Shown here: piece after piece, positions 1 to 64,000 of the stretch
How the letters are laid out: every line of letters starts with the position of its first letter
Position numbering within the stretch: the stretch's first letter is position 1
Assembly: GCF_021295335.1 (NCBI RefSeq)
Contig: NZ_JAIWOT010000001.1
Location: 3,185,501 to 3,249,500, forward strand
Reading direction: 5' to 3'
Length of the DNA stretch: 64,000 nt
DNA from: Komagataeibacter sp. FNDCF1
GTDB lineage: Bacteria > Pseudomonadota > Alphaproteobacteria > Acetobacterales > Acetobacteraceae
Position numbers and translations under genes: made by a program
Notes under the pieces: model-generated
The model's database searches: none
What the model was told of the DNA's origin: nothing
Seen by the model: the letters and a program-made list of their open reading frames with translations, nothing else

Positions 1-177
1 GCGGACGAGGGCAATGGGCTGCCCGGCATACCGGGTCCCGATCGTCTTGCCGGGCTTCACTTCCCGTGACCAGGCGACAGGATACCAGAAATCGGGGTTG
101 GCGCGGATTCGGCGCAGGTCCCGCCCGGTTATCGGGGCGGAAGACTGCATGCTGTCGGGCGATAGCGACTGATCCAT
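1..177 (-). CDS. Rieske-type ring-hydroxylating oxygenase, N-terminal fragment (cut by window edge)
   Basis: The frame is open from an ATG at 177 down to base 1, giving 59 codons with no stop. The peptide contains NPDFWYPVAWSREVKPGKT followed by GQPIALVR. This matches the beginning of Rieske non-heme iron oxygenase alpha subunits (vanillate O-demethylase / phenylpropionate dioxygenase type), where a 'FWYPVAxS' segment precedes the [2Fe-2S] domain. The CxH...CxxH cluster ligands would lie to the left of the window and cannot be checked. The substrate cannot be inferred. It is transcribed in the same direction as the DUF815 gene 274 bases upstream, but nothing ties the two together. Confidence 0.7.
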   Translation of the reverse strand, partial: MDQSLSPDSMQSSAPITGRDLRRIRANPDFWYPVAWSREVKPGKTIGTRYAGQPIALVR

Positions 178-450
178 TGTCTCTCTTGACTGTTTACAGG
201 GCACGGCAGCCTGATGTGCCATGGGCAGGACACAGGTTGTACAGGTAAGTTGCGAAACATTCCCAACAATATCTTGCCGCCATGGCGATATTAAGGATGT
301 TTTTTACGGGCAGGGCAAATGGTTCAACGTGATCATGCTTTGTCACATATGTTCCGGTTCCTCCCGCCCGTACCGGCCACGCCCGTTCCGCCCATGGGCC
401 GGCCATCCTACCCTATGGCAGTACCGGTCCGGTGCAATCCTTGTGATGGA

Positions 451-1323
451 TCATCCTTGGGCAGAAAGTTCGGCGCTCAGGTCCTCGATGAACTGGAACG
501 CCACCCGTCCTGACCGGCCGCCGCGCCCCAGTGACCACGCATTGGCCTGCCGTACCAGCTCCGCATCCGTGATCGGCAGGCCGCGCTCCTTCGCATAGGC
601 ACGGACCATGGCCAGGAACGTGTCCTGCGCGCAGTTATGAAAGCCGATCCACAGGCCGAAACGGTCGGACAGCGAGACCTTCTCCTCCGTTGCCTCGGCG
701 GTGTTGATGGCGGTGGAGCTTTCGTTCTCGATCATCTCGCGCGGCATGAGATGGCGGCGGTTGGACGTGGCGTAGAACAGCACGTTGGCCGGTCGCCCTG
801 CTATGCCGCCATCCAGCACGGATTTCAGCGCCTTGTAGTCCGCGTCCTCGCGCTCGAAGGACAGGTCGTCACAGAACACGATGAACCGGCGCGGGCTTTC
901 GCGTAGCAGGGCCAGCAGGTCGGGCAGGCTGGCCAGGTCCTCGCGCTGGATCTCGACCAGGACGAGTCGCCCCGTGCCGGGGGCGGGGGACCTGCCATCC
1001 ACCAGATTGGCCTGCGCATGCGCCGCCTTGACCAGTGATGACTTGCCCATGCCGCGCGCGCCCCACAGCATGGCGTTGTTGGCGGGCAGTCCGGCGGCGA
1101 AATGCAGCGTGTTGTCCAGCAGCAGCCTGCGCTGGCGGTCGATGCCCTGCAGCAGCCCCATGTCGACATGGGCCACATGGGCAACGGGGCTCAGGCGGCC
1201 AAGGTTGGGGTGCCAGATGAAGGCGTCCGCAGCCTCCAGCCCCGCCAGTGACGGGGCCGGGGGGGACAGCCGCTCAAGGGCGGCGGCAATGCGTTCGAGA
1301 ACGGGAAGGGTCGTGCTGTCCAT
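451..1323 (-). CDS. DUF815-family AAA-type ATPase
   Basis: The protein has 290 residues. A Walker A loop (GARGMGKSS, about residue 90) is followed by a beta strand ending in FVIFCDDLSFE-like acidic residues (FCDDLSFE, about residue 150) that acts as Walker B. A 'ATSNRRHL' sensor-like segment and a C-terminal helical part follow. This is the organisation of the DUF815 ATP-binding family, widespread in proteobacteria and often found next to yajC as here. The biochemical role of the family is not established. It is divergent from yajC, and the 169 bases between them hold the yajC promoter. The ATG start at 1323 gives the usual family length. Confidence 0.85.
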   Translation of the reverse strand: MDSTTLPVLERIAAALERLSPPAPSLAGLEAADAFIWHPNLGRLSPVAHVAHVDMGLLQGIDRQRRLLLDNTLHFAAGLPANNAMLWGARGMGKSSLVKAAHAQANLVDGRSPAPGTGRLVLVEIQREDLASLPDLLALLRESPRRFIVFCDDLSFEREDADYKALKSVLDGGIAGRPANVLFYATSNRRHLMPREMIENESSTAINTAEATEEKVSLSDRFGLWIGFHNCAQDTFLAMVRAYAKERGLPITDAELVRQANAWSLGRGGRSGRVAFQFIEDLSAELSAQG

Positions 1324-1410
1324 CGTCGGTCCTGCTTCAGCGTGGAATTTCGGTGGTGTCTGCCACCGGGGGCTCCGGAGCGCGTTGGCCAGCAGTGGCA
1401 GGCGAACGCC

Positions 1411-1438
1411 TTGACGGGAAACAGGCGAAAACTATGGT
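1411..1438 (+). promoter_or_regulatory. Putative sigma-70 promoter of yajC
   Basis: TTGACG at 1411-1416 and TATGGT at 1433-1438 are separated by 16 bases, 55 bases before the yajC start. The -35 matches consensus at five of six positions and the -10 at four of six. Inferred from sequence only. Confidence 0.45.
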
Positions 1439-1492
1439 CCGCATGGCAAACCCGCAACCCGTTCAATCCCTCCATTTGCCGGAAAGATAGCA

Positions 1493-1882
1493 ATGCCCTC
1501 GATTTTCAATGATTTACTGACAACCCCCGCCCATGCGCAGGCGGCAGGCGGCGGCCTGCTCAGCGGGGATGGCATCATGGCCGTGCTGCCTTATGTCGCC
1601 ATGTTCGCCATTTTCTATTTCCTGCTCATCCGCCCCCAGCAGGTCAAGCAGAAGCAGCTGCGCAGTCAGCTGTCCTCCCTGCGCCGGGGTGACCGGGTGC
1701 TGACGGCAGGGGGCATCATCGGCGTGGTGCAGAAGGTACAGGCGGAGTCCAACGAGGTCGAGGTCGAGATCGCGCAGGGCGTGCGCGTGGCCGTGCTGCG
1801 CGATACCATCAGTTCGGTCATTACCAGCGCGGCCACCCCCGCCAATGACACAAAGCCCGAGACGGCCAAGAAGAACGCCTGA
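1493..1882 (+). CDS. yajC: Preprotein translocase auxiliary subunit YajC
   Basis: This is a 129-residue protein with one transmembrane helix (about residues 29-46, AVLPYVAMFAIFYFLLIRPQ) followed by the family signature RPQQ(V)KQ and a small cytoplasmic domain with LRRGDRVLTAGGIIG. YajC associates with SecDF and YidC at the Sec translocon. The ATG follows a GGAAAG Shine-Dalgarno-like sequence. In many alphaproteobacteria secD and secF follow directly. Here the next gene is a sugar transporter, so yajC is separated from secDF. The N-terminal extension before the helix (about 25 residues, ending GGGLLSGDGI) is common in alphaproteobacterial YajC. Confidence 0.93.
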   Translation: MPSIFNDLLTTPAHAQAAGGGLLSGDGIMAVLPYVAMFAIFYFLLIRPQQVKQKQLRSQLSSLRRGDRVLTAGGIIGVVQKVQAESNEVEVEIAQGVRVAVLRDTISSVITSAATPANDTKPETAKKNA

Positions 1883-1970
1883 CCCCGCTTTATTGTTCCA
1901 TCGTTCCGCGCGCGCGGGCGAACTTCCCCCCTGCTGTGCCGTTCTTGGTGCAAAGCAGGAGTGATGGTGA

Positions 1971-3398
1971 ATGCACACGCAGCCCGGCGCCGCCCCGACT
2001 GACCAGAGCATCCGGCACAGGCCAGCCATACGGGGGCGCGCCGGACTGATCGGGGTACTGGCCGCGCTGTCCGGTGTTCTGTTCGGTCTGGATACCGGGG
2101 TCATGTCCGGCGCACTGGACCTGATCGCGCAGGAGTTCATCCTGTCCGACTTCCAGCGCGAATCCATGGTGGCCATCATGCTGCTGGGGGCGGCGGTGGG
2201 CGTACTGTGCGCGGCGTGGATGTCGCATGCATGGGGGCGCAAGCGCACGCTGGTGCTGACCGCGGGGCTGTTCGTGATCGGCCCGCTGCTGTGCGCGGAG
2301 GCCACATCCTTCCGCATCCTGCTGTTCGCCCGCCTGCTGCTGGGGCTGGCCACGGGGGCGACCACCTTCACCACCCCCCTCTACATTGCCGAAATTGCCG
2401 ATTCAGGCAGGCGTGGCGCAATGATCCTGGGCTACCAGCTCATGATCTCGTTCGGGCTGCTGGCGGCCTTCGTGTCCGACGGGCTGTTCTCCTATTTCGG
2501 GGTATGGCGGTGGATGCTGGGCATTGTCGGCTTTCCGGGGCTTGTGTTCATGATGGGGGTGCTGTTCCTGCCGCCCAGCCCGCGCTGGCTGCTGGCGCAG
2601 GGGCGTGAGCGTGATGCACGGCGCGTGCTGATCGAACTGCGCGGCCTGCCGCGCATGGTCATGGCCGAGCGCAATGCCATCATGGCCCGGCTTTCGGCGC
2701 GGCGTGACGGTGTTGGCAGCTTCATGCGCGACCCCAACTGCCGCCGCGCCATGTGGCTGGCGGTGGGGCTGCAGGTGGCGCAGCAGTTTTCGGGCATCAA
2801 CGCGGTGCTGTACTATGCCCCGCGCCTGATCGGACTGGCCGGATACGGGCATTACGCACAGGTATGGGGGCCGGTAGGGGTCGGGGTGATCAACCTGCTT
2901 TCCACCTGCATCGCCACCACCTGTGTCGACCGCGTGGGGCGCAGGCCCATGCTGATTGGCGGATTCGCGCTCATGGCGGTGGCCATGGCGGGGCAGGCGA
3001 TCATGGTAGCGGGCGGCATACCGGACATGCCGGTCATGCGGCTGCTCATGGGCGGGTTCATGCTTCTGTTCGTTGGCGCGTTCGCGTTCTCCGCCGGGCC
3101 GCTGGCGTGGCTGCTCTGTGCCGAGATCCTGCCGCTGCGCGGGCGGGAATTCGGCATGGCGTGCTCCACCTTCGCCAACTGGGTCGCCAACATGCTGGTC
3201 AGCGCCACGTTCCTGACCGGGCTTGAACTGCTGGGGGTGGATACGGTGCTGTGGATCTATGCGGGACTGAATGCCCTGTTCCTGGTCATGGTGGTGCTGC
3301 GCGTGCCCGAGACACGGGGCATGACGCTGGAACAGATCGAGGCGGAACTGATGCGCGGCACCCGCCTGCGTGCGCTGGGCAGCCGGATGCGGTCGTGA
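1971..3398 (+). CDS. MFS sugar porter (sugar:H+ symporter family)
   Basis: A 475-residue membrane protein with about twelve hydrophobic helices. Sugar-porter signatures are present: LFGLDTGVMSGAL in helix 1, GRKRTL after helix 2, FARLLLGLATG in helix 4, PPSPRWLL before the central loop, QQFSGINAVLYYAPRL in helix 7, DRVGRRPML after helix 8, and VPETRGMTLEQIE at the C-terminus. This is the XylE/GalP/AraE class of inner-membrane symporters that import hexoses or pentoses. The exact substrate cannot be read from sequence. It starts 88 bases after yajC and ends at a strong terminator, so it may be co-transcribed with yajC or have its own promoter. Confidence 0.9.
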   Translation: MHTQPGAAPTDQSIRHRPAIRGRAGLIGVLAALSGVLFGLDTGVMSGALDLIAQEFILSDFQRESMVAIMLLGAAVGVLCAAWMSHAWGRKRTLVLTAGLFVIGPLLCAEATSFRILLFARLLLGLATGATTFTTPLYIAEIADSGRRGAMILGYQLMISFGLLAAFVSDGLFSYFGVWRWMLGIVGFPGLVFMMGVLFLPPSPRWLLAQGRERDARRVLIELRGLPRMVMAERNAIMARLSARRDGVGSFMRDPNCRRAMWLAVGLQVAQQFSGINAVLYYAPRLIGLAGYGHYAQVWGPVGVGVINLLSTCIATTCVDRVGRRPMLIGGFALMAVAMAGQAIMVAGGIPDMPVMRLLMGGFMLLFVGAFAFSAGPLAWLLCAEILPLRGREFGMACSTFANWVANMLVSATFLTGLELLGVDTVLWIYAGLNALFLVMVVLRVPETRGMTLEQIEAELMRGTRLRALGSRMRS

Positions 3399-3438
3399 CT
3401 GGCGGGTGCCACGTGGCGGCATGAAGGACACGCGGATA

Positions 3439-3468
3439 CAAAAAACCCGGCACATGGCCGGGTTTTTC
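3439..3468. terminator. Bidirectional rho-independent terminator
   Basis: A GC-rich stem CCCGGC/GCCGGG is flanked by five A residues on the left (3441-3445) and five T residues on the right (3463-3467). It can therefore stop transcription of the MFS gene on the plus strand and of sodB on the minus strand, which converge here. Confidence 0.9.
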
Positions 3469-3493
3469 GTGGTCTGGCCAGTCTGGGGCCGGA

Positions 3494-4102
3494 TCAGGCG
3501 GACTGGAGCTGTGCCTCGGCGAATTCGTAGTTGGCCAGCTTGTCCAGGTAGTTGACGATGTAGTCGGGGCGACGGTTGCGGAAATCCAGGTAGTAGGAGT
3601 GTTCCCACACATCGAGGCCCAGCAGCACCTTGCCCTGGCCTTCGGCCAGCGGGTTGGAGCCGTTGGCGGTCTTGGTCACCTTCAGCTTGCCGTCCGAACC
3701 CAGCACCAGCCATGCCCAGCCGGAGCCGAACTGCGATGCGGCGGCAGCCTTGAAGTCGGCCTTGAACTTCTCGATGCTGCCGAAATCCTCGATCAGCTTC
3801 CTGTTCAGCGAATCGGGGATCGCACCGCCCGACGGCGCCAGGTTCTGCCAGAACAGGATGTGGTTCCAGTGCTGTCCCGCATTGTTGAACACGGGCGCCA
3901 GGTCGGGCTTGCCCTTGACCATGAGGATGATTTCCTCAAGCGACTTGCCCTGCAGTTCAGGCTTGGATTCGACAAACCCGTTCAGGGCCGTCACATAGGC
4001 CTGGTGGTGCTTGTCGTGATGCAGCTCCAGCGTTTCCTGGCACATGCCACGATTGGCAAGGGCATTGTAGGCGAAGGGAAGGGACGGCAATTCGAAAGCC
4101 AT
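3494..4102 (-). CDS. sodB: Superoxide dismutase, Fe-type signature
   Basis: A 202-residue protein dismutating superoxide in the cytoplasm. Ligand motifs are visible: LELHHDKHHQAYV near residue 28, NNAGQHWNHILFW, and DVWEHSYYLDF. A glutamine sits in NNAGQHWNH at the position where Fe-SODs have Gln and Mn-SODs have Gly, which favours iron or cambialistic metal use. An in-frame ATG lies 6 bases upstream (4108), but it abuts the AGGAGA Shine-Dalgarno directly. The ATG at 4102 sits seven bases after it and gives the normal MAFELPSLP start. A candidate promoter lies at 4154-4182. Confidence 0.96.
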   Translation of the reverse strand: MAFELPSLPFAYNALANRGMCQETLELHHDKHHQAYVTALNGFVESKPELQGKSLEEIILMVKGKPDLAPVFNNAGQHWNHILFWQNLAPSGGAIPDSLNRKLIEDFGSIEKFKADFKAAAASQFGSGWAWLVLGSDGKLKVTKTANGSNPLAEGQGKVLLGLDVWEHSYYLDFRNRRPDYIVNYLDKLANYEFAEAQLQSA

Positions 4103-4153
4103 GAACATTCTCCTGGGAATTGCAAGGGGCAGCCAGCGGCCGCCATACCAAGA

Positions 4154-4182
4154 TTGCTATGGGGGCGGAGCGGACGCGTCAA
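4154..4182 (-). promoter_or_regulatory. Putative sigma-70 promoter of sodB
   Basis: On the minus strand TTGACG (4182-4177) and TAGCAA (4159-4154) are separated by 17 bases. The first base of the pair lies about 80 bases upstream of the sodB start. The -35 is strong and the -10 is weak. Confidence 0.4.
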
Positions 4183-4210
4183 GTGACGGACACATGAGCA
4201 CCGCCATCCC

Positions 4211-5092
4211 ATGCCATCCGGACCCAACGCCATGACGGGCGGGATGGATGCATGCCCATCGGGCGCTTCGCCCCTGTCGCTCATGCACACCGCCCGCCAG
4301 GTGGACCCGGACCGCTTTTTCTGCGCGCTGTTCCTGCCGCCGCCCGCGCGCAGTGTCGCGATGGTGCTTATGGCCTTCAATCATGAATGCACGCGCGCCC
4401 TGTCCATGCCCGCGTCGTGGTCGGTGGCAGGCCCCATGGCGGGGCTGATCCGGCTGCAATGGTGGCGCGATGTGCTGGAAAGTGGCAACGCGCAGCGTGT
4501 GGAACTGGCCGCAAGCGTACTCGACCTGCTGGCACGTGGCGTGGTGCGGCGGGGGACGCTGCTGGCGATGATCGAGGCACGGGAATGTGAACTCGAAGGC
4601 CTGCCGGAGTGCGCGGCATGGCAGGCCGCCATGCTCGATGGCGCGGGCGGCATGCAGGTGGCCATGGCGCAGGCGGCGGGCATCGCGGGTGCGGACGTGC
4701 TGGGCCGGGTGCGGCTGCTGGGCGGGGTTTATGGTGTGGGTGCGCTGGTGCGCTACCTGCCCGCCGTGCTGGCCGCGGGCCGCTGTCCGCTCTCTGATGA
4801 TGCCCTGGCCGAGGCCGGGCTTACGCGTGACGGACTGCGTACGGGGCAGGCCACGCCCGCCCAAATCGAAACCCTGCGCACCATGCTGCGCCAGCAGGGC
4901 CGCGACTGGCTGGCGCAGGCGCGCATGGGTGGCCGCCTGCCGCGCCCGGCACTGGCCGCCAGCCTGCCCGCCGTGCTGGGGCTGCGCGACATGCGATCCG
5001 CCGCCATGACAGCGACAGCGCGCGATGCCCTGCCGCGCGGCATGGGCGACCGGCTGGCGGTCATGGCGGCGCTGCTGCGCGGGCGGATCTAG
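4211..5092 (+). CDS. Squalene/phytoene synthase-like protein with degenerate active site (NDUFAF6-like)
   Basis: A 293-residue all-helical protein of the squalene/phytoene synthase superfamily. RLQWWRDVLE (81-90) and the later LGGVYGVGALVRYLP segment are characteristic. True synthases carry two aspartate-rich motifs that bind diphosphate through Mg2+. Here the first is replaced by AFNHE (55-59) and the second by LVRYLP (179-184). This is the pattern of the NDUFAF6/C8orf38 branch, whose mitochondrial member helps assemble respiratory complex I. A prenyl synthase activity is therefore unlikely, and an assembly role is inferred by homology. Another ATG at 4232 could be the start, because conservation begins around residue 21. 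The 3' end overlaps the convergent gene at 5089 by four bases. Confidence 0.8.
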   Translation: MPSGPNAMTGGMDACPSGASPLSLMHTARQVDPDRFFCALFLPPPARSVAMVLMAFNHECTRALSMPASWSVAGPMAGLIRLQWWRDVLESGNAQRVELAASVLDLLARGVVRRGTLLAMIEARECELEGLPECAAWQAAMLDGAGGMQVAMAQAAGIAGADVLGRVRLLGGVYGVGALVRYLPAVLAAGRCPLSDDALAEAGLTRDGLRTGQATPAQIETLRTMLRQQGRDWLAQARMGGRLPRPALAASLPAVLGLRDMRSAAMTATARDALPRGMGDRLAVMAALLRGRI

Positions 5093-5964
5093 GGGGTGTT
5101 GGCCACCAGGCTTTCCATGACCGCGAACAGGGCGGAATAATCCTCGTCCGGGTGGCGGCGGCGGGTGAGCGACAGGCTCTGGGTCGCAGCCGCCATGGCG
5201 GGCAGGGGGGCAGTCTGGCGCGCGGCACTGGTCAGCAGCAGGCGCATGTCCTTCTGCATCAGGCGGGCGGGGAACTGCGGGCTGAAATCCCCCGCCTTCG
5301 CCGCCTTGAGCTTGCGCTTGTGATGGGGCGAGATGACCGGTACCTCATCCAGCGCATCGAACAGCATGCCGCGTTCCAGCCCGGCGGCCAGACCGTAGGC
5401 AACACCTTCGGCCACCACCGCCAGCGTCGATCCCATGATGCCGTTGATCACCAGCTTGAGCTTCGTGCCGCAGCCCGCGGGTCCTGCGTGGATGGTCAGG
5501 CGGCCAATGGTGTCGAACACCTTCTGCACGCGCCCTATCGCATCGGCCGTGCCGCCCGCCAGCACGATCAGGTTGCCTGCCTCCGCCTCCGGCGTGCTGC
5601 CCGCCACGGGGGCGTCGATCACATGCAGGCCGCGCGCCGTGCCTTCCGCATCCAGGGCTTCGGCGGTCTCGGGGGCGATGGTGCTGGTGTTGATCAGCAC
5701 GCCGCCCGTCTTCAGTCCGGCCAGCACGCCCTCGGGGCCATGCAGGGCCCTGGCCAGCGCCTCGTCATCGGGTACGGAGACCAGCACGATATCGGCTTCC
5801 GCCGCCAGTGCGCGGGCGGATGGCAGGAAGCGCGTGCTGCCATCCCCCCCCTTGCCCGAGGGTGTGTAGGCCGCGATCCGGTAGCCCGCCTTGACCAGAT
5901 TGGCCCCCATGCGGGACGCCATGGCCCCGAAGCCGACAAAGCCGATCAGGGGAGTGGTGGACAT
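5089..5964 (-). CDS. NAD(P)-dependent beta-hydroxyacid dehydrogenase (3-hydroxyisobutyrate dehydrogenase family)
   Basis: A 291-residue two-domain dehydrogenase. The N-terminal Rossmann motif GFVGFGAMASRMGANLVKAG binds the dinucleotide. A substrate-loop DAPVAGSTPEAEAGNL follows, and then the catalytic-lysine segment GCGTKLKLVINGIMGS, all typical of the 3-hydroxyisobutyrate / tartronate semialdehyde / 6-phosphogluconate-like family. The substrate is not identifiable. The ATG at 5964 is preceded by AGGAGA at good spacing. A longer reading from 5997 lacks such a site and adds eleven non-conserved residues. Its gene tail overlaps the convergent squalene-synthase-like gene by four bases. Confidence 0.88.
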   Translation of the reverse strand: MSTTPLIGFVGFGAMASRMGANLVKAGYRIAAYTPSGKGGDGSTRFLPSARALAAEADIVLVSVPDDEALARALHGPEGVLAGLKTGGVLINTSTIAPETAEALDAEGTARGLHVIDAPVAGSTPEAEAGNLIVLAGGTADAIGRVQKVFDTIGRLTIHAGPAGCGTKLKLVINGIMGSTLAVVAEGVAYGLAAGLERGMLFDALDEVPVISPHHKRKLKAAKAGDFSPQFPARLMQKDMRLLLTSAARQTAPLPAMAAATQSLSLTRRRHPDEDYSALFAVMESLVANTP

Positions 5965-6154
5965 GCGTGTTCTCCTGTCAGGTTGCATGTGGCCCATGGG
6001 GCCACGCCTTCATGATGTGGGGACCAGCATGCATGAGGACAGGCCCCGCTGTCACCCTGAGGCGCTGGCTCGCATAAAGATGATGGCGGTGGGGGATGGG
6101 GTCGTGTGGCATCAGGTGGCAACAGTCGTCTGTCCGTAACGGGAAGAAGACACG

Positions 6155-7111
6155 ATGCGCAGCCTGCGGTTTTTTGATGATCTTGCCCATGACCTCGCCA
6201 GCCATCCGCCCATGGCGCTGGGCGTGGTCTATCCATGCAGCGTGCCCGCGCTGCACGCCGTGGCCGAAATTGCACGACAGGGGCTGGCCGTGCCGTTTCT
6301 GATCGGGCCGGCGGCGGAGATCCGCCAGCTTGCGGCTTCCGCCTCCCTTTCCCTTGATGGCTGCCGGATGGTGGATGTGCCCACCCCGCAGGACGCGGCG
6401 CGCAGGGGAGTGGCCATGGCGCATGGGGGCACGGTCGCGGCCCTGATGAAGGGATCGCTGCATTCCCGCATTTTCCTGCACGAACTGGGCCATCACGAAG
6501 GCGGGCTGCGTACGGAGCGGCGCATGAGCCATGTCTATGTGCTGGATGCCCCGCAGGCCCCGCGCGTGCTGCTGGTCAGCGATAGCGCGGTGAACATCGC
6601 CCCCGATCTCGCCACGCGCTGCGACATCGTGCAGAACAGCATCGACCTTGCGCGCATGCTGGGCATCGCGCAGCCACGCGTGGCGCTGCTTTCCGCCGTG
6701 GAGGTGGTCAACCCCGACCTGCCCTCCACGCTGGATGCGGCGATCGTGTGCAAGATGGCCGAACGTGGCCAGATCACCGGCGGCGTGGTGGACGGGCCGC
6801 TGGCGCTGGACAACGCGATCAGCCCCGAGGCGGCGCGGTGCAAGGGCGTTGCCTCCCCCGTTGCGGGGCTGGCCGACATACTGGTGGTGCCGGATCTGGA
6901 GGCGGGCAACATCCTGGCCAAGCAGATGACCTTCATCGGGCAGGCGCAGGCGGCGGGCATTGTCATGGGCATGCGTGTGCCCGTCATCCTGACCAGCCGG
7001 GCCGACGCGGTGCCGGTGCGCGTGCTGTCATGTAGGGTGGCGGCAACCATGATCGCGCAGGGCTATGGCACAGGCCCGGCACCGGCCCGCGTGGATGACG
7101 CCCAACCATGA
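6155..7111 (+). CDS. Phosphate acyltransferase (phosphotransacetylase/phosphotransbutyrylase family)
   Basis: A 318-residue enzyme of the Pta/Ptb family, which exchanges phosphate and CoA on an acyl group. Supporting segments are ALMKGSLHSR near residue 100, the SDSAVNIAPDLATRCDIVQNSI stretch near 145, RVALLSAVEVVNP near 175, and the C-terminal ADILVVPDLEAGNILAKQ, a family hallmark. It corresponds to the transferase half of proteins annotated as bifunctional enoyl-CoA hydratase/phosphate acetyltransferase; the hydratase half is absent. In other bacteria an acetate kinase gene follows; here there is only a 349-base gap without a recognisable gene. Whether it prefers acetyl- or butyryl-CoA cannot be told. 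Confidence 0.87.
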   Translation: MRSLRFFDDLAHDLASHPPMALGVVYPCSVPALHAVAEIARQGLAVPFLIGPAAEIRQLAASASLSLDGCRMVDVPTPQDAARRGVAMAHGGTVAALMKGSLHSRIFLHELGHHEGGLRTERRMSHVYVLDAPQAPRVLLVSDSAVNIAPDLATRCDIVQNSIDLARMLGIAQPRVALLSAVEVVNPDLPSTLDAAIVCKMAERGQITGGVVDGPLALDNAISPEAARCKGVASPVAGLADILVVPDLEAGNILAKQMTFIGQAQAAGIVMGMRVPVILTSRADAVPVRVLSCRVAATMIAQGYGTGPAPARVDDAQP

Positions 7112-7460
7112 TGCGTGTATGGAAGGGGCCGCCTGCTCGCGGGATGTTGTCCATGCCGGCCACGCCCTGTTCCGGGCGCGGTGGGCGGGGCATTGCGGCG
7201 CGCACCGCGCCCGGGCGGAAGGGCGGGTACCGTTCCTCGCGCAGAGATGATGCCGTGGCCTGCCGCACATGGTGGCAAGGAAGGGGCTGACAGACTGTAC
7301 CGGCCATGTGGCGCGTGCCATGCGGGCCGGGGTGCCGGTCAGGCCGGCGCCAGATCATGAACGTGCAATCAGGCCGGGTTCCCCGCGCCACCGGGTGGCT
7401 GCCCGGTCCAGCCGATGAACAGCCACGCAGCGGGTTTCCGATGCCGATCCGGAGAATGCC
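7112..7460. other. 349-base intergenic stretch with no recognisable gene
   Basis: Several short open frames cross this GC-rich stretch on both strands. None has a plausible ribosome binding site combined with recognisable protein sequence. I see no clear promoter hexamers, terminator or RNA gene. It separates the phosphotransacetylase-like gene from mqo and should contain the mqo promoter. Confidence 0.5.
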
Positions 7461-8957
7461 ATGACCTCGAATTCCTCCTCTGCCGCCTCCACTTACGATG
7501 TGGTCCTGATTGGCGGCGGAATCATGAGTGCCACGTTGGGCGCCATGCTGCGCCAGCTTGAGCCGGGCCTGTCCATCGCCCTGTTCGGGCGGCTTGATGA
7601 CGTGGCGCTGGAAAGTTCCAATGGCTGGAACAATGCGGGTACCGGCCATTCCGCCCTGTGCGAGCTGAACTACACCCCGCTGCGTCCCGACGGGACCGTC
7701 GATATCTCCAAGGCCGTGAACGTGAACGAAGCCTTCCAGGTCTCGCGCCAGTTCTGGTCCTATCTGGTGGAGACGGGGCAGATTCCCAACCCGCGTGATT
7801 TCCTGACCCCCGTGCCGCATATGAGCTTTGTATGGGGCCCCGAGAATGTCGATTTCCTGCGCCGGCGCTATGCGGCCCTGCAGCAGCATCCACTGTTCGA
7901 GGGCATGTCCCTTTCCACTGATGCGGCACAGCTTAGCCAGTGGATGCCACTGGTCATGCAGGACCGGGCACCTGGCCAGCAGCTTGCGGCCACGTGGCAT
8001 CCGGAAGGCACGGACGTGAATTTCGGCGCGCTGACTCACCGCCTGATCGATCTGCTGCGTGGCAAGGCGGGCTTCGACCTCAATCTCGGCCATGAGGTGG
8101 AAGATCTCAAGCCCGCGGGCAGCAATGAATGGGATATATCGGTCCGCGCCATGCATGGCGGGGCGGAGCGCCGGGTCCGCGCGAAATTCGTGTTCGTGGG
8201 CGCGGGCGGCGGTGCACTGCACCTGCTGCAGAAAAGTGGCATACCGGAGGCGCGCGGCATTGGCGGCTTCCCTGTCAGCGGGCAGTTCCTGCGCTGCACC
8301 AACCCCGAGATCGTGGCCCGGCACCAGGCCAAGGTGTACGGCAAGGCATCGGTGGGTGCGCCGCCGATGTCGGTGCCGCATCTCGATACACGCGTGATCG
8401 ATGGCCAGCGCGGGCTGCTGTTCGGGCCTTATGCCGGGTTCTCGACCAAGTTCCTCAAGCAGGGGTCATGGCTGGACCTGCCGCGTTCCATCCGCATGGA
8501 CAATATCGGGCCCATGATGGCGGTGGGCCGCGATAACATGGCGCTGACCCGATACCTGATCCAGCAGGTGCTCCAGTCCAGTGAGGACCGGCTCAGGGCG
8601 CTGCGTGACTTCGTGCCTACCGCGCGCAAGGAGGACTGGGAACTGATCACCGCGGGCCAGCGTGTGCAGGTGATCAAGAAGGACCCCGTGCGTGGTGGTG
8701 TGCTGCAGTTCGGCACGGAGGTGGTGACCGGGGCGGGCGGGTCCATTGCGGGGCTGCTCGGGGCATCGCCCGGTGCGTCCACGGCGGCACCCATCATGCT
8801 GACGGTGCTGCAGCGCTGCTTCGGCACCCGTCTGCCGCAGTGGGAAGCCCGCCTGCGCGAGATGATCCCATCCTATGGCGTCAAGCTGGGGCAGGACGCG
8901 GCGCTGTGTGCCCAGGTGCGCGCCCGTACCCGCAAGACCCTGCAGATGGAAGGCTGA
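7461..8957 (+). CDS. mqo: Malate:quinone oxidoreductase
   Basis: A 498-residue FAD-dependent, membrane-associated enzyme that oxidises L-malate to oxaloacetate and passes electrons to quinone. It bypasses NAD-linked malate dehydrogenase in the TCA cycle, as is common in acetic acid bacteria. The FAD-binding [18 protein letters not shown] lies near residue 18. Family blocks follow: [22 protein letters not shown] around 55-75, [10 protein letters not shown], and [10 protein letters not shown] near the C-terminus. The length is normal for the family. It reads toward the NYN-domain gene on the other strand, with a terminator between them. Confidence 0.96.
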
Positions 8958-8965
8958 GGCAGCCA

Positions 8966-8995
8966 TAAAAAACCCGCCCGGCCAGTATGGCGGGG
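8966..8995 (-). terminator. Rho-independent terminator of the NYN-domain gene
   Basis: Read on the minus strand, a CCCGCCCC-type stem pairs with GGGCGGG around a short loop and is followed by six T residues (8971-8966 region). It lies just beyond the stop of the gene ending at 9028. On the plus strand the hairpin lacks a T-tract, so it serves mqo poorly. Confidence 0.8.
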
Positions 8996-9027
8996 CGGGA
9001 CAGGGGACCTGTATCAGGGCTGCGGGA

Positions 9028-9636
9028 TCAGTCCTCGTCGTGTTCGCTCATCTGGTCGGCTGGGTGGCGCACGGGCGGCGCCGCGTTGCGCGGCACACGG
9101 TTTTCGATATGGCGGCGCATGAAGTTGGACGAGATGTCGGCCAGTTCGATGAACTGGTCGGCCTGCCTGCGCAGTTCATCCCCGATCAGCGGCGGCGTGG
9201 TCTTGATCGAACCGACCACCGTGGTGCGCACGCCCTGGCGCTGCACGGATTCCAGCACGCGGCGGAAATCGGAATCCCCGCTGAACAGGGCGGCGTGGTC
9301 GATATGCGGCGCCATTTCCATCATGTCCACCGTCAGTTCCACATCCATGTTGCCCCGTACGCGACGGCGGCCATTGTGGTCGATGAACTCGCGCGCGTTC
9401 TTGGTGACCAGCGTGTAGCCGTTATAGACAAGCCAGTCGGTCAGGGGCTTGAGGGGGGAATATTCCTCTGTGTCCAGTACGGCGGAATAATAATAGGCGC
9501 GCAGGACATTTGATTTCGCGCGGAAAAACTGCAGCAGTTTGCGGTAATCGACTTCAAAGCCAAGATTGCGGGATGCGGAGTACAGGCTGGTGCCATCTAT
9601 GAAAAGACAAAGCCGCTCCTGGGGTTGAAAAAACAT
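9028..9636 (-). CDS. NYN-domain (LabA/DUF88-like) putative ribonuclease
   Basis: A 202-residue protein of the NYN family (PIN-like fold). The first strand carries LCLFIDGTSLY with the conserved aspartate at residue 14. A second acidic cluster, ALFSGDSDF, lies near residue 115. VTKNAREFIDHNGRRRVRGNMDVELTVDMM gives further conserved acidic residues. These aspartates form the metal-binding site of PIN/NYN nucleases, so an RNA-cleaving role is inferred; no substrate is known. The last 25 residues (ADQMSEHDED end) are acidic and probably flexible. The gene is transcribed away from folK across an AT-richer region. Confidence 0.85.
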   Translation of the reverse strand: MFFQPQERLCLFIDGTSLYSASRNLGFEVDYRKLLQFFRAKSNVLRAYYYSAVLDTEEYSPLKPLTDWLVYNGYTLVTKNAREFIDHNGRRRVRGNMDVELTVDMMEMAPHIDHAALFSGDSDFRRVLESVQRQGVRTTVVGSIKTTPPLIGDELRRQADQFIELADISSNFMRRHIENRVPRNAAPPVRHPADQMSEHDED

Positions 9637-9832
9637 TTATGATCTGTCCCTGAAACAAGAATGTGAATATGTCATAACTAGGTTAAATTCTGGTCTGGCA
9701 TGTATTTTGTATCGAAGTGGCAAGTTGTCTGACAGCAATGATCCTCGATATGTAGAAACCCCAGCCATGGCGGAAGTTCCCCATGGGCAGGGATTACTAA
9801 CCGACACGAAGCTTCCGGAATACAGTTTTCAT

Positions 9833-10372
9833 ATGACAATGCCGCAATATGCCACTTCCCCCAATGACATAACAGTTGCCGTTGGCGCCAATCTGCCACG
9901 TGAAAGTGGTGAAACTGCGGCCATGACATGCCTGTGGGCGGTGGAGCGGCTGGCACGCCTGCCGGGGCTGCGGGTGGTGGGGGTATCACGCTGGTATGAA
10001 AGCGCGCCGGTGCCGCCATCGGGTCAGCCGCCCTATGTGAACGGAGTCGTGCGGCTGTCCGGCCAGGTGGACCCGGCATGGCTGCTGGCGCGGCTGCATG
10101 AGATCGAGGCCGAGGCCGGGCGCAGGCGTACCACCCTCAACGCGGCCCGCCCGCTTGATCTCGATATCATCACCATGGGCGCGCTCGTGCGTACGGCCCC
10201 TGACCCCGTCGTGCCGCATCCGCGTGCCACGGTGCGGGCCTTTGTGCTGCTGCCCCTGCGTGATGTCATGCCCGACTGGCGCGATCCCGTGACGGGGCAG
10301 GGGATCGATGCCTTCCTGCCCGGCGTGGCGGGGCAGGAGATCACGCCCATGGTGGACCCCGCGGCGGACTGA
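9833..10372 (+). CDS. folK: 2-amino-4-hydroxy-6-hydroxymethyldihydropteridine pyrophosphokinase
   Basis: HPPK transfers pyrophosphate from ATP to 6-hydroxymethyl-dihydropterin in folate synthesis. The 179-residue reading has the standard blocks: TVAVGANLPRE at the start of the first strand, SRWYESAPVPPSGQPPYVNGVVRL, LHEIEAEAGRRR, the catalytic ARPLDLDIITMG, and VPHPRATVRAFVLLPL. An upstream extension from 9707 is possible but matches nothing in the family. The ATG at 9833 brings the first beta strand to residue 12. No good Shine-Dalgarno is visible for any candidate start, so the start is uncertain. rpoZ follows 82 bases downstream. Confidence 0.92.
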   Translation: MTMPQYATSPNDITVAVGANLPRESGETAAMTCLWAVERLARLPGLRVVGVSRWYESAPVPPSGQPPYVNGVVRLSGQVDPAWLLARLHEIEAEAGRRRTTLNAARPLDLDIITMGALVRTAPDPVVPHPRATVRAFVLLPLRDVMPDWRDPVTGQGIDAFLPGVAGQEITPMVDPAAD

Positions 10373-10454
10373 AATACTTGCGTTGGGACAGGATAGGGGC
10401 TACTGGGGTAAATTCTGATCAACACAACCAATTAACAACCGGAGTTCAGGCCTG

Positions 10455-10850
10455 ATGGCACGCGTCACTGTCGAGGACTGCGTTGAGCGGGTTCCCAATC
10501 GTTTTGAACTGGTGCTGCTGGCGGCCCAGCGTGCACGCGCCCTGTCGCGTGGCGAGGAAATGACGATTGACCGCGACAACGACAAGAACCCCGTCGTCGC
10601 CCTGCGCGAGATCGCTGACCAGACCGTGGGGCTGGAGCAGATCCGCAGCGACCTCATCCGTTCGCTGGCCCGCGCGCCCGAGCCCGAGCCCGCCGATGAG
10701 GAAGTGGTCGACCTGATCCCGACCGAACAGAACATCTTCGGCCTGCAGGACGTCTCGGCCGAGGAAGAGGCCCGCAACTCCGGCAATGGCATGTCCGCTG
10801 AAGAACTCGAGGCCTCGGTCGAGGCCGCGCTGAGCGGACGGGGCCGGTAA
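10455..10850 (+). CDS. rpoZ: DNA-directed RNA polymerase omega subunit
   Basis: A 131-residue protein beginning [30 protein letters not shown], the diagnostic N-terminus of omega, followed by [12 protein letters not shown]. Omega wraps the beta-prime C-terminus and helps assemble RNA polymerase. It is the binding site for ppGpp in proteobacteria. The acidic C-terminal tail (residues about 75-131, rich in Glu and Pro) is longer than in E. coli omega but usual in alphaproteobacteria. It stands 21 bases before the rel/spoT gene, linking the ppGpp target and the ppGpp enzyme. Confidence 0.97.
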
Positions 10851-10871
10851 TATCTGACGAAGGGGTGGAAG

Positions 10872-13208
10872 GTGACTGACCCGGCCGGATCGGACACGAC
10901 ATCTTCCTCCATGCCCGTGCCGGTCACGGGTAGCGTGGCCGCCACCGGTGCGGCCACCCACCCCGTGACGGCGGGTGGCGGGGAGCGCGCCATATCATGC
11001 GAGGGACTGATCCGTCGCATCCACGCCTATGACCCCACGGCCGATGCGGACCAGATCCGCCGGGCCTTTGCCGTGGCGCAGGCCGCCCATGCGGGGCAGG
11101 CGCGTGACAATGGCGATCCCTACATCACCCATCCGCTGGCGGTTGCCAACATACTGGCTGGCTTCCATCTGGATACCGCCTCGATCATCACGGCGCTGCT
11201 GCATGACACGATCGAGGATACCGGGGTCACGCAGAAGGAACTGCGTGAACAGTTTGGCGATACCGTTGCCGAACTGGTGGATGGCGTCACCAAGCTGACA
11301 CGGCTGGAACTGCAGTCAGACCGGACCAAGCAGGCGGAAAACTTCCGCAAGCTGGTGCTGGCCATGTCGCGCGACATCCGGGTTCTGCTGGTCAAGCTGG
11401 CGGACCGGCTGCACAACATGCGCACGCTGCATTACGTGCAGCGTCTGGACCGCAGGCAGCGCATCGCGCGCGAGACGATGGAGATCTACGCCCCCCTGGC
11501 CGGCCGTATCGGCATGGACAAGGTGAAGGTGGAACTCCAGAACCTGTCCTTCGGGGCGCTTGAGCCCGAGGCGATGGCCACCATCCGCGCCCGCCTGAAC
11601 TACCTGCGCGGGCAGGGCGCCGATGTGATCGAGGAGATCCGCCGCGAACTGCAGGCCCTGTGCGTGCAGGCCGGGCTGGAGGGCGTGGAGGTGACGGGGC
11701 GGGAGAAGACGCCCTATTCCATCTGGGAGAAGATGCAGCGGCGCAACGTTGCCTTCGAACAGCTGTCCGACATCATGGCGTTCCGCATTCTCGTGCCATC
11801 GCGCGGGGACTGTTATGTGGCGCTGGGTGCGGTGCATGCGGCCTATCCGGTCATTGCCGGGCGGTTCAAGGACTATATTTCCACCCCCAAGGCCAACGGC
11901 TACCAGAGCCTGCATACGGGCGTGACCCTGCGCCACCCGCGCAACCAGAAGATCGAGGTGCAGATCCGCACGCCGGAAATGCACGACGTGGCGGAAAACG
12001 GCGTGGCCTCGCACTGGCTGTACAAGCAGTTGCCCGATGCCGCCGGCAGCCGGGAAGCGAAGGGCGTGGTGTCCGGCCTGCGCTGGGTGCAGGACCTGCT
12101 GGACATCCTTGAGGATTCGGCAGCCCCTGACGAGTTCCTCGAGAACACGAAGCTTGAACTCTATCAGGACCAGGTCTTCTGCTTCACGCCCAAGGGACAA
12201 CTTATTTCCCTGCCGCGTGGCGCGACCCCGGTGGACTTCGCCTATGCGGTGCACAGCCAGGTAGGCGATACCTGCGTTGGCGCGCGCATCAATGGCCGCC
12301 TGATGCCGCTGCGCCACGAACTGCAGAACGGCGACCAGGTCGAGATCATGACCGCGCGCGGGGGTACGCCCTCGCCTTCGTGGGAGCGGTTTGTCGCCAC
12401 CGGCAAGGCGCGTGCGCGCATCCGCCGCCATGTGGCGCTCCAGCAGCGTGAGGCGCATCTGGAAAGCGGCCGCGTGGCGCTGGCCAAGGCCTTCCGGCAG
12501 GAAGGGGTGGACGGTTCGGAAAAGGTGCTGGACAGCCTGCTCAGGGACCTGCGCCTGCAAAGTGTTGCCGACCTGTATGTGGCCGTGGGCAATGGCAACC
12601 AGTCCGCGCGTGAGGTGGTGCAGCTTGCCTACCCCGAACTGCGCCGCGCGCCGCGCGCGCCGCGCATGGTGCCGGGGCTGTCCATGCGCACGCCGGCAGG
12701 CGGTGCATTAAGCGGGGGGGCACCCGCACGGCGCAGACCCGTGGCGGGCGGCATGGCGCTGGCGGGCGTGGGCGCTGGCATGGCTGTGCATTTTGCCGGG
12801 TGCTGCCACCCGCTGCCGGGTGACCGGATCGTGGGCATCGTCTCGACCGGCAAGGGGATCACGGTCCATGCCATGGGCTGCCAGACACTGGAAACCTTTG
12901 CCGCCACCCCGGAGCGGTTCATGGACCTTGACTGGGATTACGACCTGATCGCCCGCAACGCCACCGGCGCCCATACCGGGCGGCTGAGTGTCGTCACCGC
13001 CAACGAGCCCGCCATGCTGGCCACGCTGACCAACATCGCCGCCAAGCACGAAGGGGTGATGGTCAACCTGCGCATCATCAACCGCCAGCTTGAATTCATG
13101 GAGATCCTTGCCGATATCGAGGTGCGTGACCTGAGGCACCTGACCGCCATCATGGTGGCGCTGCGTGCGGCCAGGGGTGTGGTGCAGGTCGAGCGGGCAA
13201 GGGGTTAG
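10872..13208 (+). CDS. spoT: Bifunctional (p)ppGpp synthetase/hydrolase (Rel/Spo homologue)
   Basis: A 778-residue protein with the full RSH architecture. An HD hydrolase domain (about 60-230) has its His-Asp pair in ALLHDTIEDT (111-112). The synthetase domain (about 270-400) contains RGDCYVALGAVHAAYPV and FKDYISTPKANGYQSLHT. A TGS domain (about 435-500) starts near FCFTPKGQLISLPRGATPVDFAYAVH, and an ACT domain lies at the C-terminus (about 700-775). It makes and degrades the stringent-response alarmone. The start is a GTG at 10872. The first 40 residues are Ala/Thr/Gly-rich and not conserved, so a start further in remains possible. acpS begins three bases after its stop. Confidence 0.96.
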   Translation: MTDPAGSDTTSSSMPVPVTGSVAATGAATHPVTAGGGERAISCEGLIRRIHAYDPTADADQIRRAFAVAQAAHAGQARDNGDPYITHPLAVANILAGFHLDTASIITALLHDTIEDTGVTQKELREQFGDTVAELVDGVTKLTRLELQSDRTKQAENFRKLVLAMSRDIRVLLVKLADRLHNMRTLHYVQRLDRRQRIARETMEIYAPLAGRIGMDKVKVELQNLSFGALEPEAMATIRARLNYLRGQGADVIEEIRRELQALCVQAGLEGVEVTGREKTPYSIWEKMQRRNVAFEQLSDIMAFRILVPSRGDCYVALGAVHAAYPVIAGRFKDYISTPKANGYQSLHTGVTLRHPRNQKIEVQIRTPEMHDVAENGVASHWLYKQLPDAAGSREAKGVVSGLRWVQDLLDILEDSAAPDEFLENTKLELYQDQVFCFTPKGQLISLPRGATPVDFAYAVHSQVGDTCVGARINGRLMPLRHELQNGDQVEIMTARGGTPSPSWERFVATGKARARIRRHVALQQREAHLESGRVALAKAFRQEGVDGSEKVLDSLLRDLRLQSVADLYVAVGNGNQSAREVVQLAYPELRRAPRAPRMVPGLSMRTPAGGALSGGAPARRRPVAGGMALAGVGAGMAVHFAGCCHPLPGDRIVGIVSTGKGITVHAMGCQTLETFAATPERFMDLDWDYDLIARNATGAHTGRLSVVTANEPAMLATLTNIAAKHEGVMVNLRIINRQLEFMEILADIEVRDLRHLTAIMVALRAARGVVQVERARG

Positions 13209-13211
13209 GCA

Positions 13212-13625
13212 ATGCTGATCGGCACAGGCTCCGATCTGTGCGATGCCAGACGCATCGAACGGGTTCTCGCACGGCATGGCGCACGCTTCGAGCAGCGGGT
13301 CTTTACCGCATGCGAGCGGGCTGCGGCGGCGCGCAGGCAGGGAGACGCCCGGCTTGGCACCTATGCCAAGCGCTGGGCGGCAAAGGAAGCCTGCGCCAAG
13401 GCGCTGGGCACGGGCTTTGCCCATGGCGTGTTCCACCGCGACATGGGGGTGGAGAACCTGCCCGGCGGCCAGCCGGTCATGCGGCTGGAAGGGGGCGCGC
13501 GGTCGCGGCTGGAAATGCTGCTGCCCGCCGGGCATGAAGCCTGCATTTTCCTGACCATGACCGATGAACATCCCTATGCCTTCGCCCAGGTCATGATCAT
13601 GGCCCGGAAGGCCCCCGCCGGCTGA
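13212..13625 (+). CDS. acpS: Holo-[acyl-carrier-protein] synthase
   Basis: A 137-residue phosphopantetheinyl transferase that activates acyl carrier protein. The metal-binding aspartate is in GTGSDLCDARRIERVL (Asp near residue 8), and the second conserved block is YAKRWAAKEACAKALGTG. The family norm for the first block is GIGTDIxDIxRIE, so this copy is slightly divergent (Ser for Thr, Cys-Asp-Ala). The length is normal. It sits between spoT and lepB, an order shared with many alphaproteobacteria. Confidence 0.93.
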   Translation: MLIGTGSDLCDARRIERVLARHGARFEQRVFTACERAAAARRQGDARLGTYAKRWAAKEACAKALGTGFAHGVFHRDMGVENLPGGQPVMRLEGGARSRLEMLLPAGHEACIFLTMTDEHPYAFAQVMIMARKAPAG

Positions 13626-13652
13626 AGCCCGTGCAGGCCCGCGGGCCAATGC

Positions 13653-13681
13653 TTGACAGGCAGGGTGTGCGTGGGCTTGAT
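13653..13681 (+). promoter_or_regulatory. Possible promoter of lepB
   Basis: A perfect TTGACA at 13653-13658 is followed after 17 bases by CTTGAT at 13676-13681. The -10 is poor, so the call rests on the -35 and the position 66 bases upstream of lepB. Confidence 0.3.
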
Positions 13682-13746
13682 CCCCCCGTTATTCGTCCGG
13701 CGATGCCTGTCCGGTCGATGCCAGATCCGGATAAAAGAACAGCTAT

Positions 13747-14559
13747 ATGCCCATGGACGATAACAAGACGGTTCCCTCCCCCTCCCAGACCCGTGCGGCG
13801 CGCCGTGATGGCGGCATTGTCGACCTTGTGCGCACGGTGGTCATTGCGGGCGTGCTGGCGGTCAGCGTGCGTACGGTACTGTTCGAGCCGTTCAACATCC
13901 CGTCGGGCTCCATGATCCCGACCCTGCAGGTGGGGGACTATGTATGGGTGGCCAAATACAGCTACGGCTATTCGCATTTCTCGCTGCCCGGTTCGCCCAA
14001 CCTGTTCACGGGGCGCATTCTCGACAGTACGCCCCACCGGGGTGACGTGGCGGTGTTCCGCTTCACCAAGGATACGTCGATCGACTACATCAAGCGCATC
14101 GTCGGGCTGCCGGGTGACAAGATACAGATGCGTGAAGGCAGGCTGTATCTCAACGACGTGGAAGTCCCCCGTGAGCCGGAAGGCGAATACACGGCCATAG
14201 ACGAGCACCGCACCCATATGGAAGGCGACCGCTACCGCGAGATCCTGCCCGGCAGCGCGGGCCACGGGCCGGTCGCGCATGATATCCTCAAGCTGACGGA
14301 TGAGGGCGGCAAGAACGACACGCCGGAATACGTGGTGCCGCCGGGCTACTTCTTCGCCATGGGCGACAACCGTGATGACAGCGCGGACAGCCGCTTCATG
14401 GGGGATGAGCCGCAGGATCTCGGGTTCGTGCCGATGGAGAACCTGATCGGGCAGGCCAAATGGATCTTCATGTCCGTCGATGCGGCACATCCGTTCTGGC
14501 AGGTCTGGTACTGGCCGGCCGAGATCCGGTGGGGCCGCCTGTTCATGGGAGTCCACTGA
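13747..14559 (+). CDS. lepB: Signal peptidase I
   Basis: A 270-residue inner-membrane serine protease that removes signal peptides from exported proteins. One N-terminal transmembrane helix (about residues 24-45) leads directly into FNIPSGSMIPTLQVGDYVWV, with nucleophile Ser55. The general-base lysine is Lys116 in IDYIKRIVGLPGDKI. The C-terminal signature MGDNRDDSADSRFMG is intact. The start ATG at 13747 gives the expected short cytoplasmic tail; a second ATG two codons later is equally usable. rnc follows after two bases, and the two genes form a unit with era. Confidence 0.97.
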   Translation: MPMDDNKTVPSPSQTRAARRDGGIVDLVRTVVIAGVLAVSVRTVLFEPFNIPSGSMIPTLQVGDYVWVAKYSYGYSHFSLPGSPNLFTGRILDSTPHRGDVAVFRFTKDTSIDYIKRIVGLPGDKIQMREGRLYLNDVEVPREPEGEYTAIDEHRTHMEGDRYREILPGSAGHGPVAHDILKLTDEGGKNDTPEYVVPPGYFFAMGDNRDDSADSRFMGDEPQDLGFVPMENLIGQAKWIFMSVDAAHPFWQVWYWPAEIRWGRLFMGVH

Positions 14560-14561
14560 CC

Positions 14562-15338
14562 ATGGAGGCGCAGCGCGTGCCCGAAGCCGAAATCCGGCGG
14601 CTTGAGGCGTGTCTGGGCTACCATTTTACCCGGGGCGACCTGCTGCTGCGTGCGCTGACCCACCGCTCGGCGGCGCATGAGCGCAGCGGAAACCGCCGTA
14701 CGCGCCAGGCCGTGGCAACCCGGGGTGCGGGTTCCAACGAACGGCTTGAATTCATTGGCGACCGGGTGCTGGGCCTGATCATGGCCGAATGGCTGCTCGA
14801 ACGTTTTCCGGGCGAGCAGGAGGGCGCGCTCGGTCCGCGCCACGCGCATCTCGTCTCACGCACGGTACTGGCGGAGGTAGCCCACGCCATGGGCCTGCAA
14901 TCCGCGCTGGACGTGGCCGAGCACGAGGCCCGCGCCGGCGTGCGGCAGATGGCCAACGTGCTGGCCGATGCGGTGGAGGCCATACTGGGCGCCATCTACC
15001 TTGATGGCGGGCTGGCGCCGGCCCGCGCCTTCGTGCGGCGGATGTGGCGGAATGCCATCGTGGCGCAGGCCCGCCCGCCCAAGGACCCCAAGACTGCCCT
15101 GCAGGAATGGGTGCTGGGCCGTGGCCTGCCCCTGCCGCGCTATCGCGTGGTCTCGGCGGAGGGGCCATCCCATGCGCCGCGTTTCGTCATTGCGGTGGAC
15201 GCGCAGGGAAAAACCGGGCAGGGAGTGGCGGGCAGCAAGCGCGCGGCCGAAAGCGATGCCGCATCCGACCTGCTGCGCCAGCTCGGCGCGGACGGGCAGG
15301 CCGCATCTTCCACCGACCGCAGGGGGCACGGACAATGA
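14562..15338 (+). CDS. rnc: Ribonuclease III
   Basis: A 258-residue double-strand-specific endoribonuclease for rRNA and mRNA processing. The signature ERLEFIGDRVLGLIMAEWL carries the catalytic Glu and Asp, and NVLADAVEAILGAIYLDGG supplies the second acidic pair. The C-terminal double-stranded RNA-binding domain (about 175-245) begins at DPKTALQEWVLGRGLPLPRY and includes GSKRAAESDAA. The ATG at 14562 directly follows the lepB stop, and the gene overlaps era by four bases (ATGA). Confidence 0.97.
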   Translation: MEAQRVPEAEIRRLEACLGYHFTRGDLLLRALTHRSAAHERSGNRRTRQAVATRGAGSNERLEFIGDRVLGLIMAEWLLERFPGEQEGALGPRHAHLVSRTVLAEVAHAMGLQSALDVAEHEARAGVRQMANVLADAVEAILGAIYLDGGLAPARAFVRRMWRNAIVAQARPPKDPKTALQEWVLGRGLPLPRYRVVSAEGPSHAPRFVIAVDAQGKTGQGVAGSKRAAESDAASDLLRQLGADGQAASSTDRRGHGQ

Positions 15339-16252
15339 CCGCGCAGGATCACGACAACACACCAACACGCTGCGGGTTCGTGGCCATCGTGGGCGCGCCC
15401 AACGCGGGCAAGTCCACGCTGCTCAACCATATGGCCGGCACCAAGCTGTCCATTGTCAGCCCGAAGGCGCAGACAACGCGCTTCAGGGTGCTGGGCATTC
15501 TCATGCGCCAGCACGCCCAGATCCTGCTGGTGGACACGCCGGGCATCTTCCAGCCAAGGCGCAAGCTTGACCGGGCCATGGTGGCCGCCGCCTGGACGGG
15601 TTCGGATGATGCGGACATCACGCTGCTGATCGTCGATGCCCGCGCGGGCATGACCGACGCGCTGCGCGCCATTGCCACCCGGCTGGCCGGGCAGAAGCGC
15701 AGGCTGTGGCTGGTGCTGAACAAGACCGACCTCGTGAAGCGTGACACGCTGCTGCCGCTGACGGCGGAGCTGTCAACCATCCTGCCGGTCGAGCACGTGT
15801 TCATGGTCAGCGCCCGTACGGGCGAGGGGGTGGACGACCTGCTTGACCGCCTGGCGGCAGCCCTGCCCGCAGGGCCGTACCTCTACCCCGAGGACGACCT
15901 GACCGACCTGCCCGACCGCCTGCTGGCGGCCGAACTGGTGCGTGAGCAGATCTTCCTGCAGACACATGAGGAAGTGCCCTACGCCGCCACGGCGGAAACC
16001 GAGGGCTTCCAGGAACGCCCCGACGGGTCCGTGCGGATCGATGTCACGATCTATGTTGCCCGTGCATCCCACAAGGCCATCCTGATCGGCGAGCGCGGCA
16101 GCCGGATTCGCGCCATTGGCGAAAAGGCGCGCCATGAACTGGGGCGGTTGCTGGGGCGTACCTGCCATCTTTTCCTGAATGTGAAGGAACGCGCGGGATG
16201 GGATGAGGAACGTGCCCGCCTGCGCGCCCTCGGCCTGGATGATGCGTCCTGA
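15335..16252 (+). CDS. era: GTPase Era
   Basis: A 305-residue ribosome-assembly GTPase acting on the 30S subunit and 16S rRNA. G-motifs are GAPNAGKST (G1, about residue 20), TTRFRVLGI (G2 region), DTPGIF (G3) and NKTD (G4). The C-terminal KH domain contains ILIGERGSRIRAIGEKARHEL, which binds the 16S 3' end. The start at 15335 overlaps the rnc stop, indicating translational coupling. The next gene is pyrH, 116 bases on. Confidence 0.97.
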   Translation: MTAQDHDNTPTRCGFVAIVGAPNAGKSTLLNHMAGTKLSIVSPKAQTTRFRVLGILMRQHAQILLVDTPGIFQPRRKLDRAMVAAAWTGSDDADITLLIVDARAGMTDALRAIATRLAGQKRRLWLVLNKTDLVKRDTLLPLTAELSTILPVEHVFMVSARTGEGVDDLLDRLAAALPAGPYLYPEDDLTDLPDRLLAAELVREQIFLQTHEEVPYAATAETEGFQERPDGSVRIDVTIYVARASHKAILIGERGSRIRAIGEKARHELGRLLGRTCHLFLNVKERAGWDEERARLRALGLDDAS

Positions 16253-16368
16253 ATCCTCAAAAGAGGAATGGATCGGCTTGTGGGGGGGGGCATCCCTCTA
16301 TATGACAGGGCATGGTCGGGCGGCCTGCCCGTCCCCAGTCCTGTTTGCCTGACCTGTGCCGAGGATCA

Positions 16369-17112
16369 ATGACCCAGTCCGTCAAACCCCAAGCCCCGTC
16401 ATCCTACAAGCGCGTCCTGCTTAAGGTATCGGGGGAGGCCCTGATGGGCAGCGGATCGTATGGTATCGATCCGGCGACAGTCGATGGTATCGCGGCCGAC
16501 GTGGCCGCCGTCGCCCGCACCGGCATCGAGGTCTGCCTGGTGATCGGGGGGGGCAACATCTTCCGCGGGGTTGCCGCCGCCGCACGCGGCATGGACCGTG
16601 CGCAGGGTGATTACGCCGGCATGCTCGCCACCGTCATCAACGCGCTGCTCATGCAGAACGCGCTGGAGCGGCACAGCATCCCCACGCGTGTGATGACCGC
16701 CATCCACATGTCCTCCATTGCCGAACCCTATATCCGCCGCCGCGCCGTGCGCCACATGGAAAAGGGGCGGGTGGTGATCTTCGCCGCCGGAACCGGCAAC
16801 CCGTTCTTCACCACCGATACGGGTGCGGCACTCCGCGCGGCGGAAATGGAATGCAACGCCCTGTTCAAGGGCACCCAGGTCGATGGCGTCTATTCAGCCG
16901 ACCCGCGCAAGGTGCCCGATGCGAAGCGCTACGACACCCTGACCTACCGTGACGTGCTGGCCAATGACCTGAATGTCATGGATGCGGCGGCCATAAGCCT
17001 GGCGCGCGAGAACCGGCTGCCGATCGTGGTCTTCAACATCCATGAGCCGAACGCCTTCTCCCGTGTCATGCAGGGCGAAGGGCGCTTCACCACCATCGTG
17101 GCGGCGGAATAA
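16369..17112 (+). CDS. pyrH: Uridylate kinase
   Basis: A 247-residue bacterial UMP kinase of the amino-acid-kinase fold, phosphorylating UMP to UDP. Visible blocks are [46 protein letters not shown] and [15 protein letters not shown]. The ATG at 16369 is preceded by GAGGATCA. In most alphaproteobacteria rpsB and tsf precede pyrH; here era does, so the ribosomal S2/EF-Ts genes must lie elsewhere in the genome. frr follows 54 bases downstream. Confidence 0.97.
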
Positions 17113-17166
17113 GGCAGGGCATACACGGGCGGGACCCGTGCACAGAGAATCAGAAGGAGGGCCACA

Positions 17167-17733
17167 GTGTCTGTCGATCAGAAAAGTTTGCTGGCGGATC
17201 TGACCCGCCGCATGGACGGCGCCATCGAAAGCCTGCGCCGTGACTTCGCGGGGCTGCGGTCTGGCCGGGCCAGCCCCGCCCTGCTGGAACCGGTGCGTGT
17301 GGAAGCCTATGGCGGCGAAGTGCCGCTGACGCAGGTCGGCTCCATCGCCGTGCCCGAAGCGCGCATGCTGACGGTGCAGGTATGGGACCGCACGCTGGTG
17401 GGCGCGGTCGAACGCGCGATCCGGGATGCGGGGCTGGGCCTGAACCCGGCGGCCGATGGCCAGACCGTGCGCGTGCCCATTCCGCAGCTGACCGCGGAAC
17501 GCCGCAACGAACTGGCCCGCGCGGCTGGCAAGTATGCCGAGAATGGCAAGATCGCCGTGCGCGGCGTGCGCCGTGATGGCATGGACCAGGCCAAGAAGCT
17601 GGAAAAGTCCAGTGAAATCAGCGAGGACGATGTCAAGACATGGTCCGACGCCATCCAGAAGCTGACGGATCAGTACGTAAAGCGCGTGGATGACCTGCTG
17701 GCCGAGAAAGAGCGCGAGATCAAGCAGGTCTGA
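17167..17733 (+). CDS. frr: Ribosome recycling factor
   Basis: A 188-residue protein that, with EF-G, splits post-termination ribosomes. The N-terminal helix ends with [26 protein letters not shown], the family hallmark. The C-terminal part has [20 protein letters not shown] and a charged helix. The start is GTG at 17167, eight bases after an AAGGAGGG Shine-Dalgarno that is the best in this part of the window. Confidence 0.97.
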
Positions 17734-17775
17734 TTTGTTCCGTGCGCAGCGTATCCATCCTGCTCCATCATATGT

Positions 17776-18537
17776 GTGACTGAGGGGGGCAGCCAGCTCT
17801 TGTCGGAGTCAGATCATCGGGCCACAGGTCGTGCCGGCCTGCCGGCGCATGTTGCCATCATCATGGATGGCAATGGTCGGTGGGCCAGCATGCGGGGCCT
17901 GCCGCTGCTGGCGGGACATCGCGCCGGGGCCGAGGCCGTGCAGCGTACCGTGCGCGCGGCCATAAGCCGCGGGGTGGGATGGATCACGCTCTATGCCTTC
18001 TCCTCGGAGAACTGGCGGCGCGCACCGGGTGAGGTCGCGGATCTGACCGGCCTGCTGCGCTATTACCTGCGGCACAAGGTGGCGGAACTGTCGCGCGAAG
18101 GGGTGTGCCTGCGCATCATCGGCGACCTGTCACGCTTCCCCGCGGACATACAGGAAGAAGCCAGGCGGGCCGAGGCGGTCACGGCGGCCAATGGCAAGCT
18201 GGTGCTGGTGCTGGCGCTGTCCTATGGCGGGCGGGCCGATATCGTGCAGGCCGCCATCCGCATGGCGCAGGCCGTGGCACGGGGCGAGCGTGCCGCCGCC
18301 GATATTGATGAAGCCACCTTTGCCAGCGCACTGCTGACGGCGGGCATGCCCGACCCGGATCTGGTGGTGCGGACCAGCGGGGAGTGCCGCCTATCCAATT
18401 TCCTGCTGTGGCAGTCGGCCTATGCCGAACTGGTCTTTCTCGATACCCCGTGGCCGGATTTTGACGAGACGCATTTCGATACCGTGCTGAACATCTACTC
18501 ACGGCGTGAAAGGCGATTCGGTGCCAGACCAGCCTGA
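17776..18537 (+). CDS. uppS: Undecaprenyl diphosphate synthase
   Basis: A 253-residue cis-prenyltransferase making the C55 lipid carrier for peptidoglycan and LPS. The catalytic aspartate is in VAIIMDGNGRWAS near residue 31. GHRAGAEAVQRTV, YAFSSENWRR and the C-terminal DPDLVVRTSGECRLSNFLLWQ are all family blocks. No ATG start is in frame; GTG at 17776 is the first reasonable start, giving 20-odd extra residues before the conserved core. TTG near 17800 is an alternative. The gene overlaps cdsA. Confidence 0.95.
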   Translation: MTEGGSQLLSESDHRATGRAGLPAHVAIIMDGNGRWASMRGLPLLAGHRAGAEAVQRTVRAAISRGVGWITLYAFSSENWRRAPGEVADLTGLLRYYLRHKVAELSREGVCLRIIGDLSRFPADIQEEARRAEAVTAANGKLVLVLALSYGGRADIVQAAIRMAQAVARGERAAADIDEATFASALLTAGMPDPDLVVRTSGECRLSNFLLWQSAYAELVFLDTPWPDFDETHFDTVLNIYSRRERRFGARPA

Positions 18538-19366
18538 AAACGGGGCAAAGCCCCCCCCATCCGGCAAACCGGGGAACTGGAAGGACCTGCGTGCCCGGGT
18601 GCTTTCCGCCGCCGTTCTGGTGCCGCTTGCCGCGCTGTGCGTGTGGGTGGGTGGCGTGGTCTATGGCGTCATGATCGTGCTGGCCATGGCGGGCATGGCG
18701 GCCGAGTGGGCGCGCATGTTCGGTTTCGGGCTTGAGACAAGGCGCGGCCAACTCAGCCTTGCCTGGGCCGCGTGCATGGGTATTGCGGCGGTGGCGGGGC
18801 ACTGGAGCGGCGCGCTGCTGGTCATGGCGACGGGTCTTGTGCTGGGGCCGGCGCTGTGGGCGGGGCAGGTCGCCATCGGCTGCGCGGGGCTGTCGCTTCT
18901 GTGGCTGCGTTACATGAGCGTGCCGGGGGCTGGCGTCGTGCTGTTCCTTGTCGCCTGCGTGGCGCTGAGTGATACCGGTGCCTACATGGCGGGCCGCCTG
19001 TTCGGCGGGCCAAAGCTCGCGCCACGTATTTCACCCGCCAAGACATGGTCCGGTTCCATCGGCGGGCTGTGCTGCGCCGTGGTGGCGGGCATGCTGATTG
19101 CGACCCTTCTGCCCGGTGCGCAGCCCGGTGCCCTGTTGCGCGGCGCCGTGTTCGGTGGCCTGGTGGCCGTGGCGGCGCAGGTGGGCGATCTGGCGGAAAG
19201 CGCGCTCAAGCGTGCACGGGGGGTCAAGGATTCCGGCACCATCCTGCCCGGCCATGGCGGCCTGCTGGACCGTTTCGATGGCCTGCTGGTAGCCGCCCCC
19301 ATGGCGGCCCTGCTCTCTTTGGGGGCAGCGGGCGGCGCTGCTTTCTGGTATGTGGGCCTGCGCTGA
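18521..19366 (+). CDS. cdsA: Phosphatidate cytidylyltransferase
   Basis: A 281-residue polytopic membrane enzyme converting phosphatidic acid and CTP to CDP-diacylglycerol. It has about seven hydrophobic helices and the family C-terminal signature split over SDTGAYMAGRLFGGPKLAPRISP and KDSGTILPGHGGLLDRFDGL. Two in-frame GTG codons compete as starts (18506 and 18521). The second has AAAGG seven bases upstream and is preferred. The overlap with uppS is then 17 bases. Its position next to uppS and dxr is the standard alphaproteobacterial arrangement. Confidence 0.93.
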   Translation: MPDQPENGAKPPPSGKPGNWKDLRARVLSAAVLVPLAALCVWVGGVVYGVMIVLAMAGMAAEWARMFGFGLETRRGQLSLAWAACMGIAAVAGHWSGALLVMATGLVLGPALWAGQVAIGCAGLSLLWLRYMSVPGAGVVLFLVACVALSDTGAYMAGRLFGGPKLAPRISPAKTWSGSIGGLCCAVVAGMLIATLLPGAQPGALLRGAVFGGLVAVAAQVGDLAESALKRARGVKDSGTILPGHGGLLDRFDGLLVAAPMAALLSLGAAGGAAFWYVGLR

Positions 19367-19410
19367 AGCCATGGTCCCGGCCATGAAAAGTTTTGGGGAA
19401 TGACACAATA

Positions 19411-20568
19411 ATGAAAACAGTTTCCGTTCTGGGCAGCACGGGCAGCATTGGCTGTTCCACGGTGGACCTGCTGCTGCAGGCGCCTGATCAGTTCCGCACC
19501 GGTGCGCTGGTCGGTGGCCGCAATGTCACGAAGCTGGCGGAGCAGGCCCGTCTGCTGGGCGCGCGGCGTGCCGTCATTGCCGATGAAAGCCTGCTGCCGG
19601 AACTGGAAACCCTGCTCGCGGGCAGCGGCGTGGAAACCGCCGGTGGCCGTGCTGCCGTGATCGAGGCGGCTGCCCTGCCGGTGGACTGGACCATGGCGGC
19701 CATTACCGGGGCCACCGGGCTGGAGCCGACGCTGGCGGCCGTACGCAATGGCGGCCATGTGGCGCTGGCCAACAAGGAAGCGCTGGTCTGCGCGGGCGAT
19801 GTCATGCTGCGCGCGGTGGCGGAGGCGGGGGCTACGCTGCTGCCGGTCGATTCCGAGCATAATGCCGTATTCCAGTCCATGGCCGACCGGCAGGTGGACC
19901 AAGTCGAGAAGATCATCCTTACGGCATCGGGCGGCCCGTTCCGGCGCGCCACCCTGGAGGAAATGGAAAAGGCCCCGCTGGAAGCCGCCCTGAAACACCC
20001 CACATGGAGCATGGGCGCCAAGATCACCATCGATTCCGCCAGCATGTTCAACAAGGGGCTGGAACTGATCGAGGCCGCGCGCCTGTTCAATGTGACGGAA
20101 GACAGGCTGGATGTGGTCGTGCACCCGCAGTCGATCGTGCACAGCATGGTGCAGTATACCGATGGCTCGGTCGTGGCGCAGCTTGGCTCGGCCGACATGC
20201 GCATTCCCATCGCCCACACACTGGCATGGCCGAAGCGCATGCCCACCAATTCGCCCCGGCTGGATCTGGCGGCGCTGGCGCGGCTGGATTTCGAGGCGCC
20301 CGATGAGGTCCGTTTCCCCGCGCTGCGTCTGGCGCGCGAATCCCTGCGCATGGGGGGCGCCATGCCCGCCATCCTGTCCGGCGCCAATGAAATTGCGGTC
20401 GAGGCGTTCCTGAATCGTGAAATCGGGTTCCTGGATATTGCGCGGATCGTGGAGGATGTGATGCACTCCATCGGTGCACAGCGTGCCGATACGCTGGAGG
20501 AAGTGCTGCACTGGGATGCGGAATCGCGCCGTATCGCCCGCCTTCGCACGATTGCCCGCGCGGCCTGA
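19411..20568 (+). CDS. dxr: 1-deoxy-D-xylulose 5-phosphate reductoisomerase
   Basis: A 385-residue NADPH enzyme of the MEP isoprenoid pathway, supplying precursors to the adjacent uppS product. The N-terminal dinucleotide motif VLGSTGSIG is at residue 6. ALANKEALVCAG, LPVDSEHNAVFQ (metal-binding Asp/Glu), LTASGGPFR and HPTWSMGAKITIDSASMFNKGLE are diagnostic. The ATG at 19411 follows GGGGAATGAC. A TTG six codons upstream is less likely. Confidence 0.97.
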   Translation: MKTVSVLGSTGSIGCSTVDLLLQAPDQFRTGALVGGRNVTKLAEQARLLGARRAVIADESLLPELETLLAGSGVETAGGRAAVIEAAALPVDWTMAAITGATGLEPTLAAVRNGGHVALANKEALVCAGDVMLRAVAEAGATLLPVDSEHNAVFQSMADRQVDQVEKIILTASGGPFRRATLEEMEKAPLEAALKHPTWSMGAKITIDSASMFNKGLELIEAARLFNVTEDRLDVVVHPQSIVHSMVQYTDGSVVAQLGSADMRIPIAHTLAWPKRMPTNSPRLDLAALARLDFEAPDEVRFPALRLARESLRMGGAMPAILSGANEIAVEAFLNREIGFLDIARIVEDVMHSIGAQRADTLEEVLHWDAESRRIARLRTIARAA

Positions 20569-20616
20569 CATGATTCTGGATGGCGTTTCGGGCCGTCGGG
20601 AGATAGCTTAGCGTTC

Positions 20617-21726
20617 ATGCATGATCTGATACGGACCGTCCTGGCCTTCTCCCTTGTGCTCGGGGTGCTGGTTTTCATTCACGAACTGGGTCACTACCTC
20701 GCCGCGCGCTGGCGTGGCGTGCATGTGGAGGTATTCTCGATCGGTTTCGGCCGTCCGCTGCTGCGCTGGCATGACAGCGTGGGCACGGAATGGCGCCTGT
20801 GTCCGGTGCCGCTGGGCGGCTATGTCCGCCCGCATGGATTCGAAGGGCCGGAAGACGCGACCGAGGAACAGAAAGCCGCATGGCAGCCCGGCCGCACCTT
20901 TCATGACAAGCCTGTCCTGTCACGGGCCATCGTGATCGTGGCGGGGCCGGTCTTCAATTTCCTGCTGGCCATCGTACTGTTCACCGGACTGTTCGCCATG
21001 TCCGGCCAGCCGCACATCCGTAACGAGGTGGCGCAGGTCGTCCCCGGTAGCGCCGCCGCTGCGGCCGGAGTGGAAAAGGGCGACGTGATCCTGCGTGTGG
21101 GTGAGCACACGGTGCGTGACGTGACCGATCTGCAGTCCTTTGTCGGTGGCCAGGCGGGGGCACAGACCACGCTTACGGTGCACCGGGGCAATGCGGACAT
21201 GACGCTGCCCGTGCATGTGGGCAGCGTGGCGGAAAAGGGCGGGACACCGCACGGGCAGATCGGCGTGTCCTTTGCCATGGAAATGGGCAGCCCCCAGTCC
21301 CTGCCCACCGCCTTTGTCTCTGCAGTAAAGGAGACGTGGAACGTCTCGGTCCAGACCCTGCAGGGGCTGTGGCAGATGATCACCGGCCAGCACAGCACCA
21401 AGGACCTGGGCGGCCCGCTGCGCATCGCCCAGATGTCGGGCCAGGTGGCGCAGTACGGGCTGCCCAGCCTTGTCTCGTTCATGGCGCTGCTGTCGATCAA
21501 CCTTGGTCTGATCAACCTGTTTCCGGTGCCGATTCTTGATGGGGGTCGGCTGGTGTTTTATATTTTTGAGGCTATTCTGGGGCGACCGGTTTCGCGGCGT
21601 GTGCAGGAGATCAGCTTCCAGGCCGGTTTCGCGCTGATTGCGGGACTGTTCCTGTTTTCAACCTTTAACGATCTGTCACATTTTGGCCTGTTTCAGTGGC
21701 TCGCATCGCGGGCTGGACAGGGTTAA
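20617..21726 (+). CDS. rseP: RIP metalloprotease RseP (site-2 protease)
   Basis: A 369-residue inner-membrane zinc protease. The HEXXH motif is VFIHELGHYLAARW in the first helix (about residue 22-27). The PDZ domain (about 115-200) contains the VVPGSAAAAAGVEKGDVILRVGE segment. The second active-site motif, LFPVPILDGGRLVFY, lies near residue 305. It cleaves anti-sigma factors and remnant signal peptides. It lies between dxr and bamA, as is usual in proteobacteria. Confidence 0.96.
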   Translation: MHDLIRTVLAFSLVLGVLVFIHELGHYLAARWRGVHVEVFSIGFGRPLLRWHDSVGTEWRLCPVPLGGYVRPHGFEGPEDATEEQKAAWQPGRTFHDKPVLSRAIVIVAGPVFNFLLAIVLFTGLFAMSGQPHIRNEVAQVVPGSAAAAAGVEKGDVILRVGEHTVRDVTDLQSFVGGQAGAQTTLTVHRGNADMTLPVHVGSVAEKGGTPHGQIGVSFAMEMGSPQSLPTAFVSAVKETWNVSVQTLQGLWQMITGQHSTKDLGGPLRIAQMSGQVAQYGLPSLVSFMALLSINLGLINLFPVPILDGGRLVFYIFEAILGRPVSRRVQEISFQAGFALIAGLFLFSTFNDLSHFGLFQWLASRAGQG

Positions 21727-21876
21727 GGTGCAGCGGGTGTCACAAGGGCTTGCACAGGGTGGCGTATATCGGATAGGTCCGCCACGAAGGCTGATACATG
21801 ACAGGAAGGGAGCCGGCCCTCCATCCGGTCTTAATGCATGGCTGATCCGCATGCCGAGTGGTGAGGAATAGCGATT

Positions 21877-24336
21877 TTGTCGAGTAAACGTTCAGCGCTG
21901 CTTGCGTCTGCCTGCATTATCCCGCTGTTCTGGACGGCCGGGGCGCATGCGCAGGACGAAGGAGCACAGAACACGCCATTCGGTGGGGACATGGCACCTG
22001 TGGAGGGAGCGGAACAGCAGGAACCTGCGGTCGAGCCCATCAAGGCACCCCCGCTTGAAGATCCGATCGAGGCGGTTGACATCAAGGGCAACAGCCGGAT
22101 CGAGACCAGCACCATCCTGTCCTACATGGTGGTCCAGCCGGGCGACCGCTTCAATCAGGACCTGCTGGACCGTTCGCTCAAGACCCTCTACGCCACCGGC
22201 CTGTTCCATGACGTGACGCTCAAGCGCGTGGGGAACGTGCTGGAAGTGCACGTGGTCGAAAGCCCGATCGTCAACCGCATCGTGTTCGAAGGCAATCACG
22301 CCGCCAAGGATGAGGACCTGACCAAGGTCATCACCCTGCGCCCGCGTGCGGTCTATTCCCCGCAGGGCATTTCGGCCGACAGGCAGAAGATCCTGGGCGT
22401 GTATGCGGAAAAGGCCCGCTACGCCGCGACCGTGACGCCACAGATCATCCGTCTCGCGCATAACCGTGTCGATGTGATCTTCCACATCAACGAAGCGCAG
22501 AAAACGCTGATCAAGAAGGTCACGTTCGTTGGCAACCGTTCCTTCAGCACGGCACGGCTGGCAGGTGTCGTCTCCTCGAAGGAGACGGCGTGGTACCGCT
22601 TCTTCGCATCCACCGACCAGTACAACCCCGAGCGGATGAAATACGATGCGGAGCTGCTGCACCGTTTCTACCTGAAGAACGGCTTTGTCGACTTTCAGGT
22701 CAAGAACGCGACGGGCGAGCTCTCGCCTGACCGCAAGAGCTTCTACATCACCTATACGGTGGAGGAAGGGCCGCGTTACCGCCTGAACAAGATGGACGTG
22801 CGTTCATCGCTGCGCCATGTCAGCGCGGAATCCATGCGCAAGTACATCTCGCTGTTCCATAACCAGTGGTACGACGGCTCCGCCATCCAGCACAATGCCA
22901 CGGACATGCAGGAGATGCTGCAGGGCAAGGGCTATCCCTTCGCCATGGTCCATCCCGAAATTGCCCGCAACCCCGAAAAGCATACCGTCAACCTGCTGTT
23001 TGACATAAGCGAGGGGCCACGGATGTATGTCGAACGCATCGACATCAATGGCAACACCATTACCGAGGACAAGGTGATCCGCCGCCAGCTGCCCATGGCC
23101 GAAGGCGACCCGTACACCCCGCTTGACCGCAAGTATTCCAAGATGATCCTGGAGGATCTCGGGTTCTTCAAGACCGTCTCGATCGACCAGACGCCCGGCT
23201 CGGCGCCTGACAAGGTCAACATTTCGGCCGACGTGGTGGAGAAGCCGACGGGCGAGTTCTCGCTGGGTGGCGGTTATTCGGCCGATGCCGGCGTGCTGGG
23301 CAACCTTGGCCTCAAGCAGCACAACCTGCTGGGCACGGGCATCGACGCAGGCTTTACCGGCACGGCAGCCTATTACGAGGATCAGGCCGACATCTCGCTG
23401 ACGGACCCGTATTTCCTCAACCGCAATCTTGTCGCGGGCATCGACCTGTTCGGTATCCAGAACCGCTACATGACGTATCAGAGCTACTCCGAAGCGCGTA
23501 TCGGCATGACACTGCGCATGGGGTATTCGTACAACAACCACCTGTCACAATCGTGGAGCTATACGCTGACCGATCGTGACATCGGGGATACGTGGTCGGA
23601 TTCGTCGTATTACGTGCAGGATCAGAATGGCTGGTCGCTCCTGTCGCAGCTGAGCACCACGCTGACATACGATACACGTGACCGCAGGCAGCAGCCGCAT
23701 AAAGGTTTCGTGGTACGTGTGGGCGGTGACTTTGCCGGCATCGGTGGCAACGAGCGCTACCTGCGTGGCAAGGTGGATGCCGCCTACTACATCCCGCTTG
23801 ACAGCATCATGGGCAACCATGACTGGACCGTCAGTTTCCGTGCGGGTGCGGGTGACATCATGAACTGGGGCGGTGGTCGCAGCGATATCATCGACAACTT
23901 CTACCTTGGCGGTAACTCCCTGCGCGGCTTCATGGATGGTGGCGTTGGCCCACGAAGCTACGCCATCCCGGCGCGTGACGGTAACCCCATGCATTCGCAG
24001 CAGGACTTCCTTGGTGGTCGGTTCATGTACACCGCGTCCGCCCAGGTGGACTTCCCCATCCCGTTTGCATCGGCCATGGGGATCAAGGGACGTTACTTCG
24101 TGGATATGGGCGGTCTGGACGGCCTGCGCGTGCGCCGTCGCTACACGTCCATGAAGGACTGGCCGAAATATACCCCGGTCTATGACGATACGTTGACACC
24201 GGTGGTATCGACCGGCGTTGGTATTGCATGGAAAAGTCCGTTCGGTCTTGTGAATATCGATCTGGGCGTGCCGCTGCACAAGGGCACGAACGACAGGACC
24301 CAGCTGCTCCGCTTCGGCTTCGGCCAACAATTCTGA
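21877..24336 (+). CDS. bamA: Outer membrane protein assembly factor BamA
   Basis: An 819-residue Omp85 protein, the core of the BAM complex that folds beta-barrel proteins into the outer membrane. A signal peptide (about 1-27, ending HAQ) precedes five POTRA repeats (about 60-400; the first begins VDIKGNSRIETSTILSYM). A 16-strand barrel follows, closing with LLRFGFGQQF, whose terminal Phe is the usual outer-membrane signal. The start is TTG at 21877, with GAGGA about nine bases upstream. No ATG gives an intact signal peptide. Confidence 0.96.
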   Translation: MSSKRSALLASACIIPLFWTAGAHAQDEGAQNTPFGGDMAPVEGAEQQEPAVEPIKAPPLEDPIEAVDIKGNSRIETSTILSYMVVQPGDRFNQDLLDRSLKTLYATGLFHDVTLKRVGNVLEVHVVESPIVNRIVFEGNHAAKDEDLTKVITLRPRAVYSPQGISADRQKILGVYAEKARYAATVTPQIIRLAHNRVDVIFHINEAQKTLIKKVTFVGNRSFSTARLAGVVSSKETAWYRFFASTDQYNPERMKYDAELLHRFYLKNGFVDFQVKNATGELSPDRKSFYITYTVEEGPRYRLNKMDVRSSLRHVSAESMRKYISLFHNQWYDGSAIQHNATDMQEMLQGKGYPFAMVHPEIARNPEKHTVNLLFDISEGPRMYVERIDINGNTITEDKVIRRQLPMAEGDPYTPLDRKYSKMILEDLGFFKTVSIDQTPGSAPDKVNISADVVEKPTGEFSLGGGYSADAGVLGNLGLKQHNLLGTGIDAGFTGTAAYYEDQADISLTDPYFLNRNLVAGIDLFGIQNRYMTYQSYSEARIGMTLRMGYSYNNHLSQSWSYTLTDRDIGDTWSDSSYYVQDQNGWSLLSQLSTTLTYDTRDRRQQPHKGFVVRVGGDFAGIGGNERYLRGKVDAAYYIPLDSIMGNHDWTVSFRAGAGDIMNWGGGRSDIIDNFYLGGNSLRGFMDGGVGPRSYAIPARDGNPMHSQQDFLGGRFMYTASAQVDFPIPFASAMGIKGRYFVDMGGLDGLRVRRRYTSMKDWPKYTPVYDDTLTPVVSTGVGIAWKSPFGLVNIDLGVPLHKGTNDRTQLLRFGFGQQF

Positions 24337-24343
24337 GGTGATA

Positions 24344-25195
24344 ATGTTGCGTAAATCCGGCCTCTGTCTGCTTGCCGCAACCGCCCTGATCGGGTGGGGA
24401 ACCGTGGCCCTACCGGATGCCCGTGCCCAGGGAAATGGCGGCAACGCGGGCTGGTTCGTGCCCAAGGCATCCCAGCCCGCCACCCACGCGCCCCAGCACG
24501 AGGCCGCCGCCCCGGTGGCGCTGCCCGCCGCCCCCGCCGATAGCGAGGACGCGCAGCCCCAGAACCCGCCCATCCTGCCGGTGCCCCCCGTGCCGAAGGC
24601 GCCGGACGTGCCCAAGAGCGCGCCGCCGCCATCCCCCATCATTGGCGTGATCAGCGTGCCGGAAGTGATGCGCCTGTCGTCCGCGGCACAGCAGGCCGAG
24701 CGCGTGCTGGGCGCGCGCCGCGATGACCTGGCGCGCGAGGCGCAGAAGGAACAGGCAGGCTGGCGTGACGAGCAGCAGAAGCTGCAGGGTCAGGCCAAGA
24801 CCATGTCGTCCGACCAGATACAGACCAGCGAGCGCAAGCTGCAGGAACGTGTGATCGCGGCGCAGAAGGATTTCCGCAACCGCAACCGCATCATCCAGGA
24901 AGCGGCACAGGTCGCCCTTGGCCAGATCGAGCGTGAACTGGTCCAGATCATCCGCCAGCTTGCCGCCAGCCGTGGCATGAACCTGGTGCTGCATCGTGAA
25001 CAGGTGGCCCTGAGCCAGGAGAGCCTGGACATTACCCAGCAGGTGGCGACTCAGCTGAACGCGGTGCTGCCCACCGTATTCATCCCTGCCGCCAACGTGG
25101 ACCCCGAAGTTCTGGCCAAGTCCGGCACCATGCCGACCACGGCCGATGCCGACAGGCCCGCCGCGGCGCCTGCCGCTACCCCCGCGAAGCATTAA
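24344..25195 (+). CDS. OmpH/Skp-like periplasmic chaperone with long Pro/Ala-rich linker
   Basis: A 283-residue exported protein. A signal peptide (1-29, ending DARAQ) is followed by about 65 residues rich in Pro and Ala (roughly 45-95). The OmpH/Skp core then begins at IIGVISVPEVMRLSSAAQQAERVL and continues as charged coiled-coil helices to about residue 235. The last 30 residues are again Ala/Pro-rich. Skp escorts unfolded outer-membrane proteins to BAM, consistent with its position after bamA. The ATG at 24344 is centred on a GAGGTGAT Shine-Dalgarno; the GTG six bases earlier overlaps it. Typical Skp is near 160 residues and lacks the linker. Confidence 0.85.
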   Translation: MLRKSGLCLLAATALIGWGTVALPDARAQGNGGNAGWFVPKASQPATHAPQHEAAAPVALPAAPADSEDAQPQNPPILPVPPVPKAPDVPKSAPPPSPIIGVISVPEVMRLSSAAQQAERVLGARRDDLAREAQKEQAGWRDEQQKLQGQAKTMSSDQIQTSERKLQERVIAAQKDFRNRNRIIQEAAQVALGQIERELVQIIRQLAASRGMNLVLHREQVALSQESLDITQQVATQLNAVLPTVFIPAANVDPEVLAKSGTMPTTADADRPAAAPAATPAKH

Positions 25196-25205
25196 GGTCG
25201 CCTTC

Positions 25206-26291
25206 ATGACAGTGACGCCGGATAATGTCCCGGGCGATCCGCGTTTTTTTGTAAAGCATGGACCGTTCGGGCTGGAGGAACTGGCCCGGCATGGCGGTGC
25301 GGAACTGCGGCCGGCGGCGGATGGCGTGGCCGTACCTGGTGGCTTTACCGGGATCGCGCCGCTGCAGTCCGCTACGCGTGGGCAGGTCAGCTTTCTCGAT
25401 AACCGGCGCTACCTGCCGTTGTTGGCGGGAACGGGGGCAGGGGCGGTTATCGTGGCGCCGGCCTTTGTCGACAAGGTGCCCCCCCATGCCGCGGCCCTTG
25501 TGTCCCGGTCGCCTTACCAGGCATGGGCGCGGATCGCATCGGTGTTCTATCCCCCCCCGCCGGTAAACCCCGGTATCCACCCGACCGCCGTGATCGGCGC
25601 GGGGTGCGAGATCGACCCCACGGCTGCCATTGGCGCCTTTACGGTGCTGGGGGAGCGGGTGCGCGTGGGCGCGGGCGTGGATATCGGCACGCATGTCAGC
25701 ATTGGCCAGGGTGTGCAGATCGGGGCACGATGCCGCATTGGCGCGCATGTCGCCATTTCGCACGCACTGCTGGGGGAGCGGGTGACGCTGCTGCCCGGCG
25801 CGCGGATCGGGCAGGACGGGTTTGGCTTTGCCGTGACGCCCGAAGGTTTCGAAAGCGTACCCCAGCTCGGCCTTGTCGTGCTGGAGGACGGGGTGGAAAT
25901 CGGCGCCAACTCCACCGTTGATCGCGGGTCGATCCGCGATACGGTGATCGGCGCGGGCTCACGCCTCGACAATCTGGTGCAGATTGGCCATAATGCGCGG
26001 CTGGGACGCTGCTGCATTGTCGTGTCCCAGGCCGGCATTTCCGGTTCGACCGAACTGGGTGACTTTGTCACGGTCGCGGCCCAGGCCGGGCTGATCGGAC
26101 ATATCAAGATCGGCGCCAGGGCGAGGATCGGGGCGCAGTGCGGTGTCATGTCCGATGTGGAGGCAGGGGCGGATGTCATAGGCAGTCCGGCCATGCCTTT
26201 CCGGGAGTTCTTCCGGAATGTGGCCTTCCTGCGCCGGATGGCCAAGAAAACGACGCAGGATGGAGCCGGGGAAAAGGCCGACAGGGCCTGA
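25206..26291 (+). CDS. lpxD: UDP-3-O-acyl-glucosamine N-acyltransferase
   Basis: A 361-residue hexapeptide-repeat acyltransferase for the third step of lipid A synthesis. The N-terminal uridine-binding domain (about 1-105) includes ATRGQVSFLDNRRYL. A left-handed beta helix of repeated [IV]G-x-x-[ACVI] hexads (about 120-310) contains the catalytic-histidine segment RLDNLVQIGHNARLG. The ATG at 25206 lies ten bases after AAGG and just after the Skp-like gene's stop. Confidence 0.95.
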   Translation: MTVTPDNVPGDPRFFVKHGPFGLEELARHGGAELRPAADGVAVPGGFTGIAPLQSATRGQVSFLDNRRYLPLLAGTGAGAVIVAPAFVDKVPPHAAALVSRSPYQAWARIASVFYPPPPVNPGIHPTAVIGAGCEIDPTAAIGAFTVLGERVRVGAGVDIGTHVSIGQGVQIGARCRIGAHVAISHALLGERVTLLPGARIGQDGFGFAVTPEGFESVPQLGLVVLEDGVEIGANSTVDRGSIRDTVIGAGSRLDNLVQIGHNARLGRCCIVVSQAGISGSTELGDFVTVAAQAGLIGHIKIGARARIGAQCGVMSDVEAGADVIGSPAMPFREFFRNVAFLRRMAKKTTQDGAGEKADRA

Positions 26292-26372
26292 TCGCCTGAT
26301 CCCATCAGATATGCAACCGGTAGGCGGGGCCTGTTCCATCTGGTGGCGGGCCTTTCCTGACCGAACAAGTGG

Positions 26373-26867
26373 TTGGACGACGTGGATAAAGAAGTAGAGG
26401 CACTGCCGGCGGACAAGACGCCCGCGATCCTGGAATCGATTGACATCATGCGGATCATGGAAGCGATACCCCATCGCTATCCGTTCCTGCTGATTGATCG
26501 CATGGTGGATATCGTGCTGGGGCAGTCGGCGGTCGGCATCAAGAATGTCACGGTCAACGAACCGCATTTCCAGGGGCACTTTCCCGCGCGCCCGGTCATG
26601 CCCGGTGTCCTGATCATCGAGGCAATGGCCCAGACCGCGGCCAGTCTGGTGGTGCTGACGCTGGGGGCGGCGTTCGAGGGCAAGCTGGTCTATTTCATGA
26701 CCATAGATGGCGCGAAGTTCCGCCGCCCGGTCGGGCCGGGCGACCAGTTGCGCATTCATGTCGAAAAAGAACGTAGCCGTGCCAATGTCTGGAAATTCAA
26801 GGGTGTAGCGCGCGTGGATGGCGTATCTGTCGCCGAGGCAACATTCAGCGCCATGATTATGGGTTGA
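26373..26867 (+). CDS. fabZ: 3-hydroxyacyl-[acyl-carrier-protein] dehydratase FabZ
   Basis: A 164-residue hot-dog-fold dehydratase of fatty acid elongation. The core begins [21 protein letters not shown], with the catalytic His in [10 protein letters not shown], and continues with [24 protein letters not shown], which holds the catalytic Glu. No ATG starts the frame; TTG at 26373 or GTG at 26382 are the candidates and neither has a clear Shine-Dalgarno. It lies between lpxD and lpxA, the usual place, and competes with lipid A synthesis for hydroxyacyl-ACP. Confidence 0.93.
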
Positions 26868-26950
26868 TCCCGCACGAAGCGGTTCCGGCTGCGTGTACCC
26901 TGTGGTACGCGTGGCCTGCTTCGGGTCTGTAGGCCATATTACTTGCGGGG

Positions 26951-27844
26951 ATGGAGGCTATTCTGGCAGGAAGTTCATCTAACGGTACCCAAATGGATGA
27001 ACGGCGTGGAAAAGCGCCTGAAATCCATCCGTCATCCATCGTTTCCAGCCGTGCGCGTCTTGGCAGTGGCGTGCGGATCGGGCCATGGTGCACGGTCGGG
27101 CCGGATGTCGAGATCGGGGACAATGCCGAGCTGATCTCCCACGTCGTGATTGACGGACACACCACCTTGGGCGAGGGCGTGGTGTGCTATCCCTTCACCA
27201 CCGTGGGCATGGCGCCACAGGACCTGAAATACCGGGGCGAGCCGACGGCATGCCAGGTTGGCGCGCGCACCATCATCCGTGAGAACGTAACCATCCACCG
27301 TGGCACGGCTACAGGTACCGGGGTGACCCGCATCGGGCCGGACTGCCTGATCATGGCCAATTCCCATGTCGCGCATGACTGTACGCTGGGCCGTGGGGTC
27401 ATCATCGTCAACAACGTGGTCATGGGTGGCCATGTGGTGATCGGGGATGACGCACGCATCATGGGAGCCGCGGCGCTGCACCAGTTCGTGCGGATCGGGC
27501 ATGCGGCACTGGTTGGCGGTGTGTGTGGTGTCGAAGCCGATGTCATTCCCTATGGCAGCGTGCTGGGCAACCGGGCGCGGCTGGTGGGGCTGCACTGGAT
27601 CTGGCTGCGTCGCAACGGCGTGCAGGCAGATGAAGTGCGCCGCATGCGGCAGGCCTTCCGGGCGTTGTATCCCAAGGCCGCGCACGCGACCGGCGCGGTT
27701 TTTCAGGCCCGGCTGGAACATGTGCGCCAGACTTATGGCAATGACCCGCGTGTGGTCGAAATCCTTGATTTCATCGCCGCTCCCAGCCATCGCGGGCTGG
27801 TACGTGTCCAGAGTGGGGACATGATCGAGAGCGATGGCGCCTGA
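26951..27844 (+). CDS. lpxA: UDP-N-acetylglucosamine O-acyltransferase
   Basis: A hexapeptide-repeat enzyme that adds the first 3-hydroxyacyl chain in lipid A synthesis. It is 297 residues from 26951, or 283 from the ATG at 26993, where conserved sequence (HPSSIVSSRARLGSGVRIGPWCTVG) soon begins. Catalytic-histidine context is ANSHVAHDCTLG, followed by HVVIGDDARIMGAAALHQFVRIG and the C-terminal helical domain beginning near LRRNGVQADEVRRMRQAFR. Neither start has a strong Shine-Dalgarno. The stop overlaps lpxI by eleven bases. Confidence 0.93.
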   Translation: MEAILAGSSSNGTQMDERRGKAPEIHPSSIVSSRARLGSGVRIGPWCTVGPDVEIGDNAELISHVVIDGHTTLGEGVVCYPFTTVGMAPQDLKYRGEPTACQVGARTIIRENVTIHRGTATGTGVTRIGPDCLIMANSHVAHDCTLGRGVIIVNNVVMGGHVVIGDDARIMGAAALHQFVRIGHAALVGGVCGVEADVIPYGSVLGNRARLVGLHWIWLRRNGVQADEVRRMRQAFRALYPKAAHATGAVFQARLEHVRQTYGNDPRVVEILDFIAAPSHRGLVRVQSGDMIESDGA

Positions 27845-28706
27845 ATTCCGGCCCGATGGTCGACTACATGGGGCATGCGTCGGCATCCTGGCCGGTGGCG
27901 GCCCGTTGCCCGCTCAGGTTGCCCGCGCCGTCGAGCAGGCGGGAGGGCGCGTATTCATCATAGGGTTCCAGGGTTTTGCTGAACCCGGGGTCATCGGGCA
28001 CTGGCCGCACCGCATGGTCCGGCTTGCGGCGGCGGGGGATATCCTGTCCGGCCTGCATGCGCATGGATGTCGTGACCTTGTGCTGATCGGTCCGGTAAAG
28101 CGGCCCTCCCTTGGCAGCCTGCGGCCCGATGCCACGGGCGCGCGGATCCTTGCACGTATTGGCAGGGCCCTGTTCGCGGGGGATGACGGCCTGCTGGGCG
28201 CGATCGTGCGTGTGCTGGGGGAAGAAGGCTTTACCGTCCGGGGTGCGCATGAATTCCTGCCCGGGTCGGTGGCGCGCCGTGGCGTGCTTGGCGCCGTCGG
28301 CCCTGATGCATCAGCCTGTTCCGATATTGTTCTTGGCCGCGACGTGGTGCGGCAGCTGGGCAGGCTGGATATCGGTCAGGGCTGCGTGGTGCAGGGGGGG
28401 CTGGTGCTGGCGGTCGAGGCGCTGGAAGGCACGGACCGGATGCTGGAGCGCGTGGGCTCCCTGCGGCAACCGGACAGGCCGGGTGGCGTTCTGGTCAAGA
28501 TGGCCAAGCCGGGGCAGGAGCGCCGGGCCGACCTGCCGACCATCGGCCCGCGTACGGTTGCGGGCGCCATGGCGGCAGGGCTGCGGGGCATCGCCATGGA
28601 GGCGGGCGCCACGCTGATAACAGACCCTGCCGCCTGTATCGCCATGGCGGATGAGGCCGGTCTTTTCCTGGCCGGAATCGGCAGCGGGGATGAAAAGATA
28701 ATCTGA
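27834..28706 (+). CDS. lpxI: UDP-2,3-diacylglucosamine diphosphatase LpxI
   Basis: A 290-residue protein of the LpxI (formerly DUF1009) family, which hydrolyses UDP-2,3-diacylglucosamine to lipid X in alphaproteobacteria that lack LpxH. Segments supporting this are VGILAGGGPLPAQVA near residue 16, DLVLIGPVKRPSLGSLRPD, GQGCVVQGGLVLAVEALEGTD, and VKMAKPGQERRADLPTIGPRTV. It begins inside the end of lpxA (ATGGCGCCTGA), so translation is probably coupled. The lpxB that often follows is not here; gloA is. Confidence 0.93.
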   Translation: MAPEFRPDGRLHGACVGILAGGGPLPAQVARAVEQAGGRVFIIGFQGFAEPGVIGHWPHRMVRLAAAGDILSGLHAHGCRDLVLIGPVKRPSLGSLRPDATGARILARIGRALFAGDDGLLGAIVRVLGEEGFTVRGAHEFLPGSVARRGVLGAVGPDASACSDIVLGRDVVRQLGRLDIGQGCVVQGGLVLAVEALEGTDRMLERVGSLRQPDRPGGVLVKMAKPGQERRADLPTIGPRTVAGAMAAGLRGIAMEAGATLITDPAACIAMADEAGLFLAGIGSGDEKII

Positions 28707-28722
28707 AAGGGAAGAACGCCGG

Positions 28723-29112
28723 ATGGGAACCTACCTGCATACAATGGTGCGCGTGCGCAATCTCGAGGCCAGTCTTGATTTCTATCGCCTGCTGGGCATG
28801 CATGAACTGCGCCGCCGGGAAGTGCCCGACGGCAAATATACCCTTGTGTTCATCGGCTACGGAGACAACGCGGCCGGGCAGGCGGAAATCGAACTGACCT
28901 ATAACTGGGGCCAGGATGATGGCTACGAGGTCGGCACGGGCTTCGGCCATTTTGCCGTGGGCGTGCCGGATGTGACGGCGGTTGTGGAAACCGTGCGCGA
29001 AGGTGGCGGCAAGGTCACGCGCGAGCCGGGGCCGGTCAAATTCGGCACGACGTTCATCGCCTTTGTGGAAGACCCGGATGGCTACAAGATCGAACTGATC
29101 CAGAAGCCCTGA
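28723..29112 (+). CDS. gloA: Lactoylglutathione lyase (glyoxalase I)
   Basis: A 129-residue vicinal-oxygen-chelate metalloenzyme detoxifying methylglyoxal with glutathione. The family pattern is clear: LHTMVRVRNLEASLDFYRLLGM (metal His at residue 6), AEIELTYNWG (metal Glu), GFGHFAVGVPDV (metal His) and FVEDPDGYKIELIQ (catalytic Glu). This is the E. coli-like short, Ni/Co-type form. It starts 16 bases after lpxI. Confidence 0.95.
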   Translation: MGTYLHTMVRVRNLEASLDFYRLLGMHELRRREVPDGKYTLVFIGYGDNAAGQAEIELTYNWGQDDGYEVGTGFGHFAVGVPDVTAVVETVREGGGKVTREPGPVKFGTTFIAFVEDPDGYKIELIQKP

Positions 29113-29127
29113 ACCCGCCCGCGCCCG

Positions 29128-29355
29128 TCAGGGTGCAGGGCGTGCCAGCAGGCGGCGCATGGCGCCGAGTTCCTTTGTCGCCGCGTCCAGTGCCTTCAGG
29201 ATGTCCTGCGCCGCCTGCCTTGTGCGTTCGTCCCCGCTCAGGGCAAGCGAATCCGCGCGCAGCATGGCGGGTGAAAGGTGGCCACGGATGTCGTGGATGT
29301 GCCGCCGCAGCGTTTCATCAAGCGGTGGGGCAGAGTCGCTGGCTGGGCTGGTCAT
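29128..29355 (-). CDS. Small protein resembling a histidine-kinase phosphoacceptor (DHp) helix
   Basis: A 75-residue acidic-to-neutral helical protein. The segment RRHIHDIRGHLSPAMLRAD (about 18-35) looks like the H-box of histidine kinases (HDxRxxL), with His21 as the candidate phosphorylated residue. A second helix (about 45-70) follows, as in a dimerisation-and-phosphotransfer hairpin. No ATP-binding domain is present. It could be a free-standing phosphotransfer or regulatory module, or only a chance likeness. The gene is convergent with gloA and divergent from rpmH. No strong Shine-Dalgarno is seen at the ATG. Confidence 0.6.
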   Translation of the reverse strand: MTSPASDSAPPLDETLRRHIHDIRGHLSPAMLRADSLALSGDERTRQAAQDILKALDAATKELGAMRRLLARPAP

Positions 29356-29392
29356 GTAAATCGTCCGGTTGTGGCGCAGAAGGGTATCAGCA

Positions 29393-29421
29393 TTGACGTT
29401 GCCCGAAAGCGGCAGTATAAG
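29393..29421 (+). promoter_or_regulatory. Near-consensus sigma-70 promoter of the rpmH operon
   Basis: TTGACG at 29393-29398 and TATAAG at 29416-29421 have exactly 17 bases between them, 86 bases upstream of the rpmH start. Both hexamers match consensus at five of six positions, which suits a highly expressed ribosomal-protein operon. Confidence 0.75.
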
Positions 29422-29507
29422 GCGCCGCTCGGGGCATCCGTATCATGCGGTGCCTGGTGGAATTTATTCCGTAACCTGTCTGTCATTGTCAATCTGGGAG
29501 TGCCGTT

Positions 29508-29642
29508 GTGAAGCGCACGTATCAACCCTCGAAGCTGGTCCGCAAGCGTCGCCACGGCTTCCGTTCGCGTATGGAAACCGTTGGTGGCCGTAAAGTTGTT
29601 GCAAACCGTCGCAGCAAGGGCCGCAAGCGTCTTTCTGCCTGA
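29508..29642 (+). CDS. rpmH: Large ribosomal subunit protein bL34
   Basis: This 44-residue basic protein reads [20 protein letters not shown] and ends SKGRKRLSA, the invariant bL34 sequence. It is a structural protein of the 50S subunit. The start is a GTG, with GGGAG nine bases upstream. It is the first gene of the conserved rpmH-rnpA-yidD-yidC series. Confidence 0.97.
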
Positions 29643-29718
29643 GGCAGGTGACGTCTGTACGGTCCTCGCACCACGGTGCCCGGGACCATGAATGTCTCGA
29701 TAACAGGGGCGGCTAAAA

Positions 29719-30069
29719 GTGGCCGATCAGTCCACGCGCCTTAAAAAACGCGCCGAGTTCCTGCGGGTGGCGGCCAAGGGCCGCAAGGCACCCGCACCGG
29801 GGCTGGTGCTTCAGGCGCTTGAACGCGGTGACACGGCTGCTGCCCGGTACGGTTTTACCGTTACCAAGAAAGTGGGTAATTCCGTCGTGCGCAACCGGGC
29901 GCGGCGGCGCCTGCGTGAAGTGGTCCGGCTGCTGGACCGCGAACTGGCGCTTACGGGCGTCGATATCGTGGTGATCGGCCGGTCCGGTACATGCGGGCGG
30001 CGGTTTGACGCCCTGATGGGTGACTACCGCAAGGCCCTGCGCAAGGCAGGGGTGAAGGAAGAATCGTGA
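29719..30069 (+). CDS. rnpA: Ribonuclease P protein component
   Basis: A 116-residue basic protein that assists the RNase P RNA in maturing tRNA 5' ends. The signature KKVGNSVVRNRARRRLRE is the RNA-binding RNR motif, preceded by ARYGFTVTKK. The start is GTG at 29719. Its stop overlaps yidD. Confidence 0.95.
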   Translation: MADQSTRLKKRAEFLRVAAKGRKAPAPGLVLQALERGDTAAARYGFTVTKKVGNSVVRNRARRRLREVVRLLDRELALTGVDIVVIGRSGTCGRRFDALMGDYRKALRKAGVKEES

Positions 30070-30362
30070 TGACGTCTTCCATCAGCCTGCCTGCCCATAT
30101 GCTGCGTGCGGCCATCCGCGCGTATCAACTGGTGATCCGCCCCATATGGGGCGCGCATTGCCGCTTCTCCCCTTCATGCAGTCATTACGCACGTAACGCG
30201 ATTGCCCGGCACGGGGCAATGCGTGGCAGCGTGCTGGCCGGCTGGCGCATCCTGCGCTGCAACCCGTGGAACGCGGGTGGGTACGATCCCGTGCCCGGCA
30301 TGGCCTGCGGCTGTGACATGCATGACTCCATGAAAAACAGTAAAAATCTGGCGGGTCGCTGA
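30069..30362 (+). CDS. yidD: Membrane protein insertion efficiency factor YidD
   Basis: A 97-residue protein with the family core YQLVIRPIWGAHCRFSPSCSHYARNAIARHG and WRILRCNPWNAGGYDPVP, including three conserved cysteines. It helps YidC insert inner-membrane proteins. The start ATG at 30069 overlaps the rnpA stop (TGATG); a GTG three bases earlier is an alternative. The end overlaps the yidC start by one base, so the three genes are tightly coupled. Confidence 0.94.
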   Translation: MTSSISLPAHMLRAAIRAYQLVIRPIWGAHCRFSPSCSHYARNAIARHGAMRGSVLAGWRILRCNPWNAGGYDPVPGMACGCDMHDSMKNSKNLAGR

Positions 30363-32152
30363 TGGATATCAAGCGTTTTATGGTGGCAACGGCACTGTCT
30401 GCCGTGGTGCTGGTCGGTTTTGAATATTTCCTGCCACAGCAGAACCATAAGACGGTCGAGCAGCAGGCCCCGGCCCCGGCAGTGGCCCCCCCGTCCGGAA
30501 CGGGTGCGGCCCCCGCCGACACACAGGCCGCATCCGACCAGCCCGACCCGCGCGTGGCGATCGACGCGGACCGCGTGCATGGCTCGCTTGACCTGCGTGG
30601 CGCGCGCCTCGATGATCTGGTGCTCAAGAATTACCATGAGACCGTGAAGGACGGCAGCCCGCTGGTGCGCGTGCTTGAACCGCGCGGGCAGGAACAGCCT
30701 AACCTGGTGGAGGTGGGCTGGAGCAATATCGGCGGCGGCCATGTTGCCGTGCCGGACGCCAGCACGCTGTGGACCGCCGACCACGAGACCCTGACACAGG
30801 CCCAGCCCGTCACCCTGAGCTGGGACAATGGGCAGGGGCAGGTGTTCAGCATCACGGTCGGAATTGACCAGAATTACATGTTCTCGGTCACGCAGAAGGT
30901 GGTCAACCACGGGGGCGAGCCGGTCTCGCTGTATCCCTTCTCCCGCGTGGAGCGTGGCTATACCCCGGTCGAGACGGGTGGCTATCTTGTGCATGAGGGG
31001 CCGATTTCCGTCATCGACCACCGGCTGGACGAAAGTTCCTACAAATCGCTGCGCAAGGGCGCCGTGCCGCCGGGCAATATTGCCTGGACCAAGGCGGGCC
31101 AGGGCGGCTGGGCCGGCATTACCGACAAGTACTGGCTGGCTGCCGTCATCCCGCAGCAGGATAGCGACGTAGCAGGCACCTATGCCTATCAGGGCACGGG
31201 TGGCGGGGAAAAAGGTACCTATGACGTAGGCTTTACCGCGCGTGCGCCGCTGGTCGTGGCAGCGGGGGGCGAAGCCAGCACCGAGAGCCATGTCTTTGCC
31301 GGTGCGAAGGAAGTGCCGCTGCTGGAGAAATACGAATCCAGCCTGCATATCCCCGATTTCTGGAAAGCGGTCGATTTTGGCTGGTTCGCGTTCCTGACGC
31401 GCCCGATCTTCACGGTGCTGGACTGGCTGAACACCATGCTGGGCAATTTCGGCCTGGCGCTGATGGCGTTCACGCTGCTGGTCAAGGCGCTGTTCTTCCC
31501 GCTGGCGACCAAGCAGTTCCATTCCATGGGCAAGATGCGCCAGCTCCAGCCCAAGATCAAAGCCTTGCGCGAACGTTACAAAGACGACCAGATGGCGCTA
31601 AACCAGCAGATGATCGCGCTGTACAAGCAGGAAAAGGTCAATCCGGCCAGCGGCTGCCTGCCCATGCTGCTGCAGATCCCGGTGTTCTGGTGCCTGTACA
31701 AGGATCTGTATGTCACGATCGAGATGCGGCATGCGCCCTTCTTCGGCTGGATCCATGACCTCTCGGCGTTCGATCCGACAAACCTGTTCACCCTGTTCGG
31801 CCTGATTCCGTGGAATCCCTCGGTCATCTCGTCCATGCTCCAGCTTGGTCTGTGGCCCATCGCCTTCGGCCTGACCATGTTCGCGCAGATGCGCCTCAAC
31901 CCCACACCTGCCGCCGACCCGGCGCAGCAGAAGATGTTCCAGTTCATGCCGATCATCTTCACCTTCTTCATGGCGCGGCAGCCATCGGGGCTGGTGATCT
32001 ACTATTGCTGGAACAACCTGCTGACCATGGCGCAGCAGACCCTGATCCAGCGCCGCATGAACAGAAGCACGCCCGTCGTGCAGCCGCCCGCCGGTCCCGG
32101 GCTTCCCGCCGGGAAGAAACCGGCTGCAAAGAAACCCGCCGGAAAGAAATAG
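30362..32152 (+). CDS. yidC: Membrane protein insertase YidC
   Basis: A 596-residue Oxa1-family insertase. An N-terminal transmembrane helix (about 5-22) is followed by a Pro/Ala-rich linker (about 35-60) and the large periplasmic beta domain (to about 345). The five-helix core then contains LLVKALFFPLATKQFHSM, the conserved hydrophilic-groove arginine region, and NPASGCLPMLLQIPVFWCLYKDLY. The C-terminus is a lysine-rich tail (GKKPAAKKPAGKK) of the kind that contacts ribosomes in alphaproteobacterial YidC and mitochondrial Oxa1. engB follows in eleven bases. Confidence 0.97.
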   Translation: MDIKRFMVATALSAVVLVGFEYFLPQQNHKTVEQQAPAPAVAPPSGTGAAPADTQAASDQPDPRVAIDADRVHGSLDLRGARLDDLVLKNYHETVKDGSPLVRVLEPRGQEQPNLVEVGWSNIGGGHVAVPDASTLWTADHETLTQAQPVTLSWDNGQGQVFSITVGIDQNYMFSVTQKVVNHGGEPVSLYPFSRVERGYTPVETGGYLVHEGPISVIDHRLDESSYKSLRKGAVPPGNIAWTKAGQGGWAGITDKYWLAAVIPQQDSDVAGTYAYQGTGGGEKGTYDVGFTARAPLVVAAGGEASTESHVFAGAKEVPLLEKYESSLHIPDFWKAVDFGWFAFLTRPIFTVLDWLNTMLGNFGLALMAFTLLVKALFFPLATKQFHSMGKMRQLQPKIKALRERYKDDQMALNQQMIALYKQEKVNPASGCLPMLLQIPVFWCLYKDLYVTIEMRHAPFFGWIHDLSAFDPTNLFTLFGLIPWNPSVISSMLQLGLWPIAFGLTMFAQMRLNPTPAADPAQQKMFQFMPIIFTFFMARQPSGLVIYYCWNNLLTMAQQTLIQRRMNRSTPVVQPPAGPGLPAGKKPAAKKPAGKK

Positions 32153-32163
32153 GTACGCGGAGC

Positions 32164-32835
32164 ATGATGGTGGAATTTTCCTCTTCCACACCGACACCGG
32201 AAGAAATGGAGCGCGACCGTGAAATCGGTCGCGTGCTGTTCGCAGGTGAATTCAACTTCGTGTTCGGTGCCCAGAAGCTGGGGCAGCTACCGGACCCGAT
32301 CCTGCCCGAGATCGCTTTTGCCGGGCGCTCCAACGTGGGCAAGTCCAGCCTGATCAATGCGCTTACGGGCAGGCGGGCGCTGGCGCGGGCTTCCTCGGAG
32401 CCGGGGCGGACCAAGCAGCTCAATTTCTTCGAGATGGCCCACCGCCTGACCCTGGTGGACATGCCCGGTTACGGTTTTGCCAAGGCCGCCAAGGCGGTCA
32501 AGGAAGACTGGCAGGGCATGATGTTTTCCTACCTGCGTGGCAGGCCGACCCTGCGCCGGGTGGTGCTGCTGCTGGACAGCCGGGTGGAGGTCAAGGCGAG
32601 CGACCAGGAAATCATGAAGATGCTGGACCGCGCGGCCGTGACGTTCCAGGTCGTGCTGACCAAATGCGACGTGCCCAAGCCGCATGTGCTGGAGGCCAAG
32701 CTGCGTGAGGTAAGTGCCATCGTGGCCACGCACGCGGCGGCCTTTCCCCACGTGCTCGCGACCAGCAGCGAGACGGGAATGGGGATCGAGGACCTGCGCG
32801 CCGAACTCGCGCGGCTGGCCAATCCGCCGGCATAG
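32164..32835 (+). CDS. engB: Ribosome biogenesis GTPase EngB (YihA/YsxC)
   Basis: A 223-residue GTPase for 50S assembly. Motifs are FAGRSNVGKSSLINALTG (G1), SEPGRTKQLNFF (G2), VDMPGYGFAKA (G3) and VLTKCDVPK (G4). A GGAG lies just upstream of two consecutive ATG codons (32164, 32167); either may be used. The first 45 residues carry an acidic extension common in the alphaproteobacteria. Confidence 0.95.
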   Translation: MMVEFSSSTPTPEEMERDREIGRVLFAGEFNFVFGAQKLGQLPDPILPEIAFAGRSNVGKSSLINALTGRRALARASSEPGRTKQLNFFEMAHRLTLVDMPGYGFAKAAKAVKEDWQGMMFSYLRGRPTLRRVVLLLDSRVEVKASDQEIMKMLDRAAVTFQVVLTKCDVPKPHVLEAKLREVSAIVATHAAAFPHVLATSSETGMGIEDLRAELARLANPPA

Positions 32836-32908
32836 GAAACCATGCAAGCGCCTGCTCCATGCCACGGGGCAGGATGAACGACACGTCAGGAGCGAAGGGA
32901 CCGTTCGG

Positions 32909-33814
32909 ATGACAGCAACAGGACCGGGCGACCGGGAAGCACAGGTACGGGCCGAGGTTCTGGCCAGGGCGCTGCCCTACCTGCGTCGCTACGCGGGTGA
33001 TACGGTGGTGGTTAAGTATGGTGGCAGCGCCATGGTCGATACCTCGCTCTCCACCGCATTCGGCCATGACATCGCGCTGCTCAAGCAGGTGGGTGTGAAC
33101 CCGGTGGTGGTGCATGGCGGCGGCCCGCAGATCAGCGCGATGCTCAAGCGGCTGCAGATTGAATCCAGCTTCATCGATGGCCTGCGCGTGACCGATGCCG
33201 CCATGATCGACGTGATCGAGATGGTGCTGGGTGGTAAGGTGAACAAGCAGGTCGCGGGCCTGATCAACCGTGCCGGCGCGCTGGCGGTGGGCATTTCGGG
33301 GCTGGATGGCGGGCTGATCACTGCACGCCGCCTGCAGCGCCGCGCGCGCGAGAACGGGGTGGAAACCGACCGCCTGCTCGACCTTGGCTTCGTGGGGGAA
33401 CCCGCGCGTATCGACCCGCGCGTGATCTATGCGCTGTCCGGTTCCGGGCTGATACCGGTCATCGCACCCATTGGCAGCAGTGAGAATGGCGAGACCTACA
33501 ACATCAATGCCGATACGGCGGCCGGTGCGATCGCGGGGGCGGTCAACGCCAGCCGCCTGCTCATGCTGACCGACGTACCCGGCGTGCTGGACGGTGATGG
33601 GAAACTGATCCCCGAACTGACGGCGGAAGATGCGCGCCGTGGCATTGCCAGCGGCATGATCTCGGGCGGCATGATCCCCAAGGTGGAAACCTGCCTTGAA
33701 GCCGTGCGCGCGGGGGCGAAGGCCGCTGTCATCCTTGACGGCCGCGTGCAGCATGCCTGCCTGCTCGAGCTGTTTACCGAAGCCGGGCCGGGCACCCTGA
33801 TCCGCGGCGCGTAG
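32909..33814 (+). CDS. argB: Acetylglutamate kinase
   Basis: A 301-residue amino-acid kinase catalysing the second step of arginine synthesis. Recognisable blocks are VVKYGGSAM (phosphate-binding Lys), PVVVHGGGPQISAMLKRL, INADTAAGAIAGAVNASRLLMLTDVPGVLD and SGGMIPKVETCLEAV. The N-terminal 25-residue helix before the core is typical of arginine-inhibited hexameric enzymes, so feedback control by arginine is likely. AAGGGA lies eight bases before the ATG. Confidence 0.96.
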   Translation: MTATGPGDREAQVRAEVLARALPYLRRYAGDTVVVKYGGSAMVDTSLSTAFGHDIALLKQVGVNPVVVHGGGPQISAMLKRLQIESSFIDGLRVTDAAMIDVIEMVLGGKVNKQVAGLINRAGALAVGISGLDGGLITARRLQRRARENGVETDRLLDLGFVGEPARIDPRVIYALSGSGLIPVIAPIGSSENGETYNINADTAAGAIAGAVNASRLLMLTDVPGVLDGDGKLIPELTAEDARRGIASGMISGGMIPKVETCLEAVRAGAKAAVILDGRVQHACLLELFTEAGPGTLIRGA

Positions 33815-33832
33815 CCGCACCCGGCGCATGCG

Positions 33833-33861
33833 TTGACATCGGACCCGATCCTTCGCATGGT
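33833..33861 (+). promoter_or_regulatory. Possible promoter of dapD
   Basis: A perfect TTGACA (33833-33838) is followed after 17 bases by CATGGT (33856-33861), 77 bases before dapD. The -10 matches at three of six positions. Confidence 0.4.
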
Positions 33862-33937
33862 CCGCAGGCAATCAGTAAAGGCGGGGGCACCCGGCGCAGG
33901 CCGCAGGGATCCCGCCCCAGACAGGATATTTACCAAT

Positions 33938-34786
33938 ATGACCGATACATCCCTCCAGAGCCAGATCGAGGCCCTGTGGGAGCGTCGCGAGACGCTGTCC
34001 ACCGCAACCACCGGCGCTGACCGTGAAGCTGTCGAGACCGCGCTGCTGGCGCTGGATTCCGGCAGGCTGCGCGTGGCGACACCGGGTGAAGGCGGCTGGA
34101 CTGTCAATGAATGGCTGAAGAAGGCGGTGCTGCTGTCCTTCCGCCTGAACGACAACCGCCTGGTCGAAGGCGGTGGCGCGGGCGCGCCCAGCTATGACAA
34201 GGTACCGCTGAAGTTCGCGGGCTGGGACCAGGCGGCCTTTGCCGATGCCGGTTTCCGCGCGGTGCCTGGTGCCATCGTGCGCCGTTCCGCCTTCGTCGCG
34301 CCCGGTGTGGTGCTGATGCCCAGCTTCGTCAATGCCGGTGCGTATGTGGATAGCGGCACGATGGTCGACACATGGGTGACGATCGGCAGCTGCGCCCAGA
34401 TCGGCAAGAACTGCCATATCAGCGGCGGTGTCGGTATTGGTGGCGTGCTGGAGCCGCTGCAGGCCGCCCCCGTCATCATCGAGGACAACTGCTTCATCGG
34501 CGCCCGTTCGGAAGTGGCCGAAGGCGTGGTGGTCGAGCGTGGCAGCGTGCTGTCCATGGGTGTGTTCCTTGGTGCTTCCACCAAGATCGTGGACCGCGCC
34601 ACGGGTGAGATCTTCATGGGCCGCGTCCCGGCCTATTCCGTTGTCGTGCCCGGCACGCTGCCGCCGCGTCAGGCGACCAGCACTGATGGCAGGCCGCTGC
34701 CCTCGCTGGACTGCGCGGTGATCGTCAAGCGCGTGGACGAGCGTACGCGCGCCAAGACCTCGATCAACGACCTGCTGCGCGGCTGA
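33938..34786 (+). CDS. dapD: 2,3,4,5-tetrahydropyridine-2,6-dicarboxylate N-succinyltransferase
   Basis: A 282-residue hexapeptide-repeat enzyme of the succinylase branch of lysine/diaminopimelate synthesis. The N-terminal helical domain (1-100) ends with [11 protein letters not shown]. The beta-helix part contains [55 protein letters not shown] and [17 protein letters not shown], all diagnostic. dapE follows eight bases later, forming a two-step unit. Confidence 0.97.
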
Positions 34787-34794
34787 GTAGCATC

Positions 34795-35967
34795 ATGACG
34801 GATGGCGGAATGGTGGATACGGATCAGGATCCCGGTGGCGTTGTCAGCCTTGCGCGTGACCTGATCCGCTGCCCGTCCGTCACGCCGGATGATGGCTGCG
34901 CCATCGGCGCCCTGGCCGATGTGCTTGAACGCATCGGCTTCAGCGTGACCCTGCTGCCATTCGGGGCGGGGGCGTCCCGCACCCCCAACCTGTTCGCGCG
35001 TCTGGGCACGGGGCAGCCGCATGTATGCTTTGCGGGCCATACGGATGTCGTGCCGGTGGGCGATGCGGCGCAGTGGAGCCATGACCCCTTTGGCGGCGAG
35101 ATCCATGATGGCATCCTGTTCGGGCGCGGCGCATGCGACATGAAGGGGGGCATTGCCGCCTTTGTCGCCGCCGTCCGCCTGTACCTGCAGAAAGTCGGCA
35201 CGCCACGGGGGTCGATCAGCCTGCTGATTACAGGCGATGAGGAAGGCCCGGCCACCAACGGCACCGTACGCGTGCTGGAATGGATGGCGGAACATCAACA
35301 GATTCCCGATTTCTGCCTGGTGGGTGAGCCCACCAATCCCGCGGGCATGGGGGACGTGATCAAGATCGGCCGCCGTGGCAGCCTCAATACCCATATCGTC
35401 GTGCACGGCACGCAGGGGCATGTGGCCTATCCGCACCGGGCGGACAACCCGGTCCACCGGCTTCTGGCCCTGCTGGGGGAACTGACCGCCGCCCCGCTGG
35501 ATGCGGGTAGTGAGTGGTTCGAGGCCTCCAGTCTGCAGGTCACCAGCCTTGACGTGGGCAACACGGCCACCAATGTCATTCCTGCACAGGCCGAAGCCCG
35601 GCTGAACATCCGCTTCAATGACCTCCATACCGGGGCCGACCTTGCGGGCTGGATCCGCACCGTGGCCGCACGCCACGCACCCCGGGCACAGGTGGACATA
35701 TCCATAAGTGGTGAGTCGTTCCTGACCGAGCCCCGTGCCCCGGTCGAGGCCCTGCGCACCGCGGTGCGCACGGTGACGGGGCATGTGCCCCGGCTGGATA
35801 CGGGGGGCGGCACGTCCGATGCCCGGTTCATCAGCCGTTACTGCGCCGTGGCGGAATTCGGGCTGGTGGGCGCCAGCATGCACAAGACGGACGAACATGT
35901 CAGTCTGGCGGACCTGCGGCAGTTGACGGCGATCTATGCCGGCTTTCTTGAAAAGGTAATGCATTGA
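34795..35967 (+). CDS. dapE: Succinyl-diaminopimelate desuccinylase
   Basis: A 390-residue dizinc M20 amidohydrolase that releases succinate to give LL-diaminopimelate for peptidoglycan and lysine. Metal-binding segments are CFAGHTDVVPVG, GRGACDMKGGIAAFV and TGDEEGPATNGT, with RRGSLNTHIVVHGTQGHVAYPH from the dimerisation lid. The stop overlaps the following membrane-protein gene start by one base (TGATG). Confidence 0.96.
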   Translation: MTDGGMVDTDQDPGGVVSLARDLIRCPSVTPDDGCAIGALADVLERIGFSVTLLPFGAGASRTPNLFARLGTGQPHVCFAGHTDVVPVGDAAQWSHDPFGGEIHDGILFGRGACDMKGGIAAFVAAVRLYLQKVGTPRGSISLLITGDEEGPATNGTVRVLEWMAEHQQIPDFCLVGEPTNPAGMGDVIKIGRRGSLNTHIVVHGTQGHVAYPHRADNPVHRLLALLGELTAAPLDAGSEWFEASSLQVTSLDVGNTATNVIPAQAEARLNIRFNDLHTGADLAGWIRTVAARHAPRAQVDISISGESFLTEPRAPVEALRTAVRTVTGHVPRLDTGGGTSDARFISRYCAVAEFGLVGASMHKTDEHVSLADLRQLTAIYAGFLEKVMH

Positions 35968-36608
35968 TGTCTGATCGCGGCGCATCTCCCGACCCCAATG
36001 CAGCGGGGTTTGGTGGTATCCTCAGGGGAATGCTGCTGCTGGGCCGTGGCCGGGCGGAAGGGATCACCTATTTCGGCAGTTCGCGTGATGCCGTGCTGTC
36101 CGCGCTGGCACCGCGTCTGGCGCTGTGGCTGGTGCTGGGTGGACTGACCCTGGGCTATGCGCCGCAGGCGATCAGCGGGGTGAAGGTGCTGTTCGCCCTG
36201 TGTCTTATCCTGCTGCCTGCGGTCGTGACCTATACCCTGGCGCATCGCTGGAAGCGGGAGGCGCTGTGGCCGCGCTACATTACCGCCACGTGGTGGACGG
36301 ACTGGGTCACGCTGTTCGTTGGGCTTGCGGTTGCGTTTCTCATGGCGCTGGCGTCACCCAGGCTTCTGCAATCCGCCATGGGGGCGATGATCCTCAATGG
36401 TGTCGAGTTCGCCTACAGCCTGTGGCTGACATGGTATGTGGCCCGTATCGGCCTGCTGCTGCGCCGGGGGCAGGCAGTGGTGCTTGTGCTGGCCATTGTG
36501 GGCAGTCTTGGCCTGCTTGTACTCATGACCGGCCTGCTTTCACCGGGACAGCGCGCATGGCATGAATTCCTCTATCCCATGCTGGTGCAGCAGGGGGCGG
36601 CGCACTAG
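35967..36608 (+). CDS. Conserved polytopic membrane protein of unknown function
   Basis: A 213-residue protein with about five hydrophobic helices (near residues 46-66, 68-92, 112-135, 139-162 and 171-194). The start overlaps the dapE stop, so it is translated with lysine-pathway genes. The pattern of helices without charged motifs recalls Yip1-like or DUF-type inner-membrane proteins of Acetobacteraceae, but no named family is recognised. The opening SDRGASPDPNAAGFGGILRG is soluble and probably cytoplasmic. A double-hairpin repeat follows immediately. Confidence 0.75.
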   Translation: MSDRGASPDPNAAGFGGILRGMLLLGRGRAEGITYFGSSRDAVLSALAPRLALWLVLGGLTLGYAPQAISGVKVLFALCLILLPAVVTYTLAHRWKREALWPRYITATWWTDWVTLFVGLAVAFLMALASPRLLQSAMGAMILNGVEFAYSLWLTWYVARIGLLLRRGQAVVLVLAIVGSLGLLVLMTGLLSPGQRAWHEFLYPMLVQQGAAH

Positions 36609-36624
36609 GCCCGTTTTTCAGGAA

Positions 36625-36712
36625 ATCAGAAGTTTCTCCTGAAGCTTTTTCGAAAAGCTTCAGGAGACGCCACCTTTTTGAAAAAGAGGGCGCCCAAAAG
36701 CTTTCATCACTT
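36625..36712. repeat. Double-hairpin intergenic element (Acetobacteraceae-type), probably also terminator
   Basis: The first hairpin is a perfect 15-bp stem at 36635-36649 and 36653-36667 with a three-base loop, built on CTGAAGCTTTT. The second is an imperfect stem around ACCTTTTTGAAAAAG (about 36668-36700). A short poly-A/T stretch and AAAAGCTTTCATCACTTT follow. I recognise the combination (CTGAAGC hairpin, GACGCC, second T5/A5 hairpin, GCGCCCAAAAG tail) as similar to elements scattered in Komagataeibacter/Gluconacetobacter intergenic regions. Only one copy is visible here. It lies between convergent genes and can terminate both. Confidence 0.65.
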
Positions 36713-36728
36713 TTCATCAACGGATCAT

Positions 36729-37550
36729 TCAGCGGCTGAACGGGTTTTCCGCATAACCCACACCGGTCAGGCACAGCCCTTCCGGCGGGGCGGTGGGGCC
36801 TGCCGCGCGGCGGTCACGTGCCGCCAGGGCATGACCGACCTGTACCGGTTCCCATCGGCCTTCGCCCACCAGCTTCAGGGTGCCCGCCATGTTGCGGACC
36901 TGATGGTGCAGGAAGGAGCGCGCGGCCGTTTCAATGATCACATATTCCCCCTCCCGCCGCACATCCAGCCGGTCCAGCGTGCGGACCGGGCTGCGCGCCT
37001 GACATGCCGTGGCGCGGAAGGATGTGAAGTCATGCCGACCAAGCAGGCAGGTGGCGGCCTGCTGCATGCTCTCCACGTTCAGCGGCGCGCGGACATGCCA
37101 TACCTGGCCATCTTCCAGCGCCGGGCGTGCCGCACGGTTCAGGATACGGTAGCGGTACGCACGGGATATGGCGGAAAACCGGGCATTCCACTGTGGCAGC
37201 ACCGGGCGTGCCATAAGCACCACGACCGGGTGGGGTTTCATGTAGAAGTTCAGACCGTCGCGCACCGTGGCGCTGGACAGCGTGACATCAGCCGGAAAAT
37301 CCAGATGGGCGACCTGCCCGCTGGCATGCACGCCCGCATCGGTGCGGCCGGCGGTAATGCTGCGTACGTCGCGGCCGTTGGTCAGGCGGCGGGCCGCCGC
37401 TTCCAGCAGGCCCTGGATGGAAAGCAGGTCCGGCGCCTTCTGGCGCTGCCAGCCGACAAAGCCACGCCCGTCATATTCCATCAGCACCGCCCAGCGGCAG
37501 ACCGAAGCGGGCGCTGCATCGTCCGGGCGCGCAGGGGGCATGTCAGGCAT
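36729..37550 (-). CDS. truA: tRNA pseudouridine(38-40) synthase
   Basis: A 273-residue enzyme that isomerises uridines 38-40 in the anticodon arm. The core begins RWAVLMEYDGRGFVGWQRQ. The catalytic aspartate is in ITAGRTDAGVHASGQVAHLD, and RSFLHHQVRNMAGTLKLVGEG is the second family block. The ATG at 37550 has GGAG seven bases upstream and overlaps the fmt stop by eight bases. An ATG three codons later is the alternative. Confidence 0.95.
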   Translation of the reverse strand: MPDMPPARPDDAAPASVCRWAVLMEYDGRGFVGWQRQKAPDLLSIQGLLEAAARRLTNGRDVRSITAGRTDAGVHASGQVAHLDFPADVTLSSATVRDGLNFYMKPHPVVVLMARPVLPQWNARFSAISRAYRYRILNRAARPALEDGQVWHVRAPLNVESMQQAATCLLGRHDFTSFRATACQARSPVRTLDRLDVRREGEYVIIETAARSFLHHQVRNMAGTLKLVGEGRWEPVQVGHALAARDRRAAGPTAPPEGLCLTGVGYAENPFSR

Positions 37551-38478
37551 CGGGCCGCTCCGTGCCAAGACACGTGCCGGGCGCAACAGCCTGTCCGCGC
37601 TGGAAGGCATCGGCCTCCATCATGCCGCGCCCGGGGCGTTGCAGGCGCATGATGCGCAGCATCGTGCCCTTACCACAGGCAACCCGCAGCCGTTCATCCA
37701 CCACCGTGCCGGGGGCAGCCTGTGTGTGACCCGGCGCAATTTCTGCCGCCCCGATCTTGATGACTTCCCCATTCAGCACGGTGAAGGTGCCGGGCCATGG
37801 GGTCAGGGCACGGATCTGGCGGTCAATGGCGGGGGCGGGGGCCGTCCAGTCGATGCGACCGTCCTCCCGGCTCAGGCGCTGTACATAGGTTACACCGGTC
37901 TCGGGCTGCGGCGTGCCGGGATAGGCGGGCTGGCGCAGGGCTTCCACGATCAGCCGTCCGCCCATGGCCGCCAGATCATCGTGCAGGGTGGTGGCGGTGG
38001 TGCGCGGGGTCAGGGCTACATGGTCACGCAGCAGCATCGCCCCCGTGTCCAGCCCGGCATCCATCTGCATGATGGTGACGCCGCTTTCGCTGTCCCCCGC
38101 CAGAATCGCTGCCTGTATGGGGGCGGCACCGCGCCAGCGCGGCAGCAGGCTGGCATGGATGTTCAGGCAGCCCCGGTGCGGGGCATCGAGCATTGCTTCG
38201 GGCAGGATCAGCCCGTAGGCGGCCACCACGGCGGCATCAAGGTCAAGGCCGCGGAAATAGGCCTGTTCTTCCACATTGCGGCGGAGTGAAAGCGGCGTGC
38301 GTACGGGAATGCCCAGTTCTTCCGCCGCGACCTGCACGGGCGAGGGGCGCAGCCTTTTCCCGCGCCCGGCGGGCCGGGGGGGCTGGCTGTAGACGGTTAT
38401 GATGTCATGCCCGGCCCGGTGCAGGGCACGAAGGGCGGGCACGGCGAAATCGGGCGTGCCCATGAAGGCCAGTCGCAT
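37543..38478 (-). CDS. fmt: Methionyl-tRNA formyltransferase
   Basis: A 311-residue enzyme formylating initiator Met-tRNA. Evidence is MRLAFMGTPDFAVPALRAL at the N-terminus, PPRPAGRGKRLRPSPVQ (the loop that enters the acceptor stem), CLNIHASLLPRWRGAAPIQAAI with catalytic Asn and His, and the C-terminal OB-like domain from about 205. It precedes truA with overlap and follows def by 77 bases. The three genes couple the two halves of the formyl-methionine cycle. Confidence 0.96.
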   Translation of the reverse strand: MRLAFMGTPDFAVPALRALHRAGHDIITVYSQPPRPAGRGKRLRPSPVQVAAEELGIPVRTPLSLRRNVEEQAYFRGLDLDAAVVAAYGLILPEAMLDAPHRGCLNIHASLLPRWRGAAPIQAAILAGDSESGVTIMQMDAGLDTGAMLLRDHVALTPRTTATTLHDDLAAMGGRLIVEALRQPAYPGTPQPETGVTYVQRLSREDGRIDWTAPAPAIDRQIRALTPWPGTFTVLNGEVIKIGAAEIAPGHTQAAPGTVVDERLRVACGKGTMLRIMRLQRPGRGMMEADAFQRGQAVAPGTCLGTERPDA

Positions 38479-38555
38479 GGCGTTGGGGTCCGTTCAGGCT
38501 GGGCCGGCCCCATGCTGGAAAACCCAAGGTTCCGGCGGGTGTGATCCGCGTGCGG

Positions 38556-39098
38556 TCAGTGCTTCTGGCGCTGTTCCTTGGCCAGGCGGCGCATGATCAT
38601 GTTGCGCTTGAGCGTGGACAGGTGATCGACAAACAGGATGCCCTCCAGATGGTCGATCTCGTGCTGCAGGCAGGTGGCCAGAAGGTCATCGGCTTCCAGT
38701 TCCTGCACCTTGCCCTCCATGTCCTGGTAGCGCACGCGCACGGCCTCGGGGCGGATGACCTCGGCATACTGGTTGGGCAGCGACAGGCAGCCTTCCTCAC
38801 GCGCGGCCATGCTGTCCGTCTCGGCAATCACCTCGGGGTTGATCAGCACGATCGGGTTGCGGGCTTCGTTCCTGTCGGACACGTCCACAATGGCGAAGCG
38901 CATGCCAAGCCCGACCTGCGGCGCCGCCAGCCCGATGCCGGGGGCCTGGTACATGGCGGAGAACATGCGGGGGATGATGGTGCGCAGTTCGCCCATGTCC
39001 TCTGGCCGGACAAGGCGGGTTTTCTGGCGCAGAACCGCCTGGGGCGCGACCAGGATCGGCATGGGGGTCGCCTGAGCGATGACATCATGATCAATCAT
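38556..39098 (-). CDS. def: Peptide deformylase
   Basis: A 180-residue metallopeptidase removing the formyl group from nascent proteins. All three motifs are intact: GIGLAAPQVG, EEGCLSLP, and LQHEIDHLEGILFVD (Cys and two His bind Fe/Zn). The frame stays open for 78 codons upstream, but that part is His-rich and not conserved. The ATG at 39098 gives the standard start a few residues before the PILVAPQAVLRQK helix. The family norm is about 170 residues. Confidence 0.96.
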   Translation of the reverse strand: MIDHDVIAQATPMPILVAPQAVLRQKTRLVRPEDMGELRTIIPRMFSAMYQAPGIGLAAPQVGLGMRFAIVDVSDRNEARNPIVLINPEVIAETDSMAAREEGCLSLPNQYAEVIRPEAVRVRYQDMEGKVQELEADDLLATCLQHEIDHLEGILFVDHLSTLKRNMIMRRLAKEQRQKH

Positions 39099-39199
39099 AG
39101 ATCGCCATTTAGCGTGTCCGTACCCGTGATGCCAGTGGTGATGCGGCCAAAATGGCGCATGTGGCATCCCGTTGGTGACAGGGCTGGCGGGTGCCTCCC

Positions 39200-39227
39200 C
39201 TTGCGCATGGCTATTATTCTCCCATAT
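39200..39227 (+). promoter_or_regulatory. Candidate heat-shock (sigma-32/RpoH) promoter of hsp20
   Basis: CTTGCGC at 39200-39206 and CCCATAT at 39221-39227 are separated by 14 bases. The RpoH consensus is CTTGAAA, 11-16 bases, CCCATnT: the -10 is a full match and the -35 matches in its critical CTTG. It lies 77 bases before the hsp20 start, a sensible position. Confidence 0.6.
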
Positions 39228-39303
39228 CGTGAAAGAACGGAAGCGGACGCCTGAGCGGGTTCGTTTCACGTTTCTTGTCTCGCTCGCAGCAGAGGAGGCC
39301 GAG

Positions 39304-39813
39304 TTGTCGGGAAGAGTTTTCGGGTCCCCCATGTTCCTGGGGTTCGACCATCTTGAACAGATGCTTGAACGCGCATCGAAGAACGCAACGGATGGGTATC
39401 CGCCCTATAACATAGAGCAGGTCAGCCCCACGACCCTGCGCATCACGCTGGCGGTGGCCGGTTTCGTGATGGAGGACCTGCACATCACGCAGGAGGACAA
39501 CCAGCTTGTCATCCGCGGGCGGCAGAGTGATGACGGGCAGGGCCGCATCTTCCTGCACCGTGGGATTGCGGCACGCCAGTTCCAGAAGGCATTCGTTCTG
39601 GCCGAGGGAATCGAGGTCGGCGGCGCCTGGATGGATAATGGCCTGCTGCATATCGAACTGGCGCGCCCGCAGCCCGAGGTACGCGTGCGCAAGATCGAGA
39701 TCACGCGCGCACCATCGGCCACCGCGCCCGCGTCGCGTGATCGTGTTCCGCCCGTGGTTGATGTGCCCATGGGCCGCAAGCAACGTGTCGTGAGGGTAAT
39801 TGACGAGGAATGA
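39304..39813 (+). CDS. Hsp20-family small heat-shock protein
   Basis: A 169-residue small heat-shock chaperone holding unfolded proteins for refolding. It resembles IbpA-type proteins: FLGFDHLEQMLERA near the N-terminus, YPPYNIEQVSPTTLRITLAVAGFVMEDL opening the alpha-crystallin domain (about 35-130), and GLLHIELARPQPE, a variant of the IxI-preceding strand. The start is TTG at 39304, six bases after GAGGAGG, a much better site than the internal ATG. The C-terminal tail (135-169) is basic and Pro/Ala-rich. Confidence 0.92.
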   Translation: MSGRVFGSPMFLGFDHLEQMLERASKNATDGYPPYNIEQVSPTTLRITLAVAGFVMEDLHITQEDNQLVIRGRQSDDGQGRIFLHRGIAARQFQKAFVLAEGIEVGGAWMDNGLLHIELARPQPEVRVRKIEITRAPSATAPASRDRVPPVVDVPMGRKQRVVRVIDEE

Positions 39814-39897
39814 CAGCGTACGCCGTAATGTAACGGCCAGTATTGCAATGCAGAGCCGAAGGGGCGCGTGCCCTTTCATGATGCAGGAGATGACGCG

Positions 39898-40158
39898 ATG
39901 AGAGTCACAACACAGAATGGCCGGGTCGTGCTGCATAACGAACCCGAAGTGGCAGCCAGCCCCCATATCATAACCACGGGCGAACTGCGTGGACTGGGCA
40001 TGGAGTCGGTGGCCTATATCCGCGCGGTGCAGGTGGAGGGCGAGGATGCTTTCGCCATACACGCGGCCGATGGTACCCCCATGGCGGTGACGGATGACCG
40101 GGAAACAGCGGTCAACGCCATCCTCCAGCACGAAATGATCCTGGTGCCGCTGCACTAG
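39898..40158 (+). CDS. DUF1150-family protein
   Basis: An 86-residue protein of the DUF1150 family, which is often found directly after an hsp20 gene in alphaproteobacteria, as here (84 bases). Conserved-looking parts are LRGLGMESVAYIRAVQVEGEDAFAIHAADGTPMAV and a C-terminal segment that includes HEMILVPLH. The function of the family is unknown; its repeated pairing with Hsp20 suggests a stress-related role. AGGAG lies six bases before the ATG at 39898, preferred over a GTG ten codons upstream. Confidence 0.85.
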   Translation: MRVTTQNGRVVLHNEPEVAASPHIITTGELRGLGMESVAYIRAVQVEGEDAFAIHAADGTPMAVTDDRETAVNAILQHEMILVPLH

Positions 40159-40182
40159 ATCTTTTGCAGCCGCACACAGGCA

Positions 40183-40220
40183 ATGGCCCTGTCCGCACAT
40201 GCGGGCAGGGCCATTTTTGT
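40183..40220 (+). terminator. Rho-independent terminator of the hsp20-DUF1150 unit
   Basis: A stem of about 14 pairs (ATGGCCCTGTCCGC with GCGGGCAGGGCCAT, one G-T pair) encloses an ACAT loop and is followed by five T residues. Confidence 0.92.
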
Positions 40221-40311
40221 TGTGGATCGGATCCCCTGTACATCAGGGGCATGATGACCCCGCGAGGCAGGCGCTAAAACTCCTGCCGCGCGGGTGCCGA
40301 GGGCCGTCGGC

Positions 40312-40935
40312 CTAGTTGCCGGTCCTGCCCGCGGGGTCGAGCCAGCCGATATTTCCGTCGGGTCGGCGGTAGAGCACGTTGACCGTGTCGGTCTTGCTGT
40401 TGCGGAAAAGCTGGATCTGGCTATCGGCCAGATCAAGGCGCATCACGGCCTCGCTCACGCTCAGGGTCGGGATCTCGGCGGGGCGTTCGGCAATGATGGT
40501 GGCGTAGGGGCCGGCCGTGGCCAATGCCGCGTCCTCTTCCTCAAGCGGGCTGTCCTCATCCATGGTGGCCGCTGGGGCCGTGCCGGGGCGCAGGACATAG
40601 CTGCGCCCGAATTCGGGCACCTGCTGGCGGGTTTTCATATGGCCGTGATTCGTGGCCTTGCGGTGGTAGCGGCGCAGGCGGCGGGCGATATGCTCGGCCG
40701 CGTCGTCAAAGGCCGAATGGGCATCGGCTGCCTCTCCCTCGCCGCGCAGGGTCAACCCGCGTGTGGCATGGAGATTGATGTCACAGGTAAAAAACGAACG
40801 CGCGCGGCTGAACGTGACACGTGCTTCCATGGCCTGCCCGAAATACTTTTCCGAAATACGGTCCAGATGGGCGCTTACCCGGTATTTCAGGGCATCGGAC
40901 AGGTCGATCTGCTTTCCGGCAACACTGATGTGCAT
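40312..40935 (-). CDS. hpf: Long-form ribosome hibernation promoting factor
   Basis: A 207-residue protein that inactivates ribosomes by dimerisation in stationary phase. The N-terminal S30AE domain (1-105) starts MHISVAGKQIDLSDALKYRV and contains the basic stretch RRLRRYHRKATNH. A flexible acidic linker follows (about 115-150). The C-terminal dimerisation domain (about 150-205) includes TLSVSEAVMRLDLADSQIQLFRN and a VLYRRPDGNIG ending. In many alphaproteobacteria rpoN lies between lptB and hpf; here only 272 bases separate them. Confidence 0.94.
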   Translation of the reverse strand: MHISVAGKQIDLSDALKYRVSAHLDRISEKYFGQAMEARVTFSRARSFFTCDINLHATRGLTLRGEGEAADAHSAFDDAAEHIARRLRRYHRKATNHGHMKTRQQVPEFGRSYVLRPGTAPAATMDEDSPLEEEDAALATAGPYATIIAERPAEIPTLSVSEAVMRLDLADSQIQLFRNSKTDTVNVLYRRPDGNIGWLDPAGRTGN

Positions 40936-41064
40936 AAGGGATGGCTCCTTATCTGATCACGGCGCAGTCGCAGGGGTGGACGGATACGGTCGTTCAGTTC
41001 ATGGGTATGTCTATGCTGGGCCGATCCTGTTCCATGCGGGCTGCGTCGTGTGCTGTTGCGTTGT

Positions 41065-41095
41065 TACCCGTCGGGCACATGGTCCCGAACGGGTA
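41065..41095 (-). promoter_or_regulatory. Bulged hairpin in the hpf 5' region
   Basis: On the minus strand TACCCGTTCGGG pairs with CCCGACGGGTA (one bulged T) around an eight-base loop. It lies 130-160 bases upstream of hpf and is not followed by a T-run. It may be a leader structure or chance; no promoter hexamers stand out nearby. Confidence 0.3.
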
Positions 41096-41183
41096 CATTT
41101 GGGCATGGTTGCAGGGGGGCTGTCCATGCCTTGTTTGCATAAAAGATAGCAGGATTCTGTATGAATGAAGGCTTGCGTTCCAT

Positions 41184-41199
41184 CCCCTGCATACAGGGG
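41184..41199 (-). terminator. Short hairpin just after lptB
   Basis: CCCCTG and CAGGGG are separated by CATA, nine bases beyond the lptB stop. There is no T-tract, so termination would be weak. Confidence 0.35.
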
Positions 41200-41207
41200 T
41201 GGCCGGG

Positions 41208-41999
41208 CTAGAGCGTGAATTTTTCACCCAGGTACACGCGGCGCACGTCCTCGTTCGCCACGATTTCCTCCGGCCGGCCTTCGGTCAGGACCTGCCCGCT
41301 ATGCATGATGTAGGCCCGGTCAATGACTTCCAGCGTCTCACGCACGTTATGGTCGGTAATCAGCACCCCGATCCCGCGATCCTTCAGATGGGCGACCAGA
41401 TCACGGATTTCGCCCACCGCAATGGGGTCGATGCCCGCCAGCGGCTCGTCAAGCAGGATGTAATGCGGCTGGCTGGCCAGCGCGCGGGCAATTTCCAGCC
41501 GCCGCCGTTCACCACCCGACAGCGCCAGCGAGGAGGAATGGCGCAGGCGCGTGATGCCGAATTCCCCCAGCAGGCCATCCAGCATCGTCTGCCGCCGGTC
41601 GGGGTCGGGTTCCACGATCTCGAGCGCCGCCATGATGTTCTGTTCAACGGTCAGGCCGCGGAAGATGCTCGATTCCTGCGGCAGGTAACCGATACCCATC
41701 CGCGCGCGGCGGTACATGGGCAGCTGGGTTATGTCCGCGCCATCCAGCGTAATGGTGCCCATGTCGGGCCGCACCAGCCCCACGATCATGTAGAAGCTGG
41801 TGGTCTTGCCCGCGCCATTGGGGCCAAGCAGGGCCACGGCCTCGCTACGCTGTACCTGCAGCGAGACGTCACGCACCACCTGCCGCTTCTTGTAGCTCTT
41901 GCCGATGCCGCTGGCGATCAGCCCGGCGGACGGGGCCGCGACCGGCTGTTCGGCGGGAACGGTCGCGTCTGTGGCTTGTGCCGGGGGCGTCATGTTCAT
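41208..41999 (-). CDS. lptB: LPS export ABC transporter ATP-binding protein
   Basis: A 263-residue ATPase that, with LptFG, extracts lipopolysaccharide from the inner membrane. Walker A is LGPNGAGKTTSFYMIVGLV (about residue 59), the ABC signature is LSGGERRRLEIARAL, and Walker B is YILLDEPLAGIDPI. The N-terminal 25 residues are Ala/Pro-rich and extra to the family. The gene overlaps lptA by four bases (ATGA). Confidence 0.96.
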   Translation of the reverse strand: MNMTPPAQATDATVPAEQPVAAPSAGLIASGIGKSYKKRQVVRDVSLQVQRSEAVALLGPNGAGKTTSFYMIVGLVRPDMGTITLDGADITQLPMYRRARMGIGYLPQESSIFRGLTVEQNIMAALEIVEPDPDRRQTMLDGLLGEFGITRLRHSSSLALSGGERRRLEIARALASQPHYILLDEPLAGIDPIAVGEIRDLVAHLKDRGIGVLITDHNVRETLEVIDRAYIMHSGQVLTEGRPEEIVANEDVRRVYLGEKFTL

Positions 42000-43294
42000 C
42001 GTGCTGATCCCTTGTCACCTTTGCCAGCCTGGTTCGGAATGACCAGGCCGCTCACGCGTGATCCGGGGTTGTCGGTCAGTGTCGCGATATCGGTATGCAT
42101 GTTCACGATGGCCGATGTGCCGCTGACCTGGTTTTCCCCACGGGTGATATGCACGTTGCCCACCAGTCGGGCAATGCCCGTATCGGGTACATACACGCCC
42201 CGGTCCCCTGTCACGGTCTCGGTGCGGGTACGGATCACGATATGGCCAAAGGCATCCACATGGTCGATCGTGCCGGCACCGGGGGCGGGCCGGTCATCCG
42301 CTGTGTCGACCGGCGTATCCTTCTTCCCGTCGGGGTGGGTGTCATTCCATTCGCGTCGTGGGTGGCTGCGCTGGTCCTTTGGCCTGTCGTAGCCGACCAG
42401 CACGTCGGCACGGATCTGCCGTCCGTCACTGGTGGTCATGGTCGCGTTGCCGCGGGCGACGGACATGTGTTCGTGCGAATGGTATTCCAGCACGTCGCGC
42501 GCGGTCAGGATATCCTGCGGCGTCGTCATCTTCAGGTGCTGGCCGGTCATGACCAGGATCGCCTGATCCACGTCATATACCGCACGGTCACCCCATGCCT
42601 GATCGTTCATGTTGAAGGAATGGACGTGACCCAGCGCTTCCAGGCGGTAGACCTCGCTGGCGCCGCCGGGACCGCTGTCGCCGCCGGACCCGTTGCCGGA
42701 CGGGCCGGCCGTGCCGGGGCCGCCGGGCGCGCCGGCGGGTGTCGGGCTATCCGGTGTGGGCAGATCCTGTGGCAGCGTGTCGGACCCGGTGGCAAGGCTT
42801 GTATCCACATCCGGGTCAGCAGGCACGGAAGCCGCGGGTGCAGTGGGTGGCTGGACCGTGGAAGCGGGGGCAGGGGCGTCATCCACGATATGGGGCCGAC
42901 GCGTTTCAAGCGGGGGCGCGACCCCCATATGGTCGGCCAGCGGGGCACTGGCGCCAGGTGGCTGCGCGATGGGCTGCCCGGCGGTGGTGGTCGCGCCCGT
43001 TGTTCCCTTTGACCCTGCGGGCGCTGCCGCCTTCTTGCGGTAGAAGGCGATCAGCCGGTCCGCGCGTACGGTCACGTCGCCCCGGATGGCCTGGGCGCGG
43101 TCATAGGCGGTTACGGTCTGGGCGTTCTGGTCCCAGTCGAAGCCACCGGCGGCCGTCACGTTGATCTGCTGGCCGTGCGACATGTCCAGCCCCTGCGCCA
43201 TGGCGGGTGCCGCCACCGCCGGCCCCAGCAGGACGCCACCCAGCGACAGGGTGGACAGGGCGACCCGCGACCGGGCGGAGGGTGCGCGTGCCAT
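41996..43294 (-). CDS. lptA: LptA/OstA-family LPS transport protein with large Pro/Gly-rich insertion
   Basis: A 432-residue periplasmic protein expected to form the bridge that carries LPS from LptC to LptD. A signal peptide (1-34, ending AMAQ) is followed by the first part of the OstA beta-taco (about 42-86, including RGDVTVRADRLIAFYRKK). About 125 residues of Pro/Ala/Gly/Thr-rich low-complexity sequence follow (about 89-213). The OstA pattern then resumes (VYRLEALGHVHSF, YDVDQAILVMTG, ARGNATMTT, GNVHITRGENQVSG). E. coli LptA has 185 residues. A second charged loop lies at about 303-342. The neighbours lptB, lptC and kdsD support the assignment. Confidence 0.88.
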   Translation of the reverse strand: MARAPSARSRVALSTLSLGGVLLGPAVAAPAMAQGLDMSHGQQINVTAAGGFDWDQNAQTVTAYDRAQAIRGDVTVRADRLIAFYRKKAAAPAGSKGTTGATTTAGQPIAQPPGASAPLADHMGVAPPLETRRPHIVDDAPAPASTVQPPTAPAASVPADPDVDTSLATGSDTLPQDLPTPDSPTPAGAPGGPGTAGPSGNGSGGDSGPGGASEVYRLEALGHVHSFNMNDQAWGDRAVYDVDQAILVMTGQHLKMTTPQDILTARDVLEYHSHEHMSVARGNATMTTSDGRQIRADVLVGYDRPKDQRSHPRREWNDTHPDGKKDTPVDTADDRPAPGAGTIDHVDAFGHIVIRTRTETVTGDRGVYVPDTGIARLVGNVHITRGENQVSGTSAIVNMHTDIATLTDNPGSRVSGLVIPNQAGKGDKGSAR

Positions 43295-44031
43295 CAGTTC
43301 GCCCTTTCCGCTGCGTTGAGGATCATGCGGCCGGGGCCACGGAACAGCATGATGCCACCATGGATGTCCAGCATGCCGCCCTGCACGTCCATCACGCCCA
43401 TGGGGCCTTCGCCATGGATCCAGCTGTCGGTTACGATGATGTTGTGACGCATGTCGATATCGGCGGTAGGGGTGAGCATCAGGGTTCCGTCATTGCGATA
43501 GAGCGTGACCTCGTGCGTCAGGTCCAGCATCTGGGCATGCTGGATATAGACGCCTTCATTGGCGGTCACGTACAGCCAGTTTCCGTTATCCATCAGGGTA
43601 TCGGCGGCGGCGTTGGTCAGGTCAATGCGTTCGGACGAGACCTGCCGCGCCTCATCGGCGGTAATCATGTAGGGGCGGCCATGTTCATCCAGCCCGCGAT
43701 AGGTCGGGTTGAGCATGCTGCCGCTTTTCACGCGCACATGGCTCATCTGCGCCATGGTGCCGGTATGCATGATCACGGCGCGCTCGACCGCGGGCCACGC
43801 GGCAATGGAACCAAGCAGGATGAGCGCCAGCAGCGGCAGCATCCACTTGGCCGAACGCATGATGGTCTGCCGGCGCGCAAGGTCTGCGGCATTGGGCAGC
43901 AGCCGCGTGCGGGTGGACAGGTCAAATATGCTGCGGCGGCGCTCCGCATCGTCGGCGTTGCCGAGATAGTCCTCACGCTCTATGCGGTCGGGAGCACTCC
44001 CGCCGTCCGTATCGTCGGGTCGATCCGTCAT
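43294..44031 (-). CDS. lptC: LPS export protein LptC
   Basis: A 245-residue bitopic inner-membrane protein. The first 65 residues are cytoplasmic and charged, longer than in E. coli. One transmembrane helix follows (about 62-82, WMLPLLALILLGSIAAWPAV). The periplasmic OstA-like domain contains LNPTYRGLDEHGRPYMITADEARQ, and later strands such as EVTLYRNDGTLML. It receives LPS from LptBFG and passes it to LptA. It overlaps lptA by one base and kdsD by four, indicating translational coupling. Confidence 0.9.
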   Translation of the reverse strand: MTDRPDDTDGGSAPDRIEREDYLGNADDAERRRSIFDLSTRTRLLPNAADLARRQTIMRSAKWMLPLLALILLGSIAAWPAVERAVIMHTGTMAQMSHVRVKSGSMLNPTYRGLDEHGRPYMITADEARQVSSERIDLTNAAADTLMDNGNWLYVTANEGVYIQHAQMLDLTHEVTLYRNDGTLMLTPTADIDMRHNIIVTDSWIHGEGPMGVMDVQGGMLDIHGGIMLFRGPGRMILNAAERAN

Positions 44032-45083
44032 GCAATGCCAGCACGCAGCAGGTCGTGCAGATGGACGATGCCGACAGGCTGGTCCGTGTCATCCAGCACG
44101 AAAATGCTGGAAATGGGGCGCGGGCGGTCATTCATGATCCGCAGTGCTTCCGCCGCCAGCACGTCCGGCCCCAGGGTCTGCGGGCGGGTGTTCATGATAT
44201 CGGCGGCATGGGTGTGATCAAGGTCCAGGTCCAGCGCCAGGCGCAGGTCGCGGTCGGTGATCAGCCCGACCAGATGGTTGTTCGCATCCACCACGCCCAT
44301 GCAGCCAAAAGCCTTGCGTGTCATTTCCATGATGACCTGCCGCAGCGGCATGTCCGGCGCGCCAAGCGGCATGCTGGAGCCAAGGTGCATGAGTTCGCGC
44401 ACCTTGCGCAGCTGCGTACCCAGCCGCCCGCCGGGATGGAAGATGCCGAAATCGCTGGCGCTGAACCCGCGGCGCTGCAGCAGCACGATGGCCAGCGCAT
44501 CGCCCAGCGCCAGCTGCATGGTGGAACTGGTGGTGGGGGCCAGACCGTTGGGGCAGGCTTCCGGCGCGCGGGGCAGCAGCAGCACGATATCCGCCGTGCG
44601 GGCCAGCGTGGAATCGGCGCATGATGTCATGGCGATGAGTAGCATGCCGAAGCGCCGGGCATGGGAAATGAGATCGGCCATCTCCGATGTCTCGCCCGAA
44701 TTGGAGATGGCGAGTACCGCATCCCCCTTCTGCAGCATGCCCAGATCCCCGTGCGAGGCCTCGGCGGGATGGACAAAGATGGCCGGCGTACCGGTGGAGG
44801 CAAGGGTGGCCTGTATCTTGCGCCCGATATGCCCCGACTTGCCAATGCCGGTCACGACCACGCGCATGTTGTCCGTCAGGATGCGTTCGATGGCCTGGAT
44901 GAAGGCCTGCCCCAGCCCGCCCCCGCCGGGCGTGGGGGGCGCGTCCAGTGCCGTGATCATGGCGTGCAGGCCCGCGGATTCGGTGCGCAGCACATTGCAG
45001 GCATCAAGCAGGATGCGCGCCTGTGGCGTGCGCGTGCTTTCGCCGGAGGCAGAGGTGGGGAAGGGGGAAAGGCTGCTGTTCAT
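44028..45083 (-). CDS. kdsD: Arabinose-5-phosphate isomerase
   Basis: A 351-residue enzyme converting ribulose 5-phosphate to arabinose 5-phosphate for Kdo, the inner-core LPS sugar. The SIS domain (about 55-210) includes VVVTGIGKSGHIGRKIQATLASTGT, HGDLGMLQKGD and ISNSGETSEM. Two CBS domains (about 230-345) have KAFGCMGVVDANNHLVGLITDRDLR and ISSIFVLDDTDQPVGIVHLHDLL. The ATG at 45083 gives family length; the frame continues upstream without conserved sequence. It heads the kdsD-lptC-lptA-lptB run. Confidence 0.95.
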   Translation of the reverse strand: MNSSLSPFPTSASGESTRTPQARILLDACNVLRTESAGLHAMITALDAPPTPGGGGLGQAFIQAIERILTDNMRVVVTGIGKSGHIGRKIQATLASTGTPAIFVHPAEASHGDLGMLQKGDAVLAISNSGETSEMADLISHARRFGMLLIAMTSCADSTLARTADIVLLLPRAPEACPNGLAPTTSSTMQLALGDALAIVLLQRRGFSASDFGIFHPGGRLGTQLRKVRELMHLGSSMPLGAPDMPLRQVIMEMTRKAFGCMGVVDANNHLVGLITDRDLRLALDLDLDHTHAADIMNTRPQTLGPDVLAAEALRIMNDRPRPISSIFVLDDTDQPVGIVHLHDLLRAGIA

Positions 45084-45132
45084 GCCCGATCTGTGTTGTT
45101 GCGACAGGCTGCCGGTTAAACCGGGAGCGGTG

Positions 45133-45780
45133 TCAGGCGGCCCGGTGCGCGAAGATGTCCGGGTCCTGATAGCCCAGTATATCAAGCCGTGCACGCGCAG
45201 GCATGAAATCAAAGCAGGCCTGCGCCAGCGCGCGCCGGCCTTCGCGGTGCAGCAGGGCTTCCAGCCTTTCCCACAGCGCATGCAGGTAAAGCACATCGGA
45301 GGCGGCGTAGCATAGCTGTTCACGCGTAAGGTCCGGCGCCCCCCAGTCCGAACTCTGCTGCTGCTTGCTCAGTTCCACCCCCAGCAGTTCACGGCACAGA
45401 TTGGCCAGCCCATGGCGGTCGGTATAGGTGCGGACCAGCTTGGAGGCGATCTTGGTGCAGATGGAGGGTGCGACCGTAACGCCGAACGTGTGCTGGAGGA
45501 TCGCCACGTCAAAGCGGGCGAAATGCATGAGCTTGGTTACATGGCCATCAGTCAGTACGCGGATCAGGTTGGGGTAGTCCGCCGCCGTTGCACCGGCCTT
45601 GACCTGCACCAGGTGGGCCTGCCCGTCCCCTGCCGAAAGCTGGACCAGGCACAGCCGGTCACGGTGGGGGTTGAGGCCCATCGTTTCCGTATCGACAGCC
45701 ACCATGCCGCCAAAGGTTACATCGGCGGGCAGGTCGCCGCGATGGAAATGGATGGCATCGGGTGCAGGGCTTGCAGCCAT
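45133..45780 (-). CDS. rnd: Short ribonuclease D-like 3'-5' exonuclease
   Basis: A 215-residue DEDDy exonuclease. The motifs are VAVDTETMGL (Exo I), MHFARFDVAIL (Exo II) and CYAASDVLYLHALW (Exo III, Tyr-x3-Asp). The HRDC domains of full-length RNase D (about 375 residues in E. coli) are missing, as in the short alphaproteobacterial form that processes stable RNA 3' ends. The gene stands directly beside a tRNA gene and shares its direction. It is 49 bases upstream of kdsD. Confidence 0.92.
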   Translation of the reverse strand: MAASPAPDAIHFHRGDLPADVTFGGMVAVDTETMGLNPHRDRLCLVQLSAGDGQAHLVQVKAGATAADYPNLIRVLTDGHVTKLMHFARFDVAILQHTFGVTVAPSICTKIASKLVRTYTDRHGLANLCRELLGVELSKQQQSSDWGAPDLTREQLCYAASDVLYLHALWERLEALLHREGRRALAQACFDFMPARARLDILGYQDPDIFAHRAA

Positions 45781-45952
45781 GTTGAAAACGCTCCGTCACG
45801 CTATTGCCCTCACGGTGGCAGGTCTGGAAGGCAACCGCAAGGAAGGCCGCCCGTTGTATCGCGGGCCCCATCGGTGCGGGGCCGTGCAGGCGGACCTGCG
45901 CGTGAAGGATATGTTCGTGGGCGGTTTACACCAATTCGGGCCGGGAAACAGA

Positions 45953-45992
45953 CAAAAAGATAACGGGGCAGACCTGACGGGCTGCCCTTACC
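45953..45992 (-). terminator. Terminator of tRNA-Leu
   Basis: Read on the minus strand, an interrupted stem (GGTAA-GGGCAG-CC with GG-CTGCCC-TTATC) closes a GTCA loop and is followed by five T residues. It lies 40 bases after the tRNA 3' end. Confidence 0.65.
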
Positions 45993-46032
45993 AACCCCGA
46001 TGGGGTGTATTATCCTGTTTTTCACTAAATAA

Positions 46033-46119
46033 TGGTGCCCAGAAGAAGACTCGAACTTCCACGACCTTGCGGCCACAGGTACCTGAAACCTGCGCGTCTA
46101 CCAATTCCGCCATCTGGGC
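46033..46119 (-). tRNA. tRNA-Leu (anticodon CAG)
   Basis: This 87-nt gene folds into a full cloverleaf. The acceptor stem GCCCAGA pairs with TCTGGGC, followed by A and an encoded CCA. The D-arm has AATTGGTAGA, and a five-pair anticodon stem CAGGT/ACCTG holds the loop TTCAGGT (anticodon at 46083-46085). The long variable arm expected for leucine tRNA contains GGCCGCAAGGTC. The T-arm is GAAG-TTCGAGT-CTTC. Confidence 0.97.
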
Positions 46120-46161
46120 TCAGAGGCTCCCCAGCGGAGGCCGCCGGGGTGGTGTGAGCGG

Positions 46162-46190
46162 TGTTTAGTCCGGCGGCCGGGTACGGTCAA
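46162..46190 (-). promoter_or_regulatory. Putative promoter of tRNA-Leu
   Basis: On the minus strand TTGACC (46190-46185) and TAAACA (46167-46162) are separated by 17 bases, about 43 bases upstream of the mature tRNA 5' end. The spacing is ideal and the -10 is weak. Confidence 0.5.
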
Positions 46191-46363
46191 CAGGCTAAAT
46201 GCATTTTTTTGAAATCAGGTGCATTTTTTCTTCCGTCGCCTGCGCAGGATGCCCGGTGGCGTGACAGAATGGACTGTGACGCCACCCGGACACGTGCGAA
46301 AAATGGCAGGTGAGATCGGATATGGCAGGCGGCGCAGTCACGCGCCACAGACAGGAGCGGTTC

Positions 46364-47257
46364 ATGACACGCAGGGTGGCAACGGTTTTTGGCGGATCGG
46401 GATTCGTGGGGCAGTCCATTGTCGGGCGGCTGGCGCGGGCGGGATACGTGGTGCGCGTGGCCGGGCGCAGCGCAGGCATGGCCCCGGCGCTGCGCATGCA
46501 GGGCGAAGTGGGGCAGGTCGTGCCCGTTGTCGCCTCCATCACGGACGAGGCCGCCTGCGTCGCGGCGCTGGAGGGGAGTGATCTTGCCATCAACCTTGTG
46601 GGCATCCTTTCGCCGCGCGGGCGCGTAACCTTCGAGGCGATCCATGTCGAGGGGGCGGGGCGTGTCGCCCGGCTGGCCGCCGCCGCCGGGGTGGAGCGGC
46701 TGATCCATGTCTCGGCGCTGGGGGCTGCAATCGACAGTCCCTCCGCCTACGCACGCAGCAAGGCGGAGGGAGAATGCGCCGTCGCCCGCGCCATGCCGCA
46801 GGCGGTGATCATCCGGCCCTCGCTCATATTCGGGGTGGACGGGCCGTTTCCCGCCATGTTTGCGCGCATGGCGCGGTTCATGCCGGTCGTGCCGGTATTC
46901 GGCGCGGCTACCCGGTTCCAGCCGGTCTGGGTGGGTGATGTGGCCGAGGGCATGCTGCGTATCGCAACGGGGGAACACATGGCGGGTGCCGTGTTCGAAT
47001 TCGGCGGGCCGAAAATCATGACCATGCGCCAGATCGTGGCATGGTCGGCGCGGTGGGCGGGCCATCCGCGTCCGCTGTTCGAGGTGCCGCGCTGGCTGGC
47101 CAGTGCGCAGGCCAGCGTGCTCGAGCACCTGCCCGGCAAGGTGCTGACACGCGACCAGGTCCGGCTGCTTTATGTCGACAATGTCGTGGCCCCCGGCGCG
47201 CGCACGATCGAAATGCTGGGCATCACGCCCGCCCCGATGGACCTGATCCTGGGCTGA
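46364..47257 (+). CDS. NDUFA9-like NAD(P)-binding protein (atypical short-chain dehydrogenase)
   Basis: A 297-residue Rossmann-fold protein of the atypical SDR class related to mitochondrial complex I subunit NDUFA9. The N-terminal motif VFGGSGFVGQSIVGRLARAG binds the dinucleotide. LAINLVGILSPRGRVTFEAIHVEGAGRVA and RPSLIFGVDGPFPAMFARM are family-type segments, and the C-terminal half is hydrophobic-amphipathic. The family is also related to ubiquinone-biosynthesis-type proteins, so a complex I role is by homology only. AGGAG is placed six bases before the ATG at 46364. Confidence 0.88.
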   Translation: MTRRVATVFGGSGFVGQSIVGRLARAGYVVRVAGRSAGMAPALRMQGEVGQVVPVVASITDEAACVAALEGSDLAINLVGILSPRGRVTFEAIHVEGAGRVARLAAAAGVERLIHVSALGAAIDSPSAYARSKAEGECAVARAMPQAVIIRPSLIFGVDGPFPAMFARMARFMPVVPVFGAATRFQPVWVGDVAEGMLRIATGEHMAGAVFEFGGPKIMTMRQIVAWSARWAGHPRPLFEVPRWLASAQASVLEHLPGKVLTRDQVRLLYVDNVVAPGARTIEMLGITPAPMDLILG

Positions 47258-47411
47258 GGCAGGAAAACTGGGGGAATTTGCCGTTTTCTTCCATTAAGGT
47301 CAGTACTGCTGTCTTTTCTTTGCGTGTGGGGTTGCGTAGGTCTGTCCCTCGCCACGGGGGTGCAGGTGCCGCCATGGCATCCTTATCCATCCGCACACCG
47401 GGGGCAGACCG

Positions 47412-48866
47412 ATGGCCGAGCGCATGCTGAAATTCGTCTCTGTGGCGCAGGAGCAGCCGGACAAGCGGCCTGCCGGGGCGCGCAGCAGGGATTTCAATGA
47501 AATCTATGAGGAATTCGTGCCCGCCCGGGCCGAAGCACAGTCCTCGCGCTGCTCGCAGTGTGGCGTGCCGTTCTGCTCGGTGCACTGCCCGCTGGGCAAC
47601 AACATCCCCGACTGGCTGATGATGACGGCGGCGGGCCGGATGGAGGAAGCGTACGAACTTTCGTCCGCCACCAATACCTTCCCCGAAATCTGTGGCCGCA
47701 TCTGCCCGCAGGACCGCCTGTGCGAAGGTAACTGCGTGATCGAGGACGGGTTCGAGAGCGTCACCATCGGCGCGGTCGAGCGCTACATTACCGATACCGC
47801 CTTTGATAACGGCTGGGTCAGGCCGGTGAAGCCGGTGGCCGAGCGTGACGAAAGTGTTGCCATCATCGGTGCCGGTCCCGGCGGGCTGGCCGCCGCGGTG
47901 CAGCTGCGCGAGCAGGGGTACCAGGTCCATGTATATGACCGTTACGACCGCATTGGCGGCCTGATGATGTATGGCATCCCCGGCTTCAAGCTGGAAAAGG
48001 ACATTGTCCTGCGCCGCCACAAACTGCTGGTGGAATCCGGCGTGCAGTTCCATCTGGGCAAGGGTATTGGCGATGCGGATGGCGCGGACAGCATTGCATT
48101 CTCCACCCTGCGCGCGCGCCATGATGGCGTGCTGATTGCAACGGGTGTGTACAAGTCGCGTGATATCGGTGGTCCCGGCGCCGGCCTGAATGGTATCGTG
48201 CGCGCGCTGGATTACCTGACGGCGTCCAACCGCGTCTCGCTGGGTGACAGGGTCGCGGAATATGACAGTGGCGAACTGAATGCCGCGGGCAGGTCGGTCG
48301 TTGTGATCGGCGGTGGCGATACGGCCATGGACTGCGTGCGCACCGCCATCCGCCAGGGTGCGAAGTCGGTCAGGTGCCTGTACCGCCGCGACCGCGCCAA
48401 CATGCCCGGCTCCGTGCGTGAAGTGAAGAATGCCGAGGAAGAGGGCGTCGAGTTCGTGTGGCTCGCGGCCCCGCAGGCGTTCGAGGGCGAAGGCCACGTG
48501 AGCGGCGTGCGCGCAACCCGCATGAAGCTGGGCCTGCCCGATGCATCGGGCCGCCAGTCCGTCGAGCCGGTGGAAGGCAGCGCCTTTACGCTGGAAGCCG
48601 ACATGGTGGTCAAGGCGCTGGGCTTCGACCCCGAACCGCTGCCCACGCTGTGGGGCCAGCCGGAACTGGAGGTCTCGCGCTGGGGCACGCTCATGATCGA
48701 CCGCCACACGTTCATGACCAGCCTGCCCGGCGTGTTCGCGGCGGGTGACATCGTGCGTGGGGCCAGCCTGGTGGTGTGGGCCATCCGCGATGGGCGGGAT
48801 GCGGCAGCGCAGATGCATGCATGGCTAGAGGAATTGACGGCCGCACAGGCCGAGGTGGCGGAGTAA
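47412..48866 (+). CDS. gltD: Glutamate synthase (NADPH) small subunit
   Basis: A 484-residue FAD and iron-sulfur protein passing NADPH electrons to the large subunit. The N-terminal [4Fe-4S] region has SRCSQCGVPFCSVHCPLGNNIP and FPEICGRICPQDRLCEGNC. FAD binds at IIGAGPGGLAAA, and NADPH binds at VVIGGGDTAMDCV. A C-terminal GVFAAGDIVRGASLVVWAIRDG closes the FAD site. gltB follows two bases later, so the order is gltD-gltB. Confidence 0.97.
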   Translation: MAERMLKFVSVAQEQPDKRPAGARSRDFNEIYEEFVPARAEAQSSRCSQCGVPFCSVHCPLGNNIPDWLMMTAAGRMEEAYELSSATNTFPEICGRICPQDRLCEGNCVIEDGFESVTIGAVERYITDTAFDNGWVRPVKPVAERDESVAIIGAGPGGLAAAVQLREQGYQVHVYDRYDRIGGLMMYGIPGFKLEKDIVLRRHKLLVESGVQFHLGKGIGDADGADSIAFSTLRARHDGVLIATGVYKSRDIGGPGAGLNGIVRALDYLTASNRVSLGDRVAEYDSGELNAAGRSVVVIGGGDTAMDCVRTAIRQGAKSVRCLYRRDRANMPGSVREVKNAEEEGVEFVWLAAPQAFEGEGHVSGVRATRMKLGLPDASGRQSVEPVEGSAFTLEADMVVKALGFDPEPLPTLWGQPELEVSRWGTLMIDRHTFMTSLPGVFAAGDIVRGASLVVWAIRDGRDAAAQMHAWLEELTAAQAEVAE

Positions 48867-48868
48867 GC

Positions 48869-53401
<4,533 letters not shown>

Positions 53402-53434
53402 GGACCGGACGGCTTTTTTCAGTCAGGAAGCGGC

Positions 53435-53465
53435 AGGGGAGCCGGGCAGCGATGCCCGGCTCCCT
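53435..53465 (+). terminator. Strong hairpin after gltB
   Basis: GGGAGCCGGGCA pairs perfectly with TGCCCGGCTCCC around a GCGA loop, 35-65 bases after the gltB stop. There is no T-run, so it may be a processing or stabilising hairpin or an atypical terminator. Confidence 0.55.
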
Positions 53466-53600
53466 GTGTATGCGGGGCAGAATATCGGCTGGCGGGGTCG
53501 CACAGGCTTGCGGGACGCATTAGGCTTGACCACATGGGAATCGCGGGGCTGGCGCATGGGTGCCGGGCCTGTCGTGATGTGATGGTTGGTGGTCGATTCT

Positions 53601-55454
53601 ATGTCCAGAGCGTATTTTTCCGCTTCCGTGTCCGGTGTGCCCGGTCCCTCCCCCGTGCGGGAGGAAACGGGCCAGCCATCCGGTGCCACGCCAGGCCTGT
53701 CGGGGCTGCCGCGATGGGACCTGTCGGATCTGTATGCAGGCCCCGATGCACCGGAACTTGTGACCGACCTGGACCAGGCGGATGCGGATTCGCAGGCTTT
53801 CGCCAGCACATGGAAGGGGCGCCTGGCCAGCGTGCCCGGTGCCGAACTGGCGCAGGCCATTGCCGAATACCAGCGTATTGATGAAGTGCTGGGCCGGGCA
53901 GGGTCCTATGCCCAGCTCCTGTTCGCGGCCAATACGTCGGATTCGGACGTTGCGCGTTTCGCCCAGTCGGTCAATGAGCGGCTGACGGCCATTTCCACCC
54001 ATCTCCTGTTCTTCACGCTCGAACTCAACCGCATTCCCGATGAGGGGCTGGCGGCGCAGATGAGTGACCCGGCGCTGGCGCACTGGGCACCCTTCCTGCG
54101 CGACCTGCGTGTCTTCCGCCCCTATCAGCTCCCTGATGAGGTGGAGGCGGTGCTGCATGAAAAATCGGTTACCGGTGCTGCCGCCTGGAACCGCCTGTTT
54201 GATGAGACGATGGCCAGCCTGCGCGTGCGCGTGGGGGGCGAGAGTGTGACGCTGGGCAACGCGCTCGATACCATGTCCAGCCCCGACCGCGGTGTGCGGG
54301 CGAATGCCGCGCGCGCCATTGGTGATGAACTGGGCCGGAATGTGAAGCTGTTCTCGCTCATCACCAACACGCTGGCCAAGGACAAGGCGATAACCGACGG
54401 GCTGCGGCATTACCCGCGCCCCACATCGGCCCGCAACTGCGCCAACATGGTCGAGGACGAGGTGGTCGACGCGCTGGTACTGGCCGTGACCGAGGCCTAT
54501 CCCCGCCTGTCACACCGCTATTATGCGCTCAAGGCTAAGTGGCTGGGGCTGGAAAAGCTGGAATACTGGGACCGTAACGCACCCTTGACCACACAGGATG
54601 AACCGCTGATCCCGTGGGCGGATGCAACGAGGCAGGTCATGGCCGCCTATGAAGGTTTCGACCCGCGCATGGGCATGGTGGCGAAGCAGTTCTTCGACCA
54701 TGCCTGGATTGATGCGCCCCCGGTGCCGGGCAAGGCATCGGGTGCGTTCGCCCACCCCACCGTGCCGTCGGCCCATCCCTACCTGCTGCTCAACTACCGT
54801 GGCCGCACGCGTGATGTGATGACGCTGGCGCATGAACTCGGCCATGGCGTGCATCAGGTTCTGGCGGGCAAGCAGGGTTATCTCATGTCCAGCACGCCGC
54901 TGACGCTGGCCGAGACCGCCAGCGTATTTGGCGAGATGCTGACCTTCCGCGCGCTGCTCGATGCCCAGACCGACCCCGCGCGCCGCAGGCTGATGCTGGC
55001 GGCGAAGGTGGAGGACATGCTCAACACCGTGGTGCGGCAGATCGCCTTCTACCGTTTCGAGATGCTGGTGCATGAGGAACGCCGCAAGGGCGAACTGCTG
55101 CCCGCGCGCATTGGCGAGATCTGGCGCCAGACCCAGGCCGAAAGCCTGGGCCCCGCCTTCAACTTCACGCCAGATTATGATGTTTACTGGACCTACGTCC
55201 CGCATTTCATCCATTCCCCGTTCTATGTATATGCCTATGCCTTTGGCGATTGTCTGGTAAACGCGCTATACGGGGTCTTCCGCTCCGGGCATCCGGGGTT
55301 TCAGGACAAGTATCTCGACATGCTCGGTGCTGGCGGGACCAAAAGGCACCGTGAACTGCTCGCCCCCTTCGGGCTGGATGCGGCGGATCCCGGTTTCTGG
55401 CAGAAGGGGCTGGATGTGATCGCCGGATTTATTGATGAACTGGAGCGTGTCTGA
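53601..55454 (+). CDS. pepF: M3-family oligoendopeptidase
   Basis: A 617-residue zinc peptidase of the oligoendopeptidase F type, cleaving short cytoplasmic peptides. The HEXXH motif is HELGH at residues 411-415 (in MTLAHELGHGVHQVLAGKQG), with the third zinc ligand in LTLAETASVFGEML about 28 residues later. The N-terminal part (PRWDLSDLYAG) matches the family opening. The frame also allows GTG starts at 53586 and 53589; the ATG at 53601 is chosen, without a clear Shine-Dalgarno. ubiB-like follows in one base. Confidence 0.92.
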   Translation: MSRAYFSASVSGVPGPSPVREETGQPSGATPGLSGLPRWDLSDLYAGPDAPELVTDLDQADADSQAFASTWKGRLASVPGAELAQAIAEYQRIDEVLGRAGSYAQLLFAANTSDSDVARFAQSVNERLTAISTHLLFFTLELNRIPDEGLAAQMSDPALAHWAPFLRDLRVFRPYQLPDEVEAVLHEKSVTGAAAWNRLFDETMASLRVRVGGESVTLGNALDTMSSPDRGVRANAARAIGDELGRNVKLFSLITNTLAKDKAITDGLRHYPRPTSARNCANMVEDEVVDALVLAVTEAYPRLSHRYYALKAKWLGLEKLEYWDRNAPLTTQDEPLIPWADATRQVMAAYEGFDPRMGMVAKQFFDHAWIDAPPVPGKASGAFAHPTVPSAHPYLLLNYRGRTRDVMTLAHELGHGVHQVLAGKQGYLMSSTPLTLAETASVFGEMLTFRALLDAQTDPARRRLMLAAKVEDMLNTVVRQIAFYRFEMLVHEERRKGELLPARIGEIWRQTQAESLGPAFNFTPDYDVYWTYVPHFIHSPFYVYAYAFGDCLVNALYGVFRSGHPGFQDKYLDMLGAGGTKRHRELLAPFGLDAADPGFWQKGLDVIAGFIDELERV

Positions 55455-55455
55455 C

Positions 55456-56829
55456 GTGGCGGATGAACGGAATATCGACAATACCGGCCTGTTTGGTGAA
55501 TTCCGCCGCATGGTGCGCACGTCCGGCACGGTTGGCGGCATTGCCGCCCGCATTGCCGGGCACAAGATGGGCTTCCGCTCCTCCAGCCAGAGCGTCCATG
55601 CCGAGGATCTGAAAAGCGTGCTGGGCGGGCTGAAGGGCCCGCTGATGAAGGGCGCGCAGCTTCTCTCCACCATTCCCGGCGCCCTGCCGGAGGAATATGC
55701 CAAGGAACTGGCGCAGCTTCAGGCCAATGCGCCGCCGATGGGGTGGAACTTCGTCCGCCGCCGCATGTCAGCCGAACTCGGGCCGAACTGGGAGCGTAAT
55801 TTCCGTTCCTTCAACCGCGAGGCCTCGGCCGCCGCCAGTCTGGGGCAGGTGCATCGCGCGGTGCTGCCTGACGGGCGCGTTGTGGCGTGCAAGCTGCAGT
55901 ATCCGGACATGAAATCAACGGTCGAGTCCGACCTGCGCCAGTTCCGTCTGGCCGTGGGGCTGTTCTACCGCCTGGACAGCACGATCTGCCAGGATGACGT
56001 GCTGGAGGAACTGCAGGACCGGCTGTACGAGGAACTGGACTACCAGCGTGAGGCCGCGAACATGCGGCTGTACCACCTGATGCTGGCCGATTTTCCGGAT
56101 GTGACCATTCCCCGGCCGGTCGATGCCCTGTGCACCCAGCGCCTGCTGACCATGGAATGGGTCAACGGGCGCGGTATCCAGAAGGTGCTGGACACCAACC
56201 CCACGCAGGAAGAGCGCAACAGCATGGCGCGTGCCCTGTTCCGGGCCTGGTATGCCCCGCTCTACCGCTATGGCGTGATCCATGGTGACCCGCATATGGG
56301 CAACTTTACCGTGCGTGACGATTTCGGGATCAACCTGCTCGATTTCGGGGCGATCCGTATTTTCCGGCCACGTTTCGTCCAGGGTATCATCGACCTGCAC
56401 AGGGCGATCGAGACGGATGACGAGGACCTGGCCATGCATGCCTATGAGGCATGGGGCTTTGTCAATCTCTCGCGCGATACGGTGCGGGTGCTCAATGAAT
56501 GGGCGCGCTTCATCTATGGCCCGCTGCTTGATGACCGCGAACGCTTCATCCAGGAAGACAACGACCCGCAATATGGCCGCGCCGTGGCCGAACGGGTCTA
56601 TAACGGCCTGAAGCGCACGGGTGGCGTGCAGCCCCCGCGTGAATTCGTGCTGGTGGACCGCTCCGCCGTGGGCCTGGGCAGCGTGTTCCTGCGGCTCAAG
56701 GCAAAGGTGAACTGGCACCAGCTGTTCCAGGAAGTGGCATCGGACTTCAACGAAGCTGCACTGGCCCGGCGGCAGGCCGACGCCCTGCGCGAAGCCCGCG
56801 TGCCGCCGCCACTCGGTACACGGGCATGA
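55456..56829 (+). CDS. ABC1/UbiB-family atypical kinase-like protein
   Basis: A 457-residue protein of the ABC1/ADCK/UbiB family. The KxGQ-type motif is MKGAQLLS near residue 65, the Ala-rich loop is [20 protein letters not shown], the lysine strand is VACKLQYP, and [10 protein letters not shown] and [12 protein letters not shown] give the catalytic-like acidic motifs. [10 protein letters not shown] supplies the DFG. Members support ubiquinone metabolism, but this one lacks the C-terminal membrane helices of E. coli UbiB and is closer to ADCK-type free proteins. The start is GTG at 55456, one base after the peptidase stop. Confidence 0.87.
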
Positions 56830-56899
56830 GGGGAATGGGGGTGCCATGCCGCCATGCAGCCCTTGTGCTGTGGCGGCTGCATCCCCACTGTGTCTAGTC

Positions 56900-59135
<2,236 letters not shown>

Positions 59136-59146
<11 letters not shown>

Positions 59147-60080
59147 GGGAGCGTTCCGGCCCTGCGCGGGGCAGCGGGAGCGTGGTGCCTCCGCCCTGCT
59201 GGAACTGCATGCGGGTGAAACGCGCCTGGGACTGCTGCCCGATGTGGGCGGGGCCATCGCCTTCTGGCGCAATGGCGACATGGAATTCCTCCGGCCCGTA
59301 GCCGACCCCCACCTCGTGGCCCAGCATGACCGGGCGGTGGCGGGGTACCCGCTTGTGCCATTTTCCAACCGGGTGGCGGATGACCGGTTCCGTTTTGAAG
59401 GGGTGGATTACCATCTTGCCCCCAGCTTCGCCGGGGAAAACCGTGCCATCCATGGCAATGGATGGCAGCGGCGGTGGCAGATCGACATGCTGTCCGACAG
59501 CAGCGCCACGCTGACGCTGGAGCACGTGGCCACGCCCGCGCTGGCCGCCCAGTGGCCATTCAGCTATCGCGCGCAGTTGCGCTACGACCTGCGTGAAGCA
59601 GGGCTTTCCATCGGCATCCTGCTGGAAAATACCGATACCCGCGACCAGCCCGTGGGCATGGGGTTCCATCCCTACTTTCCCCGCCATAACGGGCTCAGGC
59701 TGGGCTTTGCCGCGCAAAGCGTATGGACGAACGGGCCGGACCACATGCCCGACCTGCGCATCCCGGCGGAGGGGGAATGGTCCTTCGCCCATATGCGTGA
59801 CGTGGGCCAGGCTGCCATCGACAACTGTTACGCGGGGTGGTCCGGCAGCGCCTTCCTGCGCTGGCCGCGCAGGGGATATGCCTTAACGGTGGAAGCCGGT
59901 CCGGAACTGGGCCATCTGGTTGTGTTCACCCCGCCGGGGCAGCCCTATATCGGGCTGGAGCCGGTCAGCAACATGAATGATGGCCTCAACCGCGCCGCCA
60001 TAGCCGATAGCGGGGTGCGCGTGCTTGCCCCTGGCCAGAAGATGGAAGGTCATATCCGCATGACGGTCGTCCGATGCTGA
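59136..60080 (+). CDS. Aldose 1-epimerase (galactose mutarotase-like)
   Basis: A 314-residue beta-sandwich enzyme interconverting sugar anomers. Active-site-like segments are [34 protein letters not shown] (His), [14 protein letters not shown] (second His) and [17 protein letters not shown], which carries the catalytic Glu. The start is GTG at 59136, overlapping the uvrB stop by eleven bases. Substrate preference is unknown. The end overlaps greB by seven bases. Confidence 0.88.
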
Positions 60081-60610
60081 ACACCCCCGCATCGTCCGGG
60101 ACAGGGGCGGGCAGGCCGGCCACGGGGGGACTGTCCTGCTACATCACGCCGGCGGGAATTGCCGCCATGCGTGCCGAACTCAATGCCCTGCTGCGTGACG
60201 AGCGGCCGAAAATCGTTGAAATCGTATCGTGGGCGGCAGGGAATGGCGACCGTTCCGAAAACGGGGATTACCAGTACGGCAAACGTCGCCTGCGCGAGAT
60301 CGACCGACGCATCCGTTTCCTGACAAAGCGCATCGACAATGCCATCATTGTCGATCCGGCGGCCCAGCCGCAGCGAAACCGGGTATTTTTTGGCGCGACC
60401 GTAACCTATGTCACGGAACGCGATGTGGAACGGACGGTTACAATACTCGGCGTGGACGAAGCCGACATGGCGGCGGGGCAGGTCAGCCTTGTCTCGCCCG
60501 TGGCGCGTGCGCTCATGCGCGCGGGTGTGGGGGATGAAGTCCGCCTTGCCACCCCCCGTGGCGAGGAGATGATAGAGGTTGTGGCCATTGCCTACCCGCC
60601 CGCACCGTAA
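60074..60610 (+). CDS. greB: Transcript cleavage factor GreB
   Basis: A 178-residue factor that rescues backtracked RNA polymerase. The N-terminal coiled coil contains AAGNGDRSENGDYQYGKRRLREIDRRI, which has the basic patch and acidic tip of GreB rather than GreA. The C-terminal FKBP-like domain has VFFGATVTYVTE and VSLVSPVARALMRAGVGDEV. The first 20 residues (Gly/Ala/Thr-rich) are an extra leader; the next conserved residue is YITPAG. It is translationally coupled to the epimerase. Confidence 0.94.
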   Translation: MLNTPASSGTGAGRPATGGLSCYITPAGIAAMRAELNALLRDERPKIVEIVSWAAGNGDRSENGDYQYGKRRLREIDRRIRFLTKRIDNAIIVDPAAQPQRNRVFFGATVTYVTERDVERTVTILGVDEADMAAGQVSLVSPVARALMRAGVGDEVRLATPRGEEMIEVVAIAYPPAP

Positions 60611-60722
60611 CAAGGGGGCTGGCAGTGCGGTCAAAGGCATATTATGACATTTGTGCGCGGACAGTTTCAGTCTATGGCTGTCGGCACAGACCGGTCCTGT
60701 TGCGTGTGGAGAAAACAGTTAC

Positions 60723-61730
60723 ATGTCACGCCCCCTGAAGGTTGCCGTCCAGATGGACCCGCTTGACGGTATCGACATCAATGGCGATTCAACCTTTGCC
60801 ATGATGCTCGAGGCCCAGGCACGGGGGTACGAACTGTTCGTCTATCAGGTCGAGGCGCTGAGCCTGAGCGAGGGACGCACCACCCCCCGCGGCCAGCGCA
60901 CGGACCGTGTCACCGCCCGCGCCCGCCCGGTTGCGGTGCAGCGGAGGGCGGGTGATCATGCCACCTTCGGCGCGGAGCAGGTGATCGACCTGTCCGGCAT
61001 GGACGTGGTGCTGATGCGCCAGGACCCGCCATTCGACATGGCTTACATCACGGCCACCCATATCCTTGAGCATATTCATGGCGTGGGCCCGGACCGGGCG
61101 CTGGTGGTCAACAATCCCGCCGCCGTACGCAATGCGCCCGAAAAGATACTGGTCACGCACTATCCCGACCTGATGCCGCCGACGCTGGTGACGTGGGATA
61201 TAAAGGCCATACTGGAATTCCGTGCAAAGTGGCGTGACATCATCGTCAAGCCGCTGTTCGGCAACGGGGGGGCGGGTGTGTTCCGCATCCGTGAGGATGA
61301 CCCCAATCTCAACGCCCTGCTGGAAATGCACTTTGCCCGCTCCCGCGAGCCGTTGATGATCCAGCGCTATGAACCCGCCGTGCGCAGGGGGGACAAGCGG
61401 ATCATCCTGGTCGATGGCAGCCCGGTCGGCGCGATTGACCGCATCCCGGCGGAAGGCGAGACCCGGTCCAACATGCATGTGGGCGGAAAGGCGGTCCGGG
61501 CGGAACTGACCGCGCGTGACCGGGAGATCTGCGCGGCCATCGGGCCGATGCTGCGCGATGAGGGGCTTATTTTTGTAGGAATCGACGTGATCGGTGAATG
61601 GTTGACCGAGATCAATGTCACCTCACCGACCGGCCTGCAGGAAATCGACCGATTTGACGGTATCAATACCGCAGGCCTGATCTGGGATGCGATCGAGGGC
61701 AGGCTGGAGACGGGTGCGCCGGTCGCATAG
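60723..61730 (+). CDS. gshB: Glutathione synthetase
   Basis: A 335-residue ATP-grasp enzyme joining gamma-glutamylcysteine and glycine. The N-terminal part has [22 protein letters not shown]. The ATP-binding part contains [70 protein letters not shown] and [14 protein letters not shown]. Glutathione also serves the gloA enzyme encoded at 28.7 kb. A 112-base gap separates it from greB. Confidence 0.97.
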
Positions 61731-61956
61731 GACAGGGAAAAAACGGTGTCCATGGCAGGCACGGTGGTCGTGACTGCCGCGCCATGTGGCATGGCATCGG
61801 GTATGGATTACAGGCGGTTGTGCGGGCCAGGGGGCGCGCGGGCATGTCAGGTGGAATTGCAATGCAGCAGAACGGGACGGATTTGATCATGGCAGGTGCA
61901 GCACGAGAGCGGGCCGGATGCGTCATCTTCCATGCCCAGGACATGGGAGCAGCCTG

Positions 61957-62670
61957 ATGAGCGACGTCCTGCATGACGAGACCGCCGAGAAGGTCGTGGA
62001 AATCCCGTCCCCCAAATCCGCGATGGATGCCGATGCGGTCCGGGCGGCCTATCGCCGCTGGGCGGGCGTGTATGATGCGCTGTTCGGTGGTATTTCCGCC
62101 TTCGGGCGCAAGCGTGCGGTCGAGGCGGTGAACGCGCTGCCCGGCAGGCGGGTGCTGGAAGTGGGCGTCGGTACCGGCCTTGCGCTGCCGTATTACCGTG
62201 CGGACAAGCGGATTACCGGCATCGACCTGTCGGGGGACATGCTGGAGCGTGCCCGCCAGCGTGTGCGTCGCCTCAGGCTTTCCAATGTCGACAACCTGCT
62301 GGAAATGGATGCCGAGGCAACCCAGTTCGACGATGGCACGTTCGATATCGCGGTTGCAATGTTCGTGGCCTCCGTCGTGCCGCACCCGCGTGCCTTGCTG
62401 AGCGAACTCAAGCGCGTGGTCCGGCCGGGCGGGCACATCCTGTTCGTCAATCACTTCCTGGCGCAGGGCGGCGTGCGGCTGGCGGTGGAGCGTGGCATGG
62501 CGCGTGCCTCGCATTCACTGGGCTGGCACCCGGATTTCGCCATCGAATCCCTGCTGCCCCCGGGTGACCTGCGGCGCGCGACCCTGCAGCCCGTCCCGCC
62601 GGCGGGGCTTTTCACCCTTGTCACGCTGGAGCGTGAGGCAGGCTCCAGCGCAAGTCCGATGGTGGCCTGA
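61957..62670 (+). CDS. pmtA: Phosphatidylethanolamine N-methyltransferase, PmtA type
   Basis: A 237-residue class I SAM-dependent methyltransferase. Motif I is VLEVGVGTGLALPYY (about residue 68), and motif II-like GIDLSGDMLERARQRV follows. VAMFVASVVPHPRALLSELKRVVRPGGHILFVNHF and LGWHPDFAIESLL match the Rhodobacter-type PmtA that methylates phosphatidylethanolamine to phosphatidylcholine. Phosphatidylcholine is a membrane lipid of acetic acid bacteria and is linked to acid tolerance. The ATG at 61957 overlaps the stop of a small upstream frame. GGAG lies eight bases ahead. Confidence 0.85.
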   Translation: MSDVLHDETAEKVVEIPSPKSAMDADAVRAAYRRWAGVYDALFGGISAFGRKRAVEAVNALPGRRVLEVGVGTGLALPYYRADKRITGIDLSGDMLERARQRVRRLRLSNVDNLLEMDAEATQFDDGTFDIAVAMFVASVVPHPRALLSELKRVVRPGGHILFVNHFLAQGGVRLAVERGMARASHSLGWHPDFAIESLLPPGDLRRATLQPVPPAGLFTLVTLEREAGSSASPMVA

Positions 62671-62703
62671 ACACAGGCTGCAGGAACCATGCGCCAGCCG
62701 GAC

Positions 62704-62726
62704 AGCCCTGCCCCTGGGGCAGGGCT
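62704..62726 (+). terminator. Hairpin after pmtA
   Basis: AGCCCTGCCCC and GGGGCAGGGCT are almost back to back and perfectly complementary, 34 bases after the pmtA stop. There is no T-run, so it may be a weak terminator or mRNA-stabilising hairpin. Confidence 0.45.
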
Positions 62727-62857
62727 GAAATGACATTTGCGCGACCACTGGCACGGTCTGCAGGGTCGTTTTTATGTGCCGGTCGCGGTATATGATGAAA
62801 ACATGGTAACGATTGGCCATGCCGGAAAGCCGGGCATGGCAGCAGGGAGTACATCGC

Positions 62858-64000
62858 ATGCCCACAGGCACACGGTTCGGGGCAGATGACGTGCGGGGGG
62901 CCGCCACGTCCTGTAGCTACAGGACTGTCGGCATGCTGTACCTGGTCATGGCGATCGTGGCGGGCATGGCTGGCGGCCTGCTTGCCGTGGGCCTGCAGGC
63001 CGGGCTGCTGCCGCACGGGTTGGTCGCGGCATGGGCTGGTGGTGATGCGGCGGGGGCGGCGGACCGCATAGCTCGCCGCCACGGCATGATGATGGTGTTC
63101 TTCTGTGCGCTGCCGGCCCTGACCGGCGGGTTCGGGAACTGGTTCGTGCCGCTTCTGCTGCGTGCCCGCGCGCTGGCCTTCCCGCGCATGGCCCTGGTGG
63201 CCTGGGCGCTGGTCGCAGGCGGGTTCGTGGCGGTCATGGCTGGCCTGTCTCCCGCCGTTGCCCCGCAGGTTTCGGTTTTCGCCCTGATCGCGTGGTGCCT
63301 TGGCATGCTGCTGCAGGCCATCGGCATGATTGCCACCATTCTCAACATGGGCCCGGTGGACCAGCGGCTGCGTGACCTGCCCATGTTCGTATGGGCGCAG
63401 GGACTTGCGGCCATGATGGCCGTCATGGTCATGCCGGTACTGGCGGGCGGGCTGACGCGCATCGTGCTTGCCGGTGGTGACATGGGCGCGCAGATCGATG
63501 CGCTGCTGCATGTCTTCGCCGGTCCCGAGATCGCCCTGCTGCTGCTGCCGTCCATCGGCATCGTATCACAGGTTATCGAGACATTTTCCACCGTTCCCCT
63601 GCAGATGCCGCGTGTGGTGCTCGGCGTGCTGACCGTCATGTCGGTGGGCGGGGCATCGGTCTGGGTGCATGACCTGCTGCATGGCGGGCTGGAGCACATG
63701 GTGGCGCCTGCGGCCATGGTGCAGCTGGGGCTGATCGTGCTGCCGGTACTGGCTGTTCTGGCTGCCTGGGGGCAGACGGTGCGCGTGGGGCGGGTGCGGT
63801 CCTCCGTGTCGATGGAATGGGCGGCGGGTTTCGTGGCGCTACTGCTGGCGGGCACGGTCATGTCGCTGCTGCCCGGTGGCATGGCGGACGTGCACGCGGC
63901 CACGCTGTATGCGGCCGTGTTCGCGCTGTTCACCGGCTTTTATTACTGGATTGGCAAGATGGTGGGCCATGTGGCCCCTGTGGGTGCCAGCCGTGTGCAT
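62858..64000 (+). CDS. Heme-copper oxidase subunit I homologue lacking Cu-B ligands (cut by window edge)
   Basis: The frame is open for 381 codons from an ATG preceded by AGGGAG and continues beyond the window. The polytopic protein aligns block by block with cytochrome oxidase subunit I: RHGMMMVFFCALP keeps the heme-a histidine (His75), and GGFGNWFVP and LAFPRM follow. LPMFVWAQ, MPVLAGGLTR, and LLPSIGIVSQVIETFS are later blocks. The Cu-B/active-site motif GHPEVY has become AGPEIA (Gly222 for His, Ala226 for the cross-linked Tyr). The paired histidines WAHHM have become WVHDL (His271 kept, Asp272). Oxygen reduction at Cu-B is therefore unlikely; a heme-binding or regulatory role, or decay, is inferred. 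The heme a3 and second heme-a histidines lie outside the window. Confidence 0.85.
   Translation, partial: MPTGTRFGADDVRGAATSCSYRTVGMLYLVMAIVAGMAGGLLAVGLQAGLLPHGLVAAWAGGDAAGAADRIARRHGMMMVFFCALPALTGGFGNWFVPLLLRARALAFPRMALVAWALVAGGFVAVMAGLSPAVAPQVSVFALIAWCLGMLLQAIGMIATILNMGPVDQRLRDLPMFVWAQGLAAMMAVMVMPVLAGGLTRIVLAGGDMGAQIDALLHVFAGPEIALLLLPSIGIVSQVIETFSTVPLQMPRVVLGVLTVMSVGGASVWVHDLLHGGLEHMVAPAAMVQLGLIVLPVLAVLAAWGQTVRVGRVRSSVSMEWAAGFVALLLAGTVMSLLPGGMADVHAATLYAAVFALFTGFYYWIGKMVGHVAPVGASRVH

Follow-up and report, generated by a model that had tools for sequence, protein, structure and literature searches.

A cytochrome oxidase subunit I without its catalytic residues keeps the low-spin heme histidines beside heme O synthase in Komagataeibacter and its relatives

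Introduction

Why is a gene for subunit I of a heme-copper oxidase kept open beside the gene for heme O synthase when most residues of its catalytic site are gone? The question is raised by ctaD', which lies at the end of a 64,000-nucleotide stretch of the Komagataeibacter sp. FNDCF1 genome (hereafter the window; G000:C1:3185501-3249500 of a 3.74 Mb genome). According to a passage in PMC4007555, acetic acid bacteria have no aa3 oxidase. Passages of PMC10715153 (Degli Esposti et al. 2023), which cite Matsutani 2014, describe a deranged COX1-like protein that is retained with CtaB and has lost all metal ligands. A passage in PMC3751514 gives A. pasteurianus 386B a subunit I only (APA386B_609) and calls its cytochrome c oxidase 'probably inactive', and in an excerpt of PMC5158111 ctaB (APT_01774) and ctaD (APT_01775) are conserved in A. 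pasteurianus. Background on heme insertion is found in passages of PMC9145763 and PMC5249081. The first-pass annotation of the window, which stated that it knew of no function described for a protein like this, was therefore half right: the gene had been printed as a deranged COX1-like gene with CtaB (PMC10715153), but the passages do not mention retention of the low-spin His pair, and no description of the retained pair was found in the open-licence literature.

Results

The ctaD' frame starts with ATG at 62858 and occupies 62858..64000 (+ strand), so that codons 1-381 of 454 lie in the window, as first annotated. Past position 64000 the frame stays open as far as a stop codon whose last base lies 222 bases outside the window (L005:2358-3722), and in this genome that codon overlaps the ctaB start; the heme O synthase encoded by ctaB scored 329.3 bits against TIGR01473 (cut-off 210.3). 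Genes for subunits II and III, about which the annotation had asked, do not follow: ctaB follows, and the single PF00510 and the single PF00116 match of the genome (COX3/COX2 search) both lie within the cyo cluster. The ctaD' product scored 118 bits against PF00115 (COX1 superfamily), above the gathering cut-off of 34.8, and 134.7 bits against the CtaD equivalog TIGR02891, under the curated cut-off of 670.75. When seven diverse CtaD' were scanned with PF00115, four scored above the cut-off and three scored below it or gave no match. Long minus-strand open frames also lie opposite ctaD' (window 62621-63511 and 62917-63933); such antisense frames are common where DNA is GC-rich, and these were not counted as genes.

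The ligand residues were numbered on CyoB of the same genome (L006), with functional labels (CuB, heme ligands, cross-link Tyr, K-channel, formyl contact) that we take to be the accepted ones. His75 (63080..63082, +) corresponds to CyoB His106, axial ligand 1 of the low-spin heme, and His346 (63893..63895, +) corresponds to CyoB His421, axial ligand 2; they are presumably the equivalents of bovine H61 and H378. In GPEIA 222-226 (63521..63535, +), Gly stands in place of a CuB His and Ala in place of the cross-link Tyr, and in His271-Asp272 (63668..63673, +) the second CuB His is retained and Asp replaces the third. Asp344 (63887..63889, +) stands where CyoB has His419, the proximal ligand of the high-spin heme, so that helix X reads D344-V-H346: the H-x-H motif expected there is lost at its high-spin position and kept at its low-spin one. 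The helix X His was also placed independently on the second His of HFH when a profile of 40 CtaD' was aligned to solved structures. The annotation had read His75, GPEIA and the HD pair correctly, and it had asked about G222, A226 and D272; neither these three nor H271, D344, H75 and H346 vary among the 14 sequences used from the same genus.

Relatives were sought within the family in 299 genomes, in 397 genomes and in 60 chosen ones, and short-frame CtaD' relatives were found in 18 genera. Regions were taken from 41 genomes (our own and 40 others); one locus, L164 (G078), was rejected as a CtaD' since it encodes an ordinary CtaD with HPEVY and HH, which left 40 CtaD' in the counts. The clear named orthologues were those of Komagataeibacter xylinus and K. 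intermedius (80-81% identity) and of Gluconacetobacter diazotrophicus PA1 5 (49%), three among the best 80 of 594 stretches, and from these named matches we infer that genus g1 is Komagataeibacter and g43 is Gluconacetobacter.

Both low-spin ligands, H106 and H421, are present in 40/40 CtaD'. The catalytic residues are mostly gone (H284 0/40, Y288 0/40, H333 16/40, H334 1/40, H419 1/40), as is K362 of the K-channel (0/40), and the helix I R80, which we take to be the formyl contact, is retained in 5/40. R481/R482, presumably on the propionate side, occur in none of the 40 and are deleted in 38, and one loop Trp, whose role we likewise presume, is deleted in all 40; the heme pocket must therefore differ from the canonical one. 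Ordinary CtaD keep these ligand-set residues in 79-80 of 80 sequences. Among the 166 columns that are at least 98% conserved in ordinary CtaD, four are invariant in the 40 CtaD' (H106, W230, W331 and H421), and the chance that the His pair would be among the four survivors is about 4e-4 if all columns are equal. The ungapped spacing is constant from 75 to 98 and from 346 to 364 (40/40), and the CtaD' poorest in His has three in total.

The same pattern was seen in 20 further sequences, all found with the CtaD' profile, of which 19 were unseen and one (L207, from G214) had been seen already, relatives that are not independent: H106 and H421 were present in 20/20, H284, Y288 and K362 in 0/20, H419 and H334 in 1/20 each, and H333 in 4/20. 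Both His lie inside one open frame in 60/60 sequences; seven search matches crossed a stop codon, and the open frame used covers both His in 7/7. CtaD' is thus predicted to have no functional A-type oxidase site, its CuB, high-spin His, cross-link Tyr and K-channel Lys being gone, and it probably binds one heme through the two His. We infer that this would be a heme b or a heme o and not a heme a, because heme A synthase is missing from 16 of the 40 genomes and the Arg of helix I is kept in 5/40 only.

As a separate observation, W230 and W331 (W179 and W269 of our protein) are kept just as strictly as the two heme ligands, in 40/40 and again in 20/20.

An AF2 model built from the 40-row alignment reached pLDDT 90 and pTM 0.91 with helices throughout. 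Compared by Foldseek and VIA-align, the model superposed on the aa3 subunit I 1ar1_A with Z 41.1 and an rmsd of 2.9 A over 423 residues, so that CtaD' is predicted to keep the fold of oxidase subunit I. The framework had been annotated as aligning without gaps; the helices do align, but our CtaD' lacks four stretches: the loop between helices III and IV, some of the loop between helices V and VI, roughly 13 residues ahead of helix X, and the Arg-Arg segment.

ctaD' lies directly 5' of ctaB in 40/40 genomes with its frame open in every one, and the two genes share a 4-base stop/start overlap in 27/40. Upstream lie a gene that we take to be methyltransferase-like (61786..62670, +) and one that we take to be a gshB-like ATP-grasp gene (60651..61730, +); both are constant neighbours, and the order gshB-like, methyltransferase, ctaD', ctaB holds in 39/39 loci besides L005, with a TIM44-like gene downstream in 35 of the 39. 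In ordinary CtaD loci, some of which end early, ctaD is followed by ctaB in 19/26 and a methyltransferase match is nearby in 9/26; the small gap between ctaD and ctaB in such loci was measured in six. Since the ctaD-ctaB order is ancestral, as the 19/26 canonical loci indicate, adjacency is weak evidence of partnership. In a tree with 80 ordinary CtaD, the 40 CtaD' formed one clade with support 1.0, on long branches and with no settled sister. The synteny with ordinary ctaD loci makes ctaD' the ctaD gene itself and rules out the ordinary paralogue that had been annotated; by gene order and sequence, ctaD' is read as the vertically inherited ctaD of a lost aa3 oxidase.

Selection on ctaD' was estimated as omega (MG+F3X4). 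In 14 Komagataeibacter genomes, omega was 0.112 for ctaD' and 0.047 for ctaB, and with four g73 sequences added the values were 0.118 and 0.054. Fixing omega at 1 for the 14 Komagataeibacter ctaD' gave lnL -8756.33 vs -8013.95 when it was free. In groups of three or four sequences each, in some of which synonymous sites are probably near saturation, omega was 0.066 (g41), 0.142 (g31), 0.077 (g55), 0.125 (g85 with g9) and 0.209 (g43), and omega 1 was far worse in each. CtaD' is under strong purifying selection, with omega 0.07-0.21 in six groups, yet its rate of change is about four times that of CtaB (mean distance 1.86 vs 0.43). The suggestion that the gene is conserved and catalytically silent rather than decaying is borne out by the 40/40 open frames, by omega far below 1, and by the loss of H284 and Y288 across 18 genera. 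The annotation would have called it a recent pseudogene if related species kept HPEVY and HH or if the frame broke soon past the window edge; neither was the case.

The only other subunit I of our genome is CyoB. It is encoded in the bo3 operon cyoABCD (L006:4043-7957), which lies about 57 kb from ctaD' and includes no cyoE, so that heme O has to be supplied through the ctaB next to ctaD'. Each of the 40 genomes has a single heme O synthase above cut-off, the copy adjoining ctaD'. Heme A synthase (ctaA) is present in 24 of the 40 CtaD' genomes and absent from 16, so a heme A connection is unsupported and heme A is not needed for ctaD' to be retained.

One genome, G001 (g2), has kept ctaB together with two long genes for a bo3-type subunit I, which encode HPEVY and the CyoB motif HFHNV. 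At its locus L187 (G001:C7:142651-155499), ctaD' is cleanly absent between the methyltransferase gene and ctaB; this natural deletion with ctaB kept indicates that ctaD' is not strictly essential and is dispensable there.

Ten genomes without a CtaD' match were added for co-occurrence. Seven of them have no ctaB above cut-off, and at 1e-10 the CtaD' query found nothing in any of the seven. A PF00115 search of these seven detected a COX1-family protein in five (G029, G116, G066, G076 and G002) and none in G070 and G210. In the small genomes G029, G116 and G066 (L215, L216 and L217), the only COX1-family protein is a frame of 785-833 aa without HPEVY, which is therefore not an A-type oxidase. 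Of the other three added genomes, G001 is short of ctaD' alone, G077 has an ordinary oxidase cluster, and in G031 ctaB sits at the contig start, which makes it uninformative on ctaD'. The co-loss of ctaD' and ctaB with bo3 is only suggestive. A mirror-tree comparison of the 32 of 39 non-own loci with all genes showed no co-evolution specific to CtaB (partial r 0.258 for ctaB and 0.424 for gshB-like).

Discussion

We propose that the ctaD of the lost cytochrome c oxidase became, by vertical descent, a one-heme membrane protein. The catalytic site has been lost and the loops on the subunit II side deleted, with the helix scaffold and the low-spin His pair kept under purifying selection. CtaD' would work with CtaB, holding heme b (the substrate) or heme o (the product) in the membrane; such holding would smooth heme O synthesis and the loading of the bo3 quinol oxidase, and translational coupling would match the amounts of CtaD' and CtaB. 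A role in heme insertion or assembly, as first annotated, appears plausible because ctaD' lies directly 5' of the only ctaB above cut-off in 40/40 genomes. Taken whole, the statement that a one-heme CtaD' descends from a lost oxidase and handles heme with CtaB seems to us evenly balanced between right and wrong. A bolder version, in which this copper-free one-heme subunit I would be a new membrane cytochrome that accepts heme b/o or offers it at CtaB and loads bo3, a chaperone made from a dead oxidase, is possible but rather doubtful.

The main alternative, put forward in print by Degli Esposti et al. 2023 (a passage of PMC10715153), is that CtaD' is a heme-free scaffold kept solely to stabilise CtaB physically. 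Both the constant adjacency to ctaB (40/40) and the rapid sequence change with the fold retained are in its favor. However, a scaffold gives no reason for low-spin His that are invariant in 40/40 and 20/20 sequences while the other active-site His, Tyr and Lys are lost, and G001 has ctaB without ctaD'; we consider it unlikely, though to be taken seriously. CtaD' could instead be a one-heme electron-transfer cytochrome, not specially tied to CtaB, that passes electrons, for example from quinol to some unknown acceptor or to an enzyme that modifies heme. In oxidases, electrons enter at the low-spin heme. Deletion of the loops on the subunit II side and of the Arg pair would expose the heme edge, but no acceptor-binding feature was noticed, ctaD' stays with ctaB in 40/40 genomes, and in the 16/40 where heme A synthase is absent it cannot be serving that enzyme; on balance this role is quite improbable.

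Matsutani 2014 is said to have read the Acetobacter COX1-like protein as a loss of function, and the catalytic residues lost, the deletions, the fast evolution and the clean loss of ctaD' in G001 would all suit a decaying relic. Frames that are open in 40/40 genomes, a single frame over both His in 60/60 sequences, an invariant His pair, and omega of 0.07-0.21 in six groups, with omega = 1 far worse, refute this, barring a sequencing or selection artefact common to the genomes, and we regard decay as very improbable. The 4-base overlap in 27/40 genomes might also mean that the frame is kept just to bring ribosomes to ctaB. A translational leader needs an open frame, not constrained residues; the suppressed nonsynonymous change and the kept fold lead us to reject it, and it is the least credible of these readings.

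Compared with known systems, the one-heme protein that we propose shares with the Paracoccus aa3 subunit I (1ar1_A; CtaD/COX1) its fold, its helix framework and both low-spin His, and with A-type CtaD loci the order ctaD then ctaB (19/26) and a nearby methyltransferase match (9/26). Unlike A-type CtaD, it has no CuB His284/His334, Tyr288, high-spin His or K-channel Lys, its subunit II-side loops are deleted, and in our genome it has no COX2/COX3 gene of its own. CyoB, the bo3 subunit I of the same genome, belongs to the same superfamily and has the same low-spin His pair, but all its ligands are present and it sits in cyoABCD. The deranged COX1-like protein of Acetobacter is likewise an orphan subunit I adjoining ctaB in acetic acid bacteria, and judging from gene order and family-wide sampling its gene is almost certainly ctaD'. 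The passage in print has all its ligands lost, whereas the low-spin pair is invariant in CtaD' and selection is demonstrated; retention of the pair thus corrects the statement of total ligand loss in that passage (PMC10715153). The gene and its association with CtaB were already known, and the invariant low-spin pair and the selection are added here. The main texts of two papers on Gluconobacter transposon collections (PMC8602642 and PMC12041372) do not mention cytochrome, heme or ctaB.

CtaD' would represent a subunit I reduced to the heme at which electrons enter. A natural subunit I with the low-spin site alone, coupled to CtaB, in harmless industrial bacteria would make heme loading directly testable. 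Some ctaD'-bearing genomes encode a further long oxidase subunit I, in frames of 608, 544 and 551 aa (G215:C1:939514-941010, G388:C1:1458610-1459866 and G073:C23:171833-173125). A MAG titled Asaia bogorensis (L044) has an ordinary aa3-type ctaD with HPEVY and HH, and it may be mislabelled.
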